Shown here piece by piece: positions 1 through 64,000 of a stretch of 64,000 nt of DNA. The position numbers were made by a program, and so were the translations under genes. The stretch lies in assembly GCA_022560615.1 (NCBI GenBank), contig JADFSR010000008.1, positions 1 to 64,000 on the forward strand. Direction: 5' to 3'. The first letter of the stretch is position 1, and the number at the start of each line of letters is the position of its first letter. The notes below the pieces were generated by a model. That model made no database searches. It saw only the letters and a list, made by a program, of their open reading frames with translations, and was not told the origin of the DNA. Origin of the DNA: Gemmatimonadota bacterium. Its GTDB lineage: Bacteria; Gemmatimonadota; Gemmatimonadetes; Longimicrobiales; Gaopeijiaceae.

Positions 1-240
1 TGCGTTGCCGCACGAGCCTCGCCCGATGGCGAAGAAGAACGGCATGCCCTCGCTGCTCAACGGACTTCGGATGGACCTCGGGGATGAGGCCAGCGAGCCG
101 CATGCGCGCCAGTAGCTCCGCGTCGATATCGTCGCTCTTGTAGCTCGACTCGGCGATGACCCTGAGTCGCTTCGCGTGCGCAAGCACGAAGTGCACACCG
201 TTGCCGTCGAGTCGGTCGAATAGCCACGGCCAAGCCGGAC
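1..240 (-). pseudogene. IS110-type transposase fragment (N-terminal DEDD region)
   Basis: Reading the minus strand from about 240 to the window edge gives an open frame with WPWLFDRLDGNGVHFVLAHA, then RVIAESSYKSDDIDAELLAR and a LVRQR-like stretch. This matches the N-terminal catalytic region of IS110-family transposases, including the lysine-spaced-DD motif seen here as KSDDIDA. The start of the family domain is missing: the frame passes into the neighbouring methyltransferase-like gene at about 235-240 without a start codon, so the element is broken on this side. The rest lies outside the window, so whether a full copy exists cannot be judged. Family placement is by remembered motif, not by search. 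Confidence 0.65.
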
Positions 241-554
241 CGCTTTTGGGCCTAGGGCTTTGGTCGGTCATCCTCTTTCGTCGCTCCGGCCAAAGCGTGA
301 GTCCCTGGAAGGGGACGCCCGAGATAGTTGAACGCGGCCCATTCCGAATCACGCGGAACCCCATGTATCTCCAGATGGTCCTCGCTTGCCTTGGCTTCTC
401 AGTGATCCTCTCCAATATCTGGATTCTAGCTCTGACGCCTGTTTGCGGCCTAATTCTTCAGGCGTTTTCGATCCTGCCGGAGGAAGCCTACCTCGAGCGG
501 AAGTTTGGGGAACCCTATCTGGACTACAAACGCCGGGTCCGGCGCTGGCTCTGA
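237..554 (+). pseudogene. Isoprenylcysteine methyltransferase-like protein, N-terminally truncated
   Basis: The frame contains ERGPFRITRNPMYLQMVLA, two hydrophobic helices and a C-terminal LPEEAYLERKFGEPYLDYKR segment. This is the signature of the ICMT/PEMT-like integral membrane methyltransferases (the GP-ahRNPMY motif and EE-L-FG-Y-Y motif), which methylate small or lipid substrates with S-adenosylmethionine. Family members usually have about 150-200 residues with extra N-terminal helices. Here only about the last 100 residues are recognisable and the upstream part belongs to the transposase fragment on the other strand. The open frame can be extended to an ATG at 156, but that extension does not look like the family. 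It is most likely a gene beheaded by the insertion. Confidence 0.6.
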
Positions 555-597
555 CCGGTGTCGTTCTGGAGCGCCCTCTGCGCGTTCTTAACAAGAC

Positions 598-822
598 TTC
601 CCAGCGGATGTCGAAAAGCAGGATGCCGTGGTTCGCCGCCTCGAGATCATTGGGGAGGCGGCGAAAGGGCTCCCCGAAGATCTTCGAGCCAAATACCCAG
701 ACGTGCCATGGCGAGACATTGCAGGGGCGCGCGACATCATGATTCACGAGTATTTTCGGGTTGACCTGCGCTCTGATCCTTCCGTCCTCTCCTGGGAGAG
801 ATGGATTGAGCATGCACCCTGA
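598..822 (+). pseudogene. HepT-like toxin remnant (HEPN, formerly DUF86)
   Basis: The frame reads FPADVEKQDAVVRRLEIIGE and then a WRDIAGARDIMIHEYF core. This is the conserved centre of HepT/DUF86 HEPN toxins, with the R-(4-6)-H RNase-type motif visible as RDIMIHEY. The N-terminal helix is absent because an in-frame stop precedes residue F, and the C-terminal part after YFRVDL changes into unrelated sequence ending at 822. No MNT nucleotidyltransferase antitoxin gene lies beside it. A broken relic of a HepT/MNT module is the best reading; a short expressed product from the GTG at 628 cannot be excluded. Confidence 0.6.
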
Positions 823-837
823 TCCTTCCGCCCTCTC
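773..837 (+). repeat. Short direct repeat pair downstream of the HepT remnant
   Basis: The 19-mer CTGATCCTTCCGTCCTCTC occurs at 773-791 and again at 819-837 with one change (18 of 19 identical). The spacer is 27 bases. The pair sits exactly where HepT homology ends, so it may be a scar of the rearrangement that truncated the gene. Confidence 0.6.
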
Positions 838-1004
838 GTCGAGAGGTCCGGGAGGGGGTCTGCATGAGGATGAGGCGATTGCTGCAGTGCGGGGAAACTG
901 ATCAGCTACGCCTGGTAGCGCTTCGGAGTTGTGTGCCTGCAGCTCCGGCAGCACACAATCGCGAGACGTTGGACGGCCCCCTGAGGATCAGTGATGGGGG
1001 CGGG

Positions 1005-1352
1005 CTATCCTCGGGTCTTTGAGGATCCAGCCAGTCCAAGAAACACGAGAATCGCACGATTCAGTCGTATCACGTCTTCGTCGCCGAGTCGACCGATGTG
1101 AGAGCCGAGCTTTTGCTTCGGGATCGTGGTGATCTTGTCCACCATTAGGCGGCACGGCTCCTTCAACCCATTCAAATCGTCCGGTTCAACGTGAATCCGG
1201 AAAAGTGGGGCCTCGGTGGGATCGGTCGTGAACGCGCAAATCGTCACCGACGCGGTCGCGTCGAATCCGTCGTCTTGCACAATGACTGCGGGCCGCGGTT
1301 TCCCGACGTAGTCTCTACCACCGACGACGGACCATATCTCGCCCCGTCTCAC
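1005..1352 (-). CDS. mazF: MazF/PemK-family endoribonuclease toxin
   Basis: The 115-residue product starts RRGEIWSVV and contains KPRPAVIVQ and CRLMVDKITTIP, the three conserved blocks of the MazF/PemK fold that form the RNA-cleaving site (R in GEIW/PRP block and the S/C-R-L-D-K region). Length is normal for the family. The start is GTG at 1352, whose GTGA overlaps the antitoxin stop by 4 bases, the usual coupled arrangement. It would cleave mRNA when the antitoxin is lost. It sits among broken mobile sequences but is itself uninterrupted, so it may still be active. The exact cleavage specificity cannot be read from sequence. Confidence 0.9.
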   Translation of the reverse strand: MRRGEIWSVVGGRDYVGKPRPAVIVQDDGFDATASVTICAFTTDPTEAPLFRIHVEPDDLNGLKEPCRLMVDKITTIPKQKLGSHIGRLGDEDVIRLNRAILVFLGLAGSSKTRG

Positions 1353-1573
1353 TCCCCGAGGGACTCAGAAACAGCGTCGATGAAGCCCTGGTCGCTCGAC
1401 CCGTGGTCGCTCTTTGCCACCGCTAGCGACTGCCGATGCGCCTCGACCCCGAAATCTGGCGACCGGACATCCGGGACCCAGATCTGGATCGGTCGGAGCC
1501 CTTCCCGTCGCAGGCGTTCCCGATGCGCACGTACCTTATCGCGTGAACTCATCGGCTTCTTTGTACTAGACAT
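1349..1573 (-). CDS. mazE: MazE-type antitoxin (DUF3018-like)
   Basis: A 74-residue basic protein beginning MSSTKKPMSSRDKVRAHRER, followed by LRPIQIWVPDVRSPDFGVEA. This strongly resembles the DUF3018 antitoxin family paired with MazF. The basic N-terminal half is expected to bind DNA and the acidic C-terminal tail to wrap the toxin. I chose ATG at 1573 rather than the GTG at 1591 because an AGGAG ribosome site lies at 1584-1588, properly spaced for 1573 and lying inside the longer reading. A 16-bp palindrome directly upstream suggests autoregulation. It overlaps mazF by 4 bases. Confidence 0.85.
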   Translation of the reverse strand: MSSTKKPMSSRDKVRAHRERLRREGLRPIQIWVPDVRSPDFGVEAHRQSLAVAKSDHGSSDQGFIDAVSESLGE

Positions 1574-1592
1574 TCCACGCGGACTCCTCACA

Positions 1593-1608
1593 AGGTTACA
1601 TGTAACCT
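1593..1608. promoter_or_regulatory. Perfect 16-bp palindrome, likely mazEF operator
   Basis: AGGTTACATGTAACCT is its own reverse complement and lies 5 bases upstream of the mazE ribosome binding site. Type II antitoxins repress their own operons by binding such palindromes, so an autoregulatory operator is the natural inference. Confidence 0.7.
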
Positions 1609-1689
1609 ACCGGCGGATAGCGCGTGTGGCGAGGGGCCGCCCAACACTTATCAGGCCCCCGGAGGCAAGAGCGCGGAGGTCCCCCAAGA

Positions 1690-1711
1690 GGCGCTGCGAG
1701 TTAGCAGCGCC
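1690..1711. other. Perfect 8-bp stem hairpin in non-coding DNA
   Basis: GGCGCTGC, six-base loop, GCAGCGCC. It lies in the gene-free stretch 1609-2040. No T tract follows on either strand, so it is not a textbook terminator; it could be a structural stem of the 5' part of the intron RNA or a transposon remnant. Nothing else in 1609-1850 is recognisable. Confidence 0.4.
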
Positions 1712-2040
1712 ACGAGGACCCCGAATCGATGGAAGCGTCCCCTGGACTCTGACTTGGCTTCGAAGTCGGGCGCAGAGGCTGAACTCTGGACCAAACACTT
1801 ATTGAGGTTCAGCCGCCGTGTATCCTCCGAGGCGAGGCCCGAGAGGTGGCGGAGCGGGAGTGTGAGCTCCCGCGACCTAGAAGATCATGCGTACCCTCAT
1901 GTCGTCCGACTACGTTCAAAGGTTTCAGGCTTCCGGTGGGGAACGGGCTCGGCACCCGGACCCAGCGGAGCAAAGGCGGCCAGTGTTGAGGTAGAACCTC
2001 AGGAGGGAAACATGACCTTGAGCTCAGACAGAGGGTCCCC

Positions 2041-3010
2041 ATGTCCACGGGACTCCTGAGGGTAGCGGAGCGAGCGCAGCGAGACTCGGACGCTCGGTTC
2101 AACTCATTGGCGCACCTCGTGGACGAGGCGGCGCTGGGACGGGCTTTCAGCCGAATCCGCAAGGATGCGGCGGTAGGGGTCGATGGCATCACGAAGGAGC
2201 AGTACGGGCAGCAACTGGAAGAGAACCTCCGGGGGCTGCACGAGCGGCTGAAGACGATGCGGTACCGGCATCAGCCGATCCGACGTGTGCACATCCCGAA
2301 GGCGAACCGTAAGACGCGGCCGATCGGTATCAGTAGTCTGGAGGACAAGATCGTGCAGGGTGCGCTGCGAGAGGTCCTGGAAGCAGTCTACCGCTTCGTG
2401 CGTTACGCCGATGACTATCCAAGTCTACGTGAAGTCGGAGCGGGCCGGGGAGCGTGTGCTGGCGTCGCTGGAGGGCTTCTTGAGGAAGCGCCTCCGCCTG
2501 AAGGTGAACCGGAACAAGAGCGCGGTGGACCGGCCCTGGAAACGAAAGTTCCTAGGGTATGGGACCACGTCGAACAAGGAGCCGAAACTGAAGCCGGCAC
2601 CGGAGTCGGTGAAGCGGCTGAAACTGAAGCTGAAGGATTTGTTCCGACGAGGCCGAGGTTGGAGCCTTGCGCGTACCATCGGGGAGCTCAACCCGATCTT
2701 GAGGGGCTGGGCTGCGTACTATCGGTTGGCGGACGTGAGCGGAGTATTCGAAGAGTTGGACATGTGGATCCGCCGAAGGCTGCGCCTCATTCTGTGGCGA
2801 CAGTGGAAGCGGCCACGGACCCGACTCAAGGAGCTGCGCAAGCGGGGCTTGGACGACAAACGAGCCGCCCAGTCGGCGTACAACGGGCGAGGTCCGTGGT
2901 GGAACGCGGGCTCGAGAAACATGAACCAGGCCGTACCGACCACACTGTTGAGCCAGATGGGCCTCGTGAGCCTTCTACAGGAGTACCGGAGACTTGCGCG
3001 CTCCTCGTGA
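2041..3010 (+). pseudogene. ltrA: Group II intron reverse transcriptase/maturase, internally deleted and frameshifted
   Basis: The first frame (2041 to about 2418) reads DAAVGVDGITKEQYG, IRRVHIPKANRKTRPIGI and then jumps from VLEAVY straight to RFVRYADD. The roughly 110-130 residues that normally carry palm motifs between them are gone. Directly after YADD the coding sense moves to another frame (from about 2411) reading IQVYVKSERAGERVLASLEG and then a maturase (GIIM) domain with RGWAAYYRLADV, ending at 3010. So there are two lesions: a large deletion and a 1-2 base shift. The start ATG at 2041 has GAGG six bases upstream. It cannot encode an active enzyme. Confidence 0.85.
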
Positions 3011-3042
3011 ACCGCCGGATACGGAAGCGTAAGTCCGGTGGT
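3011..3042 (+). ncRNA. Group II intron domain V hairpin
   Basis: ACC-G-CCGGA pairs with TCCGG-TGGT, and an inner TACG-GAAG-CGTA forms a stem with a four-base loop. This bulged helix with a tetraloop directly after the maturase stop is the usual shape and place of catalytic domain V. It appears intact although the protein is not. The following 3043-3213 holds a possible domain VI and nothing else recognised. Confidence 0.6.
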
Positions 3043-3213
3043 GTGGGAGGGTTGTAGCGGTGAGCCGACCCACGGTGAACCCTATACGGGCACGAAACCG
3101 GAAACGGTGGACACTGCCAAGGAGACGGACCTACAGGCCGCCGCCGCTACGCCCTACCCGATCAGTCCGCGATCCGACTTGATTTCAAAACGCTGGAGCG
3201 ACCTGAACGCTTC

Positions 3214-5949
3214 CTACGATATCGGACGGTTGTCCGCCGCCCCGTAGTAAATCCCGTTGAAGAGGAAGCCAAACGTCCCGTGCGGCTGCGCCCGGAAGGT
3301 GATCCTCGGGCCGAAGATGAAGAGCTTGCCCTGACCGTAGTCGGCCTCGATCACGCCGACACCGTTTTGCAGGTACCGCCCACCCCACGCCCACCCGCTC
3401 TTGAGCGGGCTCTCCGTGTCGTACCACCCGATGCGGCGCACGCCCTGTGCCTCTGCACCCGCGTCCAGCGAGAATGTCGGGCTATGGCTGAAGAGCACAT
3501 TCACGCGCTCGCCGAAGCCGTGGGTAAGTGGGCTCCCATGGTCGATCTTCATGTCCAAGACAGAGCCGGGCGTGAAGTACTGCTCGCGCGTGAGTGGGAT
3601 GCCGTTCTCTACCAGGTGATCGCTCACCGGCAGGCCTGCATGCTGCGCGAGACTCGCCGAGGAGCCGATCGCGATCGCGGCACCGCCGTTGCGCACGTAC
3701 TCGAGGATGCGCGGCACCGTGCCGTCGATCGAGACGTTCCCCATGCGGCCGCGGTACTCCTCAGGAATCGTGCTCGGATCAGGGCCGCCACCGCGTCCGC
3801 CACGCCCACCGCGCCCGCCACCACCGCCGCCATCGTTCTCAGCGGCCGGGATCGCTCCGTCCTCGAACACGAGCACGTCGTACTGGGAGAGGTCGGCATT
3901 GTCCAGGTCCGGCGGATACAACACGTCGAAGTCGAACTCGAAGTCCTCGAGGATCATGCGCGTCCATCCGGACGACATCGACCCTCCGTAGCGATCCCAA
4001 AGTCCGATCTTCACCGGCTTGAGCTCCATCGTGTTCCCGGCAGGTCGGTTCGCCACGCCGACGAAGCTGAGTCCCTTCTCCGCAGCCAGCGTCTCGACCG
4101 TGGCGCGATCGGTCTCGAGGTAGAACGCGCCGGCGCTGAAGCTCTGCTCGCCCACGCTCAGCTCGTCCGTATACCAATACGCGCTCCCGCCCGCCGCGAG
4201 CACCCGGTTGACCGCGATGAAGGCGTCGTTGATGTGGTCCACAACGTAGCCGCGAGCGTTGGCGGCTCCGGCCACCACGCCGGCCACTGGAGCCGAGATG
4301 ATGTCGGCGATGAGCTCGAAGGGGCCGTCGAAGCCGTCCATGATGCGATCGAACTCGACGCCCATCTGCCACGCCAGCGTCCAGCCGGTGTTGTCGTACG
4401 GCGCGGTCGGCGGCGCGCCCGGGTAGGCGAAGTCGTTCGGATGCTCCTGCTTTTCGAACATGTCGAGCACGTGCGGACGAAACGCCTGAGCGCCCTTCAC
4501 CACGTAGGATCCCTGCGCGTACCGGGTGCCGGCGACCGTGAAGTCCGCGCTCGCTCGGTGGACGTCCACACCACCGTAGAGCAGCGTGTTGACGAATTTC
4601 GTCGCGGTCAGGAAGTCGCGCTGGTCCGACGGAATGATGAAGCCGCGCGGGTCGCGATCCGCCGGATCGCGCAGGATGCGCTCCCAGTCCTCTCGAGTGC
4701 CGCGGGCCATCGCGTCGGCGGCCGCGTCGATCTCGAACGGCATCGTGGTCCACGAGTCGGTGTTGCCACGCGCGATCGAGTTGGTGCCCATCTGCCAGAT
4801 GTTGAACAGCAGGTGGTCTGAGTTCCGCGACGCGAAGTCCAGAACCGCCCAGTTCGCGGTCTGCGAGTACTCGATCGACTGACGGAAATGCCACGGACCG
4901 GGCTCGACGGGAAGAGGGAGGTCCCCCCTTGGCATCTGTTGCCTAGGCAGGAACGGAATCTCGACCGGGGTCGGGTTGCCGATCGTTTCGGTGAGCAGCC
5001 CGATCATGTTCTTGAAGTACGGTGTGGTGCGCAGACCCCCGTTCCACCACGTGGAGTAGGACGAACCGGAACGCATCGTCGTACCACCCTTGCCCTCGCG
5101 TACGAAGCGCTGGTGCATCGCCGAGCCGACCTGATCGAGCCCCGTGATGATGAGCGGATCGAAGTAGTGGTTCGGAGGATCCCTGAAGGGCGGCGCGAAC
5201 ATCACCGTTCCCTGCGGGCCCGTCTGGTGATGGTTGTACACGATCTGCGGGTACCAGACGCGATAGATCGACGTGTTGATGTTCTGCGACTCGGCCAGGG
5301 CAGCCATGTAGAAATCGCGGTTGTTGTCGTGCCCGGCGTACTTGTTGTAGAGGACCGGCACCCCGCTCGTGCTGCGTTCCATCGGGTCGTCTTGCCGCAT
5401 GTACCAATTCGCGACGAGCGCGTGGCCGTCGGGGTTCGCGTGCGTCGCGAGGATGATGACCTTGTCGAGGATGCGCATCGTCTCGGCGTCGGTGTAGTCG
5501 TTCAGCCGATAGACGAGCTCCATGAGCTGCTGGGCCCCCAGCACCTCGGTCGCATGCAGACCACCGTCGATCCAGACCGTTGCCTTACCCTCCAGCGCGA
5601 GTTCCCGCGCCTGGGCTTCGCTTACCCCCTCGGCCTTCGCCATCATGCGCGAGATGTCGCGATAGTGCTCGAGGCGCGCGTGGTTCTCCGGAGACGTGAT
5701 GATCGCCTGGAGATGCGGCCGTCCCTCCTCGGTGTAGCCGATGGTATCCAGGATCATCCGGTCGGACTCGCCGGCCAGCTTGATCCAATAGGCGTGTAGG
5801 CCTTCGTAGTTGACCAACTCATAGTCAGCGCCGATCTCGTGCCCAAACTGCTCTTCGGGCGTCGTAACCCGGTGCTGGCCCAAGGCGGGCATCGCGAAGA
5901 GAAGAGCTGCGACCGTCAGGAGCGCAGACCGGAATAAGTGCTTCGTCAT
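3214..5949 (-). CDS. Secreted M14-family zinc carboxypeptidase
   Basis: About 911 residues starting with a signal peptide (MTKHLFRSALLTVAALLFAM, cleavage near ALG-QH). The M14 site is complete: HATE (about residues 132-135) for zinc, NPDGHALV, HDNNRDFY for substrate carboxylate binding, YNHHQTG as the third zinc ligand, and catalytic glutamate in LLTETIGNP near 321. A long C-terminal part includes a glycine/arginine-rich linker (GGGGGGRGGRGGRGGG) before a flavodoxin/DJ-1-like segment. It probably trims peptides outside the cytoplasm. ATG 5949 gives the cleanest signal peptide and has GGAG nine bases upstream; ATG 5967 is an equally possible start. Divergent from the LVIVD gene. Confidence 0.85.
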   Translation of the reverse strand: MTKHLFRSALLTVAALLFAMPALGQHRVTTPEEQFGHEIGADYELVNYEGLHAYWIKLAGESDRMILDTIGYTEEGRPHLQAIITSPENHARLEHYRDISRMMAKAEGVSEAQARELALEGKATVWIDGGLHATEVLGAQQLMELVYRLNDYTDAETMRILDKVIILATHANPDGHALVANWYMRQDDPMERSTSGVPVLYNKYAGHDNNRDFYMAALAESQNINTSIYRVWYPQIVYNHHQTGPQGTVMFAPPFRDPPNHYFDPLIITGLDQVGSAMHQRFVREGKGGTTMRSGSSYSTWWNGGLRTTPYFKNMIGLLTETIGNPTPVEIPFLPRQQMPRGDLPLPVEPGPWHFRQSIEYSQTANWAVLDFASRNSDHLLFNIWQMGTNSIARGNTDSWTTMPFEIDAAADAMARGTREDWERILRDPADRDPRGFIIPSDQRDFLTATKFVNTLLYGGVDVHRASADFTVAGTRYAQGSYVVKGAQAFRPHVLDMFEKQEHPNDFAYPGAPPTAPYDNTGWTLAWQMGVEFDRIMDGFDGPFELIADIISAPVAGVVAGAANARGYVVDHINDAFIAVNRVLAAGGSAYWYTDELSVGEQSFSAGAFYLETDRATVETLAAEKGLSFVGVANRPAGNTMELKPVKIGLWDRYGGSMSSGWTRMILEDFEFDFDVLYPPDLDNADLSQYDVLVFEDGAIPAAENDGGGGGGRGGRGGRGGGPDPSTIPEEYRGRMGNVSIDGTVPRILEYVRNGGAAIAIGSSASLAQHAGLPVSDHLVENGIPLTREQYFTPGSVLDMKIDHGSPLTHGFGERVNVLFSHSPTFSLDAGAEAQGVRRIGWYDTESPLKSGWAWGGRYLQNGVGVIEADYGQGKLFIFGPRITFRAQPHGTFGFLFNGIYYGAADNRPIS

Positions 5950-6060
5950 GAATGAGTGCTCCGTCATGCTTGGTATCTCTCCCATCTTGTTCAGCGACTC
6001 GAGGGGGTTGATTCTCTTGTTGCTCCTTGGACCCGTCAACAGGCCGCGAAGAATCCCATC

Positions 6061-8097
6061 ATGAAAAAGAGACACCTTTCCTTGGTCCTGATGTTGAGCT
6101 TGGCCACTGCCTCGGCCAGCCCAAGCCTTTCGGCGCAAGAATCAGATATCACGTTGGTGGCGGAGCCGGCTGAAGTGTCGCTCGTCGTCGGATCGGAAAT
6201 TGCGCTGGCGGTCAGGGCGGTTGACGAGTCTGGTGACTCGGTGGAAATGGACATCCGCTTCGCGGCACCGCGCTCGGTGCTCAGGTACCGCAACGGCGTT
6301 CTGCAGTCGTACCGGGCCGGCAGCTACCAGATCGTGGCGACTGGTGTGCTCCCCGAAGGGGCTACGGGCGCCCCGCCAATGCTACGCATCCCGGTCGACA
6401 TCGCTTGGCCGGCGATCGACCGAGTCGAGCTTAACCCATCCGGCGCGGCTCTCTACGTGGGGACTACGATCACCCACGGCCCGGTGGCGCTGCACGCCGA
6501 CGGCACGCGCCGGCCCGAGGCGTCTTTCGCATGGCGTAGCTCGAACCCCGAGGTCGCGTCGGTCGACGCGTACGGAACCGTGATGGCGACCGCAGCCGGG
6601 TCCGTCACGATCACCGTTGAAGTCGACGGCGAGACGGAGGTGCAGGCGTCCTTCGACGTTCTGGCGTTTCCGGCGACCGAGCTCACCATCCACGGTGGTG
6701 CGGACCAGGCACGCACTGGCGACGTGCTCCGCTTCTCCGCGCGAGCTAGCGGTCCGGAGGGCCCGGTGCCGGACCTGCCGTTGACGTGGGCCTACACATT
6801 CGTTCCGGACGACTCGATCCGTTCGCCTGGAGCATCGGCGATCATGGAGGCCGGGGCGTTCGTGGCCGAGGTTCCTGGTCGCTATACACTATTGGCGATG
6901 TCCGGCCCGCTCACGGCGCGCAAGACCGTCCTCATCCGCGGCCGTGACGCGGTCCAGGAGATCGAGCTCCAGGGACGGGGCACGGTGGGCAACACACACA
7001 CGTCGGACCTCTGGGTCTTCGAGGGCGTCGACGGACGCGACTACGCGATCACCGGGACTTGGTCGGCTGCGGGGTGGGCGTACTTCTGGGACGTCACCGA
7101 TCCGACGAACATCATCAAGACGGACTCCCTGCAACTCGACGCTCGCACCGTGAACGACGTGAAAGTCGCGCCGAGCGGTCGGTACGCGGCGCTCTCGCGC
7201 GAAGGGGCGTCGAACCGCCGAAACGGCGTAGTCATCCTCGACATGGCAGACCCGGCCCACCCGCGAATCGCCTCGACGTTCGAGAGCCACGGGGTCACCG
7301 GCGGCGTGCACAACATGTTCGCCACCGAGGACTATCTGTTCGCGCTCGCGAACGGTGACAAGTACGTCATCATCGACGTGCGCGATCCGTACGATCCGAA
7401 GTTCGTCAGTGAGTACAACCACCCCAACAGCCGCATTCACGATGTGTGGGTCCACGACGGCATTGCCTACTCATCGGAATGGCAGAACGGCGTCGTGGTA
7501 GTCGATGTCGGAAACGGAAGGTGGGGCGGCTCCATCGAGAATCCGGTCTTCGTGACCCAAGTGCCCTACCCCGTGGGCGCCACGCACGCGGCCTTCCCGT
7601 ACTTCCAGGAGTCGACGGGGAAGTTCTATCTCTTCCTAGGCGATGAGATCGGGGGCGGTAGAGGGAGAGCCTGGACCGGCCCGGGTAGGGACAACCGGCC
7701 GTACGACCCCGCGACCGGCGAGGGCGGCGTGCAAGGACGCATGGACGGGTACCTGCACGTGATCGACTTCACCGACCCGGAGAATCCGAAGGACGTGGCG
7801 CGTTACGAAGTGCCGGAAGCCGGTACGCACAATTCTTGGGTCGAGGACGACGTGTTGTATCAGGCGTACTACAAGGGTGGTCTACGCATCGTGGACGTCT
7901 CGGGTGAGCTGATGGGCAACCTCGGTCGGCAGGGCCGCGAGATCGCCATCTACAAGCCGCAGGACCCAGGTGGTTTCCTGAGGAACCAGGTGAGCGTCTG
8001 GGGAGGGCAGCCGCACAAAGGGTATGTCTTCTTTTCCGACATGAATTCGGGGCTGTGGGCGGCGAAGGTCATGCCGAAAGGCCGCCCTATCAGCTAG
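6061..8097 (+). CDS. Exported Big_2/LVIVD-repeat protein
   Basis: A 678-residue protein with signal peptide (MKKRHLSLVLMLSLATASAS, cleavage near LSA-Q). Residues about 25-300 hold bacterial-immunoglobulin-like segments; one has the classic WRSSNPEVASVDAYGTVMAT motif of Big_2. The C-terminal half is a beta-propeller-like region with LVIVD-type repeats (VVILDMADPAHPRIAS, YVIIDVRDPYDPKFVS, LHVIDFTDPENPKDVA, GLRIVDVSGE). Such proteins are secreted or surface-bound; the function is unknown, probably ligand or substrate binding. ATG 6061 is chosen because it opens the signal peptide. The 111 bases between it and the M14 start must hold both divergent promoters. Its last codons and stop lie in a tandem duplication. 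Confidence 0.8.
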   Translation: MKKRHLSLVLMLSLATASASPSLSAQESDITLVAEPAEVSLVVGSEIALAVRAVDESGDSVEMDIRFAAPRSVLRYRNGVLQSYRAGSYQIVATGVLPEGATGAPPMLRIPVDIAWPAIDRVELNPSGAALYVGTTITHGPVALHADGTRRPEASFAWRSSNPEVASVDAYGTVMATAAGSVTITVEVDGETEVQASFDVLAFPATELTIHGGADQARTGDVLRFSARASGPEGPVPDLPLTWAYTFVPDDSIRSPGASAIMEAGAFVAEVPGRYTLLAMSGPLTARKTVLIRGRDAVQEIELQGRGTVGNTHTSDLWVFEGVDGRDYAITGTWSAAGWAYFWDVTDPTNIIKTDSLQLDARTVNDVKVAPSGRYAALSREGASNRRNGVVILDMADPAHPRIASTFESHGVTGGVHNMFATEDYLFALANGDKYVIIDVRDPYDPKFVSEYNHPNSRIHDVWVHDGIAYSSEWQNGVVVVDVGNGRWGGSIENPVFVTQVPYPVGATHAAFPYFQESTGKFYLFLGDEIGGGRGRAWTGPGRDNRPYDPATGEGGVQGRMDGYLHVIDFTDPENPKDVARYEVPEAGTHNSWVEDDVLYQAYYKGGLRIVDVSGELMGNLGRQGREIAIYKPQDPGGFLRNQVSVWGGQPHKGYVFFSDMNSGLWAAKVMPKGRPIS

Positions 8098-8113
8098 CCG
8101 TCCTATCAGCTAG
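8082..8113 (+). repeat. Tandem 16-bp duplication spanning a stop codon
   Basis: CCGCCCTATCAGCTAG (8082-8097, ending with the LVIVD gene stop TAG) is followed immediately by CCGTCCTATCAGCTAG (8098-8113), 15 of 16 identical. The CTAG of the second copy supplies the stop codon of the convergent nadE gene. One of several stop-anchored repeats in this window. Confidence 0.85.
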
Positions 8114-9921
8114 TAGTCGACCGGCCTGAGATAGAACTCGCCAATCGCGGTGGAGGACAACACCGCGACAGTCGGGAGCTCCCGTTTCCAGTGCGTGCTC
8201 TGCAGACGCCGCCACACGACCTCGACAGCTTCCCGGTCGAACGAGAGGCCGACGAGCTGCTCGGGACCATAGCCGCGCACCATGGCGTGCAGGATCGGAT
8301 CCGCGTCGTGGTAGGACACTCCGATCTCATCCTCGTCCGTGACGCCTCTCACGAGATCCGCCGTAGCCGGCTTCTCGATGATCACGTCCGGCACACCGAG
8401 GTGGCGCGCCAGCGCCCACACCTGCGTCTTGAACAGGTCCCCCAGCGGGTTGATCGGGGGCGAGTCGTCGGCATGCCATGTGAAGTACCCGAGCAGCCGT
8501 TCGCTCTTGTTGCCGGTGCCGAGCGGAAGCGCGCTCAGGCTGGCCGATTGATCGAAGAGGATCACGGCGCGGAGGCGTGCCATCAGGTTGCCCTTGCGCA
8601 GCGGCGAGATATCGGGCTCGTACTGCTCGACGTATCGGTCGATCGGATCCGAGATCTCGATCGTGCGGGTGTGTGCGCCGGTCGCCTCGAGCACCATCGC
8701 CGCGTGCTCGAGACTCTCGTCACTGGATGTCCGGTACGGCAGCCGGAAGCCGTACACGTTCTCAGCGCCCAGTGCCCTACAGGCCAGGAAGAGTGAGACC
8801 GCCGAGTCGACCCCTCCGCTCACGCCCACGACGACGCGCTCGAAGTGACGTCGCCGCCGCACCTCCTCGCGGATGAACTCCACCAGCGTGCGTTCGACGA
8901 GCTCGAGGTCGAGCTCGAGCTCGACAGGGTTCTTGAGCGCCGCATCGTCCGTGGGGATCGGCCCGCGCCCCACCAGCGCCGGTGTCGCTTCTTCTGGGTC
9001 CCCTTCGGCCTCCGGGTCATCCTCGACCTCAGAAGCACCCGCCCCCGGCCGTGTCGCTTCCAGCGACCGCCGGAGGTGGGGCAACATTTGTTCGAGGTCG
9101 GACAGGAGCGGTGAAACGACGCGGGCTCGATCGATCGACGCGGCGTCGAGGGAGGCGATCGTCACGGCCTCCTCGAGGAGGGGGCCACGTGCGAGCACCT
9201 GTCCGTCCGGTCCGACCGCGATCGACCCACCGGGGAAAAGCTTGCCGCCCTCGGACCCAACGAGCTGAGCGACGACCACGAATACGCCGTGTTCGATCGC
9301 GGCGCCGGGGGCGATCTGCTCCCAGCGCTCGAGGTTGGCGGGCCGTCCGCCCGAACCCGCAGTGAAGTCTCGAGCAGGCGAAGCGCTGACGACCACCAGA
9401 AGCTCAGCGCCACCCAGTGCCAGGATCGTCGCAGGCAGCGAGTGCCACATTTCCTCGCATATCAGGATGCCTAGGCGCCCGAACCGCGTATCGAACGCCC
9501 GAAGCTCCGTGCCCGTCTCTACGAACCGCGCCTCGTCGAAGACACCGTATGTGGGCAGAAACATCTTTCGATGCACGTGTCGCACGGCCCACGCGCCGTC
9601 TCCCGCCTCGAGGTAGACGGCGCTGTTGTGCAAACGACGGCGCCAGCGCTCGTAAAAGCCGATCACGACGTCGGGCCCGCCTGCCGGCGGTGGGCCGAGC
9701 ATCTCGATCAACCGCTCGACCGTCAGCGCCGCCTCTGCGACACCACCCTCGAGGAAGTATCCGCTGAGCGCCGCCTCGGGAAAGACCATCAGGTCGGTCT
9801 GGTTCGCGTGGGCCCCGACAATGTCGCATACGGCCTTGATATTGCGGGCGACATCAGCCTTCGTGGGCTTGAACTGTACCAGCGCCACCCGGAGCGGAGG
9901 GCGGGCCTCGGTTGGGCTCAT
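8110..9921 (-). CDS. nadE: Glutamine-dependent NAD(+) synthetase
   Basis: A 603-residue two-domain enzyme. The N-terminal nitrilase-like amidase has the catalytic triad E49 (VFPEAALSGY), K119 (VHRKMFLPTYG) and C155 (GILICEEMW). It releases ammonia from glutamine. The C-terminal synthetase domain has the pyrophosphatase loop VVVGVSGGVDSAVSLF and the GNKSERLLGY motif, and amidates deamido-NAD with ATP. An acidic linker (EVEDDPEAEGDPEEATP) joins the domains. ATG 9921 is chosen as the closest to the domain start; ATG 9954 is possible but its GGAGG is only one base away. Divergent from the S41 protease gene and convergent with the LVIVD gene. Confidence 0.92.
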   Translation of the reverse strand: MSPTEARPPLRVALVQFKPTKADVARNIKAVCDIVGAHANQTDLMVFPEAALSGYFLEGGVAEAALTVERLIEMLGPPPAGGPDVVIGFYERWRRRLHNSAVYLEAGDGAWAVRHVHRKMFLPTYGVFDEARFVETGTELRAFDTRFGRLGILICEEMWHSLPATILALGGAELLVVVSASPARDFTAGSGGRPANLERWEQIAPGAAIEHGVFVVVAQLVGSEGGKLFPGGSIAVGPDGQVLARGPLLEEAVTIASLDAASIDRARVVSPLLSDLEQMLPHLRRSLEATRPGAGASEVEDDPEAEGDPEEATPALVGRGPIPTDDAALKNPVELELDLELVERTLVEFIREEVRRRRHFERVVVGVSGGVDSAVSLFLACRALGAENVYGFRLPYRTSSDESLEHAAMVLEATGAHTRTIEISDPIDRYVEQYEPDISPLRKGNLMARLRAVILFDQSASLSALPLGTGNKSERLLGYFTWHADDSPPINPLGDLFKTQVWALARHLGVPDVIIEKPATADLVRGVTDEDEIGVSYHDADPILHAMVRGYGPEQLVGLSFDREAVEVVWRRLQSTHWKRELPTVAVLSSTAIGEFYLRPVDY

Positions 9922-10113
9922 GGACGGTGGATCTCGTTTGAGTCTCGGCCTCATGCCTCCGACCTTATTCTGTACCGATAGGTGAAAAGTATCCGTTCGG
10001 TTCATATGTTGCAGGGGAGCGTCCTGGAAGCCCCGGCGATGCACGGAACGCGGTTCCGTACGCGGGGGTTAGAGGACACACATGACAACTACGCCGACGC
10101 CGAGGGCGCCCGC

Positions 10114-11916
10114 ATGAGATACCGTTTCGCAACGTTGACGCTGATCCTGGCGCTCGCCGCCCCAACTCTGGGCGCGCAAGACACCGAGACCCGTGCGAAC
10201 TCGAGCGTCGGGTCACCGCCCGAACTCGAGATCCTTGCGGAGGCCGTGGAAGCGATCACAACGATGCACATGGACGGCTTCAGCGACTCCACGCTGTGGG
10301 AGGCGGCGCTCGACGGCCTAACGGTGCTGCTTCGGCGCAACTCCGACGAAGCGGTAGACGAGCCGATCATGCTGGCCGACCTCCTCACTGCGGTCGAGCA
10401 GGTCGGGCAGTCGGCCGAGCCCGAGATCCTGGCACAAACCGTGGCTAGGATCTCCGGCCTTCTCATGGACGGTGTCAGCGACTCCACGCTGTGGGAGGCG
10501 GCGATCGACGGCCTCATCGGGGCGCTCGACGACCCCTACGCGGAGCTCTTCACCGAGGTCGAGTCGGATGCGTGGGAAGAGCAGACGACGGGCAACTACT
10601 CCGGCATCGGCCTCCAGATTACTCGACTCAACAAAGAGGTCACCGTCACGGCGGTCTTCCGCAGCACGCCCGCCAATCAAGTGGGGATCATCGTCGGCGA
10701 CATCATCGTGGGCGTGAACGCGAACGATGCGTCGGACTGGACGACAAAGATGGCTGCGGACTCGATCCGGGGTCCGGTGGGCACCGGTGTGCTCGTGAAG
10801 ATCAAGCGCGCCGGGTTCGACGAGCCCATCGCTTTCGACATCACGCGCGCGCAGGTGCACGTGCCGGCCGTTCACTACGGCGTTCTCGAGAGCGGCATCG
10901 GCTACATATTGCTCGACCGGGTGGCGCGGAACGCGGCCCAGGAGATGAACTCCGCGCTCGCCGAGCTCGCGGATACGCGGGGGCTCGTCATCGACCTGCG
11001 TAGGAACCCCGGCGGCTTCCTCGACGAGTCGCTCATGTTGGCCGACCTCTTCCTGAAGCCCGGCTCGACGCTCGCCAGCACCGTGCAGCGTATACCGGAC
11101 GCCGAGGCGTATGAAACGGAGACCGAATCCTACACGGACCGCTGGCCTCAGTTGGTTCCGGATCTCCCGATCGTGGTGCTGGTCGATCGCTTCACCGCGT
11201 CCGGAGCCGAGATTCTCGCCGGCGCTCTCCAGGACTACGATCGCGCGCTCGTTCTGGGTGAACGCTCGTTCGGCAAGGGCGTCGTGCAGACCGTGATGCG
11301 GCTACCGTACAGCCGACGTCTGCGTTTCACGATCGGGTCGTGGCATACACCACTCGGCCGCTCGCTTCAGCGGGCACGAGATTCTCAGTTCCGTCCGATC
11401 GCGGAGGACTTGGACACGTTGCCACGTGTCACGACCGCGCAAGGGCGCTCGCTCATCAACGGCGGTGGAATCTTCCCCGATCTCGCCGTGGCGGACGACA
11501 CGACCACAGTCGTCGAGCGGGAGCTGATCAGGGCTGCGAACGACCAGGAGATTCCGCTCGGGCTCCGCCTCGCAGAACTCGGCTTCGAGGCCGCCAGCGC
11601 CCGCCGCGAAGCCAATGATGACCCGGGTCTCACCGATGCGGAGTTCGATCGGTTCATGACTCTTCTCGCGGAGGAGGGCCTCGCCGAGGACCAGCTCTCC
11701 GACTCGGGCGTCCGGACATACCTGCGCTGGCGGGCTCGTATCAGCGTGGCTCAGCGCATGGATGATCTGGGTGCGGAAGCCGACATCCGAATGGAGCGGG
11801 ATCCTGTCCTGTCCGAAGCTGTGCGTCTGCTGCGGACCTCGACCTCTCAGGCGCAGCTTTTCCAGGCCGCCGACGCGGAGCGGGTTCGCCGGGGTCAGGG
11901 GACGGGAGGGCTCTAG
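10114..11916 (+). CDS. S41-family C-terminal processing protease (PDZ)
   Basis: A 600-residue exported protease with signal peptide MRYRFATLTLILALAAPTLG. A PDZ segment (GNYSGIGLQITRLNK to about TRAQVHV) precedes the S41 core with the catalytic serine in RFTASGAEILAGAL and lysine in RSFGKGVVQT. A helical C-terminal tail follows. The family cleaves C-termini of envelope proteins. ATG 10114 is chosen for its GAGG and the signal peptide; the longer reading to 9982 is not needed. The N-terminal region contains a 65-residue in-frame duplication (see repeat entry). Convergent with xerD. Confidence 0.88.
   Translation: MRYRFATLTLILALAAPTLGAQDTETRANSSVGSPPELEILAEAVEAITTMHMDGFSDSTLWEAALDGLTVLLRRNSDEAVDEPIMLADLLTAVEQVGQSAEPEILAQTVARISGLLMDGVSDSTLWEAAIDGLIGALDDPYAELFTEVESDAWEEQTTGNYSGIGLQITRLNKEVTVTAVFRSTPANQVGIIVGDIIVGVNANDASDWTTKMAADSIRGPVGTGVLVKIKRAGFDEPIAFDITRAQVHVPAVHYGVLESGIGYILLDRVARNAAQEMNSALAELADTRGLVIDLRRNPGGFLDESLMLADLFLKPGSTLASTVQRIPDAEAYETETESYTDRWPQLVPDLPIVVLVDRFTASGAEILAGALQDYDRALVLGERSFGKGVVQTVMRLPYSRRLRFTIGSWHTPLGRSLQRARDSQFRPIAEDLDTLPRVTTAQGRSLINGGGIFPDLAVADDTTTVVERELIRAANDQEIPLGLRLAELGFEAASARREANDDPGLTDAEFDRFMTLLAEEGLAEDQLSDSGVRTYLRWRARISVAQRMDDLGAEADIRMERDPVLSEAVRLLRTSTSQAQLFQAADAERVRRGQGTGGL
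10225..10514 (+). repeat. In-frame tandem duplication inside the S41 protease gene
   Basis: Bases 10270-10319 and 10465-10514 are 47 of 50 identical, 195 bases (65 codons) apart. Both encode MDG-SDSTLWEAA-DGL. Similarity extends upstream into EILAEAVEAIT versus EILAQTVARIS. The high DNA identity suggests a recent event or conversion. Confidence 0.9.
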
Positions 11917-11957
11917 CGGCCCGAGCGCGACGTGCCCCAGTAGCCCGAGCGCGACGT
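11914..11957 (+). repeat. Direct repeat starting at the S41 gene stop codon
   Basis: GCCCGAGCGCGACGT occurs at 11919-11933 and 11943-11957. Each copy is preceded by TAGC (11914 is the gene stop TAG, and 11941 is a second TAG). The opening TAGC-GGCCCG resembles post-stop sequences of other genes in the window. Confidence 0.7.
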
Positions 11958-11967
11958 ACGCCGCCCC

Positions 11968-12876
11968 TCAGTTCCGGGGGTGGAATCGTCGGTGCACGTC
12001 TCGGAGATATTCGCGGTCGACGTGGGTGTAGATCTGTGTCGTCGAGATGTCGGCGTGACCCAACAGCTCCTGAATGGCAGCCAGGTCCGCCCCGCCTTCC
12101 ACCAGATGGGTCGCGAAGGTGTGCCTGAGGGTGTGCGGAGAGACGTTCTTCACGATTCCCGCTCGCCTCGCAGACTTCTTGACGAGCTTCCAAACGGACT
12201 CCCGCCTCATCCGAGTCCCCCGGGCGTTGAGGTACACATGGCCCTCACCGCGGCCCTTGTCGAGTCCCGGGCGCACCTCTCGCAGGTAGCGCTCCAGCGT
12301 CCTCACCGCCGGACCACCCATGGGCACGATTCGTTCCTTAGAGCCCTTCCCGAACACGGTCACGAACGCTTCACCCAGATCGAGGCCTGACAGCGGCAAG
12401 TCGACCAGTTCGGAGACCCGGAGCCCGGAGGCGTAGAGCAGCTCGAGGATCGCGCGGTCCCGCCAGAACAGTGGTCTCTCGGAATCCGGGGCGTCGAGTA
12501 GGCGCACCACCTCGGTTTGCGTCAGGAAGTCCGGCAGCTTCCGGGCAACACGCGGACTCTCCAGACGCTCGGTCGGATCGACGTCGAGTACGCCTTCCGA
12601 CAATAAAAAGCGGAAGTACGTGCGCACCGCAGACTGCGCCCTGCGGATCGAGGTACCGGCGAGTCCAGCGTCCTTCAATCCGAAAATCCACTCGCGCAGC
12701 AGGTCCAGCGTCACTTCCACAGGGTCGCCCACTCCGCTCTCTGACACGGACCTCCACCAGCGCGTGAGGTCTCGTTCGTAGGCGGACAACGTGCGCGCGG
12801 AAAGTCCTCGCTCGAAGGTGATGTAGTCGTTGAACTGCTCGAACCGAAACGCGCTCGGAATCGACGACTCACTCAC
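11968..12876 (-). CDS. xerD: Tyrosine recombinase XerD-like
   Basis: A 302-residue protein with an N-terminal SAM-like core-binding domain (ERGLSARTLSAYERDLTRW) and a C-terminal catalytic domain. All catalytic residues are visible: R in YASGLRVSEL, K in GKGSKERIVP, H-x-x-R in HTLRHTFATH, the late H in LLGHADISTTQ, and the nucleophile Y in IYTHV. It would resolve chromosome dimers at dif; no dif site was recognised here. The start GTG at 12876 overlaps the dedA stop (GTGA) with GGAG upstream; the longer reading to 12924 lies inside dedA. Last gene of the long minus-strand run. Could be XerC rather than XerD. Confidence 0.88.
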   Translation of the reverse strand: MSESSIPSAFRFEQFNDYITFERGLSARTLSAYERDLTRWWRSVSESGVGDPVEVTLDLLREWIFGLKDAGLAGTSIRRAQSAVRTYFRFLLSEGVLDVDPTERLESPRVARKLPDFLTQTEVVRLLDAPDSERPLFWRDRAILELLYASGLRVSELVDLPLSGLDLGEAFVTVFGKGSKERIVPMGGPAVRTLERYLREVRPGLDKGRGEGHVYLNARGTRMRRESVWKLVKKSARRAGIVKNVSPHTLRHTFATHLVEGGADLAAIQELLGHADISTTQIYTHVDREYLRDVHRRFHPRN

Positions 12877-13502
12877 CGAGGCCGCGCTCCATCGCTGTCC
12901 CGCGGATGCCGCGTGCGCCACCACCAGAGGGCCGACGGCGCCGCGACCGCCACCGCGACGACGAGCAGGACACCGTTGACCCGCCCGAGCAGCGCCCGCA
13001 GCACGTCCAGGTTTTGCCCCGCCAGCGCCCCGAGCCAGATGAGCACACCGTACCAGATGGCGGAAGCCAAGGCGATGGGAATCGCCACGAGGATCAACGG
13101 CTGGCGGCTAACCCCTGCGAAGACCGGAACGATGGAGCGGAGTCCGGGCAAGAACCGCGTGAGAAAGATCGCCGCGATCCCAAAGCGCTCGTAGAAGCTG
13201 GCCATGCGCTCCATCTGATGAGGTCTCAAGACTCGCCTCCCCCATCCGGCCTCGAAGAAGGGCTTGCCATGAGTGTAGCCGAGCCGATACATGGCGAGCG
13301 CCGACCCCACGTTCAACGACCACGTGGACACGAAGATCCACCGCGCGTCCAACTCTCCGACTGCCGAAAGGAATCCACCCAGCGCCACGAACGTATCCGC
13401 CGGGATCGCCGGCAACACATTCTCGAGCGCGGCACCGACGCCCAACAAGACGTAGACCACCGCAGCCGGAACATCCTCTACCCAGTTCAGGAAGTTAGCC
13501 AT
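12873..13502 (-). CDS. DedA-family membrane protein
   Basis: A 209-residue integral membrane protein with about five hydrophobic segments and the DedA signature ENVLPAIPADTFVALGGFLS, plus the re-entrant motif FLTRFLPGLRSIVPVFAG with conserved arginines. Family members act in lipid (undecaprenyl phosphate or phospholipid) translocation and membrane homeostasis. The start is 3 bases after the ispF stop, and its own stop overlaps the xerD start. Position at the end of a lipid-synthesis gene run fits a membrane role. Confidence 0.88.
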   Translation of the reverse strand: MANFLNWVEDVPAAVVYVLLGVGAALENVLPAIPADTFVALGGFLSAVGELDARWIFVSTWSLNVGSALAMYRLGYTHGKPFFEAGWGRRVLRPHQMERMASFYERFGIAAIFLTRFLPGLRSIVPVFAGVSRQPLILVAIPIALASAIWYGVLIWLGALAGQNLDVLRALLGRVNGVLLVVAVAVAAPSALWWWRTRHPRDSDGARPR

Positions 13503-13505
13503 GCC

Positions 13506-14006
13506 TCACGCGCGTTCCGGCGAGCCACCACCCACCTGGGACTCGATCAGCGCGACCGCATGTACCGCGATGCCCTCCCCCGCGCCGATCCAGCCCATGC
13601 CTTCGTTGCTCTTGCCCTTGATCGAGATCGACGTCGACGAGATCCGCATCACCTCACCGAGACGCAGGCACATGGCCTCCGCGTGGGGTCCGATCTTGGG
13701 GCTCTCGCAGATCACGGTGACGTCCACGTTGACGACCCCGTAGTCTCGCGCCTCCAGGATCTGTACGGCCCGAGCGAGCAGATCCATGGAATCGGCGTCC
13801 TTCCACTCGTCGTCGTCCGGAGGGAAATGACTGCCGACGTTCCCTGCGGCGGCCGCGCCCAGCATCGCGTCGATGATCGCGTGGGCAACCGCGTCACCAT
13901 CGGAGTGGCCGGAGAGGCCGGCGTGATCAGGAATATGTACACCGCCCAGGACGAGCGCCCTACCGTCCTGAAAGCGATGTGAGTCGTACCCGGTCCCGAT
14001 TCTCAT
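13506..14006 (-). CDS. ispF: 2-C-methyl-D-erythritol 2,4-cyclodiphosphate synthase
   Basis: A 166-residue enzyme of the MEP isoprenoid pathway. It starts MRIGTGYDSHRF, has GLSGHSDGDAVAHAIIDAML (zinc-binding D-x-H and His), GNVGSHFPPDD and the C-terminal KGKSNEGMGWIGAGEGI. Length is normal. ATG 14006 is chosen because the family begins at MRIG; the longer frame overlaps fabF. It cyclises CDP-ME-2-phosphate with release of CMP. Confidence 0.95.
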   Translation of the reverse strand: MRIGTGYDSHRFQDGRALVLGGVHIPDHAGLSGHSDGDAVAHAIIDAMLGAAAAGNVGSHFPPDDDEWKDADSMDLLARAVQILEARDYGVVNVDVTVICESPKIGPHAEAMCLRLGEVMRISSTSISIKGKSNEGMGWIGAGEGIAVHAVALIESQVGGGSPERA

Positions 14007-14016
14007 GCCGCGCGCG

Positions 14017-15294
14017 TCAGGCGTCCCAGCGCCGGATCGCCAGGCAGACGTTGTGCCCACCGAAGCCGAACGAGTTGCTGAGCGCCAACTCGACGGGGCG
14101 CTCGATCATGCCACCGTGCGCGTACTCGAGGTCGCACTCTGGGTCCGGGCCCTGATAGTTGATGGTCGGCGGGATCTTGCCGGTCCGGCATGCCTGGATA
14201 CATGCGATCGCCTCGAGTGCCGCGGCCGCCCCCAACAGGTGTCCGGTCATGGATTTGGTGGAGCCCACGACCGTGTCGTAGGCGTGATCACCGAGCACCG
14301 CCTTGATCGCCGCCGTCTCGATCGCATCAGCCATCGTCGAGGTCCCGTGGGCGTTCACGTAGTCCACGTCTTCACTCGCCGCCCCCGCATACTCGATTGC
14401 CATGCGCATTGCGCGCTGGGCCCCGTACCCGTCCGGCGGCGGTGCGGTGATGTGGTGCGCGTCACCGGAAAGGCCGTACCCGACGATTTCCGCCAGAATC
14501 TCTGCGCCGCGCGCTTCCGCATGCTCCAGGACTTCCAGAACCAAAGCGCCGGAACCCTCTCCCATCACGAAGCCGTCCCGGTCCGCGGAGAACGGCCGAC
14601 TCGCTCCCGAAGGGTCGTCGTTTCTCGTCGACATGGCGCGCATCGACGAAAAGCCCGCGAACGTCATCGGGGTGATCGTGGCCTCGCCACCGCCGGCAAT
14701 CATCATGTCGGCATCGCCATGACGGATGTGGCGCGCGGCATTCCCGATGGCATGCGCCGAGGACGCGCACGCCGATACGGTGGCGTAGTTGGGACCCTGA
14801 AGGTTCCACCGTATGGAGATGAGCCCTGCTGAGATGTCGGGAATGAACATCGGGATGAAGAACGGGCTCACCCGTTTCGGCCCGCCCTCGAGCATGCGCT
14901 TGTGCTGCTCCTCGAAGGTCGCGATCCCGCCGATGCCGCTGCCGAAGATCACCCCGAAGCGGCTCGGATCCATGCCGTCCGGGGTACCGTCCGGCACGCC
15001 GGCTAACTCGAGCGCCTGTGCTGTAGCCGCGATCGAAAGGAGCGACACGCGGTCGAAGCGCTTCGCGTCGCGCTTCTCCACATAGTCGAGCGGATCGAAA
15101 CCCTTCACTTCACACCCGATCCGACAGGCGAACTCGTCGGTCGTCTCCCAGAGCGTGACGGGGCCACAACCGCTGGTGCCCGCGAGCAGAGCGTCCCACG
15201 TGCTCGCTAGGTCGTTTCCGACGGGCGATATGACACCCATCCCGGTGACGACCACCCGTCGAGGCTCCTGCCCCGGCTCCTGCCCCGTAGTCAT
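14017..15294 (-). CDS. fabF: Beta-ketoacyl-ACP synthase II
   Basis: A 425-residue condensing enzyme starting near RRVVVTGMGVISPVG. The Cys-His-His triad is visible in TVSACASSAHAIG, VNAHGTSTMA and KSMTGHLLGAA. The C-terminus has SNSFGFGGHN. It elongates acyl-ACP with malonyl-ACP. It lies 25 bases after acpP in the fab run, the common fabHDG-acpP-fabF order. The N-terminus has an imperfect GQEPGQEP duplication before the domain, of no obvious effect. Confidence 0.96.
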   Translation of the reverse strand: MTTGQEPGQEPRRVVVTGMGVISPVGNDLASTWDALLAGTSGCGPVTLWETTDEFACRIGCEVKGFDPLDYVEKRDAKRFDRVSLLSIAATAQALELAGVPDGTPDGMDPSRFGVIFGSGIGGIATFEEQHKRMLEGGPKRVSPFFIPMFIPDISAGLISIRWNLQGPNYATVSACASSAHAIGNAARHIRHGDADMMIAGGGEATITPMTFAGFSSMRAMSTRNDDPSGASRPFSADRDGFVMGEGSGALVLEVLEHAEARGAEILAEIVGYGLSGDAHHITAPPPDGYGAQRAMRMAIEYAGAASEDVDYVNAHGTSTMADAIETAAIKAVLGDHAYDTVVGSTKSMTGHLLGAAAALEAIACIQACRTGKIPPTINYQGPDPECDLEYAHGGMIERPVELALSNSFGFGGHNVCLAIRRWDA

Positions 15295-15319
15295 GCCGCC
15301 TTTAACAAGCCGGAAGGAC

Positions 15320-15562
15320 TCAGTCTTCGCGGTTTTCCTTCAGATACTTGATCGCATCGCCAACGGTCCGCATTTGCTCCGCGTCCTCATCCGGGATGTC
15401 CAGTCCGAATTCCTCCTCGAACGCCATCACGAGCTCGACCGTGTCCAGGGAGTCGGCACCCAGATCCTCAACGAACGAAGCGTCGTCCGTGACCTTCTCA
15501 GGCTCGAGACCCAACTCGTTGATGATGATCTCGCGCACACGGGCCTCGATGGGCTCGCTCAT
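15320..15562 (-). CDS. acpP: Acyl carrier protein
   Basis: An 80-residue acidic helical protein with the phosphopantetheine attachment site [12 protein letters not shown] (serine in DSL). Length and charge are typical. A strong AGGAGG lies just upstream of ATG 15562, consistent with high expression. It carries growing acyl chains between the neighbouring Fab enzymes. Confidence 0.97.
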
Positions 15563-15593
15563 GTCCCCTCCTGTTCGTCACGAAAAGGGCGGT

Positions 15594-15604
15594 GTGGCCC
15601 ACTA
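15594..15604 (-). repeat. Post-stop motif TAGTGGGCCAC after fabG
   Basis: On the minus strand the fabG stop codon TAG (15604-15602) begins TAGTGGGCCAC. The same 11-mer follows the RND permease gene at 48235-48225. Confidence 0.55.
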
Positions 15605-16345
15605 CATGACCATTCCGCCATCGACTGCCAAGACCTGGCCGGTAATGTAGCGCGCAGAAGGGCTCACGAGAAACCGCACGACGCCCGAAATATCGTCCGT
15701 CTCACCGAGGCGCCCGAGGGGGATCTGGGCCTTTACGTCCTCGATCTGATCCTCGGTCAGCGCAGCGGTCATGTCGGTGCGAATGAAGCCGGGCGCAAGC
15801 GCGTTACAACGGACCCCCCTGGAGGCCAATTCCTTCGCCACGCTCTTGGTCATCCCGATCATGCCGGCCTTGGAAGCGGCATAGTTGGTCTGCCCCGCGT
15901 TGCCGACGAGCCCCACGACGGACGCGATATTCAAGATCACGCCGTCACGCTTCTTCATCATCCCACGCGTCACTGCACGAGTGAAGTTGAATGCACCCTT
16001 TAGGTTAGCAGCTATCACCTCATCAAATTCCTCATCTTTCATGCGCAGTAGGATGTTGTCCCGCGTGAGACCTGCGTTGTTGATGAGGATGTCGATCGAG
16101 CCCAAGCCTTCTTGAACAGCCGCTACCGTGTGTGAAACCTGAGTCGAGTCCGCCACGTCACACGCGAAGCCTCGGTGTCCCTCGCCCGGCAGGGCGGCCG
16201 CGGCCTCCTTGGCGCGCTCACCGTTGCGACCGATCACGGCGATCTTGGCTCCCGCGTCCGCGAGCGACTCTGCGATTGCCAGGCCGATCCCCCGCGATCC
16301 ACCTGTGACGATGGCGACCTTGCCTTCGAGCTCTCTTGCGCTCAT
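15602..16345 (-). CDS. fabG: 3-oxoacyl-ACP reductase
   Basis: A 247-residue short-chain dehydrogenase with the NADP-binding TGGSRGIGLAIA motif, NNAG, and the catalytic Ser-Tyr-Lys (NIASVVG and YAASKAG). The C-terminus is VLAVDGGMVM, typical of FabG. It reduces beta-ketoacyl-ACP. Its ATG overlaps the fabD stop by ATGA, giving translational coupling. Confidence 0.96.
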   Translation of the reverse strand: MSARELEGKVAIVTGGSRGIGLAIAESLADAGAKIAVIGRNGERAKEAAAALPGEGHRGFACDVADSTQVSHTVAAVQEGLGSIDILINNAGLTRDNILLRMKDEEFDEVIAANLKGAFNFTRAVTRGMMKKRDGVILNIASVVGLVGNAGQTNYAASKAGMIGMTKSVAKELASRGVRCNALAPGFIRTDMTAALTEDQIEDVKAQIPLGRLGETDDISGVVRFLVSPSARYITGQVLAVDGGMVM

Positions 16346-17298
16346 CTCGTCAAAGCCTCCCGTTGTGAAGCGCCTTCAGGCGCCCTCCACCGTGCTGCAA
16401 GGTCCTCAGGCTCCCCGAGGGAACTGCACGGGACCCCCTTCGCGTTGCGCCGATTCAAGCCCCGCAAGACGGAGCCAGGTCCGATCTCGAGGAAGCGATC
16501 CGTCCCCGCTTCGACCATCGCCGCCACCGAGGCGCTCCACCGCACCGGCGACGTGAGCTGCTCGACCAGCAGCTTCCGTGCCTCGGAGCCGCTCGTGACC
16601 GGCCTCGCTGTGACGTTTGAGAACACTGGGTATGCCGGGTCCTGAAAGTCGATCGACTCGAGCTTGTCTCTCAGGCCGTCCGCGGCGGGCTCCATGAGCG
16701 AAGAGTGGAACGCCCCTGACACCTTCAAGAGTACGACCCTCGTCGCACCCGCCGCCTGCGCGCGCTCCATCCCCTGCTTCACGCCGGCAATGTCACCGCT
16801 GATGACAACCTGACCGCTCGCATTGAAGTTGGCAGGCACGCAAACACCGACATCGACCTCCGCACACAGCGCCTCGATCTCGTCGTCACTCAGGCCGAGC
16901 ACCGCAGCCATGGTTCCCGGCCGTTCCTGGTCCGCTCGGAACATCAGCTCGCCTCTGAGATGAACCGCCGCCAGCGCGTCTTCGTAGCTGAGGGTACCTG
17001 CCGCCACATGCGCGCTGAACTCGCCCAACGAGTGCCCGGCAGCGAAAGCCACTGGACCGAGCTCGTCTTCGACGACCCGCAGCACGGCCACCGAGTGGGC
17101 GAGGATGGCCGGTTGTGCGTTCTTGGTGGCCGTGAGCTCGTCCTCCGGGCCCTCCGTCATGAAACCCGAAAGTGGGAACCCCAGCACCTCGTCTGCCGTG
17201 GCAAACACGGCGGCGGCCCTGGCATCTGAAATGGCGAGGGCACGGCCCATACCAACGGCCTGTGACCCCTGCCCGGGAAAGATCAGCGCGAGTGACAC
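16342..17298 (-). CDS. fabD: Malonyl-CoA:ACP transacylase
   Basis: A 318-residue acyltransferase. It opens ALIFPGQGSQAVGMG, has the nucleophile serine in GHSLGEFSAHVAAG, and the catalytic histidine in SGAFHSSLM. It loads malonate onto ACP for FabH and FabF. Located between fabH and fabG with a 4-base overlap with fabG. Length is typical. Confidence 0.96.
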   Translation of the reverse strand: MSLALIFPGQGSQAVGMGRALAISDARAAAVFATADEVLGFPLSGFMTEGPEDELTATKNAQPAILAHSVAVLRVVEDELGPVAFAAGHSLGEFSAHVAAGTLSYEDALAAVHLRGELMFRADQERPGTMAAVLGLSDDEIEALCAEVDVGVCVPANFNASGQVVISGDIAGVKQGMERAQAAGATRVVLLKVSGAFHSSLMEPAADGLRDKLESIDFQDPAYPVFSNVTARPVTSGSEARKLLVEQLTSPVRWSASVAAMVEAGTDRFLEIGPGSVLRGLNRRNAKGVPCSSLGEPEDLAARWRAPEGASQREALTR

Positions 17299-17313
17299 GT
17301 TCGCCTCTTTCTG

Positions 17314-18309
17314 CTACCAACGGAGCGCCATCGCGCCCCATGTGAAGCCCGCGCCAAAGGCGGCGAGGAGCACGTTGGAGCCCGGTCCGATGAGCCCCTG
17401 CTCCAGAGCTTCATCGATCGCGATGGGGACCGTCGCGGAGCTCATGTTCCCGTATCGGTCGACGTTGACGTACACCCGGTCCATCGAGATGCCAGCGTGC
17501 TTGGCGGTCGACTCGATGATCCTCATGTTCGCCTGGTGCGGGATGAGAAGATCGACGTCGTCTGGAGTCAGGCCCGCGGTTTGCAGCGCGTGATCGCACG
17601 CTTCAGCCATGTTGCGAACGGCGTGCTTGAAGACCTCCCGGCCCTTCATGCGGACGAGGTGGGTCTTGTCGTCGAGGACCGCTTGACTCATCGGGTGCAA
17701 AGCTCCACCGGCCGGTCGATACAAGAGCTCGCCGAGATTCCCGTCCGACCGGAGGTGGCTCGACAGGATTCCACGCCCCGATTCGTTGGCGGGGCGAACG
17801 ACGGCCGCTCCGCCGCCGTCGCCGAAGAGCACGCAGGTGGAGCGGTCCTCCCAATCGACGATCGAGCTCATCTTCTCAGCGGAGATGACGAGAGCCACTT
17901 CCCCTCGACCAGCCGTCAGGTACCCCTCTGCCAGGGTCAGACCGTAGATGAAGCCGCTGCAGGCCGCCCCTATATCGAAGGCCACGGCGTTGCTACACCC
18001 GAGCTTGGCCTGGATGTCACACGCGGTCGACGGCAGTAACCGGTCCGGCGTCGCTGTGGCTACGATGAGGACGTCGATCTCGCCCGGCTCGACGCCGGCG
18101 CTTCGCATCGCATTCCTCGCAGCGCCGGTTCCTAGATCGGCGGCACCCATGTCGTCCGGCGCGATGCGACGCTCCCGGATCCCGGTGCGAGTACGTATCC
18201 ACTCGTCCGTGGTATCGAGCGTCTTGGCGAGGTCCTCGTTGGTCACGACGTTGTCGGGAAGGAACCGGCCGGTGCCCGCGATCTCGACCAGCGGTTTCGG
18301 CTTTCTCAT
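17314..18309 (-). CDS. fabH: Beta-ketoacyl-ACP synthase III
   Basis: A 331-residue initiating condensing enzyme. The catalytic cysteine is in DIGAACSGFIYGL, histidine in LIPHQANMRI and asparagine in YGNMSSATVPIA. It starts fatty-acid synthesis by joining acyl-CoA and malonyl-ACP. It overlaps plsX by ATGA, the widespread plsX-fabH pairing. Confidence 0.96.
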   Translation of the reverse strand: MRKPKPLVEIAGTGRFLPDNVVTNEDLAKTLDTTDEWIRTRTGIRERRIAPDDMGAADLGTGAARNAMRSAGVEPGEIDVLIVATATPDRLLPSTACDIQAKLGCSNAVAFDIGAACSGFIYGLTLAEGYLTAGRGEVALVISAEKMSSIVDWEDRSTCVLFGDGGGAAVVRPANESGRGILSSHLRSDGNLGELLYRPAGGALHPMSQAVLDDKTHLVRMKGREVFKHAVRNMAEACDHALQTAGLTPDDVDLLIPHQANMRIIESTAKHAGISMDRVYVNVDRYGNMSSATVPIAIDEALEQGLIGPGSNVLLAAFGAGFTWGAMALRW

Positions 18310-19310
18310 GACGCCTCCCTCGAGGAGGGTCCGAGCGCCAATGCGACCTCCTGGGCACTGTGCCTGACCATGTCTGAGCGAACCGCCTTTGCGGCTAGTG
18401 CGAGCGCGTTACGGATGGCCTTCGGAGGTGACTCGCCGTGGCAGATCACCGAGACGCCCCCGACACCCAGGAGGGGTGCTCCCCCCGTCTCCGCGTAGTC
18501 GAGAACCCGGAAAGCGTGATCGAGGTCCAGGCCGTCGTCAGCTTTCCCTACCCGCTCCGCCTCGACTAGACCGATGATGAACTCCGCGACCGACTCATAG
18601 AATTTCAAGAGTACGTTCCCCACGAAACCGTCACACACTACCACGTCGCAGACGTCCTTGATAATGTCCCGCCCCTCGACGTTGCCCACGAAGTTGAGCC
18701 CCGTCTCTCGCCTCAAGAGTCTATAGGTCCCAGACGTGAGCTCATCACCCTTGCCCGGCTCTTCCCCGATGTTCAGCAGCGCGATTCTCGGGTCCGACCG
18801 TCCCATCATGTCCTGCGCGTAGATGTTGCCGAGATGAGCGAACTGCACGAGATGGTGGGGCTTACAGTCGACGTTCGCACCTGCGTCGAGCAGGAGAACT
18901 GGGGCACCGGCTGACGGCAACGTGGTCGCAAGCGAAGGACGATCCACGCCGGGCAGCGCACGCAGGGTGAAGAGCGACGTCGCCATGACCGCTCCGGTGG
19001 AGCCGGCGCTGACGAAGGCATGCCCCGTGCCGTCCCGGTGGAGCTTGAGCCCCACGACCAGCGAAGACTCGGGATTGCGGCGGATCACTTTCGAGGGCGA
19101 CTCCTCCGGTGTCACCCGGTCCGGCGCATGGTGGATCGAGAGCCGATCGGGAATCTCGTCGTGCTGTAAGAACTCGGCCTCGATGGTATCCCGATCCCCC
19201 ACCAGGACGATCTCGACGTCGGAGTCGAGTTCCTTCAATGCCTCGAGCGCCCCCGCCACTTCGGACCGCGGAGCGTGATCGGTGCCCATGGCATCGAGGA
19301 TGATCCGCAT
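18306..19310 (-). CDS. plsX: Phosphate acyltransferase PlsX
   Basis: A 334-residue protein starting MRIILDAMGTDHAPRSEVAGAL, with ASVGSTGAVMA-like SAGSTGAVMA and ALLNIGEEPGKGDEL. It makes acyl-phosphate from acyl-ACP for phospholipid synthesis, acting as a peripheral membrane enzyme. It lies between rpmF and fabH, the classical rpmF-plsX-fab layout. Confidence 0.95.
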   Translation of the reverse strand: MRIILDAMGTDHAPRSEVAGALEALKELDSDVEIVLVGDRDTIEAEFLQHDEIPDRLSIHHAPDRVTPEESPSKVIRRNPESSLVVGLKLHRDGTGHAFVSAGSTGAVMATSLFTLRALPGVDRPSLATTLPSAGAPVLLLDAGANVDCKPHHLVQFAHLGNIYAQDMMGRSDPRIALLNIGEEPGKGDELTSGTYRLLRRETGLNFVGNVEGRDIIKDVCDVVVCDGFVGNVLLKFYESVAEFIIGLVEAERVGKADDGLDLDHAFRVLDYAETGGAPLLGVGGVSVICHGESPPKAIRNALALAAKAVRSDMVRHSAQEVALALGPSSREAS

Positions 19311-19353
19311 AGGCTAGAGAGGGAGCCGCGACATCGCTCGGGAGACCCCCGAC

Positions 19354-19536
19354 CTAGTCGATCTCGACTTCGAGAACCAGCTCCCCCCGATAATGTCCAC
19401 AGCTGGGGCACACCCGATGCGGGACCTTGGCGTCACCACAGTTCGGGCAATTGTGGACCGTCACAGCCTCGGCTTTGTAGTGCGTGCGACGCTTCCGCTT
19501 GCGCTGTTTCGAGGTCCGCTTTTTTGGAACCGCCAT
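19354..19536 (-). CDS. rpmF: 50S ribosomal protein L32
   Basis: A 60-residue basic protein opening [20 protein letters not shown] with a four-cysteine zinc site ([18 protein letters not shown]). This is the zinc-binding form of L32. It sits between the YceD gene and plsX, as in many bacteria, coupling ribosome and lipid synthesis. Confidence 0.97.
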
Positions 19537-19543
19537 TACCTAC

Positions 19544-20053
19544 TCACTTGTTCTTGAGCGCCCTGAGTGCCTCCCACCTGGGGTCGGCCTCCTCCACCGT
19601 GCACGTGCACGAATCGGTGTTCCGATTCACGCCGCACGTCGGACAGAGACCTCGGCAATCGGGATCACAAACGACGTATTTATCGACCGCGAGCATCAGC
19701 TCCTCGCGCACCGCGTTGCTCACATCAAACTCACCGCCCGGATCGAACACGTGAGTGCCGTCGTCGTCTTCGAACCCCGGAGCGTCCGAGGATACAAAAA
19801 CCAATGTGACAGCGTGTTCGAGACTACCCGTCACGGGCTCGAGGCAGCGCCTGCACGTCTGTGCCAACGCTCCCTCGATGACACCTCGCACCACGACCTC
19901 TCCGGTGCCCGCGTGCGAAGCCTTGAGCCGTACATCGACCGGGCCAGCCCACTCGATGCCACTCTCATCCCACAGTGGTGCATCGGCAGGAAGTCGAGCC
20001 TCGACCAGCACGGAACCCTCCCGGCTCAGGCGACCGAGATCGAGACTTAGCAT
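19544..20053 (-). CDS. YceD/DUF177-family protein
   Basis: A 169-residue acidic protein with the family pattern CRRCLEPV and a C-terminal zinc-like pair CDPDCRGLCPTCGVNRN, ending in DPRWEALRALKNK. Homologues almost always precede rpmF and have been linked to 23S rRNA accumulation. The gap to rpmF is 7 bases. Function is known only in outline. Confidence 0.9.
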   Translation of the reverse strand: MLSLDLGRLSREGSVLVEARLPADAPLWDESGIEWAGPVDVRLKASHAGTGEVVVRGVIEGALAQTCRRCLEPVTGSLEHAVTLVFVSSDAPGFEDDDGTHVFDPGGEFDVSNAVREELMLAVDKYVVCDPDCRGLCPTCGVNRNTDSCTCTVEEADPRWEALRALKNK

Positions 20054-20091
20054 AGTTGCGAAAGCTAGCCAGGGGCCGGGAATTGTCCAGG

Positions 20092-20514
20092 CTACCAGAC
20101 CCCTAGTCGCTCGTGTCCGGAGAAGAAGAAAGCGATCTCGTTGGCGGCGTTCTCGTCGGAGTCAGAGGCGTGGATGGCGTTCTTGCCCTTCGACTCGGCG
20201 AAGAGCTTGCGCACCGTGCCCTCCGCGGCTTCGGCCGGGTCGGTGGCGCCGATCTCTTCGCGTAGCTTGGCCACCGCGTCGTCCGCCTCGAGCACCATCG
20301 GAATCACGGGGCCCGAGGTCATGAACTCGACCAATTCATCATAGAATGGTCGCCCCTCGTGCACCGCATAGAACGCACGTGCCTGGGCCCGGCCGAGGAC
20401 TGTGAGCTTCAAGGACGTCACCGAAAAGCCCGCGTTCTCCAGGTGCGCGAGAATCTTCCCGGCCTTCCCGGCATCGACGGCATCTGGTTTGATGATCGCC
20501 AGAGTTCGACTCAT
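20092..20514 (-). CDS. ndk: Nucleoside diphosphate kinase
   Basis: A 140-residue enzyme starting RTLAIIKPDAV with the phosphohistidine in GKNAIHASDSDENA. It balances NTP and dNTP pools using ATP. It is linked by ATGA overlap to the upstream CBS gene and lies two genes downstream of sucCD, whose ATP or GTP product it can redistribute. Confidence 0.97.
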   Translation of the reverse strand: MSRTLAIIKPDAVDAGKAGKILAHLENAGFSVTSLKLTVLGRAQARAFYAVHEGRPFYDELVEFMTSGPVIPMVLEADDAVAKLREEIGATDPAEAAEGTVRKLFAESKGKNAIHASDSDENAANEIAFFFSGHERLGVW

Positions 20515-20948
20515 GAGTCGCTTTCTTCTTCGCTGTTCGCCCGAGTGACACCGTCGTGGAAAGCGCGCAGAATCGTGTCGCGTGTGACAAATCCGATAAA
20601 CTCTCCGTCGCGCACTACCGGGAGCTGCTCGACGTCCCGGTTCACCATCGTATTGGCTGCCTCGTCCAGCAGCTGGTCCTCAGACACGCAAAGCACCGCT
20701 CGCGTCATCACATCCCTGGCAAGCAACTCCTCCCGGTCGGGCGCACCTGAGCGCTCGTTCAGCACGCGGTCCAGCGCGTCGCCCGAGGTGATGATTCCCA
20801 ACACCTCGTACCGTTCACCGACGACGGGCACCGCGCGCAGTTCGCGTCGGACCATCAAGTCCACGACTTCAGCGAGCGGAGTATCCGCATAGACCCGGTA
20901 TTGCCCTGGCTTCAGAGCGTCTTCGACCAGCAATGGTTCGTCTTCCAT
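20511..20948 (-). CDS. Two-CBS-domain protein
   Basis: A 145-residue cytoplasmic protein made of two CBS repeats: TPLAEVVDLMVRRELRAVPVV-GIITSGD and ARDVMTRAVLCVSEDQ to FIGFVTRD. CBS pairs bind adenine nucleotides and sense energy charge. No catalytic domain is attached. Placement between sucD and ndk suggests an energy-linked role, which is inference. Confidence 0.9.
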   Translation of the reverse strand: MEDEPLLVEDALKPGQYRVYADTPLAEVVDLMVRRELRAVPVVGERYEVLGIITSGDALDRVLNERSGAPDREELLARDVMTRAVLCVSEDQLLDEAANTMVNRDVEQLPVVRDGEFIGFVTRDTILRAFHDGVTRANSEEESDS

Positions 20949-20965
20949 AACGTTCCGCCCTGTCC

Positions 20966-21850
20966 CTAGTTCAGTGCGTCCTGGATCAAAGCGACGAGGT
21001 CCGCAGGACGCTTTGCCACCGCGATCCCGTTTTCCTCGAAGGCCTTCATCTTTTCCTCCGCCGTACCGGCCGAGCCGCTGATGATCGCACCGGCATGTCC
21101 CATTCGGCGTCCCGGGGGAGCCGTCTGGCCGGCGATGAATCCTACCACCGGCTTGGACATGCTGGCGCTGACATACACTGCAGCTTCCTGCTCGTCGGTG
21201 CCACCGATCTCCCCGAGCATGACCACTCCCGTGGTCTCGGGGTCGGCCTCGAACGCCTCGAGGCAGTCGATGAAGTTCGTCCCGATGAGCGGATCTCCGC
21301 CGATACCCACACAGGTTGTCTGCCCCAGGCCCGCACTGGTGAGCTGGAAGACCGCCTCGTAGGTGAGCGTACCGGATCGCGAGACGAGCCCGATCGGTCC
21401 CTCGGTGACGATCTGGCCGGGCAGGATGCCGACTTTCGATTGCCCGGGGGAGATCAGCCCAGGACAGTTCGGGCCGAGCACACGCACGCCCTTGTCGCGC
21501 GCAAACGCATGCGCTCTCACCATATCGAGCACGGGCACGCCCTCGGTGATTGCGACAACCAACGAGACGCCGGAGTCAGCCGCTTCCAGGATCGCGCCCG
21601 CCGCAAACGCCGGGGGCACATAGATCACCGAGGTGTCGGCGCCGGTCTCCGCGACCGCCTCGTCCATGGCGTTGAAGATCGGCACCGTCTCGCCATCTGG
21701 ACCCTCGAAGCTCTGGCCACCCTTACCCGGGGTTACGCCGGCGACGACCTTGGTGCCGTACTCCATCATCTGCAGCGTGTGGAACGAGCCGTCCCGCCCA
21801 GTGATCCCTTGTACCACCAGCTTCGTGTCGTTGTCGATGAAGATCGACAT
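20966..21850 (-). CDS. sucD: Succinate-CoA ligase, alpha subunit
   Basis: A 294-residue subunit with the CoA-binding N-terminus ([13 protein letters not shown]) and the active-site histidine in [10 protein letters not shown]. With SucC it converts succinyl-CoA to succinate with substrate-level phosphorylation. It starts 3 bases after the sucC stop. Confidence 0.97.
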
Positions 21851-21853
21851 GGC

Positions 21854-22993
21854 TTACGCGCCCCCCGCTGCCAGCTCGACCGCTTTCTCTACGACCGCGT
21901 CCATCGACGTAAAGGCGGAGAAACCCGCGTCCTCGAGGATCTCAAGAGCCAACTCTTCGTTGGTGCCGGTGAGACGGATCACGATCGGGGGCCCGATGTC
22001 GATGCGCTTGGTCGCCTCTACAATGCCCTTCGCAACATCGTCGCACCGGGTGATGCCGCCGAAGATGTTGAAGAGGATCGCCTTCACGTTCGGATCCGAT
22101 GTGATGATCTCCAGCGCGGCGACGACTTTGTCGGGGTTGGACGAACCTCCGATGTCCAGGAAGTTCGCCGGCTCGCCGCCGTAGTACTTCACCAGGTCCA
22201 TCGTCGCCATCGCAAGTCCTGCCCCGTTGACGCAGCACCCGACATCCCCGTCGAGCTTCACGTACGAGAGGCCTGCCTCACGCGCCTTGATCTCCGACGC
22301 CGGTTCGCACGACGTGTCCCGCATCGCTTCGACATCGGGACGACGAAACAGCTCCGAGTCGTCGATGCTCATCTTGGCGTCGATCGCCTTGACCTCACCG
22401 GCGGAGGTGGTGATGAGTGGGTTGATCTCGGCCATCGAGGCTCCCGAACTCACGAACGCGTCGTAGAGCTGCGCGATGATCTCGCTCGCCTGCTTGATCA
22501 AGCTCGGATCGTCGTACAGGAAGTTGGCAAGCCAGTACGCTTGGTGAGGGAGGATTCCATAGCGGGGATCAACCGTCAGCTTCCGAATCAGCTCAGGCGT
22601 CTCTGCGGAGACATGCTCGATGTCCACGCCGCCCTCGGCGGAGACCATGAACGTCGCCGCTCGTTTCTTGCGGTCCACGAGCACGCCGACGTACGCCTCG
22701 GTGTCGATATCCTCGGCGGGCGTCACGAGCACTTTTTCTACGGTGAGGCCGTTGATGTCCATTCCAAGGATGGCCGCGGCGTGTTCCTTCGCCTCGGCCG
22801 CGTCCTTGGCGAGCTGCACGCCGCCGGCCTTGCCCCGGCCGCCGGAGTGTACCTGCGCCTTCACCACGACCGTGCCGCCGTACTTGGTAGCGATCGTTTC
22901 GGCCTCTTCCGGGGTCGTCGCAATCTCGCCCGGCGGAACCGGGATGCCAGCCAGGCGGAAGCGCTCCTTGGCCTGATATTCGTGGATATCCAT
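21854..22993 (-). CDS. sucC: Succinate-CoA ligase, beta subunit
   Basis: A 379-residue ATP-grasp subunit opening MDIHEYQAKERFRLAGIPVP, with VVKAQVHSGGRGKAGGV and NIFGGITRCDDVA. Nucleotide specificity (ATP or GTP) is not called. No clear Shine-Dalgarno precedes ATG 22993; the upstream 31 bases instead contain CCCTCC on the coding strand, so initiation may depend on readthrough from the upstream gene. Confidence 0.97.
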   Translation of the reverse strand: MDIHEYQAKERFRLAGIPVPPGEIATTPEEAETIATKYGGTVVVKAQVHSGGRGKAGGVQLAKDAAEAKEHAAAILGMDINGLTVEKVLVTPAEDIDTEAYVGVLVDRKKRAATFMVSAEGGVDIEHVSAETPELIRKLTVDPRYGILPHQAYWLANFLYDDPSLIKQASEIIAQLYDAFVSSGASMAEINPLITTSAGEVKAIDAKMSIDDSELFRRPDVEAMRDTSCEPASEIKAREAGLSYVKLDGDVGCCVNGAGLAMATMDLVKYYGGEPANFLDIGGSSNPDKVVAALEIITSDPNVKAILFNIFGGITRCDDVAKGIVEATKRIDIGPPIVIRLTGTNEELALEILEDAGFSAFTSMDAVVEKAVELAAGGA

Positions 22994-23024
22994 ATGCTTT
23001 TAGAGGAGGGAAGCTTAGAAGCTA

Positions 23025-25796
23025 CTAGAAGGCCCCACCGGACCCCATGCGCTGAAGCAACGCACGTAGCTCGTCCAATGCCTCGCCGTAACCCTGCCAG
23101 TCCCCTGCCCGGGCGCTAGCCTCCGCCCGCTCGAGAAGAGCTAGGGCGGTGGAGGACCAAACCACGTCGCCGCCAGCCGACGCGTCGAGCGTCGGCACCG
23201 CCGTATCCGTGGCGGGCACCGGCACGGTGAGGCCGGCGAGCTCGCTGATCGCGTCGGCCAGGTTCTCGGTCATCGCCACGCGGACACCGTCGCTCACCAC
23301 GAATCGGCTGAGCGCCGGAATCGCGTCCGCCTCGGCGGCGAGGAAGACGGGCTCCATGTACACGATGCGCTTTCCCACCGAGACGAGGTGCAGGTGCCCC
23401 GTCCAGACCTCGCTTCCGCCCGTTCGCCAAAGCGAGAACTGCTGCGAGATCTCCGGATCCTGTTCGACCAGGGCCTCGATTTGACGGGGCCCGGGCACCT
23501 GGTCAGTCACCGGCACGTCGTAGAGGATCAACTCGGGCACGCCGCGTTCATCCGTCCGGGCGGCGAGGATCGCGGTGAGGTTCTGGCGGTCCCTCGGTAC
23601 GAATACGGTCGTGAGGTGGAATCGCGCTTCACTTTCCCCCGGCAGAGCATAGAGGCCGTACTCGGGCTGATACGGGACCGGGTTCGGGCCCTGGGCGAGC
23701 TCCTGCGGAGAATCCCAGACATCCTGCTGGCCGTGGAACGCCGGCGCCGTCTCCTGGTGGTATTGGAGGAGAACACGACTCTGCAGGTCCAGCATCGCTC
23801 TGGAGTAGCGGATGTGGGCCCGCATCTCGTCCGGCATCTCTTCCAGAGGCTGAAGTAGCCCGGGGAACACACGCTCGTACGCGTCGAGCAGCGGGTCGTC
23901 GATCGGGACGCGGTAGAAGTCCACCTCGCCGGTTACCGCGTCCACGGTGACCTTCACCGAGTTTCGTGCGTACCTCACCCGCGATCGGATCGTGCCGAAC
24001 TGATGCACCGTCGAAAGCGGGAAGGCACCGGTCGCGGTGAAGCCCTCGAGCATCCACACGACCCGCCCGTCCAGCACGACCGGGTACGGCACCTCCGGGA
24101 ACCGGAGGAACGGCGCGATCGCAAGCACCCGCTCGGTGACTTGGCGTCTGTAGATGAACCGACTGTCGTCCGTGAGCTCGTCGGAGAAGATGAGGTTGAG
24201 TTCGCCGAACCGCCAAGCGATCAGCGCAGTTCGGAGCCACCCGCCGAGCTCGATCCCCGCCGGAAAATCCGTGCCCGGTACGCCTCGCTCCCCGTTCGGG
24301 GCGAGGAACTGGCCGCTGCCGCCATCGACGACCGCATATTCCTGAGCCCGCGTGCCAAAGAACACCTGCGAGCGATTGAGGCTGAGACCGGGAATGGCGA
24401 ACGCGTCGGTCGTCGACTCCGGCGGAATGCCCGAGATGAGCATCGGCGGGCGCCCCTCCGGAGTCCTCTGGCTCGCGAGGCTCGCGACCACGCCCATCCC
24501 CTCCACGTAGAGCTCGCGCAGATGCACGTTCTGCCAGTTTGGATCCTGAATCCCGCGCGGCTCAACCTCCCGAACCGACATCGCGACCGTTACGGGTCCG
24601 TCCGCGGTCTCGTAGCGGTCGATCGTGACGTCCCGAAAGTCGTAGTAGGGGTAGCGAGCCTCGAGCTCACGGTACGTCGCGAGCAACGGGCCCCTGTTCC
24701 AGACCGGCAACCCCGAGAACTGCCGGGCCGCCACCGACCAGTCGATCTCTTCGTCCTGCGCATACTCGAAGGGACGCCGCTCCATCTGGTCCAGACCGAA
24801 GCCCATCCGCGTGAATTCGAGATTGCTTTCGATGAACGGCGTCTCCCGCTCCAGTTCATTGGGCTCGACCCGCAGCGACTGGATCAGGCTGGGGTAGAGC
24901 TGCCCGATCATGAGCATCGCGAGCACTACCGCCACGAGCGCGCTCACGATCGCTGCGCCTCGGTTCTTCCAGGCTCCCCAGAACACCGCCACACCCGAAA
25001 CGACACAGATAATCGTGAGCGTCTGCAGTGCCGGCAGCCTCGCCTCGGCGTCCGTGAAGCCGAAGATCCCACGCACATCGGAGGTGCCGTCGAGGATGAG
25101 CTCGTACCGGCTCAGCCAGAGCCGGGCGCCGATCAGGATCAGGAACAGCGCGAGAAGCACCCCGAGGTGCATGCGCGCCGGGTCCTGGGCTTCCAGGCGG
25201 CCGCGGCCCCAACGCAACGCCCCGGTGGCCGCGTATCCCGCCGTCGCGAGCGTGAATACGAGGAAGACAACGACCAACGCGTAGGCGACGATCTGCAGGA
25301 GCACCGGGACCCAGAACACGTAGAAGCCAACATCGTGGTTCAGCATCGGTTCGACGATGCCCCACGCTTCCGCGTGGCGAATCAAAAGGAGCTGCAGGCC
25401 CAGAGTCTGAGGTATGGATCCGCCGAACCAGAGCGCGAGCAGCGCCGAAGCGCCTCCCATGCCCCAGAGCACGTAGCTCCTCGGCAACTGTTCCGAGATC
25501 TCGAGATTCCCGAAACGACGTTTGATCTGGATGCCGCCCAGAGTCTCGGACATGATGCGCAAGTTCAGGAATACGAGAGCCCCGATCGCGACACCGGCCA
25601 CAACTCGCACACCCCATTGCCACAGCACGCGTAGCCAGAACACGTCGCTGTACCCGGTCTGCGCATGCCAGAGAATCTCGACGTACATCGTGGACGCGAG
25701 TCGTCCAAAGCCCACCACGACGGCCACCACGATGACAATCGTGAGCAGGGCGCGTCCCCCCGGAAGGGTAGGCATCGACGGAGGTTTGCTCGACAT
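23025..25796 (-). CDS. UPF0182 family membrane protein (COG1615)
   Basis: A 923-residue protein with about seven N-terminal membrane segments in the first 320 residues, followed by a large extracytoplasmic region containing ELNLIFSDEL, WMLEGFTATGAFPLS and YQPEYGLYALPGESE. This matches UPF0182. The function is unknown across the family. Its stop codon is followed by TTCTAGTAGC-TTCTAAGC, another short repeat around a TAG stop. It lies 13 bases after the phosphohexomutase gene. Confidence 0.88.
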   Translation of the reverse strand: MSSKPPSMPTLPGGRALLTIVIVVAVVVGFGRLASTMYVEILWHAQTGYSDVFWLRVLWQWGVRVVAGVAIGALVFLNLRIMSETLGGIQIKRRFGNLEISEQLPRSYVLWGMGGASALLALWFGGSIPQTLGLQLLLIRHAEAWGIVEPMLNHDVGFYVFWVPVLLQIVAYALVVVFLVFTLATAGYAATGALRWGRGRLEAQDPARMHLGVLLALFLILIGARLWLSRYELILDGTSDVRGIFGFTDAEARLPALQTLTIICVVSGVAVFWGAWKNRGAAIVSALVAVVLAMLMIGQLYPSLIQSLRVEPNELERETPFIESNLEFTRMGFGLDQMERRPFEYAQDEEIDWSVAARQFSGLPVWNRGPLLATYRELEARYPYYDFRDVTIDRYETADGPVTVAMSVREVEPRGIQDPNWQNVHLRELYVEGMGVVASLASQRTPEGRPPMLISGIPPESTTDAFAIPGLSLNRSQVFFGTRAQEYAVVDGGSGQFLAPNGERGVPGTDFPAGIELGGWLRTALIAWRFGELNLIFSDELTDDSRFIYRRQVTERVLAIAPFLRFPEVPYPVVLDGRVVWMLEGFTATGAFPLSTVHQFGTIRSRVRYARNSVKVTVDAVTGEVDFYRVPIDDPLLDAYERVFPGLLQPLEEMPDEMRAHIRYSRAMLDLQSRVLLQYHQETAPAFHGQQDVWDSPQELAQGPNPVPYQPEYGLYALPGESEARFHLTTVFVPRDRQNLTAILAARTDERGVPELILYDVPVTDQVPGPRQIEALVEQDPEISQQFSLWRTGGSEVWTGHLHLVSVGKRIVYMEPVFLAAEADAIPALSRFVVSDGVRVAMTENLADAISELAGLTVPVPATDTAVPTLDASAGGDVVWSSTALALLERAEASARAGDWQGYGEALDELRALLQRMGSGGAF

Positions 25797-25809
25797 CGGC
25801 GCTTACACG

Positions 25810-27183
25810 CTACGCGAACGGAACACCGTTCTCGGTGAGCCAGTCCGCGATATGCGCTCGAATCTCCGCAAGCCGCTCCTCGGTGCGCGCCTCGAAGCGC
25901 GCGACGATGACCGGCTGCGTGTTGGACGCCCGCAGGAGCGCCCATCCGTCTCCGAAAAGCACGCGCACGCCGTCGACCTCGATGACATCATGTGTCGTCC
26001 TGAAGTGCGATAGGGCATCTGCTACCACGGTCCACTTCTGTTCCTCCGTCACGTCGATCCGAATCTCGGCCGTCGATACGTACACCGGAAAATCGGAAAT
26101 CATCTCCGCCAGGGATCTGCCGGATCGGCTCACGAGCTCGATGAGACGGCACGCGGCGTACAGCGCGTCGTCGAAGCCGAGGTAGTCGTCAGCGATCATG
26201 ATATGACCCGACAGCTCACCTGCGACAAGGGCACCGCTCTCCTTCATCCGCTCCTTGATGAGAGAATGGCCTGTCTGCCACATGATCGGCTCCCCGCCGG
26301 CCGCCTCGAAAACCTCCGGGAGCGCCTGACTGCACTTCACGTCGAAAACGAGCTTCTGGCCGGGGCCGTGCTTGTCGAGCACATCGAGTCCGTACAGTAG
26401 CAGCAGCATGTCCCCGCGAACGATGTCACCGTTCTCGTCGATGGCTCCGATGCGGTCGGCGTCGCCATCGAAGGCCACCCCCATGTCGTGTGGCGTATCA
26501 CGCACCGCTCGGATGAGGTCCTCCAGGTTCGCGTCGACCGTCGGATCGGGATGGTGGTTTGGGAACGTCGGGTCGGAGTCGCAGAAGAGCGGAGTCACTT
26601 CGACACCAATCGCCTCGAGCAACTGAACCGCGACCAGCGAGCCAGTCCCGTTGCCGCAGTCCACCGCGACCTTCATGGGACGAGCGAGCTGGAAGCGTCG
26701 CGCGACATCCGCCATGTACTGGTCGATGACGTCGAGTTGTTCCGGCGCGCCCTGTCCGGACTCGAAGTCGTCCTCCTTGATGCGCCGGAGGAGGTCCTGG
26801 ATCGCATCCCCGTACAGAGACCCCCGGCCGAGCGTCATCTTGATGCCGTTCCACTCAGGCGGGTTGTGCGACCCCGTGATCTGCACCGCACCGTCGGTCT
26901 CGAAGGTCACCTCGGACCAATAGAGCACGGGCGTCGGCACCGTACCCACATCGAGCACATGGCAGCCCGTCGAGAGCAGGCCGCGGATGAGACCTCCGAC
27001 GAGCGCGGGAGACGAGAGCCGAGTGTCGTGGCCTACCGCGACCCTCGGCGCCTCGAGCCCTGTCGCCACTCTCATGTGGGAGCCGAACGCTCGGCCCACG
27101 AGCTCCGCTACACCGGCGTCGAGGTCCTCTCCCACGATGCCGCGGATGTCATACTGCCGAAAGATGTGGTCGGAGAAAGCCAT
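25810..27183 (-). CDS. Phosphomannomutase/phosphoglucomutase
   Basis: A 457-residue alpha-D-phosphohexomutase. The phosphoserine loop is ITGSHNPPEWNGIKM, the metal loop is FDGDADRIGAID, the sugar loop is GELSGHIMIADDY, and the phosphate-binding C-terminus is LRASNTQPVIVARFEA. It interconverts hexose 1- and 6-phosphates for envelope sugars. Whether mannose, glucose or both are used cannot be decided. Located 37 bases after nuoN. Confidence 0.92.
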   Translation of the reverse strand: MAFSDHIFRQYDIRGIVGEDLDAGVAELVGRAFGSHMRVATGLEAPRVAVGHDTRLSSPALVGGLIRGLLSTGCHVLDVGTVPTPVLYWSEVTFETDGAVQITGSHNPPEWNGIKMTLGRGSLYGDAIQDLLRRIKEDDFESGQGAPEQLDVIDQYMADVARRFQLARPMKVAVDCGNGTGSLVAVQLLEAIGVEVTPLFCDSDPTFPNHHPDPTVDANLEDLIRAVRDTPHDMGVAFDGDADRIGAIDENGDIVRGDMLLLLYGLDVLDKHGPGQKLVFDVKCSQALPEVFEAAGGEPIMWQTGHSLIKERMKESGALVAGELSGHIMIADDYLGFDDALYAACRLIELVSRSGRSLAEMISDFPVYVSTAEIRIDVTEEQKWTVVADALSHFRTTHDVIEVDGVRVLFGDGWALLRASNTQPVIVARFEARTEERLAEIRAHIADWLTENGVPFA

Positions 27184-27220
27184 ATCGTGGTCTGGTAGGG
27201 GTCTGCCGCGCAGGCTATCC

Positions 27221-28759
27221 CTACTGCGACGTTATCCCGAGCATGCCACCCCCGATCGATCCCAACCCCTGCACGCTCGCGCGCGCGAACTCGAGCGCCG
27301 CACCGGGGAAGATACCCGTGTACAGGATGAGCCCGACGCACACGATCAGCGCGAGGTACATCGGAAACGGCGTGATGACGAGGTCGTGCTGGCTCTCGCT
27401 GGTGGCGTTCTTCATCCACATGACCCACGCGATGCGCAGGTAGTACCAGTACGAGGCCACCGTCGAAACCACGAGGATGACCATCAGCCACCAGAGCTCG
27501 GAGTCGGCTGCACCCTGAAGTAGATAGATCTTGCCCATGAAGCCTCCCGTGCCCGGGAAGCCGGCGAGCGAGAGCAGGAAGATCGTCAGGAAGACGCCCA
27601 GAGTCGGATTCGCCCAACCGAAGCCGGTGTAGTCGTCGATGTACAGGCGCTCCTCGGCCTGGTGCGCCACGCCGATCACGATCGCGAACGCGCCGATGTT
27701 CATGAGCGTGTATACGAGCAGGTAGAAGAGCATGCCTGCCGCGGCATTCTCGTTCGCCGCGGTCACGGCGACGAGAAGATATCCCCCATGCGCGATACTC
27801 GAGTACGCGAGCATCCGCTTCACGTTCGTCTGCACGAGAGCGATGAGGTTCGCCGAGACCATGGTGATCGCGGCGAGCCACCACAGGATCGGGAACCAAG
27901 TGGCGTACGCATCGTCGAAGGCAACCAGGAAGACGCGCAGGAATGCTACGAAGGCGGCCGCCTTTACCGCCGCGGACATGAACGCGGTGACCGGCGCCGG
28001 CGCACCCTCATACACGTCGGGCGTCCACATGTGGAAGGGAACGGCGGCGATCTTGAACGCGAATCCGATCGTCAGCAGCGCAATGGCGATCGCCAGCAGA
28101 CCCGGTGTCGCGGCGCCGCTCGACACGCTCGCCCCGATGACCGCGATGTTCGTGCTGCCCGTGGCGCCGTAGGTGAGCGCGATCCCATAGAGGAAGAAGC
28201 CCGTAGCGAACGCACCGAGCAGGAAGTACTTGAGCCCGGCCTCGGCGGACTTGCGATCGCGGCGGTTGAAGGCGGTGAGCGCGTACACGGCGATCGACAT
28301 GACCTCGAGTCCAAGGAAGATGACGATCAGGTCGCGCGCGCCCGCCATGAACATCGCGCCGGCCGTTGCGAACAGAATCAGCGCGTAGAACTCACCCACC
28401 TGGAGCCGCTGCCGATACACGTAGGCGAACGAAATCAGAATGGTGAGCGCGGCGGCGAGCAAGAGGATCCAGTTCGCGAAGAGCCGGAAACGATCCACGG
28501 CGATCATGGAGTCGTGACCGACCTCCGTGACGCCATAGAGCCACCCGTTCGCGCCCGCCGCCAAAAGCACACCGACCAGGGAGAGCCATCCAAGGTCGGC
28601 CGTGGTCCCGAAGCTCGGGTCACCCGACGGGGCCTTGTCGGCATCCTTGTACTTGCCCGAAACGCCGGCGATGAGAACCACCATGCCGGACGTGCACAGC
28701 ACGATCTCGGGCAGGAGCGCCCAGAAGAAGTGGAGCTGCCGGCTGAAGTCGAGTTCCAT
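27221..28759 (-). CDS. nuoN: NADH-quinone oxidoreductase subunit N
   Basis: A 512-residue antiporter-like proton-pumping subunit with about 14 membrane helices, including GLEVMSIAVYALTAFNRRD, the lysine helix FKIAAVPFHMWTPDVYEGAP and LIALVQTNVKRMLAYSSIAH. ATG 28759 is chosen because it begins MELDFSRQLHFFWALLPE after the nuoM stop; the longer frame overlaps nuoM. Last gene of the nuo operon. Confidence 0.95.
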   Translation of the reverse strand: MELDFSRQLHFFWALLPEIVLCTSGMVVLIAGVSGKYKDADKAPSGDPSFGTTADLGWLSLVGVLLAAGANGWLYGVTEVGHDSMIAVDRFRLFANWILLLAAALTILISFAYVYRQRLQVGEFYALILFATAGAMFMAGARDLIVIFLGLEVMSIAVYALTAFNRRDRKSAEAGLKYFLLGAFATGFFLYGIALTYGATGSTNIAVIGASVSSGAATPGLLAIAIALLTIGFAFKIAAVPFHMWTPDVYEGAPAPVTAFMSAAVKAAAFVAFLRVFLVAFDDAYATWFPILWWLAAITMVSANLIALVQTNVKRMLAYSSIAHGGYLLVAVTAANENAAAGMLFYLLVYTLMNIGAFAIVIGVAHQAEERLYIDDYTGFGWANPTLGVFLTIFLLSLAGFPGTGGFMGKIYLLQGAADSELWWLMVILVVSTVASYWYYLRIAWVMWMKNATSESQHDLVITPFPMYLALIVCVGLILYTGIFPGAALEFARASVQGLGSIGGGMLGITSQ

Positions 28760-28775
28760 GAGCCCAGTCGTACGC

Positions 28776-30410
28776 CTAGTCGTCGTCGGTGGAGCGACCG
28801 CCACCGTCGAGGTCATCGCTTGCTTCGAGATCCGCCGGCGCCGGTACGATCAGTACGCTCGAGCCCGGCTCGACAACGGCGCCCACGGTCTGCGTCGGCG
28901 CAGCGGCCTCCACTCGTTCGAGAACCGCGTTCACGCTCGGTTCCATGCGCTCCAGTAGCGGAGTGGGGTTCCAGCCGATCCAGATCATCAGCGCGCACAG
29001 AGGAGCCAAGATCGCCATCTCACGCCGCGACAGGTCTTTCATCTCGCGGTTCTCCGGCTTGTCGAGCGCGTTGAAAAAGATCTTCTGGACCATCGGCAGC
29101 ATGTAGTACGCCGCAAAGATCACGCCGAAGGTCGCGACTACCGCGATGGTAGGGTGCGTCTCGAACGCCCCGAGCAATACCAGGAACTCGCCTACGAAGC
29201 CGCTGGTCCCGGGCAAACCGATCGATGCGAGCGCGGTGAGCACGAATACGGTCGCGAAGAGCGGAGCCACGCGGCCGATGCCCCCGAAGTCCTCGATCTT
29301 CCTGGTGTGGCGGCGCTCGTACAGCATGCCGAGCAGTAGGAAGAGCGCGCCCGTGCTGATGCCGTGCGAGATCATCACGATGAGGCCACCCTGCAAACCG
29401 TTCACCGTGAGCGCGAAGACGCCGAGCACGACGAAGCCCATGTGCGCCACCGATGTGTACGCGACGAGCTTCTTCGCGTCGGGCTGCACGGCAGCGACCC
29501 AAGCGGTGTAGATGATGCCGATCACCGCGAGCACGAGCATCACGGACACCACGGTCGTGTGCTGCGCCGCTACCGGGAAGAGCGGCAGCAGAAACCGGAG
29601 GAATCCGTACGTGCCCATCTTCAGAAGCACCGCGGCCAGAACCACTGAGCCCGGCGTCGGTGCTTCGACGTGGGCGTCCGGAAGCCAAGTGTGCAGCGGA
29701 AAGACAGGCACCTTCACGCTGAACGCCAGCGCGAAGGCCGTGAAGAGCCAGAGCTGCTCGGTCACCGTGAGCGGCACCTGGAGCATGTCGGCGTATGCGA
29801 AGGTCGGGATGCCCAGCAGCATCTTCGCCTTGTAAGCCATGTAGAGGATCCCGACCAGCATCAGCAGAGATCCGAACGCCGTGAACAGGAAGAACTTGAT
29901 CGCCGCGTATATGCGGCGCTCCCCGCCCCACACACCCACGATGAAATACATGGGGACGAGCGTGAGCTCGAAGAACACGTAGAAGAGGAGGAGGTCGGTG
30001 GCGACGAAGACGCCGACCACACCCGCTTGTAGAAGCAGCATCAGCGCATAGAACGCGCGCTGCCGCTCCTGGATGTAGTTGAAGGACCCGAGGATCGCGA
30101 TCGCGCTGGTGAACGTCGTCAGCATCACCATGAAGAGGCTGATGCCATCGATCCCGAGCGAATAACTCACGCCCCACGTCTCGATCCACGGGGTAGTGCT
30201 CACCATCTGCATGCCGCCATACGTCGGGTCGAACGCCCACCACAGGCCGAGGCTCAGAACCATCACGCCCATCGACCACCAAAACGCCACCTTCTTGGCC
30301 GTTTCCTCCTCAGCCCAGAGCACGAGCCCCACACCCATGACGGGCAACCAGATGAGCGCGTGCAGCACCCACCCTGTATAGCCGATCGATTCGAGCATTG
30401 AAGTCATCAT
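28776..30410 (-). CDS. nuoM: NADH-quinone oxidoreductase subunit M
   Basis: A 544-residue antiporter-like subunit with about 14 helices. Conserved blocks are GIDGISLFMVMLTTF, VFFELTLVPMYFIVG, KVPVFPLHTWLPDAHVEAPT and KKLVAYTSVAHMGFV. It carries a proton channel of complex I. AGGA lies 9 bases before ATG 30410, at the foot of the structured nuoL-nuoM spacer. The acidic C-terminal tail ends DLDGGGRSTDDD. Confidence 0.96.
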   Translation of the reverse strand: MMTSMLESIGYTGWVLHALIWLPVMGVGLVLWAEEETAKKVAFWWSMGVMVLSLGLWWAFDPTYGGMQMVSTTPWIETWGVSYSLGIDGISLFMVMLTTFTSAIAILGSFNYIQERQRAFYALMLLLQAGVVGVFVATDLLLFYVFFELTLVPMYFIVGVWGGERRIYAAIKFFLFTAFGSLLMLVGILYMAYKAKMLLGIPTFAYADMLQVPLTVTEQLWLFTAFALAFSVKVPVFPLHTWLPDAHVEAPTPGSVVLAAVLLKMGTYGFLRFLLPLFPVAAQHTTVVSVMLVLAVIGIIYTAWVAAVQPDAKKLVAYTSVAHMGFVVLGVFALTVNGLQGGLIVMISHGISTGALFLLLGMLYERRHTRKIEDFGGIGRVAPLFATVFVLTALASIGLPGTSGFVGEFLVLLGAFETHPTIAVVATFGVIFAAYYMLPMVQKIFFNALDKPENREMKDLSRREMAILAPLCALMIWIGWNPTPLLERMEPSVNAVLERVEAAAPTQTVGAVVEPGSSVLIVPAPADLEASDDLDGGGRSTDDD

Positions 30411-30424
30411 GGCTGACCGTCCTG

Positions 30425-30565
30425 AGACCGCTCAAAACGGATGGATGGCAAGGAACGGGAGCACGGGGAGTGAGGCGTACCGAACGGTACGTCGCAGCGA
30501 CCCGCGCGGACCGTGACGCGGGGTACCCGCGCTGAAAGCGTGGGTCGCGCCGTTTTCAGCGGTCT
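30425..30565. repeat. Structured inverted-repeat element between nuoL and nuoM
   Basis: The arms AGACCGCTCAAAACGG (30425-30440) and CCGTTTTCAGCGGTCT (30550-30565) are inverted repeats, 15 of 16 paired. Nested inside are GCGACCCGCGC (30497-30507) with GCGTGGGTCGC (30538-30548), and the palindromic GTACCGAACGGTAC (30477-30490). The whole 160-base spacer is the only large gap inside the nuo operon. It has no open frame of its own. Confidence 0.75.
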
Positions 30566-30570
30566 ATCCA

Positions 30571-32727
30571 TCAGAAGATCGAGACGCCGAGGATGACTAG
30601 GACGCCGACGGTGAGAATGAATGCGTACGTGTTCACGGTCCCCGTCTGGAACATGCTGGCGACGAAGCCCAAGCCTCGCGCCGTCCAGCCGACACCGTTC
30701 ACGACGCCGTCGATGATCCCCACGTCGATCACCTTCCAGCAGAACCGGGATAGCGCCAGAACCGGCTGAACGATGACGCGGTCGTAGAGCTCGTCCACGT
30801 ACCACTTGTTGTAGAGCACTTTGGCGAAGCCGGTCGGCTCGACGTCGTCCGCAGCCGGCACGACCTTCTGGCCGACGACGAAGCGGAACGAGGCGAAGAC
30901 GACGGCGAGCGCAGCTACACCTGAGAGAACGGCCCAGACGACTTCGCCGCCACCGATAGGCGCGGTCACGGCAAGCGCACCGAGGTTGACCTCCTGGATG
31001 CGCTGCGCCTGCTCCGTGATCGGATGCAGCCATTCGTGGAGCCAGCCGCTGGTCAGCGGCCCGAGGCCAAGTAGCGTATCTCGGATGTGCTCAGAAACGT
31101 TCACCCATCCGCCGACCGCGGCGAGCACAGCCAGCACCGCGAGCGGCGCCCACATGACCGCAGGCGCCTCGTGCAGCGTCTTCTCCTCTTCGCCCCCCGT
31201 GCGGTTCTCACCGTGGAAAGTCATGACCATCATGCGGGTCATGTAGAACGCCGTGAGCATCGCCGTGGCGAGCGCGATCATCCAGTACACCGTGTAGAGC
31301 GTCGGATAGGGGGCGCTGGCCGCGCCACCGAATGCGGCGGTCTGCCAGATGATCTCGTCCTTCGAGAAGAAGCCGGCGAACGGCCAGATGCCGGCGATCG
31401 CGAGGGTCGCGATCCACATGGTCGCGCACGTGATCGGCATGTGCTTCTTCAGCCCACCCATGTTTCGCATGTCCTGCGCATCTTCGTGGCTGTGCGTGCT
31501 GTGATACGCACCGTGCATCGAGTGGATCACGGCACCCGCGCCGAGGAAAAGCAGAGCCTTGAAGAACGCGTGCGTCATCAGATGGAAGATGCCCGCGCTG
31601 TACGCTCCGACCCCGACGGCGACGAACATGTAGCCGAGCTGAGAGACCGTGGAGTACGCGAGCACCTTCTTGATGTCGTTCTGCTTGAGCGCGATCGTCG
31701 CAGCGAAGAGCGCGGTCAAGACGCCGACGCCTGCGACCGTCGCGCTAGCGATCGGCGAGAGCGCGAAGAGCACCGCCGAGCGCGCGACGAGGTACACGCC
31801 GGCCGTGACCATGGTAGCCGCGTGGATGAGGGCGGAGACCGGCGTCGGGCCTGCCATCGCGTCGGGCAACCAAACGTAGAGCGGCATCTGAGCGCTCTTG
31901 CCCGCGGCGCCCAAGAAAAAGAAGAGCGTGATCGCCGTGACGAGCCCACCGCCGTAGACGAGCGCTCCTTCGGCTCCCGCAAAGACCGGCACGAAATCCA
32001 ACGTACCGAACGTCGTGAACAGGAAGAACATCGCGACCAGGAAGCCGAGGTCGCCGATGCGATTGACGATGAACGCCTTCTTGCCCGCGTCCGACTTCTC
32101 GCGGTCACTGAACCAGAATCCGATCAGCAGGTACGAGCACAGCCCAACACCTTCCCAGCCCACGAACATGAGCGGGTAGCTCGAGCCCATCACGAGCACG
32201 AGCATGAAGAAGATGAAGAGGTTCAGGTAGGCGAAGTAGCGGGGATAACCCGGATCATCCTTCATGTAGCCGACGCTGAACACGTGGATCAGCAAGCCCA
32301 CGCCCGTGACGATCATCATCATGATCATCGAGAGCTGATCGAGCTGGAGCGCGGCATCGACCGTGAGGGTGCCCGTCGCCATCCAGGTCCAGTAGGTGAC
32401 GACCACCGGCGCTTCGAGATGCGCGCCCAACATGCGCACGAAGTTCACGAGCGTGATAAGGAACGCCAGCAGCAACACACCCGGGCCGATCAGACTCGGG
32501 AGCGTGTGCGTCAACGGCCGACCGCCCTCGTCGAGGTCGAGCTCACCACCGGCGCGAACCGCGTCCGCGGACACGTTCGCGTGCAGGAGCGCCAGAATCC
32601 CGTTGATGATGAAGCCGATCAGCGGGAGCAGCACGATCCAACCCAGCAGGAACGGCTCGAAGTGTGCGGCGCTCTCCGCGGCGTCCGGACCGCCCTGGAA
32701 CAGCATCACTGCCAAGGAAGCGTGCAC
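30571..32727 (-). CDS. nuoL: NADH-quinone oxidoreductase subunit L
   Basis: A 718-residue subunit, the largest antiporter-like one. Blocks seen: LQLDQLSMIMMMIVTGVG, FVGWEGVGLCSYLLIGFW, GKSAQMPLYVWLPDAMAGPTPVSALIHAATMV and the histidine-rich GAVIHSMHGAYHSTHSHED. The C-terminus has the long lateral-helix region (residues about 600-718) including FAKVLYNKWYVDELYDRV. It starts 4 bases after nuoK. Confidence 0.96.
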   Translation of the reverse strand: MHASLAVMLFQGGPDAAESAAHFEPFLLGWIVLLPLIGFIINGILALLHANVSADAVRAGGELDLDEGGRPLTHTLPSLIGPGVLLLAFLITLVNFVRMLGAHLEAPVVVTYWTWMATGTLTVDAALQLDQLSMIMMMIVTGVGLLIHVFSVGYMKDDPGYPRYFAYLNLFIFFMLVLVMGSSYPLMFVGWEGVGLCSYLLIGFWFSDREKSDAGKKAFIVNRIGDLGFLVAMFFLFTTFGTLDFVPVFAGAEGALVYGGGLVTAITLFFFLGAAGKSAQMPLYVWLPDAMAGPTPVSALIHAATMVTAGVYLVARSAVLFALSPIASATVAGVGVLTALFAATIALKQNDIKKVLAYSTVSQLGYMFVAVGVGAYSAGIFHLMTHAFFKALLFLGAGAVIHSMHGAYHSTHSHEDAQDMRNMGGLKKHMPITCATMWIATLAIAGIWPFAGFFSKDEIIWQTAAFGGAASAPYPTLYTVYWMIALATAMLTAFYMTRMMVMTFHGENRTGGEEEKTLHEAPAVMWAPLAVLAVLAAVGGWVNVSEHIRDTLLGLGPLTSGWLHEWLHPITEQAQRIQEVNLGALAVTAPIGGGEVVWAVLSGVAALAVVFASFRFVVGQKVVPAADDVEPTGFAKVLYNKWYVDELYDRVIVQPVLALSRFCWKVIDVGIIDGVVNGVGWTARGLGFVASMFQTGTVNTYAFILTVGVLVILGVSIF

Positions 32728-32731
32728 GCCG

Positions 32732-33025
32732 CTACCACCTCAGCAGTTTGAACTTGTCCACGTTCACCGTCTCGTAGTGCCGGAAAATCGAGATGATGAT
32801 AGCCAGACCGACGGCCGCCTCGGCGGCCGCGACGGTCATCACGAAGAAGACGAATATCTGCCCGTCGATGCCGTGCAGCCGAGAGAACGCGACGAACGTG
32901 AGGTTCACCGCGTTGAGCTGAAGCTCGATGCACAGGAACATGATGATCGCGTTCCGACGCACGAGCACACCAAAGGTGCCCAGCGCGAACAGAAATGCGC
33001 TGAGAACGAGCGCCTCGGTGATCAT
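32732..33025 (-). CDS. nuoK: NADH-quinone oxidoreductase subunit K
   Basis: A 97-residue membrane subunit with three helices and the conserved membrane glutamates ([14 protein letters not shown] and [16 protein letters not shown]). It belongs to the proton pathway near the quinone site. Its ATG overlaps the nuoJ stop by ATGA. Confidence 0.96.
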
Positions 33026-33540
33026 GCGACGTTCTTCTTGGCAAGGACGAGCGCACCCACGATCGCCACGAGCAGCAAGATGCCCGTGATCTCGAAGGGC
33101 ACGACATACGTCGTGTAGAGCGGTTGAGCGATGGCGCCGACGACGCCGTGTTCGGCTATCGCCGCGTCGATCGCGGCACCGCCGGGACCATCCTCGGCGA
33201 GACCGGCGCCGCCCAACCGAATCGACAAGAAGCCCGCCATCGCTCCGACCGTCGCGAAGGAGAACAGCGCGAACACACCGCCCTTGAGATCCTTCTGATA
33301 ATCGTGCCCCAGGTTCAGCAGCATGATAACGAAGAGAAAGAGCACCATAATCGCGCCGGCATACACGATGATCTGGATCGCCGCCAGGAAATGCGCCTCC
33401 AGCAGCACGAAAATCGCCGCTATACCGCCCAGCGTAGCCATCATCGAGAGCAGGCTCCCCACCGGATTCTTCGACATCACGACCCCAAGCGCCCCCCCCA
33501 CCGCGATCGCCGCAAAGACGTAGAAAAGAACGGTGATCAT
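33022..33540 (-). CDS. nuoJ: NADH-quinone oxidoreductase subunit J
   Basis: A 172-residue five-helix membrane subunit. [20 protein letters not shown] opens the family; [20 protein letters not shown]-type helix is seen as [23 protein letters not shown] 33540 is chosen because the longer frame runs back through nuoI. It overlaps nuoK by 4 bases. Confidence 0.95.
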
Positions 33541-33551
33541 CGGAGAGCCGA

Positions 33552-34052
33552 TCACTCCGACCGCGGGTCGGAGGGATCCCACAGAAGCGTCTTTGGGTGG
33601 TCTTGTTCCATTAATCGGTCCAGATCGTAAATGAACCGGTCGCGTGTATACTCGGCATTCTCGAAGTGCCGCCCCACATAGATCGCCTCGACCGGGCATA
33701 CCTCCTGGCACATGCCGCAGAAGATGCACCGGAACTCGTCGATCTCGTACACGATCGGGTACCGATTGCCCTGGTCGTCCTCACCACCGACGAGCCGAAT
33801 ACAGTTGGCCGGGCACACCGTCGGACAGAGCCCGCACGCGACGCACTTCGGACGTCCGTCCGCGTGAACCGCCATGCGGTGCGTGCCGCGCCAGCGCGGG
33901 CTCAGGTCGGTCTGCTCCTCGGGATACTGCTGTGTCACCGCAGCCGGATTGACCATGTGTTTGAAAGTGAGAGCCATGCCGCTGAGCGCGGCGCGGAGGT
34001 AGGAGGTCGACTCCGGCTCCGGTCGGTGCATCACTTTGACTGAAATGGCCAT
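33552..34052 (-). CDS. nuoI: NADH-quinone oxidoreductase subunit I
   Basis: A 166-residue ferredoxin-like subunit with two 4Fe-4S motifs, [16 protein letters not shown] and [16 protein letters not shown], which carry clusters N6a and N6b. An amphipathic N-terminus ([19 protein letters not shown]) docks to the membrane arm. Gaps to nuoH and nuoJ are 12 and 11 bases. Confidence 0.97.
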
Positions 34053-34064
34053 GAGCTGGACGCC

Positions 34065-35348
34065 TCAATCCCCCGCGGGAGCGGCTTGAGAGATGATCTT
34101 CACCTCCACTTTCTGAGCGTATTGGGCAGCGGCTCCGGTGATGACACGACCGCGGTCCAAGACGAACATGAAGCCGACCGTGGCGACCGTGCTAACCGCG
34201 GTGAGCGCGGCCCCGTAGCCGAAGCCCCACGCCATTCCGATCTCGTCGAGCGTGAGGATCGTAGCGCCGATCAGCATCACATAGGCGAGCGCAGTCGGCA
34301 GCATGACCTTCCATCCCAGCGCCATCACTTGGTCATAGCGGAAGCGTGGAAGCGTCCACCGGACCCAGATGAACAGCAGCAGGAAGAAACTGGTCTTGGC
34401 CGCGAAGCCGGCGAAGGTCGCGAGCGTCTTCCACAACGCTGGGCTCGCCAGGACTACGCCGCCGTCGGCCGCGAAGCCCTTGATGAGCTGGCCGTCGTAC
34501 CAGAAGGCGTCGTCCCAGGTGCCGGGCAGATCCCAGCCTCCCAGGAAGAGCGTCGCCATGAGCGCCGACGCGGTGACCATGTGTCCGAACTCGGCGATCA
34601 TGAACGCCGAGAACTTCATCGCGGAATACTCGGTGTGGTAGCCGGTGATGAGCTCCGACTCGGCTTCCGCCATGTCGAAGGGCAGCCGGTTCGTCTCCGC
34701 GAACGCCGAGATCACAAAGAGAATGAATGCGAGCGACAGCGGGAGCGCGAACCACATGCCGAGCTGTTGCTGCTGCCAGATGATCTCAGTGAGCGTCACG
34801 TTTCCGGCCAGCATCAGCACCGGGATGAGCGAGAGGCCGAGCGCGACCTCGTAGCTCACCATCTGGGCCGACGCGCGCAGCGCGCCCAGGAAGGCGTACT
34901 TGTTGTTCGACGCCCAGCCGCCGAGCACGACCCCGTACACCGCCAACGAACTGAACGCGAGCACATACAGAATCCCGATCGGTACGTCCGCGATGATCAT
35001 GTCGACGACACCGGCGCGCGTCGGAAGAGGCGCGGCAATCGGGATGACGGCGAACGTCACCAACGCCGGCGCGAGCACCAGCATTGGGGCCATGACGAAG
35101 AAGACCTTCGAAGCAGTCGCCGGGACCGTCTCTTCCTTCAGGATGCTCTTGAGGCCATCCGCGATCGGCTGAAGGAGCCCGAACGGACCCACTCGGTTGG
35201 GACCGTGGCGGTCCTGGATCCAGGCCGACACACGACGCTCGGCGAGGGTCGTGTATGCCACGACGAGCATCAGCGCGGTGAACATCACCGTGACCTTGAG
35301 GCTCATCGCCAAGAGCTCCCAGTTTCCCTCAATGGGTCGGAGTTCCAT
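34065..35348 (-). CDS. nuoH: NADH-quinone oxidoreductase subunit H
   Basis: A 427-residue subunit with about eight to nine helices forming the quinone-access channel. Conserved blocks: AERRVSAWIQDRHGPNRVGP, LQPIADGLKSILKEE, ETNRLPFDMAEAESELITGYHTEYS and WVRWTLPRFRYDQVM. Somewhat longer than E. coli NuoH (325) owing to loop insertions around 285-310 and a C-terminal tail. Confidence 0.96.
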   Translation of the reverse strand: MELRPIEGNWELLAMSLKVTVMFTALMLVVAYTTLAERRVSAWIQDRHGPNRVGPFGLLQPIADGLKSILKEETVPATASKVFFVMAPMLVLAPALVTFAVIPIAAPLPTRAGVVDMIIADVPIGILYVLAFSSLAVYGVVLGGWASNNKYAFLGALRASAQMVSYEVALGLSLIPVLMLAGNVTLTEIIWQQQQLGMWFALPLSLAFILFVISAFAETNRLPFDMAEAESELITGYHTEYSAMKFSAFMIAEFGHMVTASALMATLFLGGWDLPGTWDDAFWYDGQLIKGFAADGGVVLASPALWKTLATFAGFAAKTSFFLLLFIWVRWTLPRFRYDQVMALGWKVMLPTALAYVMLIGATILTLDEIGMAWGFGYGAALTAVSTVATVGFMFVLDRGRVITGAAAQYAQKVEVKIISQAAPAGD

Positions 35349-35352
35349 CCGG

Positions 35353-36939
35353 TCAGACTCCCGAGAGCGACACGGTTTCGTTCACGACCGCGCCGCGCAT
35401 GCCGATGTCGTCATAAGTCAGACCACTGAAGGCGGAAACGCTGCTCGCGAGCGTCGCGAACGCGTCCGCCGCGCTACGCGGCGCGTCGGTCTCGATCAGC
35501 TCGGCAACCAGCGCTCCCAGAATGAGCCAGGGTGGGCGCGCCATGCCCGGCGCCTGCAGCCCCGGCCAGAAGCGCTGCACACGCCCAGACAGATTCGTGA
35601 ACGTGCCCTCCTGTTCAGCGAAGGTCGTCACCGGGAGCACGAAGTGGGCTTCGGTCGAAGCTGCCGACTCGTGGCTACCGAGGAAGACGTAGAGCGCAGC
35701 GTTCTTGCCGAAGTCCGCGTCCTGGTCCTCCAGTGCATCCCCCAGAACCAAGAGCACGCCGTCGTGGCCGGCCACTTCATCCAGGCCGCCAGTCGCGTCA
35801 TCTGCGCCCGTGCGAGCCAGGCCGATGAGCTCGGCGCCCGTCGTGTTCGCCGCGAGGTCCTTTCGCCGAGCTAGCGACGGGAAGCCCTTGAGTACGATCT
35901 CGTGCTCAGCCCGGGCGGAGCGGTACACGGTATCACCACCACCGAGCGCCTCGACGAACGCCTTCAGGAGCCCGAGATCTTCGTTCGAGGCGAGCGGCGA
36001 AGCAACGGCTTTCACCGAACCGGCACCTTCCGCCTTCTCGAGCAAAGCGGCGAGCGCCCCCTTCCAGCCGACGGTCTTGGAGCCACCGCTGCCGTCCCTC
36101 ACTAGAGGTGCCTCGATACGAGCGCCCTGGTTGATCCACTCGTAGTTTTCGCGACCGTGGTCGCACATCCACCAACCGTTGACGTCGAGGTTCTCACGTG
36201 GCTTGAGGCGCTGAACCAGGTTGTCGCGGGTGTGCAGCTCGATGTTGCAGCCTTGCGAGCAGCTCGTGCAGATCGAGGGTGTGTGTTCGAGGTCCCACGC
36301 ACGCGCCTTGTGCAGAAAGTCCTTCGAGACCAAGGCGCCCACCGGGCAGATATCGACGATGTTGCCATGCCAATGCGTGCCCTCGAGACCTTCTTCGAAG
36401 AAGGTGTCGATGACTGAGCGGTTGCCTCGGTCCACGACGGTCAGTCGAGCATCCTGTTCCACTTCGCTCATGAAGCGGACGCAGCGCGTGCACATCACAC
36501 AGCGGTCGCCGTAGAAGAGCACGTCACCGCCGAAGTCGTCTCGCCCAAAAACTCTCTTCGGCTCACGCGAGCGCCCGCTCTCGCGGCCTTCTTCGTGCAC
36601 GTAGTCCTGAAGGTCGCACTCACCGGACATGTCGCAGATCGGGCAGTCCAGCGGATGGTTCACCAGGTAGAACTCGAGCACGGCCTGGCGACTCGCCTTG
36701 GCCTGCTCGGACTGGGTGTGCACGACCTGGCCGTCCATCACCGTCGTCACGCATCCAGGCATCGGCTTGGGGGCACCCTCAACCTCCACGAGACAGAGGC
36801 GACACATCGCGGGAGACGACATGCCCGGGTGATAGCAATAGTGTGGGATCTCCTGGCCGATGGTTTTCGCGGCTTCGAGGATCGTGGTTCCCTTGGAGAC
36901 CGTGACCTCGCGGCCATCGATGGTGAGGGTGACGGCCAT
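35353..36939 (-). CDS. nuoG: NADH-quinone oxidoreductase subunit G (short form)
   Basis: A 528-residue peripheral subunit. The N-terminal 2Fe-2S domain has CYHPGMSSPAMCRLC; next are HPLDCPICDMSGECDLQD, DRCVMCTRCVRF and the molybdopterin-oxidoreductase-type cluster site CTSCSQGCNIELHTRDN with GWWMCDHGR. The remaining MopB-like part is only about 280 residues, clearly shorter than the roughly 900-residue E. coli protein. Start overlaps the nuoF stop (TGATG). Confidence 0.93.
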   Translation of the reverse strand: MAVTLTIDGREVTVSKGTTILEAAKTIGQEIPHYCYHPGMSSPAMCRLCLVEVEGAPKPMPGCVTTVMDGQVVHTQSEQAKASRQAVLEFYLVNHPLDCPICDMSGECDLQDYVHEEGRESGRSREPKRVFGRDDFGGDVLFYGDRCVMCTRCVRFMSEVEQDARLTVVDRGNRSVIDTFFEEGLEGTHWHGNIVDICPVGALVSKDFLHKARAWDLEHTPSICTSCSQGCNIELHTRDNLVQRLKPRENLDVNGWWMCDHGRENYEWINQGARIEAPLVRDGSGGSKTVGWKGALAALLEKAEGAGSVKAVASPLASNEDLGLLKAFVEALGGGDTVYRSARAEHEIVLKGFPSLARRKDLAANTTGAELIGLARTGADDATGGLDEVAGHDGVLLVLGDALEDQDADFGKNAALYVFLGSHESAASTEAHFVLPVTTFAEQEGTFTNLSGRVQRFWPGLQAPGMARPPWLILGALVAELIETDAPRSAADAFATLASSVSAFSGLTYDDIGMRGAVVNETVSLSGV

Positions 36940-38231
36940 CAGGCGACCGCCACGCGCTCACCGCGCCGGATCAAGGCGAGATACTCATCTCTGAACTTCT
37001 CGATCGACGATTGCACCGGAGCCGCCACGGAGTCGGACAGAACACAGATCGTCGTGCCGACCATGTTCTCTGTCATCTCCATCAGCGTATCGAGATCGTC
37101 CTCGGTCCCCTTCCCATTCTCGATCCGCTTGAGGATCTGAGCGGTCCACGACGTCCCCTCACGACACGGCGTGCACTGCCCGCACGACTCGTGCGCATAG
37201 AAGTCGACCATACGGCGGACCTGCTTCACGATATCCGCAGTCTCGTCCATCACGATGACCGAGGCACAGCCGAGCATCGTTCCGACCTCGACGCAGCCCT
37301 CGTAGTCGAGTTTGCACGCGCGCGCCTCCTCGGCATTGATGAGGGGGACCGACGAACCGCCGGGGATCACGGCCTTCAAAGCGTTCCCGTCCCGCATGCC
37401 GCCGCATACGTCCTCGATCAGCTCGATAAGCGGGAAGCCGAGCGGGAGCTCGTAGTTGCCAGGCTTGTTCACGTGGCCACTCACGCAGAACAGCTTTGTG
37501 CCCGGGCTCTTCTCGGTCCCGTACTGCCGGTACCAGTCGCCACCGTTGCTCACGATGTGCGGAACGGCGCACAACGTCTCCACATTGTTGATCGTGGACG
37601 GCTTGCCGAACGCTCCGACCGCTGCCGGGAACGGGGGCTTGATGCGAGGCTCACCGCGGCGGCCCTCGAGTGAGCTCATCATGCCGGTCTCTTCACCGCA
37701 GATGTAGGCGCCGGCTCCCTGATGTAGGGTGACGTCGATCGTGTGGCCGGAGCCGAGGATGTTCTCCCCGATGTAGCCCTTGGCGTAGGCGTCCTCGACC
37801 GCGCGCGCGAGCACCTGGTTCGCCTCGAAGAACTCACCCCGGCAATAGATGTAGACATGCTGGGCGCGGATCGCGTGTGCACCGATCAGGCAGCCCTCGA
37901 TGAGCTGGTGCGGATCCCACCGGATGAGCTCACGATCCTTGAAGGTGCCCGGCTCTGATTCGTCGGCGTTGCACAGCATGTAGTGGGGTTTCCGCGGCTC
38001 CTTGGGCATGAAGGACCACTTCACGCCCGTGGGAAAGCCGGCACCGCCGCGCCCCCGCAAACCGGAGGACTTCACGATGTCCACGACGTCGTCCGGGCCC
38101 ATTCCGAGCGCCTTCTCGAGCGCCTTGTAGCCGCCGCGCTGCACATAGGTGTCGATGTGGCGCTGTTTCGGGTCGCCGAAATAGGTGCTGAGAACGCGAA
38201 CCTCTCTGTCCGACACGTAGGGGTAGGCCAT
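36939..38231 (-). CDS. nuoF: NADH-quinone oxidoreductase subunit F
   Basis: A 430-residue NADH- and FMN-binding subunit. GLRGRGGAGFPTGVKWSF binds nucleotide, CNADESEPGTFKDREL binds FMN, GAYICGEETGMMSSLEG follows, and HESCGQCTPCREGTSW with a later cysteine (TTICVLSD) holds the 4Fe-4S cluster N3. ATG 38231 is chosen: its TGATG overlaps the nuoE stop, and the longer frame is inside nuoE. Confidence 0.96.
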   Translation of the reverse strand: MAYPYVSDREVRVLSTYFGDPKQRHIDTYVQRGGYKALEKALGMGPDDVVDIVKSSGLRGRGGAGFPTGVKWSFMPKEPRKPHYMLCNADESEPGTFKDRELIRWDPHQLIEGCLIGAHAIRAQHVYIYCRGEFFEANQVLARAVEDAYAKGYIGENILGSGHTIDVTLHQGAGAYICGEETGMMSSLEGRRGEPRIKPPFPAAVGAFGKPSTINNVETLCAVPHIVSNGGDWYRQYGTEKSPGTKLFCVSGHVNKPGNYELPLGFPLIELIEDVCGGMRDGNALKAVIPGGSSVPLINAEEARACKLDYEGCVEVGTMLGCASVIVMDETADIVKQVRRMVDFYAHESCGQCTPCREGTSWTAQILKRIENGKGTEDDLDTLMEMTENMVGTTICVLSDSVAAPVQSSIEKFRDEYLALIRRGERVAVA

Positions 38232-38893
38232 CAGCCGTCCCCCGCGGACTGAGCCTTCAGGTGCTCGACGATCTTGGGCACCTCGGCTGGAGTCACGTTC
38301 TCGTAATAACGCGAGTTGATCTGGACGCAGGTCGGAAAGCCGCACGCCGCTAGGCACTCCGCCTCGATCACGGTGAAGCTCCGGTCTTCGGAGGTCTCAC
38401 CCAACTCGGTGTCGGTGTAGCGCAGAAACGCCTCGAGCACGTCCTCGGCGCCGCACAGATTGCAGGATATGTTCGTGCACACCTGAACCAGATGCCTGCC
38501 GACCGGCCGCTTGTTGTACATCGTGTAGAACGTCGCGACGCCACGCACGTACGCCGGGGCTAGCCCGAGTAGCTCGGCGACACGATCCATCGATTCGGGG
38601 CTCACGTAGCCGCGCAATTCCTGCGCGAGCGCGAGCGCGGGCATCAAGGCGGCGCGCTTTTCGGGATAGCGGGTCAGGATCTTCTCGAACCGCTCCTGAT
38701 ACTCGCCTTCGAAGAGCGCCGCCTCGGGGTTCGTTTCGGACAGCATGAACGGCATCGTCCCCGCTCCCGAGGCATGTCCACCGTGTTTCGGACGCACACC
38801 GACGAAGTCGTCGCCCCGGACCTGGTCTTCGGTGAGATCGAAGTCGCCCGTGTTGCCGGCCCATCCAGGGTTCCTGAACGGAACGTCGCTCAC
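38231..38893 (-). CDS. nuoE: NADH-quinone oxidoreductase subunit E
   Basis: A 220-residue thioredoxin-like 2Fe-2S subunit. The four cysteines are in CTNISCNLCGAED (first and second ligands, with an extra Cys) and ECLAACGFPTCVQIN. The ATG overlaps nuoD by ATGA. There is an N-terminal extension of about 47 residues (GDFDLTEDQVRGDDFVGV) before MPFMLSETNPEAALF, where normal family similarity starts; that inner ATG is an alternative start. Confidence 0.94.
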   Translation of the reverse strand: MSDVPFRNPGWAGNTGDFDLTEDQVRGDDFVGVRPKHGGHASGAGTMPFMLSETNPEAALFEGEYQERFEKILTRYPEKRAALMPALALAQELRGYVSPESMDRVAELLGLAPAYVRGVATFYTMYNKRPVGRHLVQVCTNISCNLCGAEDVLEAFLRYTDTELGETSEDRSFTVIEAECLAACGFPTCVQINSRYYENVTPAEVPKIVEHLKAQSAGDG

Positions 38894-40170
38894 CGGTCGA
38901 TCTCCCCCAGCACGATGTCCAGGCTCGCGTTGATCATGATCAGATCGGACAACAGGTGGCCCTCGGCGAGCTTCGCGATCACGGACAGGTTCACGAAAGA
39001 CGGCGGACGCACGCGCCAGCGCACTGGCTTGGTGTCCCCTTCTTCAGCGACCAAATACATGCCGAGCTCGCCCTTGGAGCCTTCGATCGCCAAGTAACAG
39101 TCGCCCTCGGGGGCCGGAATGCCGTCGGTGATGACCTTGAAATGATGGATCATGCTCTCCATGTCGGACATCGCGTCCGTCTTGGAGGGCAGCGAGATGT
39201 TCGGGTCCTCGACGTTGATCGGTCCCCCCGGCAAGCGATCGAGCGCCTGGTGGAGGATGCCCACGCTCTGCTCCATCTCTTCCATGCGGCACAGGTAACG
39301 GTCGTAGCAGTCGCCGTGCTCGCCGATCGGTATCTCGAAGTCGTACGTCTCGTAGTCGTAGTACGGGCGGTCCCTACGCACGTCGTAGTCGACGCCGGTG
39401 GCGCGCAGGTTCGGGCCCGTGAAGCCGTAGTTGATCGCGTCTGCACCGTTGATCACGCCTATGCCCTGCGTACGCCCAATGTGGATCTGATTCCTGGTCA
39501 GCAGCTGGTGTATCTCGGCGAGCGTCTTCGGGAACGTCTTCAAGAACTCGCGCAGCGCGTCTGTCCACCCCGCGGGAAGATCCGCCATCATACCGCCGAC
39601 GCGCGTGGCCGACGTCGTGATGCGGGCGCCCGTAAGCGACTCGTGCAGCTTGTAGATGCGTTCCCGTTCCTGGAAGGAGTACAGGAACGGCGTGAACGCA
39701 CCCACGTCGATGGCGGTCGTGCCGAGCCAGAGCAGATGCGCGAAAATCCGGTCCATCTCCATGAGGATCACCCGGACGACCTTGCAGCGTTCGGTGACCT
39801 CGATGCCCATGAGTTTCTCCACGGACATCACGTAGGCGCAGTTGTAGATCAGCGGCGCCAGGTAGTCTATGCGGTCGGTGAGCGTGACGATCTGATTCCA
39901 CGTGCGGTACTCGCCCAGCTTTTCGAACGACGAGTGCAGATACCCGATATGCGGGACGACCTTCTTGACCGTCTCGCCGTCGAGCTCGCAGACCAGCCGG
40001 AGCACGCCGTGCGTGGCCGGGTGCTGCGGCCCGATATTGATGAGCATGTGCTCGGTGCTCATGTCCGGCTCCGCGATGTCGAACGGAGCGATGGGGCTGA
40101 GCGAGGGGTTTCCGTCCACACCCATCTCGCGTCCGCGCCCCAGCTCGAGCTCTATCGTCTTCTGCGCCAT
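38890..40170 (-). CDS. nuoD: NADH-quinone oxidoreductase subunit D
   Basis: A 426-residue quinone-site subunit of the nickel-hydrogenase large-subunit fold, without nickel ligands. Seen: INIGPQHPATHGVLRLV, EKLGEYRTWNQIVTLTDRID, VGGMMADLPAGW and the C-terminal IASLD-like INASLDIVLGEIDR. Start overlaps the nuoC stop (TGATG); stop overlaps nuoE. C and D are separate genes, not the fused NuoCD form. Confidence 0.97.
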   Translation of the reverse strand: MAQKTIELELGRGREMGVDGNPSLSPIAPFDIAEPDMSTEHMLINIGPQHPATHGVLRLVCELDGETVKKVVPHIGYLHSSFEKLGEYRTWNQIVTLTDRIDYLAPLIYNCAYVMSVEKLMGIEVTERCKVVRVILMEMDRIFAHLLWLGTTAIDVGAFTPFLYSFQERERIYKLHESLTGARITTSATRVGGMMADLPAGWTDALREFLKTFPKTLAEIHQLLTRNQIHIGRTQGIGVINGADAINYGFTGPNLRATGVDYDVRRDRPYYDYETYDFEIPIGEHGDCYDRYLCRMEEMEQSVGILHQALDRLPGGPINVEDPNISLPSKTDAMSDMESMIHHFKVITDGIPAPEGDCYLAIEGSKGELGMYLVAEEGDTKPVRWRVRPPSFVNLSVIAKLAEGHLLSDLIMINASLDIVLGEIDR

Positions 40171-40880
40171 CAGGCGTCTTGCTCGGCGTCATGCGACGCG
40201 GGCGTACCGACTTCGACGGGTGCCACCTCTTGCGGGGCGTGTCCGGCACTCAGGTCCTCCGCGAGGTAGAAGCGCTCCACATCCTGGTTGAGCGCCCGGC
40301 GAGTCTGTTCCGCCCGAGAGAAGCGGCCGCGCAGCGGGAAGTCCTTCCTGAGCGGGTAACCCTCGGCGTAGTCGTCGGGCATGAGGATGCGGCGCAGATC
40401 CGGGTGGCCCTTGAAGGTCACGCCGAAGAGGTCGAAGACCTCGCGCTCCAACCAATCAGCCGCCTTCCAGAGGTCGACGATCGAATCGATCTCGAGCGCA
40501 TCGAGCGGCAGCTCACAGCGGACACGCAGCTCGCGCTTGTGCACCGTCGAGTACATCTGGTAGACCACATTCACAGGTCGGCCACCCCCATAGTCCACGG
40601 CAGTCACGTCGGACATCATGTCGTAGCGATGATCGGGATCCGCCTGCAGCCAGCCCAGGATCTCGTGACTCCTCTCCGGGGCGATCCAGACGACGTGCTG
40701 GCCGCTTACGTATACGCGGTGTCGAACCACCGCATCGCCGAAACGCTCCATGAGTGCGGCGACCGAAGCGTGCTCGCTCGGATCGCCCTCGTTGCCGCTG
40801 TGGTCTGCACTGGATACGTCAGAGGAGAGGGGACCCTCGTCGACCGCATTCAGTCCGCTCCCGCCTTTCTTGTCCGTCAT
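40170..40880 (-). CDS. nuoC: NADH-quinone oxidoreductase subunit C
   Basis: A 236-residue 30-kDa-type subunit. Family blocks are DVTAVDYGG and ERFYLAED-type region, and the signature EREVFDLFGVTFKGHPDLRRILMPDDYAEGYPLRKDFPL. The first about 45 residues (acidic, GLNAVDEGPLSSDVSSAD) are not family-like. It starts 3 bases after nuoB and overlaps nuoD. Confidence 0.96.
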   Translation of the reverse strand: MTDKKGGSGLNAVDEGPLSSDVSSADHSGNEGDPSEHASVAALMERFGDAVVRHRVYVSGQHVVWIAPERSHEILGWLQADPDHRYDMMSDVTAVDYGGGRPVNVVYQMYSTVHKRELRVRCELPLDALEIDSIVDLWKAADWLEREVFDLFGVTFKGHPDLRRILMPDDYAEGYPLRKDFPLRGRFSRAEQTRRALNQDVERFYLAEDLSAGHAPQEVAPVEVGTPASHDAEQDA

Positions 40881-40883
40881 CGG

Positions 40884-41570
40884 CTACGGAAGGAGATCGT
40901 CGGAGGTTGATCCAGCACGGACCGCCTCCCCGGTCGACAGCTGATCCTGCTGTGTCGAGTTCCCAAACGGACCCGAGAGCTCGGCCACTTCGACGTCGCT
41001 CGCCCGCGGCTTGGCCACGAGCGTCGGGTCCTCGGCGCGGTGCTCGAAGTGACGCGTGAGCGACTCCTGGCGGATCTTCTCCTGGATCATCATCAGCCCA
41101 TAGATCAAGCCTTCTGGACGCGGCGGGCACCCTGGGATGTAGACGTCGACTGGAACGATGGTATCGATTCCCTGCACCATCGAATACACGTCGAACACGC
41201 CGCCCGAACTCGCACACGCGCCCATCGAGATGCACCACTTCGGTTGCGGCATCTGGTCCCAGACTCGGCGAAGGACCGGAGCGAGCTTGTACGGTACGCG
41301 CCCCGCGCAAATGAGCACGTCTGCTTGACGCGGGCTGAACGACATGCGCTCCATGCCGAAACGAGCGAGGTCGAAGTTGGACGCGGCCGATGCCATCATC
41401 TCGATCGCGCAGCAGGCGGTGCCGAAGGGCATCGGCCAGAGGGAATTCCTCCGGCCCCAGTTGACGATCCAGTCGATCTTGCTGGTTAGGAAGGTCGGGC
41501 TACCCGCTCCGAAGATGCCGCCCGTCGTAGCGCTCGTGCCTCCGCCGGGCAGAATGTCTTTCAGTCCCAT
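40884..41570 (-). CDS. nuoB: NADH-quinone oxidoreductase subunit B
   Basis: A 228-residue subunit holding cluster N2 through GTACCAIEMM, SMGACASSGG and YIPGCPPRPEGLI. It sits next to the quinone. ATG 41570 is chosen because GGAGG lies 7 bases upstream, inside the end of nuoA; the upstream ATG at 41591 lacks this. The reading therefore overlaps nuoA by 10 bases. The C-terminal tail (SGPFGNSTQQDQLSTGEAV) is longer than usual. Confidence 0.96.
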   Translation of the reverse strand: MGLKDILPGGGTSATTGGIFGAGSPTFLTSKIDWIVNWGRRNSLWPMPFGTACCAIEMMASAASNFDLARFGMERMSFSPRQADVLICAGRVPYKLAPVLRRVWDQMPQPKWCISMGACASSGGVFDVYSMVQGIDTIVPVDVYIPGCPPRPEGLIYGLMMIQEKIRQESLTRHFEHRAEDPTLVAKPRASDVEVAELSGPFGNSTQQDQLSTGEAVRAGSTSDDLLP

Positions 41571-41917
41571 TCGAGACCTCCTTTCTTCCACTCATAGAGG
41601 AGACCGACGGCGAGCACGACGACGAACATGCTCATCGCCAGGAAGGCGCTCCAACCCAACTCGCGCATCTGCACAGCCCAAGGGATCAGGAAGATCGTCT
41701 CCAGGTCGAAGACGATGAAGCTGATCGCAACCATGTAGAACTTCACGGAGAAGCGTGCCCGCGTACTACCGAGCGGGATCATGCCCGACTCGTAGGGCAT
41801 CAGCTTCTGGGGCGTGTCACGGCGCGGGTTCAGGATGTGCGATACAACCACCATCCCGATAGCATTCACGATGGAAACGCCGAACAGCAGAAGGAGGGGG
41901 AGATAGTCTCCCGACAT
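41561..41917 (-). CDS. nuoA: NADH-quinone oxidoreductase subunit A
   Basis: A 118-residue membrane subunit with three helices and the family motif PYESGMIPLGSTRARFSVKFYMVAISFIVFDLETIF (acidic helix residues present). First gene of the nuo operon. A sigma-70-like promoter is visible upstream at about 41959-41988. Confidence 0.96.
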   Translation of the reverse strand: MSGDYLPLLLLFGVSIVNAIGMVVVSHILNPRRDTPQKLMPYESGMIPLGSTRARFSVKFYMVAISFIVFDLETIFLIPWAVQMRELGWSAFLAMSMFVVVLAVGLLYEWKKGGLEWD

Positions 41918-41932
41918 GGTGCCGGTGGGTTT

Positions 41933-41946
41933 GTGAAATAGTTCAC
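41933..41946. promoter_or_regulatory. Dyad between nuo promoter and nuoA start
   Basis: GTGAAATAGTTCAC has two perfect 5-base arms around a 4-base centre. It lies just downstream of the predicted transcription start and 16 bases from nuoA, so a repressor bound here would block the operon. The binding protein is unknown. Confidence 0.4.
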
Positions 41947-41958
41947 TAAGGTCGCAAA

Positions 41959-41988
41959 AAGGTACCCGGCGCGCCTCTGGAGTGTCAA
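41959..41988 (-). promoter_or_regulatory. Predicted nuo operon promoter
   Basis: On the minus strand TTGACA (41988-41983), 18 bases, then TACCTT (41964-41959). The -35 is a perfect consensus and the -10 is weaker. Directly upstream is an AT-rich stretch (GAAAAATAACGAAAAACC on the minus strand) that could act as an UP element. No other promoter-like pair was seen inside the operon. Confidence 0.55.
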
Positions 41989-42059
41989 CCTGGCGATCGG
42001 CGGTTTTTCGTTATTTTTCGCCGGTTTGCAGGACGTTCCGTGACCCGTGTATGTTGGGT

Positions 42060-42355
42060 GCTCCCAGCGCACACGCAGCGACGATATCGGCCTCTCGATC
42101 CACGTTCTTAACCTCACAGCGAGCCCCGAGCCCTAGGGAGCCTCTGCACAGGTAGGGCGCGCCGCGCGACCCACGCCTTCGGCGCGGGTGCCCGATCTCG
42201 CGAGTTCAAGAGTAGGAAGGACGACGAGTCGTAGCCGTAGCGGGCACCGCCGCCGAAGGCGGTGGTCCGAGGAGGAGAGACGACCTATTGGGCCGCGACC
42301 CCCCTGCGCCCAACACCGAGTGTGAAATACATACTGGTTCGTGGGTTACGGTGGC
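42060..42355. other. Gene-free stretch with two GC-rich hairpins
   Basis: Between the nuo promoter and the pseudopilin stop there is no credible gene. Two strong stems are visible: CACCGCC-GCCGAA-GGCGGTG (42245-42264) and ACCCACGCC-TTC-GGCGCGGGT (42169-42189). Neither is followed by a T tract on either strand. They may end transcription of the pseudopilin operon, which reads toward them, in a factor-dependent way. Confidence 0.45.
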
Positions 42356-42387
42356 ACGGCCCGCTGTACTTCTACCACGGGCTGCTA
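42356..42387 (-). repeat. Post-stop element after the pseudopilin gene
   Basis: Starting at the TAG stop (minus strand, 42387) is TAGCAGCCCGTGG followed by a GTACAG-GGGCCGT block. The 32 bases match the sequence after the lipoprotein stop (44883-44852) at 27 positions. Confidence 0.75.
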
Positions 42388-42864
42388 ACTACGGTCGATT
42401 ACGATCGTGTGGGTATTGCCGACGGAGAAGACGACCGCCCCGCCAAGCAAGGCCGCGATCGCGTTCCCGAGGTCGTCCTCGTCAGCAACGACCGAGACGC
42501 CGATCAGCATCGTCGTATTCGGATCTCCCGGCAGGCCACCGGGCAGCGACCAGCTCTCGAAGTCGAGCTGATACCCATCCCCAGAGAAGGTGAAGCCTTC
42601 GGGTAGGTAGGGACCGAGCCCCGTTGGAATCACCCCGGCCGCGGTCTCGGCGGGCCAAGCGAGCAGATCGGCTTGGTAGTTGAGCGCCGCGACGCGCACG
42701 ACCTCCATGGTCGACGCCGCGTCGGTGGCTCGAGCGCGGTAGATCATCGTTTGCACGTTGGGAATCGCCAACCCGGCCAGAATACCCATGATCGATGCTG
42801 CGATCACAAGCTCGATGAGCGTGAACCCTCCGCGGCGTGAATCACGGCGCTCGATCCGGCTCAT
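42385..42864 (-). CDS. Type IV pilin / type II pseudopilin-like protein
   Basis: A 159-residue protein with a short basic leader and the prepilin peptidase site RRGG-FTLIELVIAASIMGILAG (the +5 glutamate is present), followed by the usual N-terminal hydrophobic helix. The globular part has PEGFTFSGDGYQLDFESW. It probably assembles into a secretion pseudopilus or pilus. ATG 42864 overlaps the stop of the upstream gene by TGATG. No other secretion or pilus genes are nearby. Confidence 0.85.
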   Translation of the reverse strand: MSRIERRDSRRGGFTLIELVIAASIMGILAGLAIPNVQTMIYRARATDAASTMEVVRVAALNYQADLLAWPAETAAGVIPTGLGPYLPEGFTFSGDGYQLDFESWSLPGGLPGDPNTTMLIGVSVVADEDDLGNAIAALLGGAVVFSVGNTHTIVIDRS

Positions 42865-43379
42865 CAGGACTCCCCCCGAAGCTTGCTTGCCGCGTCGGAG
42901 CCGACCCACTCGTTCGCTGATTCGGACGAGTCGTAGCGCACCACCTCAGTCCCGATCGTCGCGATCAACTCGTACCGGTTCGCCCCGATCATGAAGTACT
43001 CGACACCCGGGACCGTGCTGCCCGCGTCTTCGAGTGCTGCCGGAAGCTCGCCGTTTTGTTCGCGATACTCGTCCACTCGCATCGCCTGCATGTACATCGC
43101 CAACCTCATGTGGTCGGTCTGCTGCTCGATGGGTGCAGCCTCAATGGGGTTCATGACGACCCACGCCGGCGGTGCGATCAACAAGTAGACGGCGAAGGCG
43201 CCCAGATTGATGCCCAACGGAAGCACCCACTTCGCCTGCGTCTTCTGCGGCCGCTTTTTCTGCTGGGCCTCGTCGCGCTCGGCGGCAACTTTCAATACGG
43301 CCGAAACGGCGTCGGCCGCCTCCTGGCCCGGCGTCTTATTGCCTGCGTGATAGGGGCGTATGCGGTCCTTCGAACTCAT
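42864..43379 (-). CDS. Single-span membrane protein with pilin-like tail (unknown)
   Basis: A 171-residue protein not assigned to a family. A basic cytoplasmic N-terminus (AERDEAQQKKRPQKTQAK) is followed by one hydrophobic helix (VLPLGINLGAFAVYLLIA) and an outside domain in which RVDEYREQNGELPAALEDAG and YELIATIGTEVVRYDSSES resemble the C-terminal half of pseudopilins. There is no prepilin cleavage site. It is translationally coupled to the pseudopilin gene, so it may be a pilus-assembly partner. Confidence 0.7.
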   Translation of the reverse strand: MSSKDRIRPYHAGNKTPGQEAADAVSAVLKVAAERDEAQQKKRPQKTQAKWVLPLGINLGAFAVYLLIAPPAWVVMNPIEAAPIEQQTDHMRLAMYMQAMRVDEYREQNGELPAALEDAGSTVPGVEYFMIGANRYELIATIGTEVVRYDSSESANEWVGSDAASKLRGES

Positions 43380-43428
43380 TCCGGACCCGTTGAAACATTT
43401 CGTCGAGCCACACCGATGCGCCCGAACA

Positions 43429-43445
43429 GGTTTAAAAGTTATACC
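43429..43445. promoter_or_regulatory. AT-rich near-palindrome in the pilin/dtxR divergent region
   Basis: GGTTTAAAAGTTATACC has arms GGTTTAA and TTATACC (6 of 7 paired) around AAG. It lies midway between the two divergent starts and could be the metal-regulator operator and include a -10 region. Inference from position and symmetry only. Confidence 0.4.
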
Positions 43446-43523
43446 AACACCCAGGACGGCCCAAGAAAAAAAGCATCCGGTGAACTCTCGACGACCTGAA
43501 TGCGCCTCAGTAGCTTCGAAGCC

Positions 43524-44204
43524 ATGCCACAGCGCGAACTCTCACGGTCAGTCGAGGACTATCTGAAGGCCATCTTCGGGCTTTCCGATGGCGGCGATCC
43601 AGCCTCCACCAGCGCCATCGCAGAAGCTCTGGACGTTCAGCCGGCCTCGGTAACCGGCATGGTCAAGCGACTGGCCGAGGCCGGACTGGTGGGCTACGTA
43701 CCCTACCGTGGCGTCCGGCTCACCGGTGCCGGCGAGCGGGCAGCGCTCAAGGTCCTGCGACGCCACCGCGTCATCGAGACCTACCTCTGCGAACTGCTGG
43801 AGTACAAGTGGGACGATGTGCACGCGGAGGCGGAGCGCCTCGAACATGCAGCCTCCGATGAGCTCGTCGACCGCATGGCGACCGCTTTGGGCTCCCCGAG
43901 TCACGACCCGCACGGCTCTCCCATTCCAACACGAGCCGGCGAGATCGAGGCCCCGAAGCTGGCGACGCTTGCGGACGCGGCACGCGGAACGAGGGTGCGC
44001 ATCCGCGAGGTCCGCGACGAGGAAGCCGACGAGCTCCGCTCTATGGCGGCCGACGGGCTCGTGCCGGGGGTTGCGGTGCTGGTCGACTCGACCCAGGACG
44101 TGGACGGGGTCGTAGGCGTCACCGTCGGTGGCGACGAAGGCGTCGCCCTAGCGGTCCAGGACCACCTCGCCCGGCGAATATTGGTGGTCCCGGACGAAGC
44201 CTGA
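43524..44204 (+). CDS. DtxR/MntR-family metal-dependent regulator
   Basis: A 226-residue protein. The N-terminal winged helix is SVEDYLKAIFGLSDG to IAEALDVQPASVTGMVKRLAEAGLV; the dimer and metal-binding domain has HRVIETYLCELLEYKWDDVHAEAERLEHAASDEL with metal-ligand type H/E/C residues; the C-terminal part is a FeoA/SH3-like domain (LADAARGTRVRIREVRDEE). It should repress metal-uptake genes with bound Mn or Fe. ATG 43524 is preferred to 43500 because family proteins start close to the SVEDYL helix. No metal transporter is next to it. Confidence 0.87.
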   Translation: MPQRELSRSVEDYLKAIFGLSDGGDPASTSAIAEALDVQPASVTGMVKRLAEAGLVGYVPYRGVRLTGAGERAALKVLRRHRVIETYLCELLEYKWDDVHAEAERLEHAASDELVDRMATALGSPSHDPHGSPIPTRAGEIEAPKLATLADAARGTRVRIREVRDEEADELRSMAADGLVPGVAVLVDSTQDVDGVVGVTVGGDEGVALAVQDHLARRILVVPDEA

Positions 44205-44206
44205 CC

Positions 44207-44827
44207 GTGGGGCGACGGCCTGTGATCCTCGGGGTCGCGGGTGGTTCCGGTTCTGGCAAGTCGACGGTCGTGCGCGAACTCGTCCGGTCGCTCGGTGACG
44301 ACGTCGCCTCCGTCATTCGGCACGACTGGTACTACCGGGATCTCGTGCATCTGCCGTTCGAAGAGCGAGCGGCGGTCAACTTCGACCACCCCGACAGCCT
44401 CGAGACCGAGATGCTCGTGAGGCATCTGCGGGAGCTGCTCGCAGGCGATGCAATCCACGCCCCGACGTACGATTTCTCGTCCCACACTCGTGGCGAGCGA
44501 ACGGTCACTGTGAAGCCAACGCCGGTGATCGTTCTCGATGGGATTCTGGTTCTCGCCCACGCGGAGCTGAGAGAGGTCATGGAGCTGGCGGTCTTCGTGG
44601 ACACGGAGCCAGACGTACGTCTTATTCGGCGGATGCGACGCGACACCGAGAAGCGCGGACGAACCGCTGAATCCGTAGTGGAGCAGTACGAGAAGACAGT
44701 GCGCCCCATGCATCTGGAGTTCGTGGAACCCAGCCGGCGCTACGCTGACCTCACGATCCACGAAGGGGGCTTCAACCGGGCAGCCGTCGACCTGGTGATC
44801 GACCGTGTGCGGGAAATCCTTCGCTAG
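44207..44827 (+). CDS. udk: Uridine kinase
   Basis: A 206-residue P-loop kinase: Walker A GVAGGSGSGKSTVV, HDWYYRDL, NFDHPDSLET, and the arginine-rich lid LIRRMRRDTEKRGRTAESV. It phosphorylates uridine and cytidine in salvage. The start is GTG 44207, two bases after the dtxR stop. Its stop TAG begins an array of TAGTGC hexamers. Confidence 0.92.
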   Translation: MGRRPVILGVAGGSGSGKSTVVRELVRSLGDDVASVIRHDWYYRDLVHLPFEERAAVNFDHPDSLETEMLVRHLRELLAGDAIHAPTYDFSSHTRGERTVTVKPTPVIVLDGILVLAHAELREVMELAVFVDTEPDVRLIRRMRRDTEKRGRTAESVVEQYEKTVRPMHLEFVEPSRRYADLTIHEGGFNRAAVDLVIDRVREILR

Positions 44828-44850
44828 TGCTAGTGCTAGTTGCTAGTGCT
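44823..44850 (+). repeat. TAGTGC hexamer array at the udk stop codon (left inverted-repeat arm)
   Basis: GCTAGTGCTAGTGCTAGT (44823-44840) includes the last Arg codon and stop of udk, then one more TGCTAGTGCTA unit. Its perfect 18-base inverted copy is at 48232-48249, at the end of the RND permease gene. Confidence 0.9.
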
Positions 44851-44851
44851 A

Positions 44852-44883
44852 ACGGCCCACTGTACCTCAGCCACGGGCAGCTA
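44852..44883 (-). repeat. Post-stop element after the lipoprotein gene
   Basis: From its stop TAG (44883) the minus strand reads TAGCTGCCCGTGG and then GTACAGTGGGCCGT. It is 27 of 32 identical to the element after the pseudopilin gene at 42387-42356. Confidence 0.75.
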
Positions 44884-45831
44884 GGACGCTGGGCAGGCGG
44901 GCACCGAGAAGGCGCCACCCAGGGGAGCCGGGTCCACGACGACTTCGAAAGTGCGGGTCACCGTAGATGCGAAGACCCCCGTGCCGTCCCCGCGAATGCT
45001 CGGCACGCGCACCTGCCCCGACGGGTTGAAATTGCCGCCCCGGACCCAGTTCACATAGTTCCGGTCCGTCGCCGAAATCATCACCGCCGCCCGGGTACCC
45101 GGCGGCAGGCCGTCCTGGAGGCTCGTCGCGAGTTCCTGGTCGAGCTCGAAGCGGCTGAAGATCCCGAACTCACCGGGAAACACGATCGTGGTGTCGGAGG
45201 CCGAGATCGAGAGGCCCAGCAGCTCCAACGTGTCGCTCTCCACGTCGATTCCCAGCAGGGCGAACGCGTCCTTGATGCCCACGATCAAGGTCTCGTTCAC
45301 GTACGCCCACGTGCCCTCGGACGCCGTCCAACGAACCGTGAGCGGAGTGCTCGGTGGGAGTAGACACTGCGCCCCCTCCGCGACACCCAGGATCGCGAAG
45401 TCCCCGGGCACGACCGTGGCGCTTGTCAGCGCCCCACCCGAGGCGAGATCTATACGCAGTCGGAGGTGGTCCCCCGGACCGAAGGGCGCCGAGGCCGTGG
45501 GCGCCATCCAGTAGCAAGAGCCCGTACCACCCTCGGGCGTCGCGCTGACGCACCTCTCGATCGCGGTCGCCGCGAGTTCCACGCTCGGTCCGCCATCTCG
45601 TGTGATGACGATCCTGGCGCCCGGCACCGGATGGAAGCCCTCACCCAAGCCACCGACGGTCCGGTGCAGAAACGCGGTCACGCGGTCGCCGCCGAAGAGG
45701 CCCTCGCCGATCTGAACGTGCACCTCCGCCACGATCACGTCCTCGACATCGACGATCGTGATCTCCTGGAGCGTGCAGCCCCCGAGAGCCAACGACACGA
45801 CCATGGCCCTGATCCGACGCCCCCCAGCCAT
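44881..45831 (-). CDS. Outer-membrane-type lipoprotein beside the TonB receptor (DUF4249-like?)
   Basis: A 316-residue protein with a lipobox (MVVSLALGG-C) and an Ig-like start (VIVAEVHVQIGEG to VPGARIVITRDGGPSVEL). The gene overlaps the TonB receptor stop by TGATG. In Bacteroidota, DUF4249 lipoproteins pair with carboxypeptidase-regulatory TonB receptors of this type; the layout here is similar, but sequence assignment is uncertain. It may bind the receptor ligand or close the channel at the cell surface. Confidence 0.65.
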   Translation of the reverse strand: MAGGRRIRAMVVSLALGGCTLQEITIVDVEDVIVAEVHVQIGEGLFGGDRVTAFLHRTVGGLGEGFHPVPGARIVITRDGGPSVELAATAIERCVSATPEGGTGSCYWMAPTASAPFGPGDHLRLRIDLASGGALTSATVVPGDFAILGVAEGAQCLLPPSTPLTVRWTASEGTWAYVNETLIVGIKDAFALLGIDVESDTLELLGLSISASDTTIVFPGEFGIFSRFELDQELATSLQDGLPPGTRAAVMISATDRNYVNWVRGGNFNPSGQVRVPSIRGDGTGVFASTVTRTFEVVVDPAPLGGAFSVPACPAS

Positions 45832-48218
45832 CAGAAGTGCACCTCGAAGCCGAACGTAGGGAGAATCGGGAACATCGAAATGCCGGAGCGCGTCGCTGGA
45901 GAGCGGTCGTATTCATAGAAATAGAAGAGCACGTTGCGCTTGTCGTAGACGTTCACCAGGTCGACGTGGGGCGTGATCGTTCCCCACGACTTCTCGAATG
46001 ACTTCCGGAAGCTGGCGTCGAGCCGATGGTAGGTCGGGTACCGAGACGCATTGCGGCTCTCGAGCGCGACAGCATAATCGCTCAGGTCCGTATGTTCGGC
46101 CGCGCCCGCCCACTGGAGGCGGCCACCGCCGACGACGAACTGCGGCGAGTAATATGCGTACGACCCGATCGCGCGCGTGTAGGGGGTGCCTGTGCCAACG
46201 TTCCAGCGCAGCCCTCCCTGCCAGCCCCACGGGAGCGGATAGCGCAACACGAGGTCGACGTCGAGCCGACGATCGAAGATCGGGGAGTATGTGATGGACG
46301 GCTGGGGCGCCTCCGGGGACAACACATCCGGGAAGGTCCGGTCAGCCCGAAGAAGGGAAATGGCGATCCAGCCGTTCACATCGCCCGTCTCCTTGCGCAG
46401 GAGCAGATCCGCGCCGTACGAGAGGCCGTCGCCCGAGAGAATGTCGTCGAAGTCGTCGTTGGGGTCGTCGGCTACGTTGAAAGTCACCACACCGTCGAAG
46501 GACCGCACGTAGGCCTCGATCGACCAGAACCAATCGATGTCTCGATACCCCTCGACGCCGAGCTGAAGCTGATCCGAAACCACGTGCGGCGCCCTCGCGC
46601 CCGCGAGCACCCAGAAATCCAGTCCCAGAGGGAGTTCCTCGTCCCTGAGAGAGTGAAGGAACTGCGTGTACCGCCCAGCCGCGACCTTCACCGCGACGTC
46701 GCCGCCATCGAAGAAGCGCTTGGCCGCGAGCCGAGGCGCCAGCTCGAAGATCCGATCGCCGGGGTCCGGGCTCCACGCGTCGAGACGCAGACCGACCTCG
46801 AGCAACCATTCTCGTGGGCGAGACCAGGATGTCTGGGCATAGGTGCCAAGTAGCCACCCATCACCCTCACCGCTACCGAATTCCGTGCCTCCCGTCTTGA
46901 AGAGATTTCGGTACGAGAGGCGCTCGAGCACCCCTCCAACCCTGACGCCCATGGTCGGTGTCGGGCGCGTATCGAGATCGACGCGGAGCTGGCTCTGTGC
47001 GATCCGACTGGTGAGCTCTGTATCGGCGAAGTCCGGGAAACTCAGGCCGGTCCCGTAGCGGCTGACGTTCGCGCGGACGTCGAGAGAGCCACCGCCGCGG
47101 CGCGGGTGCGTCCACCTGCCACCGAATACGTCGTTGCCCCAGTCCCAATCGATACGGAGGGGAAAGTCTTCAGCGTCGAGCCGCGTGAGATCGAGCACAT
47201 CCTTTCCGGTGTATCCGGTAAGCGTGATGCGATCGCCCGACTCAGTCCAACCCTCCATCACGGTCTGGAGATCGGTGAGGTGATACGGAAACTCGAACAC
47301 GGGCTTCATCAGGATGTCGAAGTACGACCGCCGGGCCGAAGTGCGCCATTTGACGTTCGCGAGACCCAAGGAGTGCGCTGTACCGCGGGGGAGACTGCCG
47401 CCTATTGCGACACGACTGGCGAGCAGAGAGATGCCGGCGTCGATCTTGAAATCACCGTCGCCGGGATCGCTCTCGATCTGGAGGACTGACGAGACCCGAC
47501 CGCCGTGCTCCGCCGGGAAGCCCCCCGAATACAGTTCGGCCCGGTCGAGCATGTCCGCGTTGAACACCGAGAAGAACCCGCCGAGATGGAACGGGCTGAA
47601 GATCGGCACGCCGTCCAGTAAGATCAGGTTCTGATCGGCCGAGCCACCCCGCACGTGGAAGGAGGCCGAGAAGTCTGTTGTGGATACGACCCCGGGCAGA
47701 ACCTGGATCGCTCGGATCGGATCAGCCTCGACGACACCAGGCAGTTGCTTGAGGTCCGAGAGCTTGATCTCACGGACTGTCGCGCCTCCGAGCTCCTCAA
47801 AACGGATTCGCGCCCTGCTCCGCTCCGCTTCGACGGAAATGCCCTCGACCTCGATGGCCTGGCGTACCAATCGGAGGTCGTACTCGAGCGTTTGCCCGGC
47901 GCCAAGCGTCAAGACCTCCGTCTGTTCGCCGTAGCCGAGTGCCTGAACCAGAAGCTGATACGTTCCGGCGGGCACTGATGCGAGCCGGAACGAACCGAGG
48001 CGGTCGGTATCGGCCGCACCGATGGTGATGGTCCCTGCAAGCAGCCGGACCGTCGCACCGTACACGGCCGAGCCTTCCTCGCCGCGGATGCGCCCTTGAA
48101 CGGTCCCCGGCTGTGCCTCGAGCGGAAGCCACATCCCGAGCAGCGCCCCGAGAGCGAGCAGACACCGCACCGCCCATCTATGTACTGGCAAATTGATCCT
48201 TTCCGATGATCGCTTCAC
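45831..48218 (-). CDS. TonB-dependent outer-membrane receptor
   Basis: About 795 residues: signal peptide (VRCLLALGALLGMWLPLEA), carboxypeptidase-regulatory-like beta domain (GTVQGRIRGEEGSAVYGATV), plug domain (IRAIQVLPGVVSTTDFSASFHVRGG, LILLDGVPIF, AEHGGRVSSVLQIES) and a 22-strand-type barrel ending in an aromatic-capped PTFGFEVHF. It imports an unknown ligand with TonB energy. The start is uncertain: GTG 48218 has GGGAG too close, while TTG 48191 has AAGGA five bases away and gives a shorter signal peptide. It is 26 bases after the RND permease stop. Confidence 0.85.
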   Translation of the reverse strand: MKRSSERINLPVHRWAVRCLLALGALLGMWLPLEAQPGTVQGRIRGEEGSAVYGATVRLLAGTITIGAADTDRLGSFRLASVPAGTYQLLVQALGYGEQTEVLTLGAGQTLEYDLRLVRQAIEVEGISVEAERSRARIRFEELGGATVREIKLSDLKQLPGVVEADPIRAIQVLPGVVSTTDFSASFHVRGGSADQNLILLDGVPIFSPFHLGGFFSVFNADMLDRAELYSGGFPAEHGGRVSSVLQIESDPGDGDFKIDAGISLLASRVAIGGSLPRGTAHSLGLANVKWRTSARRSYFDILMKPVFEFPYHLTDLQTVMEGWTESGDRITLTGYTGKDVLDLTRLDAEDFPLRIDWDWGNDVFGGRWTHPRRGGGSLDVRANVSRYGTGLSFPDFADTELTSRIAQSQLRVDLDTRPTPTMGVRVGGVLERLSYRNLFKTGGTEFGSGEGDGWLLGTYAQTSWSRPREWLLEVGLRLDAWSPDPGDRIFELAPRLAAKRFFDGGDVAVKVAAGRYTQFLHSLRDEELPLGLDFWVLAGARAPHVVSDQLQLGVEGYRDIDWFWSIEAYVRSFDGVVTFNVADDPNDDFDDILSGDGLSYGADLLLRKETGDVNGWIAISLLRADRTFPDVLSPEAPQPSITYSPIFDRRLDVDLVLRYPLPWGWQGGLRWNVGTGTPYTRAIGSYAYYSPQFVVGGGRLQWAGAAEHTDLSDYAVALESRNASRYPTYHRLDASFRKSFEKSWGTITPHVDLVNVYDKRNVLFYFYEYDRSPATRSGISMFPILPTFGFEVHF

Positions 48219-48224
48219 TCTCCC

Positions 48225-48249
48225 GTGGCCCACTAGCACTAGCACTAGC
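48225..48249 (-). repeat. TAGTGC hexamer array at the RND permease stop codon (right inverted-repeat arm)
   Basis: The minus strand reads GCTAGTGCTAGTGCTAGT (48249-48232), starting in the last Arg codon and containing the stop TAG (48247-48245), and continues into TAGTGGGCCAC. It is the inverted copy of 44823-44840. Confidence 0.9.
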
Positions 48250-51200
48250 GTCCCCCTCCGGTCGCGCTGAGCTCGGCCGCCGACATCGGCAGCCGACTCG
48301 CGCTCCGCCCCACCCACCACGCCTCCGCGTTCGCCTGAACCATGGTCAGTGCAGGCACCAGCAGCATCAGGATCGCCGTCGCGAACACGATTCCGAAAGC
48401 GAGCGACGCCGCCATCGGGATCAAGAACTGAGCTTGTAGACTGCGCTCGAAGACGAGCGGCGCAACTCCCAGGAACGTCGTGAGCGAGGTCAGCATGATG
48501 GGGCGGAAGCGCGCCTTCGCGCCGGAGATGATCGCGTCGCGTGCGCTCATCCCCTTCTGCCGTTGCTCGTTGATGAAATCGATCATGACGAGCGCGTCGT
48601 TCACGACCACCCCAGACAGCCCGAGGATCCCGAAGATCGAGAGCAGCCCCAGAGAGAGGCCCATGGCGAGATGGGCCCACAACGCCCCGACGATCCCGAA
48701 GGGGATCGCCGCCATGATGATGAGAGGTTGCACATACGAGCCGAACGGGATCGCGAGCAGCGCGTAGATCACCAATAGCGCCAGGATGAATCCCCGCCCG
48801 ATGGAGCTGAACGACTCCTGCTGTTCCTGTTGTGCCCCGCCGAAGCTGACGCCGAGCCGGCCATCTTCGGCGGCGATGGCGGGGATGATGACTTCCGCCA
48901 GTTCGCGTGTTGCCACCTGGCCGGTCACGATGGCCGGGTCGACGTCGCCGGTGATCGTGAGGATGCGCCGACCTTCCTTTCGGCGGATCGTGGTGGGCGA
49001 GCCACCGAGGGAGACTCGCGCGATCCGATCCAGCATGACCTGGCCGCCGGCCGGCGTGCGCACCATATAGTCCCCGACGTCCGCGATGGCGTCGCGCTCG
49101 TTCTTAGGTAGGCGCACATAGACTCGTATGTCCTCCCTTCCACGCTGCACCCGCAACGCCTCGTCTCCGAAGAACGCGGCGCGGACCTGTCGAGCAACCT
49201 CCTCCAGCGTGAGGCCCAGAGTGCCGGCTTCGGGCTTCAAGCGTAGCTGAATCTCTTTGAGTCCCTGATCCTGGTCGGTCTCCACGTCGAAAACACCCGC
49301 CAGCGCTTCCAGTTCGGCCACCACGTGACGACCGATCGCTGCCAACCGCACGGGATCGGGGTGCGACAACTCCACTTGAATCGGCGCGCCGATGTTGACG
49401 ATATCTGCGGAGAACGTCAGTGAGCGGACCTCCGGAAGGTTGCCGATTTCCTCTCTCCAGACCTGCTCGAAGCGTGACGCCGGAATGGTCCTCTCTTCCG
49501 CGCTGAGCAGCCGCACGTTTACGTACGCCCGGTTCCCGACGGAACCGCCCGGCGCGAAGGACGCGACCGGCCCACCGAGCGCCGGTGATTGGCCCACTAC
49601 GCTATAGACGCCCCGAACGAGCGGCGGGGCGTCCGCTGACCGCTCGGTCTCCAGTCGTTCGACTGCGCGCTCGGCGGCCAGGCGAATCCGCTCCGTCACC
49701 TGCCGCGTGCGCTCGACCGAGGTGCCCTCCGGCATCTCGAGGTCGGCGATCACGTTGTCGCCTTCCACCGCTGGAAAGAACTCGACCCGGATCAGCCCCG
49801 CAGGTATGAGCGCGACGGATAGAATGACCAACGCCACCGCCCCCGCGATGATTATGCCGGGCTCCCTGGTCGCGAATCGCAATCCCCGCTCCAACGGCCC
49901 GTGTATGAAGGCCTGAAGCCGCCGGTCGACCGACTGCTGGATCCGAGCGATCCCGCGGGTTATACCGGATTTCCCGCGCGCGTGTGGCTCGGGCAGGTGC
50001 GAGAGGTGGTGGGGCAGGATCAGGAGCGATTCGATGAGCGACAACGTCAGTACCGAAATCACGATGATGGGGATCGCCCCAAGGATCTTCCCGATCGCGC
50101 CGGGCGCGAAGAGCAGGGGTGAGAACGCGGTAATCGTGGTGAGAACGGCGAAAATGACCGGACCTGTGATACGCTTGGCGCCACGCACCGCTGCGAGCAG
50201 GCCCGGCACTCCACGCTCTCGCTGCGTGTAGATGTTCTCCCCGACCACGATCGCGTCGTCCACCACGATTCCGACCGCTAGGATGAAGCCGAACAGCGAT
50301 ATCACGTTGATCGAGACGCCGAGCACCATCATCACCGCCAGCGTGCCGATGAAGGACATCGCGATCCCGGCCGCCACCCAGATTGCGAGGCCCAGCTCGA
50401 GGAAAAGCGACAGCGCGACGAGGACCAGCAGCAGGCCGAGCGCAGCGTTCTTCAGCATCAAGCGCAATCGGTCCGCGAGCAGGTCTGCGTCGTTGTTCCA
50501 TATCTCGAGGGAGACGCCTTCGGGTAGGCCTGGAATGATGTCTTCTGCAAGCGCGACCTCGATCGCGTCCACGATCTCCAGCACACGCTCGTTGGACGTG
50601 CGGTACACCTCCACGAGCGCGGCGGGCCGGCCGTTGTAGCGCGTGATCAAGTCCGCCTCTTCAAAGCCGTCGATCACGGTCGCGATGTCCCCCAGGCGGA
50701 CGACCGTTCCGTCCGGACGGCTGATGACCACGATCGACTCGAAGTCCTGCTGATCGTAGTTCTGCCCGAGCGTGCGGATGCGCACTTGCTCGTCGCGCGT
50801 CTCTATGCTTCCGGCCGAGAGGTCGAGGCTGCCCTGGCGCACCACCCGCGAAATGTCGCCGAGCGTGAGACCCAAAGCGCGGAGAGTGCTCTGATCGACT
50901 TCGATCGAAATCTCGTACTGCCTGACGCCGCTCGTCTCCACGAACGAGATCTCATCGAGCTCGGAGAGCGCATCCTCGGTCCGGTACGCGATCTCCTTGA
51001 GCGTGCGTTCGGAAACGTCACCGAAGATCACGAGTTTGATGACGCTCTGGCGGTTGGTGAGCTCGCGGATCTCCGGCCGCTCCGCGTCGACCGGGAAGGT
51101 CGTGATCCGGTCGACTTCGGCCTTCACGTCGTCGAGCACCCGGCTCGCGTCCGCGCCCAGCGCGAGCTGCAGCAAGACCGTACCGAGGCCTTCCGCGGCG

Positions 51201-51517
51201 GTGGAGGTGATCTCATCGATTCCCTCCACCGACTGCACCTGCTCCTCGATCCTGAGCAGGATCGATTGCTCGATCTCGTCCGGCGTCGCGCCAGGGTAGG
51301 GGACCGAGACCATGACGATGTCGAGGCTGAACTCCGGAAAGACCTCCTGGACGAGAGTCCCCATCGACACGAATCCCGCCATGATCACGAAGACCATGAG
51401 CAGGTTAGCCGCGACCTTGTGCTTCGCCATGTATGCGACCGGGCCGTGGTAGTCGTCGGCCGCTCCCCGCGGCTCGTGCTCCTTCGGCGCGGGCTCGTCT
51501 TCGGGCGTCCGGGTCAT
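48245..51517 (-). CDS. RND-family efflux permease (AcrB/HAE1 type)
   Basis: A 1090-residue inner-membrane pump with 12 helices and two large periplasmic loops. Seen: ANLLMVFVIMAGFVSMGTLV, PYPGATPDEIEQSILLRIEE, the proton-relay helix ILAVGIVVDDAIVVGENIY and, in the second half, ILGLSGVVVNDALVMIDFINEQRQKGMSARDAI. It expels drugs, lipids or metabolites together with the adjoining adaptor and outer-membrane factor. The aspartates in VVDDAIV are present, so it should be functional. Confidence 0.93.
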   Translation of the reverse strand: MTRTPEDEPAPKEHEPRGAADDYHGPVAYMAKHKVAANLLMVFVIMAGFVSMGTLVQEVFPEFSLDIVMVSVPYPGATPDEIEQSILLRIEEQVQSVEGIDEITSTAAEGLGTVLLQLALGADASRVLDDVKAEVDRITTFPVDAERPEIRELTNRQSVIKLVIFGDVSERTLKEIAYRTEDALSELDEISFVETSGVRQYEISIEVDQSTLRALGLTLGDISRVVRQGSLDLSAGSIETRDEQVRIRTLGQNYDQQDFESIVVISRPDGTVVRLGDIATVIDGFEEADLITRYNGRPAALVEVYRTSNERVLEIVDAIEVALAEDIIPGLPEGVSLEIWNNDADLLADRLRLMLKNAALGLLLVLVALSLFLELGLAIWVAAGIAMSFIGTLAVMMVLGVSINVISLFGFILAVGIVVDDAIVVGENIYTQRERGVPGLLAAVRGAKRITGPVIFAVLTTITAFSPLLFAPGAIGKILGAIPIIVISVLTLSLIESLLILPHHLSHLPEPHARGKSGITRGIARIQQSVDRRLQAFIHGPLERGLRFATREPGIIIAGAVALVILSVALIPAGLIRVEFFPAVEGDNVIADLEMPEGTSVERTRQVTERIRLAAERAVERLETERSADAPPLVRGVYSVVGQSPALGGPVASFAPGGSVGNRAYVNVRLLSAEERTIPASRFEQVWREEIGNLPEVRSLTFSADIVNIGAPIQVELSHPDPVRLAAIGRHVVAELEALAGVFDVETDQDQGLKEIQLRLKPEAGTLGLTLEEVARQVRAAFFGDEALRVQRGREDIRVYVRLPKNERDAIADVGDYMVRTPAGGQVMLDRIARVSLGGSPTTIRRKEGRRILTITGDVDPAIVTGQVATRELAEVIIPAIAAEDGRLGVSFGGAQQEQQESFSSIGRGFILALLVIYALLAIPFGSYVQPLIIMAAIPFGIVGALWAHLAMGLSLGLLSIFGILGLSGVVVNDALVMIDFINEQRQKGMSARDAIISGAKARFRPIMLTSLTTFLGVAPLVFERSLQAQFLIPMAASLAFGIVFATAILMLLVPALTMVQANAEAWWVGRSASRLPMSAAELSATGGGR

Positions 51518-51521
51518 GGGG

Positions 51522-52751
51522 CTACTGCCTCCCAGTACCGGTCGGCGCGTCGGCCAGGCGCACTTGCATGCCGTTGGTCGCGACGGTGACGCCCCCGACG
51601 ATCACGAGCTGTCCGTGGGTGAAGTCCCCGATGACGTAGAGCAGCTCGTCAGTCGCCTGGAGCACGTCGGCTACGACGATCTGCACGCGCCCGTCCGCGC
51701 CGATCGTCCAGACGTCGCCGCCCTGACGCAGAGCGCGGCGGGGTAGAACGAAGTACTCGGCCAGTTCGAGCCCATCGATGGTGACTTGAACGAACTGTCC
51801 GACAAGGAGCGGCGGCGCCACGCCAGCCTCCGAATCCGCATCGACCGCCTGACCTCGCTTGAAGGGATCGGGGACGCGTACCACGACGGCGATCGTGCGG
51901 CTCTGCTCGTCGAGCGCGGTTTCGGCCCGGTCGACGTATCCCTGCCAACGGAAGCGCCGAGCGCCGTACTCGATGGTCACGACCGCCGGAATCGAGCGGT
52001 CGTCGTCACCGGCCTGGAGCGACCAGAGGTTCGGAATCAGCGCGGCATCGTCGTCGGACATAGGGACCACGACCTCGACCGCGTCCGAGGCGTAGATCTG
52101 CCCGAGACTTTGTCCGGGAGCGACGAAGCGCCCCACGTCTGCGACCTCGGCACGGACCAGCCCGTCGAAGGGAGACGTCACCGCGGTTCGGGACAACGCC
52201 AACTCGGCATCGCGCAGCTGAGCTTCGGCGCGCGCGAGTCCAGCTCGGGCCGCCTGGAGTTGGGGCTCGCGCAGCACCAACGGACTCGGGAGCGCCGCGC
52301 CGTTTCCTCTCCGACTCTCCCGCGCCCGGAACTGTTCGTACTCGGCCCGAGCGATATCGGCCTCCTCTTCAGCCAGGAGTAGCGCGACCCGCTGCGTGGC
52401 TACGTCGGCTTCAGCCTGCTGCACGCGATTCTCGTAGTCGGCGGGGTCGATGCGGACGAGGACTTCACCCGCGGACACGTGGCCGCCGCTCTGCAGGTTG
52501 GGGCTGACCGCCACGATCTTGCCCCCCACCTCGGGCGCGATGTCGATCTCCCAATGTGGACGCACGGTGCCGCTTCCGAAGACCAGAATCGGACCGGACC
52601 CCGCGACCACTTCCTCGACGGTCACGACGGGCGACTCCGGCTCGGGGGGTCGCCGTGGGGGCTCGGGCCGCAAACTGATCATCACCTGCGCGACCGCAAC
52701 GGCGCCGATGACGATTCCGGCCATGGCGAAGAGACTTCTGCGATTCGTCAT
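51522..52751 (-). CDS. RND periplasmic adaptor (membrane fusion protein)
   Basis: A 409-residue HlyD-type adaptor. It has an N-terminal membrane anchor (LFAMAGIVIGAVAVAQVMI), a lipoyl half-motif (GTVRPHWEIDIAPEVGGKIVAV), a coiled-coil (QQAEADVATQRVALLLAEEEA to LARAEAQLRDAELALSRT), the second lipoyl half (TSPFDGLVRAEVADVGRFV) and beta-barrel domains. ATG 52751 overlaps the outer-membrane factor stop (ATGA). It bridges the permease and the outer-membrane channel. Confidence 0.93.
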   Translation of the reverse strand: MTNRRSLFAMAGIVIGAVAVAQVMISLRPEPPRRPPEPESPVVTVEEVVAGSGPILVFGSGTVRPHWEIDIAPEVGGKIVAVSPNLQSGGHVSAGEVLVRIDPADYENRVQQAEADVATQRVALLLAEEEADIARAEYEQFRARESRRGNGAALPSPLVLREPQLQAARAGLARAEAQLRDAELALSRTAVTSPFDGLVRAEVADVGRFVAPGQSLGQIYASDAVEVVVPMSDDDAALIPNLWSLQAGDDDRSIPAVVTIEYGARRFRWQGYVDRAETALDEQSRTIAVVVRVPDPFKRGQAVDADSEAGVAPPLLVGQFVQVTIDGLELAEYFVLPRRALRQGGDVWTIGADGRVQIVVADVLQATDELLYVIGDFTHGQLVIVGGVTVATNGMQVRLADAPTGTGRQ

Positions 52752-54229
52752 GAAGTGGTCTCGATTGGGGTCCATCCGCCGCCGAGGGCGCGATGGACGG
52801 CGAGACGGGCCAGCGCGAGTTCCGTGCCCGCTGCGGAGAGAGTGGACTGCACGCCGAGCAACGTGCGCAGGGCGTCGAGGTAGTCTGTGTAGCCCACCAC
52901 GCCAGCGGCGTAGCGGCGGGCCTGTAGGTCGGCAGAGGCCTGAGCTTCCTCGCGCTGGGAAGTCAGGAGCGCATGGCGCTCACGCTCTTGCTCGTAGCCA
53001 GTGAGGGACGTCTCCACCTCGTAGACGGCGGTCAAGACCGCCCGGCCGAAGGCCGCGGCGAACTGGACGTATTGGGCCTCGGCCGCCTTCACATTGTTGC
53101 GTAGCCGCCCACCCTGGAAGATCGGAGCCGTCAGCCCCCCCAGCAGGCTGCTGAACCACTGACCCGCGTCGAAGAGCCCTCCTGGATCGCTACTCTGCTG
53201 CCCCACCGACCCCGCCAGGGAAAGCGTGGGAAGGAGCTGGGCTTTGCGCGCTCCCACGCGGAAGCGGGCCGCCTCCAGACGCTCGGCCGCGGCACGCAGG
53301 TCGGGGCGTTGCAAAAGCAGGTCGGCGGGGATCCCCGTGTCGATCGCATCGAAAGGCAAGGTCGGATCGAGTTCCGCCAAGAGTCCGCCGATGCGGCCGG
53401 CGAACTTCCCGATGAGCACCGCCATACGGCCCTCGGCGTCGGCGAGTTGCATCTCGATTTGTGGGAGGCTGGCCTGCACCGTTCGCAAGTCGAGGCGCAC
53501 CTGGTACAACTCCAGCGAGGAAACCAGTCCTCGGTCGTAGCGGGTCTCGGTGAGCGCCTCTCGCTCCTCGAGCACGTCGACGGTCTCTCGGCTCAGCCCC
53601 AGGCGCTCCCGCAGATCGCCGATCTGGAAGTACGTGGAGATCGTCTCGGAGAGGACCCCGAGCCGTGCTGCGTGCAGGTCCGCACGGGACGCCATGAGAT
53701 CGGCCGCGGCGGCCTTCCCGTCGTTGCGGGCGCGGCCCCAGAAGTCCAACTCCCAGGAGAATCCCAGCGACGCGGAATACGTGGTGAAGTCGAAGCGGTC
53801 GAAGCTCGGACCCGCCCGCGCGGAGTCCCCCCCCAGTCGACCCAAGGCTCCGCCTATCCCCGTGTTCGCGGGCTGGCTCGATCGGCTCACGTCTCCTCCA
53901 GCCTGGACCTGCGGGAAGAGATCCGCCCAGGCGATGCCCGATTGGGCTCTGGCCTGTTCGACTCGCGCGACGGCCTCGACCAGATCGAGGTTGGAGACGA
54001 GCGCGGAGTCGATCAGCGCGTCGAGCGTGGGGTTGCGGAAGTCGCGCCACCACTCGAGCGGCGCGTATGCGCCTGTGGCCTCCGACTCCAAGAAGGTTTC
54101 GGGAAGAGCCTCTACCGGCTGAGGCAGCTCGGGGTCGGGCGCGAACGAGCAGCCCACCGTGGCCAGAAGGGCGAGGGCCGCGTGTCGTCGAGGCTGGATC
54201 GTCGTCCGCATTCGTTCTTTCGTCTTCAT
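52748..54229 (-). CDS. Outer-membrane efflux factor (TolC/NodT lipoprotein)
   Basis: A 493-residue protein with lipobox-like LALLATVGCSFAPDPELPQP and two OEP repeats; WWRDFRNPTLDALIDSALVSNLDL starts the first, and NLDLVEAVARVEQARAQ is typical of NodT-type channels. RPDLRAAAERLEAARFRVGARKAQLLPTLSL marks the second. First gene of the pump operon, divergent from the regulator, with a 35-base dyad between them. Confidence 0.93.
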   Translation of the reverse strand: MKTKERMRTTIQPRRHAALALLATVGCSFAPDPELPQPVEALPETFLESEATGAYAPLEWWRDFRNPTLDALIDSALVSNLDLVEAVARVEQARAQSGIAWADLFPQVQAGGDVSRSSQPANTGIGGALGRLGGDSARAGPSFDRFDFTTYSASLGFSWELDFWGRARNDGKAAAADLMASRADLHAARLGVLSETISTYFQIGDLRERLGLSRETVDVLEEREALTETRYDRGLVSSLELYQVRLDLRTVQASLPQIEMQLADAEGRMAVLIGKFAGRIGGLLAELDPTLPFDAIDTGIPADLLLQRPDLRAAAERLEAARFRVGARKAQLLPTLSLAGSVGQQSSDPGGLFDAGQWFSSLLGGLTAPIFQGGRLRNNVKAAEAQYVQFAAAFGRAVLTAVYEVETSLTGYEQERERHALLTSQREEAQASADLQARRYAAGVVGYTDYLDALRTLLGVQSTLSAAGTELALARLAVHRALGGGWTPIETTS

Positions 54230-54303
54230 ACGCAGCTGTTAAGATCCGCTGGAGCCCCATGGTCATACCACGGGTGGATCGCCCGTCAGCGAACAGCGGT
54301 GGT

Positions 54304-54338
54304 GACACGTTATTATAGCAACACTATATGATCGTGTC
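54304..54338. promoter_or_regulatory. 35-bp dyad between the pump operon and the TetR-type gene
   Basis: GACACG at 54304-54309 and CGTGTC at 54333-54338 are the outer arms; TATAG-CAACA-CTATA is the core. The 15-base arms pair at 12 positions. AT-rich -10-like boxes lie inside it, so binding would block both divergent promoters. Confidence 0.65.
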
Positions 54339-54363
54339 AGGGCTTGCAAGCTATGAGCTACCC

Positions 54364-55119
54364 ATGAAACCAGAGACCCCGCAGGACGTGCGCGAGCGCA
54401 TCCTCGATGCGGCGCTGCGCCTGATCGAGACCCGTCCTCAAGAGTTCACCATGGTGCGGGTTGCCGCCGGCGCCGGCGTATCGCGAGCAACGGTCTATCG
54501 TCGATTCGGCAGCGTCGAAGGCCTTCGGTCCGCGCTGTGCGAAGCACGAGGGGTCACCGTCTCCCCGGATCGGGCCGGCACGCACGCCAGAGTTCTCGAC
54601 GCCGCTCTGTCCGAGTTCACGCGAGCGGGCGTGCACGGCGCCACAATGCAGGGCATCGCCGAGCTCGCCGGCGTGAGCCCGATGACGCTCTACAACCGCT
54701 TCGGCGACAAAGAGGGACTCGTGCTCGCTCTCATTTCCGAGAGGGGACCGATCAGCCTGTCTCTGGCTTCTCTCGCCGGCGCGGAGAGATTCGAGGACAA
54801 GATCACCGCTTTCGTGACGGGTGTGCTTCAGATCATTGAGGACCAGCGCGACCTGTTCGGGCTCGTCGTCGCGCCCGATCCCATCACCAGGCGGGCGTTC
54901 CAGCGCATGAAGGCCAATCACGGGGATCTCCCCTTGGCATCGCTGCTCGAGGCCGCCGAACTCCCGCCGGAGATCGACCCGCGCGTTGCACTCTCGAGCT
55001 TGATGGGGATGATCATCGGCAACGCGGTGATTCGCCCGATTCTCTTTGGCGAAGAGGTCGCCGACCGGGCCGTTCTTGCGGAGCAGATCACCCGATTGTT
55101 CATGAAGGGTGTCTCCTGA
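54364..55119 (+). CDS. Regulator with two tandem TetR-type HTH domains
   Basis: A 251-residue protein. Residues about 10-60 form one TetR N-terminal domain (RERILDAALRLIETRPQEF, then VAAGAGVSRATVYRRFGSVEGL). Residues about 75-127 form a second one (ARVLDAALSEFTRAGVHGAT, then IAELAGVSPMTLYNRFGDKEGL). Only one C-terminal ligand-type domain follows. Normal TetR proteins have one HTH in about 200 residues. ATG 54364 opens the first domain. It probably represses the divergent RND operon through the dyad at 54304-54338. Confidence 0.85.
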   Translation: MKPETPQDVRERILDAALRLIETRPQEFTMVRVAAGAGVSRATVYRRFGSVEGLRSALCEARGVTVSPDRAGTHARVLDAALSEFTRAGVHGATMQGIAELAGVSPMTLYNRFGDKEGLVLALISERGPISLSLASLAGAERFEDKITAFVTGVLQIIEDQRDLFGLVVAPDPITRRAFQRMKANHGDLPLASLLEAAELPPEIDPRVALSSLMGMIIGNAVIRPILFGEEVADRAVLAEQITRLFMKGVS

Positions 55120-55213
55120 CGGGTCCTGCCGCGAACGTGCTTCCCAGTGCCCTACCCGTGCGAGCCTACTACTTCGACCACTTCGTGCTTCGCCTTCCCG
55201 ATGGACATCGTGC

Positions 55214-56209
55214 ATGAGCGCGTCTATCGCGCTCGAGCGGCTACACAATTGGCCGCGCATGATACTCGCGAACTTGCCCACGCCTCTGTACGCGGCCGAG
55301 CGGCTGGCCGCCGAGCTGAGCGATTCACCTATCGATCTCTACGTGAAGATGGACGCCGAGACAGGCTTCGCCCTCGGCGGCAACAAGGTCCGCAAGCTCG
55401 AGTTCGAGCTCGCCCCCACGAGGCTCGAGGGCGTCTCCCGACTACTGACCGCGGGCGGCCCGCAGTCGAACCACTGCCGCGTGACCGCAGCAGCCGCGGC
55501 CAGGCTGGGCTTGAAGTGCACTCTCGTCTTGAGCGGCCCGGAGCCGACGAACCCCACCGGCAATGCGCTGCTTCACCGACTCTTCGGGGCGGAGATCGTG
55601 ACGGTGGCGGACCGGAGCGAACGCACCGGTCGCTTGGAGTCCGTCGCGATCGAATGCGGCGCCCGGGGGGAACACGCGCTCGTCGTGCCCATCGGCGCGT
55701 CCACGGGGCTCGGGTGCCTCGGGTACGCACAGGCGGCGGTCGAATTGATGAAGCAACTCGGGGACCTTGGACCTCGCCGCGAGCGGACCTGGCTCTTTGT
55801 GCCGACTTCGTCGTGTGGCACGCTCGCGGGCCTACTCTTGGGGATCTCCCTCCTTGGACGCGAGGACGTGCAGTTGGTCGGAGTGAGCGCCGACGTGAGC
55901 GCTGCGGAACTCACCGCCTGGACGCTGGAAATTGCCCGAGACGGAGCCGAATTGCTCGGCTGGGAGGGCCACATGCTCGGCAACCTCACGGCGCTCGACG
56001 ACCAGGTGGGCGAGGGATACGGTATCCCGACGCCCGCGGCGCTGGAAGCGCTCGAGCTCTTCGCGCGCACCGAAGGGCTCGTGCTCGACCCCACGTACAC
56101 GTCGAAGGCCGCAGCCGGACTTGTCGCCTGGGCGCGTGCGGGAAAGTTCTCCGTCGGAGATCGAGTGGTGTTCCTGCACACGGGTGGCCACCCCGGCCTG
56201 CTGGCCTGA
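55214..56209 (+). CDS. PLP-dependent D-cysteine desulfhydrase / ACC deaminase family
   Basis: A 331-residue fold-type II PLP enzyme. The PLP lysine is in GFALGGNKVRKLEFE, followed by TAGGPQSNHCRVTAAAAARLGL and GASTGLGCLGYAQAAVEL, and a C-terminal LHTGGHPGLLA. Members deaminate D-cysteine, ACC or related amino acids; the substrate is not decided. ATG 55214 is chosen as it starts ahead of the family region (LANLPTPLYAAERL). Convergent with ligD, whose stop is 5 bases away. Confidence 0.85.
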   Translation: MSASIALERLHNWPRMILANLPTPLYAAERLAAELSDSPIDLYVKMDAETGFALGGNKVRKLEFELAPTRLEGVSRLLTAGGPQSNHCRVTAAAAARLGLKCTLVLSGPEPTNPTGNALLHRLFGAEIVTVADRSERTGRLESVAIECGARGEHALVVPIGASTGLGCLGYAQAAVELMKQLGDLGPRRERTWLFVPTSSCGTLAGLLLGISLLGREDVQLVGVSADVSAAELTAWTLEIARDGAELLGWEGHMLGNLTALDDQVGEGYGIPTPAALEALELFARTEGLVLDPTYTSKAAAGLVAWARAGKFSVGDRVVFLHTGGHPGLLA

Positions 56210-56214
56210 GGCCT

Positions 56215-58728
56215 TCACTCGAACCAATTCGTCAGTCGTTCGAGCGCCCCCAGCAGATCGGGCTCCAGCTCGAGCACGGGCCGTAGCGGGTCATCGCCGA
56301 GGCGCTTCATGCGCCTGGGCACGCTCTTGATGGTGTGGCTCGCGACGGTGAGCCTCCTGTTGACCTCGCTCCACTTGAGCGGCGCTGACACGGGTGCTCC
56401 GGGCTTGGGACGAACCGTGAACGGCGCGACCAAGAGACGGCCATGTCCGTTCTGAACGAAGTCGACGTAGACCTTTCCGTGGCGCCGATCCGGATTGCGC
56501 GTTAGAGTCGCGATCTCCGGCCGCTCGGCGACGACGACTCGGGCGAGAAGTTGTGCCATGGTTCGTGACTGCTCGTAGGTGAGCTGCCTGCCCAGCGGCA
56601 CCAGCACGTGGATCCCGGTCGATCCGCTCGTCTTCGGGAACGACGGCAGACCGATCTCCTCGCACAGGTCGTGGATCGTGCGCGCGATCTCGACCACGTC
56701 GGTGAAGGGTGCCTCCTTCGGATCCAGATCGAGGATGCACCAGTCGGGGTGAGCCAGCGTGGCGATCCGACTGGACCACACGTGCAACGGGATCGTGCCC
56801 ATGTTGATGACGTAGAGCAGCGACTCGACGTCTTCCGCAACGAAGTACGAGAGTTCCCGCTCCGAACCCTCGCTCCACACGGTCACACGCCGGAACCAGT
56901 CTGGCGCGTAGGGTGGAGCGTCCTTCTGAAAGAACGACTTTCCGTCGATACCGTCCGGATACCGGGTCATGACCAGCGGACGGTCTTCGAGGTACGGAAG
57001 CATCCATTCCGAGACCTGCCGATGGTATTCGATCAGGTCGCCTTTCGTGTAGCCTTCCTCGGGCCAGAACACCTTGTCGAGGTTGGTGAACGGTACGGTC
57101 CGCTCCTCGATCATCTCCACCCGCTCGGGTGGCTCGGCCTCACCCCCGAGCGCCCCCTCGACAACACACTCCGAGGGCCGCTTATCGGTGCGGAATCGAG
57201 AGAACGACGGCTGACGCAGGAGTCCCTGGTCGGTGAACTCCTTGTACTTCACCTCCGCGACGATCTCAGGGCGAACCCAGTGGTGTCCCTTCCCCTTGGG
57301 CACGGGGCCCCTGGTACAGGCGCTCGAATCAACCTCGATGTCCTCCAGCAGTGAACGTACGCCGTCGAGCTCCGAGTCCCTGAAGCCGCTTCCGACGTTG
57401 CCCAAGAAGACCAGATCCTCCCCATCGTACTGGCCGATGTGCAGAGAACCGAAGCCGCCGCGCGACCCTTTCGGCTCCGTCCAGCCGACGACGACGAAGT
57501 TCTCGATGCGAACTGTGCGAACCTTGATCCAGCTCCTCGAGCGCCCGCCCCGGTACGGCGCGTCCGCCCTCTTGCCGACGATTCCTTCGAGGCGCATCGC
57601 CTCGACGTGCTTGTACATCGCCTCCCCCTGCTCCGCGATGTGATCCGAGTAGCGGATCGGCCCCACAGAGGGTAGAACGTCCTTCAGGATCTGCTTGCGC
57701 TCCAGCAGGGGCAGTCCGCGCAGATCGTGAAGCTCTAGGCCGAGGATGTCGAACGCGTAGTAGGTGGCGGGCAGCTCGACGCTCGCGCGCAGTGCATCGG
57801 CCACCTTCAGGATTCGACCCCTCCGTTGGAGGCGGGAAAAGGACGGTTTGCCCTCCCCGTCGTTGACGACGACTTCGCCATCGAGCACGAGACCTTCATA
57901 GGGGAGGCCCCGAACCGCGCGCGCGATCTCAGGAAACGTGGGGGTCATGTCGTGCCCGGCGCGCGAGCGCAAGTATGGCTCCCGACTCGAGCGCTCGGCC
58001 AGGAGGCGATACCCGTCGTACTTCAGCTCGAAGATCCAGCCTTCTCGGCTGAACGGCCTCTCTTCGCTCGAAGCGAGCATGAGGCTGACCTCGTTCGCTG
58101 AAACGGCCCTCTCCTTCGCCCCCATCCCCGCGATCCGTTCGGCCAGCTCGTCGGCAAGGGCATCGGCGTTCGGAAACTCGTCCACCGTGAGTCCGGAGTA
58201 GATCGAGTCGTCGGGATAGTCCTCCGTGCTGCCCGCCTCGTCGATGTAGGCGTCCCGCTCCTTGATGAACAGCCACGAATTGGGCGCCTGCTTCGTCTTC
58301 ACCAGGGTCCAGTTGCCGAGCAGTTTGTGGCCCCTCAGTTCGAACAGGAGCTTCCCCTTCTCGAGGCCCTCCTTCGGATCCTCGAGCGGTACCCACACCC
58401 CCCGATCCCACACGATCATCGCACCGGCGCCGTACTCGCCCTCGGGAATGATACCCTCGAACTCCGCGTACTCGAGCGGATGGTCCTCGGTCTTCATCGC
58501 GAGGCGTTTGTCGGCCTGGTTCGGTGAGGGACCCTTCGGGATGGCCCACGAGAGCAGCACTCCGTCCAGTTCCAGGCGCAGGTCCCAGTGCAGGTTCCGC
58601 GCGGCGTGCTTTTGCACGACGAAGATGCTGCCACCCGCGACCACCCGCCCGCCAAACGGCTCGGGCGTGCGGGAGGCGGTGCGCTTTTCGCGATACTTCG
58701 CGAGGCGTTCGTCGCGGGTTGGCGTCAT
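56215..58728 (-). CDS. ligD: ATP-dependent DNA ligase LigD (PE-Lig-Pol order)
   Basis: An 837-residue NHEJ enzyme. The phosphoesterase domain comes first (FVVQKHAARNLHWDLRLELDG), then the ligase with adenylated lysine in FELKYDGYRLLAE (about residue 236) and an OB-fold, then the primase/polymerase (ILDLDPKEAPF with the D-x-D metal site, SGSTGIHVLVPLG). It processes and seals double-strand breaks with Ku. ATG 58728 matches the usual family start (ERLAKYREKRTASRTPEP); longer starts would overlap the preceding gene. Confidence 0.93.
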   Translation of the reverse strand: MTPTRDERLAKYREKRTASRTPEPFGGRVVAGGSIFVVQKHAARNLHWDLRLELDGVLLSWAIPKGPSPNQADKRLAMKTEDHPLEYAEFEGIIPEGEYGAGAMIVWDRGVWVPLEDPKEGLEKGKLLFELRGHKLLGNWTLVKTKQAPNSWLFIKERDAYIDEAGSTEDYPDDSIYSGLTVDEFPNADALADELAERIAGMGAKERAVSANEVSLMLASSEERPFSREGWIFELKYDGYRLLAERSSREPYLRSRAGHDMTPTFPEIARAVRGLPYEGLVLDGEVVVNDGEGKPSFSRLQRRGRILKVADALRASVELPATYYAFDILGLELHDLRGLPLLERKQILKDVLPSVGPIRYSDHIAEQGEAMYKHVEAMRLEGIVGKRADAPYRGGRSRSWIKVRTVRIENFVVVGWTEPKGSRGGFGSLHIGQYDGEDLVFLGNVGSGFRDSELDGVRSLLEDIEVDSSACTRGPVPKGKGHHWVRPEIVAEVKYKEFTDQGLLRQPSFSRFRTDKRPSECVVEGALGGEAEPPERVEMIEERTVPFTNLDKVFWPEEGYTKGDLIEYHRQVSEWMLPYLEDRPLVMTRYPDGIDGKSFFQKDAPPYAPDWFRRVTVWSEGSERELSYFVAEDVESLLYVINMGTIPLHVWSSRIATLAHPDWCILDLDPKEAPFTDVVEIARTIHDLCEEIGLPSFPKTSGSTGIHVLVPLGRQLTYEQSRTMAQLLARVVVAERPEIATLTRNPDRRHGKVYVDFVQNGHGRLLVAPFTVRPKPGAPVSAPLKWSEVNRRLTVASHTIKSVPRRMKRLGDDPLRPVLELEPDLLGALERLTNWFE

Positions 58729-58780
58729 CGCGTCGGCGAGGGAACCGGCGAGATCGCCGTAATGGTCGAGGTTGGGCGGC

Positions 58781-59731
58781 TCAGTGCCGGGGGATCCTGC
58801 TCCCATTCTTCTCGAGCCAATGCCCAAAGCTCTGTAGCCCGGAGTTCAGCCGCCGGGCCACATCGAGGTCTCGGGCGCCCAAAAACATCTCCTGGAAGTC
58901 ATGCTTGAACTGGAACATGTTGCCCAGGTCCTCGGCACCGGGGAAGTCGAACGACCGGTATTCGTCGAAGGACACGGGATAGTAGCTCACGGGTTCGCCG
59001 AGCGCCGTCGACAGCCCAGCGGCCATCTCCATCCCCGTCGGGTGCTCACCCGCGATCCCGATGGTTCGACCCACGTGCTTCAGGCCCTCTTGGAAAACCC
59101 CGTAGGCACACCGTCCGATGTCGTCCGCCGCGATCCCGGGGAGCTTCTTGTCTCCCATGGGGAGTGCGAGGACCAGCTTGCCGTCCTCGCCCCGCTGGGG
59201 TTCCATACCGAAGTGGATGAGGTTGTCCCAGTAGAACGAGGTGAGAAGGAACGTCGTCGGTACCCCAGCCTCCCGGAAGAAGTCGTCGGCTTCACCCTTG
59301 GTGTCGAAGTGGGGGACCTTGTACCGCTCCATGAGCGTGGGCATCCGGTCGTCCTCGAGCGGAATCCAACGCCGTGTGTCCTCGAGCGTCGACCAGATGA
59401 CATGCTCTACGCCCACATCCTTCGCGGCGTTCGCCATCGAGCGTGCCTGTGCTAGCTCCTTTTCCGGCGAAAAGTGCTCCCAGAAGAAGGTCACGCAGTA
59501 CGCCCCATAGGCGCCCTCGAAAGCGTCCCGGATGCTCGCCTCGTCGTCGAGGTCTGCACCGACGACCTCGGCACCGGAATCGGCGAGCGCTTTCGCCTTG
59601 TCGGAGTCCGGGTTGCGGGTGAGGGCTCGGGCCGCGAAGCCCTCATCGGGGTCGTCGAGGATTGCGCGCACGAGTCCACCACCCTGCGCCCCGGTGGCAC
59701 CGGCCACCGCGATGATTCTCTTGTCTGCCAT
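58781..59731 (-). CDS. NmrA-like NAD(P)-binding protein
   Basis: A 316-residue Rossmann protein opening MADKRIIAVAGATGAQGGGL, with the NmrA-type TFFWEHFSPEKELAQARSMANAAKDVGVEHVIWSTLEDTR. There is no obvious catalytic Tyr-x-x-x-Lys pair, so it may be a redox sensor rather than an enzyme. GGAGG lies four bases before ATG 59731. It is co-directional with ligD and 52 bases upstream of it. Confidence 0.85.
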   Translation of the reverse strand: MADKRIIAVAGATGAQGGGLVRAILDDPDEGFAARALTRNPDSDKAKALADSGAEVVGADLDDEASIRDAFEGAYGAYCVTFFWEHFSPEKELAQARSMANAAKDVGVEHVIWSTLEDTRRWIPLEDDRMPTLMERYKVPHFDTKGEADDFFREAGVPTTFLLTSFYWDNLIHFGMEPQRGEDGKLVLALPMGDKKLPGIAADDIGRCAYGVFQEGLKHVGRTIGIAGEHPTGMEMAAGLSTALGEPVSYYPVSFDEYRSFDFPGAEDLGNMFQFKHDFQEMFLGARDLDVARRLNSGLQSFGHWLEKNGSRIPRH

Positions 59732-59836
59732 CTTCCCTCCCAATCGCCTGGTTTTTCGTTTCAAGTCGGTCACGTGACCCTAGGGCGCTGACCCATCGGG
59801 AGCAAGGATCATTCGCGGTCGGCCTACGCCCACACG

Positions 59837-60022
59837 CTAGAACTCGGGTAGCCCCGCCGCGTGCAAAGCCTCAAGCAGTTGGTCGATGGAAGCCTGGGCG
59901 TCCCGAATCGCCAAGTCGAGGGCGTTGGGATCGGTGTTCCAGCCGAAGAACCACGCATGGAACTTCACGTAGCTGCGATACGCCTTGCCCCGGTTTCGTG
60001 CATGAACATATGTTTTTCGCAC
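59837..60022 (-). CDS. Possible small gene or gene remnant beside ku
   Basis: A 61-residue frame ending SYVKFHAWFFGWNTDPNALD to LLEALHAAGLPEF. The codons are rich in G/C at third positions like real genes here, and the protein composition is sensible. But the GTG start abuts the ku ATG, there is no ribosome site, and no family is recognised. It could be the tail of a former gene. Confidence 0.3.
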   Translation of the reverse strand: MRKTYVHARNRGKAYRSYVKFHAWFFGWNTDPNALDLAIRDAQASIDQLLEALHAAGLPEF

Positions 60023-60023
60023 T

Positions 60024-60899
60024 ATGGCAGCGCGCGCAATCGGAACGTCGACCATCGCCTTCGGGCTGGTCTCCCTCCCCGTGAAGATCTACTCGACGGG
60101 CGAGTCGTCTCGGAAAGTCTCCTTCAACATGATCTGGAAGGAGCGAGGCGTCCGTGTCCGGCAGCAGTACATCGACCCGGCGGACGGCACCGTCGTGCCC
60201 AAAGAAGAGATCGTAAAGGGTTACGAGTTCGCGAAGGGACAATACGTGCTCTTCACGAAGGAAGAGCTCGAGGTCGTCGAGGCTCCCAAGTCCGACGAGA
60301 TCGAGATCGTCAGCTTCGTGCCCGCGGACAGCGTGGGGCGCCTGTACTTCAACAAGGCCTACTACCTCGGGCCGGACAAGGGCGGCGCGCGCGCGTATCG
60401 CCTGCTTTCCGCGGCGCTGCGTAAGACCGAGCGCGTCGCGATCGCCAAGCACGCGACACGCGGAAAGCAGTATATCGTCATGATCCGTCCGCACGACGAA
60501 GGCCTGCTCCTCGAGCAGCTCTACTACGCGGAGGAGATCCGCTCCTTCGACGAGGTGCCGCTGGAAGAAGGTGACGTGAACGACGCAGAGCTCACCCTCG
60601 CGATCCAGTTGATCGACCAGGCGGCCAGTGACGGCTTCGACTCGACCCAATTCAAGGACGAGGTGCGAGAGAAGACGCTCGAGCTGATCCAGTCCAAGGT
60701 GGACGGGCAGGAGATCACCGCCGCGCCTGCCGAGGAATCGAAGACCCAGATCATCGATCTCATGGCCGCTCTCAAGGCCTCCATCGAGGAGGACGAAGAG
60801 GAGCGCAAACCGGCGGCACGCGCCGGAAAGAAGAAGACCGCTGCCAAGAAGTTATCGGGAAGCAAGGAGTCTACGCGCAAGAAAGTCGCGTCGGGCTGA
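60024..60899 (+). CDS. ku: Ku DNA end-binding protein
   Basis: A 291-residue bacterial Ku. It begins AIGTSTIAFGLVSLPVKIYS, has YEFAKGQYVLFTKEELEVVE and PHDEGLLLEQLYYAEEIRS, and ends in a lysine-rich tail (ARAGKKKTAAKKLSGSKE) of the kind that binds DNA or recruits the ligase. It forms a ring homodimer on broken ends and works with LigD, 1.3 kb away on the other strand. No Shine-Dalgarno is visible; a 10-bp palindrome AACATATGTT (60005-60014) sits just ahead. Confidence 0.95.
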   Translation: MAARAIGTSTIAFGLVSLPVKIYSTGESSRKVSFNMIWKERGVRVRQQYIDPADGTVVPKEEIVKGYEFAKGQYVLFTKEELEVVEAPKSDEIEIVSFVPADSVGRLYFNKAYYLGPDKGGARAYRLLSAALRKTERVAIAKHATRGKQYIVMIRPHDEGLLLEQLYYAEEIRSFDEVPLEEGDVNDAELTLAIQLIDQAASDGFDSTQFKDEVREKTLELIQSKVDGQEITAAPAEESKTQIIDLMAALKASIEEDEEERKPAARAGKKKTAAKKLSGSKESTRKKVASG

Positions 60900-60921
60900 T
60901 TCCCCCTCTGCCGCAGATGGG

Positions 60922-61764
60922 ATGAAGGGCTACACGACCCGCGAGGTCGCGGAGGTCGTAGGTCTCTCTACCTCAAAGATTCTTTCCTGGACCAGGAGTG
61001 GACTGCTCACGCCGCAACGCGGTCCCCGCGGCGCGTATCTGTTCTCGTTCCAGGACATCGTACTGCTGCGCACAGCCCGCGATCTACTCACTCAAGACGT
61101 GCCGGCGCGGCGCGTTAGGGAGGCGCTCGAGGCACTGCGGGAACAGCTCCCCGTGGGACGCCCGCTCAGCGCGGTCCATGTCTCGGCTGTCGGAGACCGA
61201 ATCCTCGTGCATGATGACGACGCGGTCTGGGAGCCGAGCTCAGGTCAACTGCAGATCGACTTCGATGTGGTCGACGTAGCGGAGACGGCAGCGCCGGTAG
61301 CCCGCCGAGCATTGGAGGCGCGCGCCGACGAGGACAGCATGAGCGCCGACGACTGGTTCAACACCGCGCTGGATCTCGAAGCAGTGACCAGCGACGAGGC
61401 GATCGCCGCCTACCAGAAGGCACTCGCGCTGGAAGCCGACCATGCCGACGCACACTTGAACCTCGGGCGGCTCCTGCACGAAGACGGTCGGGTCCGAGAA
61501 GCCGAGTCGCATTACCGCAACGCTACCGACGCCGACCCCGAGAGCGGCCGCGCGTTCTACAACTTGGGCGTGGCGCTCGACGATCAGGGACTCGGGTCGG
61601 GCGCGATCGAAGCGTACCAGGCCGCGCTACGGCTCGACGCGGACCTGGCGGTCGCGCACTTCAACCTGTCGCGGCTCTTCGAGGCCGAGGGGCGGCGGCC
61701 GGACGCCCTCCGGCACCTCGCCGAGTACAAGCGGCTCATCGAGCGCGGCGGTCTAGGGGCCTAG
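60922..61764 (+). CDS. MerR-type HTH / TPR fusion protein
   Basis: A 280-residue protein. The N-terminal MerR-like DNA-binding domain is YTTREVAEVVGLSTSKILSW, with the wing RGAYLFSFQDIVLLRTAR. After a linker, residues about 145-270 form three or more TPR repeats (AIAAYQKALALEADHADAHLNLG, then AESHYRNATDADPESGRAFYNLG and AIEAYQAALRLDADLAVAHFNLS). It is 22 bases after ku and so probably co-transcribed. A regulatory or scaffolding role in end-joining is inference. Confidence 0.85.
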   Translation: MKGYTTREVAEVVGLSTSKILSWTRSGLLTPQRGPRGAYLFSFQDIVLLRTARDLLTQDVPARRVREALEALREQLPVGRPLSAVHVSAVGDRILVHDDDAVWEPSSGQLQIDFDVVDVAETAAPVARRALEARADEDSMSADDWFNTALDLEAVTSDEAIAAYQKALALEADHADAHLNLGRLLHEDGRVREAESHYRNATDADPESGRAFYNLGVALDDQGLGSGAIEAYQAALRLDADLAVAHFNLSRLFEAEGRRPDALRHLAEYKRLIERGGLGA

Positions 61765-61830
61765 CAGCCCGTCCCGTGAGCGTCTTGACACTGCCGGTCA
61801 TGTCAAGCCTCCTCTCATGTCCAGCCTCCC
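61762..61830 (+). repeat. Post-stop repeats after the MerR-TPR gene
   Basis: The stop TAG starts TAGCAGCCCGT, identical to the first 11 bases after the pseudopilin stop. Further on CATGTCAAGCCTCCT (61799-61813) is repeated as CATGTCCAGCCTCCC (61816-61830), 13 of 15 identical, before the convergent transporter stop. Confidence 0.6.
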
Positions 61831-61841
61831 TTCTCTAAATC

Positions 61842-63386
61842 CTACTTGACCCCACCCATGAGCTTCTTCACGAGTGGGCTTGCCATCAGCGCGAAGATCG
61901 CGATTCCGGCGGTGATCATCGCGACGATCCGGAACAGGTCATCGAACGCCATCGTTTCGACGCGGCCACCCACGAGGCCCGCGAACACGTTGCCCAGCGC
62001 GGCGCCCACGAACCAGATCCCCATCATCTGACCGACGCGCCGTTCCGGCGACAGCTTCGTAATGGCCGAAAGTCCGATCGGCGAGATGCACAGCTCACCG
62101 ACGGTGTGCAGGAAGTAGGTGACTACCAGCCACGCGGGCGACACCAGGTCGCCGTTCGACGCGTTCGCGGCACCCCACGCCATGACGAAGAAGCCCGCGC
62201 TGAGCCCCACCAGGCCGAGCCCAAACTTTATCGGCAGCGACGGATTTCTCTGCCGGCTGTCGAGCCACACCCACATCATGCCGAAGACGGGCGCCAACAA
62301 GATGATGAAGCCCGCGTTCACCGACTGGAACCACGACACCGGAAATTCGTCGGGCCCGATATTCGTGAACGGGATCTTGAGCGCGAAATCCCTGAAGGTG
62401 GCGTCCCGCGCGAACAGGGTGAACGACGTGCCAGCCTGCTCGAAGCCGGCCCAGAAGACGGCGATCAAGAGAAATAGCCAGAAGATGACCGCCATCCTCT
62501 TGTTCTCTTCGACCGTGTGCCCACCCCAGGTCCATATGTACACGAAGTAGAGCGCGACCAGCACAAGCACACTGGTCCCCAACACTGTTGCGATCTGGGT
62601 GAGCGTCACCGGAATCGTCCCGTTCGATACCAAAAACCCGAACAGCGCGACCGCCGCGACCACGCCGAAGAACGTTCCGAAGAACTTCCTCTCCTTCGCG
62701 GCCACCTGCTCCGGAGTGTCATCGGTCTTGAGCCTGCCGATGTCGCCGAGCTTCTCCATGCCGATGCGGTACTGGATGAGGCCGAGGATCATGCCCACAC
62801 CGGCCGCGCCGAAGCCCCAGTGCCAGTTGTATCCCTCAGCGAGAAAGCCGGTGACGAGAGGACCGAGGAGCGCGCCGAGGTTGATCCCCATGTAGAAGAT
62901 CGAGAAGCCGGCGTCGCGACGCGCCCCACCCTCCGGGTAAAGCTCACCGACGATCGTGCTCACGTTGGGCTTGAGTAGCCCCGTGCCGCAAATGATGAAG
63001 ACGAGCCCGAGGAAGAACGTGAACGTGCTCGGGATCGCCATCGTGAAATGGCCCGCGGCGATGATCCAGCCACCGACCCAGATGGCCTTGCGCTGACCCC
63101 AGAGGTTGTCGGCGACCCAGCCACCCGGGAGCGCGAGGATGTATACCAGGCCGGTGTACAGACCGTAGATCGCTCCCGCCGTCGCCACGTCGTAGCCGAG
63201 GCCGGGATTGGTCCCAATTGTGGCGGTCGTCATGAACAGCGTGAGCAACGCGCGCATCCCGTAGTACGAGAAGCGCTCCCACATCTCGGTGAAGAAGAGC
63301 GTCGACAGGCCCCGAGGATGTCCGAAGAAGGTCTTTTCGCCGAGGTTCGGATTCTGTGGTCCTTCGAACGCAGCGCCGGTGCTCAA
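61842..63386 (-). CDS. POT-family proton:peptide transporter
   Basis: A 514-residue MFS-fold protein with about 14 helices. The POT signature EMWERFSYYGMRALLTLFM carries the proton-coupling ExxER motif, and GGWVADNLWGQRKAIWVGG and FIICGTGLLKPNVSTIVGELY follow. It imports di- and tripeptides, fitting the peptidase-rich context. The start is a TTG at 63386 with GGGAG seven bases upstream; the frame is open to 63473 but without a better start. Confidence 0.9.
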   Translation of the reverse strand: MSTGAAFEGPQNPNLGEKTFFGHPRGLSTLFFTEMWERFSYYGMRALLTLFMTTATIGTNPGLGYDVATAGAIYGLYTGLVYILALPGGWVADNLWGQRKAIWVGGWIIAAGHFTMAIPSTFTFFLGLVFIICGTGLLKPNVSTIVGELYPEGGARRDAGFSIFYMGINLGALLGPLVTGFLAEGYNWHWGFGAAGVGMILGLIQYRIGMEKLGDIGRLKTDDTPEQVAAKERKFFGTFFGVVAAVALFGFLVSNGTIPVTLTQIATVLGTSVLVLVALYFVYIWTWGGHTVEENKRMAVIFWLFLLIAVFWAGFEQAGTSFTLFARDATFRDFALKIPFTNIGPDEFPVSWFQSVNAGFIILLAPVFGMMWVWLDSRQRNPSLPIKFGLGLVGLSAGFFVMAWGAANASNGDLVSPAWLVVTYFLHTVGELCISPIGLSAITKLSPERRVGQMMGIWFVGAALGNVFAGLVGGRVETMAFDDLFRIVAMITAGIAIFALMASPLVKKLMGGVK

Positions 63387-63499
63387 AATCGGTCTCCCGT
63401 TGTCTGATTTCAGTCCGAAACGGCCGGTAACGTAAGGGCCACGCCATGCCCCACGCCAACCACTCCGAACCATTTGACGCTTCCCGCTGTCAAAGCTTG

Positions 63500-63635
63500 C
63501 GAGGTCCAGCCCACCGACCCGGTGAGCGTGCTGGTCGCGGCGGGGGCTTTGCTCACGGCGGGGATGCTGGCGGCACTCGTACCGGCAGTGCGCGCCAGTT
63601 CGACCGATCCCGCGGTGGCGCTGCGGGCTGAGTAG
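63500..63635 (+). pseudogene. C-terminal scrap of a MacB/FtsX-type ABC permease
   Basis: The frame reads EVQPTDPVSVLVAAGALLTA, then MLAALVPAVRASSTDPAVAL and RAE with stop. This is the last helix and the conserved P-A-RAS-DP-ALRAE ending of FtsX-like permeases. Nothing upstream in this frame belongs to the family, so only about 40 residues survive. Confidence 0.7.
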
Positions 63636-63647
63636 TGGACGCGCTCG

Positions 63648-64000
63648 CTACTGCATGCGATTCCACGCCGCCTGCAACATCGACAGGCTGTACGGTGAGC
63701 CTGTGAACAGCCCCTCCGGATACGTCCGATACTGGGCCATGTCCCGGTAGATCGCGTCGGCCTCGTACAGGTTCACGCCCATGCCGGCGAGGTACTGGAG
63801 CCGCAGGTTTCGGTCGCGCGTCACCTCGGCGTCGGCGAGCCACGGATCGATCTCGGGCTTCTTCACGGCAAATGTCGCCATGAGCTCAGCCACGGAGTTG
63901 AAGCCCACCTCCGCGAGCGACCGCGCGACCAGCGCATACTCAGGGGACCTCAGCTTGGCCTCGATGGCGTCGAGGTCGATGACGGTCGGCTCCGCTTGGC
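63648..64000 (-). CDS. C-terminal part of a gene running off the window (spermidine synthase-like?)
   Basis: The minus-strand frame is open from the window edge to the stop at 63648: DLDAIEAKLRSPEYALVARS, VGFNSVAELMATFAVKKPEI, then NLRLQYLAGMGVNLYEADAI. It resembles the tail of fused membrane/spermidine-synthase proteins, in which a leucine-rich ELMATF block precedes a RD-RLQYLA block. The similarity is weak and the N-terminal part is not visible. Confidence 0.5.
   Translation of the reverse strand, partial: QAEPTVIDLDAIEAKLRSPEYALVARSLAEVGFNSVAELMATFAVKKPEIDPWLADAEVTRDRNLRLQYLAGMGVNLYEADAIYRDMAQYRTYPEGLFTGSPYSLSMLQAAWNRMQ

Follow-up and report, generated by a model that had tools for sequence, protein, structure and literature searches.

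The nuoL-nuoM spacer

In the genome of the Gemmatimonadota bacterium studied here (assembly GCA_022560615.1, contig JADFSR010000008.1), a gap of 160 nt lies between the genes nuoL and nuoM. Elsewhere between nuoG and nuoN, the junctions measure 4, 12, -4, -4, 4, and -41 nt (the start of nuoJ used for these lengths being a codon-usage gene call), which confirms that this gap is an outlier. The features of this junction lie in the window, i.e. the whole stretch of 64,000 nucleotides that was analysed; their coordinates are listed in Table 1. A reading made from the sequence alone had noted nested inverted repeats in the spacer, with an outer arm adjacent to the AGGA of nuoM. Both observations were reproduced: the outer arms are 94% complementary over 16 nt, and the 3' outer arm ends 1 nt from the AGGA. 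The 14-base palindrome noted at the same time has arms of 6 nt each and a loop of 2 nt. No Rfam family reached its gathering score within the window, and none was found at E <= 1 when four element loci were searched.

Table 1. Features of the nuoL-nuoM junction (window coordinates).
Feature	Position	Strand or length	Basis or remark
nuoL, upstream gene	30571-32727	minus	Pfam-confirmed (Proton_antipo_M/N)
nuoL stop codon TGA, adjoined by the element	30571-30573	minus	sequence
Palindromic mobile element, very probably ERIC-like	30425-30565	minus, sense to nuo operon	model R1 match 30422-30568
5' outer arm, AGACCGCTGAAAACGG on minus strand	30550-30565	minus	begins 5 nt past nuoL stop codon
Nested REP-like hairpin unit	30517-30550	minus	23 further genome matches; absent from C3 and C10 copies
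Inner arms	30497-30507 / 30538-30548	11 nt each	91% complementary
Conserved core hairpin TGCGA-stem-CCTC	30471-30496	minus	most conserved part of the family, common to ERIC
3' outer arm, CCGTTTTGAGCGGTCT on minus strand	30425-30440	minus	arm search
AGGA, presumed nuoM ribosome-binding site	30420-30423	minus	just beyond 3' outer arm
nuoM, downstream gene	28776-30410	minus	Pfam-confirmed

Copies elsewhere and empty sites show that an element has entered the nuo operon in sense, at the nuoL 3' end. The spacer very probably holds a non-autonomous palindromic mobile element of about 125 nt that belongs to an ERIC-like superfamily and has been enlarged to 141 nt by the nested REP-like hairpin. ERIC itself is described, in excerpts of PMC2229807, PMC10969869, and PMC2759123, as a mobile palindrome 127 bp long that occurs in Enterobacteriaceae and Vibrionaceae.

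Copies, empty sites, and the family in Gemmatimonadota

With the spacer as query, a search of its own genome led to a copy on C3, which has the arms and the middle in common with it; the C3 copy, used as query in turn, led to a third copy on C10. One of these two further full copies lies at the rpmD-rplO junction. Model R1, which was built from four close copies, matched the genome in exactly three places (C8, C3, and C10). The broader model R2, which was built from 33 Gemmatimonadota copies and no ERIC, found the same three plus two weak matches. The existence of further copies means that the element is not specific to nuoL-nuoM.

The spacer query also matched 23 places with its inner part only (query positions 32-69), which is a short REP-like hairpin. 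It is this hairpin, nested in the 5' arm, that makes the window copy larger than those on C3 and C10. The hairpin resembles REP/BIME units in being a short dispersed palindrome. These are much shorter than the element, the REP-like part is not the element body, and a search for Y1_Tnp yielded no RAYT-type Y1 transposase in this genome. In places (e.g. L009-L012, L014-L016, L018, and L020-L023), the REP-like palindrome (GACCCACGC..GCGTGGGTGCCC) lies within a larger composite that carries a GACGAGGAGTCGTAGC motif. A separate palindromic family (GTTACGGTG...CACCGTAAC) occurs in the window genome and in G014 (L017, L027, and L194).

The congener G001 lacks the element at each of the three sites: its nuoL-nuoM junction is a TGATG overlap, 15 nt separate rpmD from rplO, and the site corresponding to C10 measures about 17 nt. 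The rpmD-rplO junction is filled in G014 and empty in its congener G304. The nuoL-nuoM junction is filled in G304 and G019 and empty in G014, which has a 9-nt spacer there; at nuoI-nuoJ, element copies are present in G014 and G019. Among the 13 copies compared, mutual best matches were found between the nuoL-nuoM copies of the window genome and G304 (84%) and between the rpmD copies of the window genome and G014 (86%). The nuoL-nuoM copy of G019 is only 70% like the window copy. This sequence pattern suggests that the insertions are old and polymorphic, and that at least one further insertion into nuoL-nuoM happened separately. A small non-autonomous mobile element had been the second choice of the sequence-only reading, which proposed a genome search for further copies; the two copies found, the empty sites in congeners, and the homology to a known mobile family all speak in its favour. 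The element is short and non-coding, has inverted repeats, and occurs in several copies with filled and empty sites, as is typical of MITEs.

R1 matches (E <= 0.01) were obtained in 13 of 59 relatives, the window genome included, and R2 matches (E <= 0.001) in 27 of 298 Gemmatimonadota genomes. The copy number reaches about 24 in G011, where tandem arrays occur (L198, L200, L202, and L204); their units are spaced by about 133-146 nt, and in some of them the arms are mismatched within the unit. In 33 diverse copies (alignment A5), the length is 121-130 nt, which corresponds to the imperfect palindrome of about 127 bp that characterizes ERIC. An AT-richer branch was observed in another class of the phylum (L241, L243, and L246 from G063, G064, and G061). 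G063 and G064 hold 10-11 copies apiece; the gene caller was not trained for this composition, which limits the reading of placement there. Weak, shorter relatives of about 105 nt with ATTCGG/CTCGG ends (L227 on C1 of the window genome and L248 in G249) possibly represent a further subfamily.

The 33 copies were further analysed for covariation. In the consensus structure 89.8% of the cells are paired, compared to 67.9% in shuffled and 36-43% in slid controls; these counts are inflated by relatedness, which the slid control retains. Changes on both sides were found in 24 of the 28 pairs. Upkeep of the palindrome at the DNA level would yield the same signal. On the sense strand G.U exceeds A.C by 62:18 overall and by 27:16 (p 0.13) if two columns are left out, and the antisense strand is predicted to be the more stable one in 27 of the 33 copies. 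These figures make selection at the RNA level on the sense strand unconvincing. The outermost 10 nt or so of the arms vary widely between the copies of A3 and A6 and are nevertheless complementary within most of them. Both compensatory drift and a remaking of the arms upon insertion are possible explanations of this variation.

Placement at gene 3' ends and possible role

Genes around the copies were called by codon usage, with a simple caller for which the window served as training sequence. R2 gave 109 matches, and these were reduced to 81 elements by omitting nine that were weak and by merging tandem copies. In 52 of these, a co-directional upstream stop codon lies -13 to +8 nt from the 5' end of the element; a convergent stop codon equally near the 3' end was found once, in an element that also belongs to the 52. 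For 65 elements the closest upstream gene called runs in the same direction, for 12 it runs in the opposite one, and for four there is no such gene. Of the remaining 29, two lie after rpmD, a gene overlooked by the caller, and six follow the 3' end of a tRNA at -3 to +1 nt. Altogether, the 5' end is set against a gene end in 60 of 81 elements, and 21 are without such a neighbour. The 23 REP-like hairpin matches, which served as a control, show no such placement rule. Five of the six tRNA cases concern tRNA-Leu(GAG) and are not independent, because they belong to similar large tRNA arrays. In these loci (L157, L175, L177, L197, and L234 from G013, G007, and G037), 15-17 tRNAs are packed into 3 kb, and the element directly follows tRNA-Leu(GAG) in all five. 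The tRNA cases imply that translation termination cannot be the whole rule; the common factor is the gene 3' end.

A pattern search of the viral collection identified 17 stretches, and other patterns scanned over this collection gave none. All ten distinct full copies in the collection start -17 to +4 nt from the end of an upstream open frame. Many of the viral elements (L299-L315) have arms of the type TGATGGCTTC(G/T)(T/C)AAAAAG, with several copies in some contigs. One element lies directly past the gene of a terminase small subunit, and one element-bearing contig encodes a terminase, RecT, and an exonuclease. Searches by blastn of plasmids with L153, L163, and L246 and of phages with L246 yielded no real matches.

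In the nuo mRNA, the element is predicted to form a long, almost fully paired rod that starts at the nuoL stop codon. Such a rod would be tolerated in the polycistronic message because it hides itself. A ribosome that terminates nuoL at the base of the rod would open the outer stem, as has been proposed for ERICs that lie in sense beside stop codons, and the junction could thereby act as a processing or stability switch between nuoL and nuoM. The movement of the element would be brought about by a helper that is encoded elsewhere than in the element. The protection of a processed mRNA end, which the sequence-only reading had considered, or mRNA processing is possible: it would fit both the placement at gene 3' ends and published work on ERIC, including regulatory work in Yersinia (PMC2229807 and PMC10969869); ERIC is described as affecting mRNA decay through RNase E in an orientation-dependent manner (PMC2229807, PMC10969869, and PMC2759123). 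We tentatively regard an ERIC-type processing or stability switch as the most likely mode of working, with a mere passenger being nearly as likely.

As a passenger, the palindrome would be selfish and merely tolerated at gene ends, since elsewhere it would break genes or promoters. The patchy presence among congeners, the bursts in copy number with the tandem arrays of G011, and the occurrence in phage gene clusters make this explanation a serious contender, albeit one that falls short of an even chance. However, tolerance alone predicts any intergenic position in either orientation, which does not agree with 5' ends pressed to gene ends and a convergent stop codon near the 3' end in a single case.

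Relation to ERIC and remaining alternatives

The relation to ERIC was assessed with R1, with R2, and with a third model, R3, built from 15 ERICs; real ERICs for these tests were fetched by means of the ERIC copy printed in PMC2759123. The narrow model R1 found none of the ERICs. R2 covered the ERIC in seven of eight ERIC loci, always in the same orientation, and missed that of L224. Only two of these matches lie below E 0.05 (6.5e-4 and 0.022), the best one being 6.5e-4 in 10.6 kb, and R2 also gave chance-level matches elsewhere in the short loci. In a Proteus record of 4.08 Mb, R2 produced a single match at E <= 10 (9.8e-4), which blastn identified as an ERIC. Two matches were obtained in a Salmonella record of 728 kb, one being an unmistakable ERIC (83% over 124 nt) and the other an ERIC-like copy that matches over 22-51 nt, and none in two Rahnella records known to hold ERICs. 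Conversely, R3 was applied to 50 fetched loci (174 kb; 46 from Gemmatimonadota and four from the viral collection). It gave five matches at E <= 10, ranging from 0.0013 to 0.73, and all five span elements defined by R2 over their full length, with matching orientation; 45 loci, among them the three copies of the window genome, were without a match. Judged from these sequence comparisons, the sensitivity is low, but every match in the whole records and with R3 falls where descent predicts it. The relationship to ERIC is seen at the profile level only.

The element shares with ERIC (also named IRU or RU-1) a length of about 125-127 nt, the long imperfect palindrome, a core hairpin with an asymmetric loop (TCA or TGCGA opposite CTCC or CCTC), a right half of the type GCCGCCTTcCTGCA, and the reciprocal model matches. 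Both are intergenic and often located within operons and beside stop codons. ERICs that adjoin or overlap stop codons reportedly favour one orientation (De Gregorio 2005), and the element does likewise, with 52 of 81 copies in sense within -13 to +8 nt of a stop codon. It is almost always in sense, whereas both orientations were seen among the few ERICs inspected. Further differences are the GC-rich sequence, the arms of different sequence, and the host: ERIC is assigned to Enterobacteriaceae or Vibrionaceae in excerpts of PMC10969869, whereas the element resides in another phylum, Gemmatimonadota, and also in contigs of the viral collection. Excerpts of PMC2229807 and PMC2759123 describe TA at the ERIC termini and duplication of a TA target. 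The window copy has the ends AGACC...GGTCT, with TA on the left only, and no TA target duplication was seen at the empty sites compared. TA targeting was also rejected as an explanation of the docking stop codons, which are TGA in 29, TAG in 18, and TAA in five cases and match the background of 98:46:13. Because TA termini and TA duplication are lacking and the host range differs, we call the element ERIC-like and not ERIC. No report of ERIC or of small repeats in Gemmatimonadota was found in the open-licence literature searched.

A convergence of GC-rich palindromes in place of shared descent could explain why single R2 matches to ERICs are weak, why R1 misses ERICs, and why plasmid blastn with two copies led to chance-level matches or none. 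Convergence is nevertheless unlikely. A palindrome should match either strand, but the seven matched ERICs all have the same orientation; moreover, the Proteus and Salmonella records gave matches to ERIC or ERIC-like sequences only, and the R3 matches all fall on elements.

Given an ERIC-like element, ERIC may be merely the enterobacterial branch of an old superfamily that spans Gemmatimonadota, Geobacter-type bacteria, and phages. Movement of this superfamily would then be linked to the 3' ends of genes, with docking in sense on a stop codon of any type or on a tRNA 3' end. This generalization is possible, if rather doubtful. If true, it would imply that insertion follows an undescribed route, which might involve the ends of transcripts or the corresponding DNA, and not the action of a common TA-targeting transposase. 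ERICs have been targets for fingerprinting for decades. Relatives in a distant phylum with a sharp placement rule offer a new comparative handle, by which shared ends, shared hosts, or a shared helper gene could be looked for across phyla.

Among other known families, Geobacter metallireducens has 24 short intergenic "RNA elements" with the central palindrome GRCGTAGCGCTGCTACGCC, and similar sequences occur in Desulfotalea, according to excerpts of PMC2700814. The likeness, drawn from the caption of Additional File 4, lies in the intergenic position and in GRCGTAGCGCTGCTACGCC, which equals the core of the element; the caption stresses gene 5' regions and contains no mention of ERIC (PMC2700814). 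YPAL/RU-2, RUP, and Correia/NEMIS are likewise small non-autonomous palindromic elements and are set apart by their other lengths and properties, as described in parts of the review PMC2229807.

The sequence-only reading had favoured a role for folding in nuoM translation. The minus-strand RNA of the element has a predicted folding energy of -66.8 kcal/mol, compared to a mean of -49.0 for shuffled sequences (z -5.05; none of 200 shuffles was as good); with flanks included, z is -2.62. The strong fold at an operon junction, the arm that ends beside the AGGA, and the persistence of the copy suggested by the mutual best match with G304 could be taken for a locus-specific RNA element that sets nuoM translation or the nuoL/nuoM stoichiometry and is kept at the junction by selection. 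This is very improbable. Among 80 relatives examined, the nuoL-nuoM spacer was computed for 68 and mostly measures -4 to 17 nt; the junctions of G001 and G014 are overlapping or short as well, and the same element is found at unrelated genes. A locus-specific riboregulator was rejected on account of this poor conservation and of the copies elsewhere. Occlusion of the Shine-Dalgarno sequence was likewise discarded, since folding predicts the AGGA to be mostly paired with or without the element, and control of nuoM translation finds no backing in the mostly short or overlapping junctions. Strong folds at operon junctions in such genomes may accordingly not be locus-specific regulators.

An attC-like integron recombination site, likewise a palindrome with variable but complementary arms just past stop codons and in sense, is most unlikely, given that inspection by eye shows no attC core sites RYYYAAC and GTTRRRY flanking the arms and that housekeeping junctions and tRNA 3' ends, not cassette arrays, are where the copies occur. 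In one further locus (L036, 5166-5607, OFTM400), the nuoL-nuoM spacer extends over 441 nt and contains the element and, after it, several repeat units of the CGCCTTCGGCGACGCTGCGGGTCGG type.
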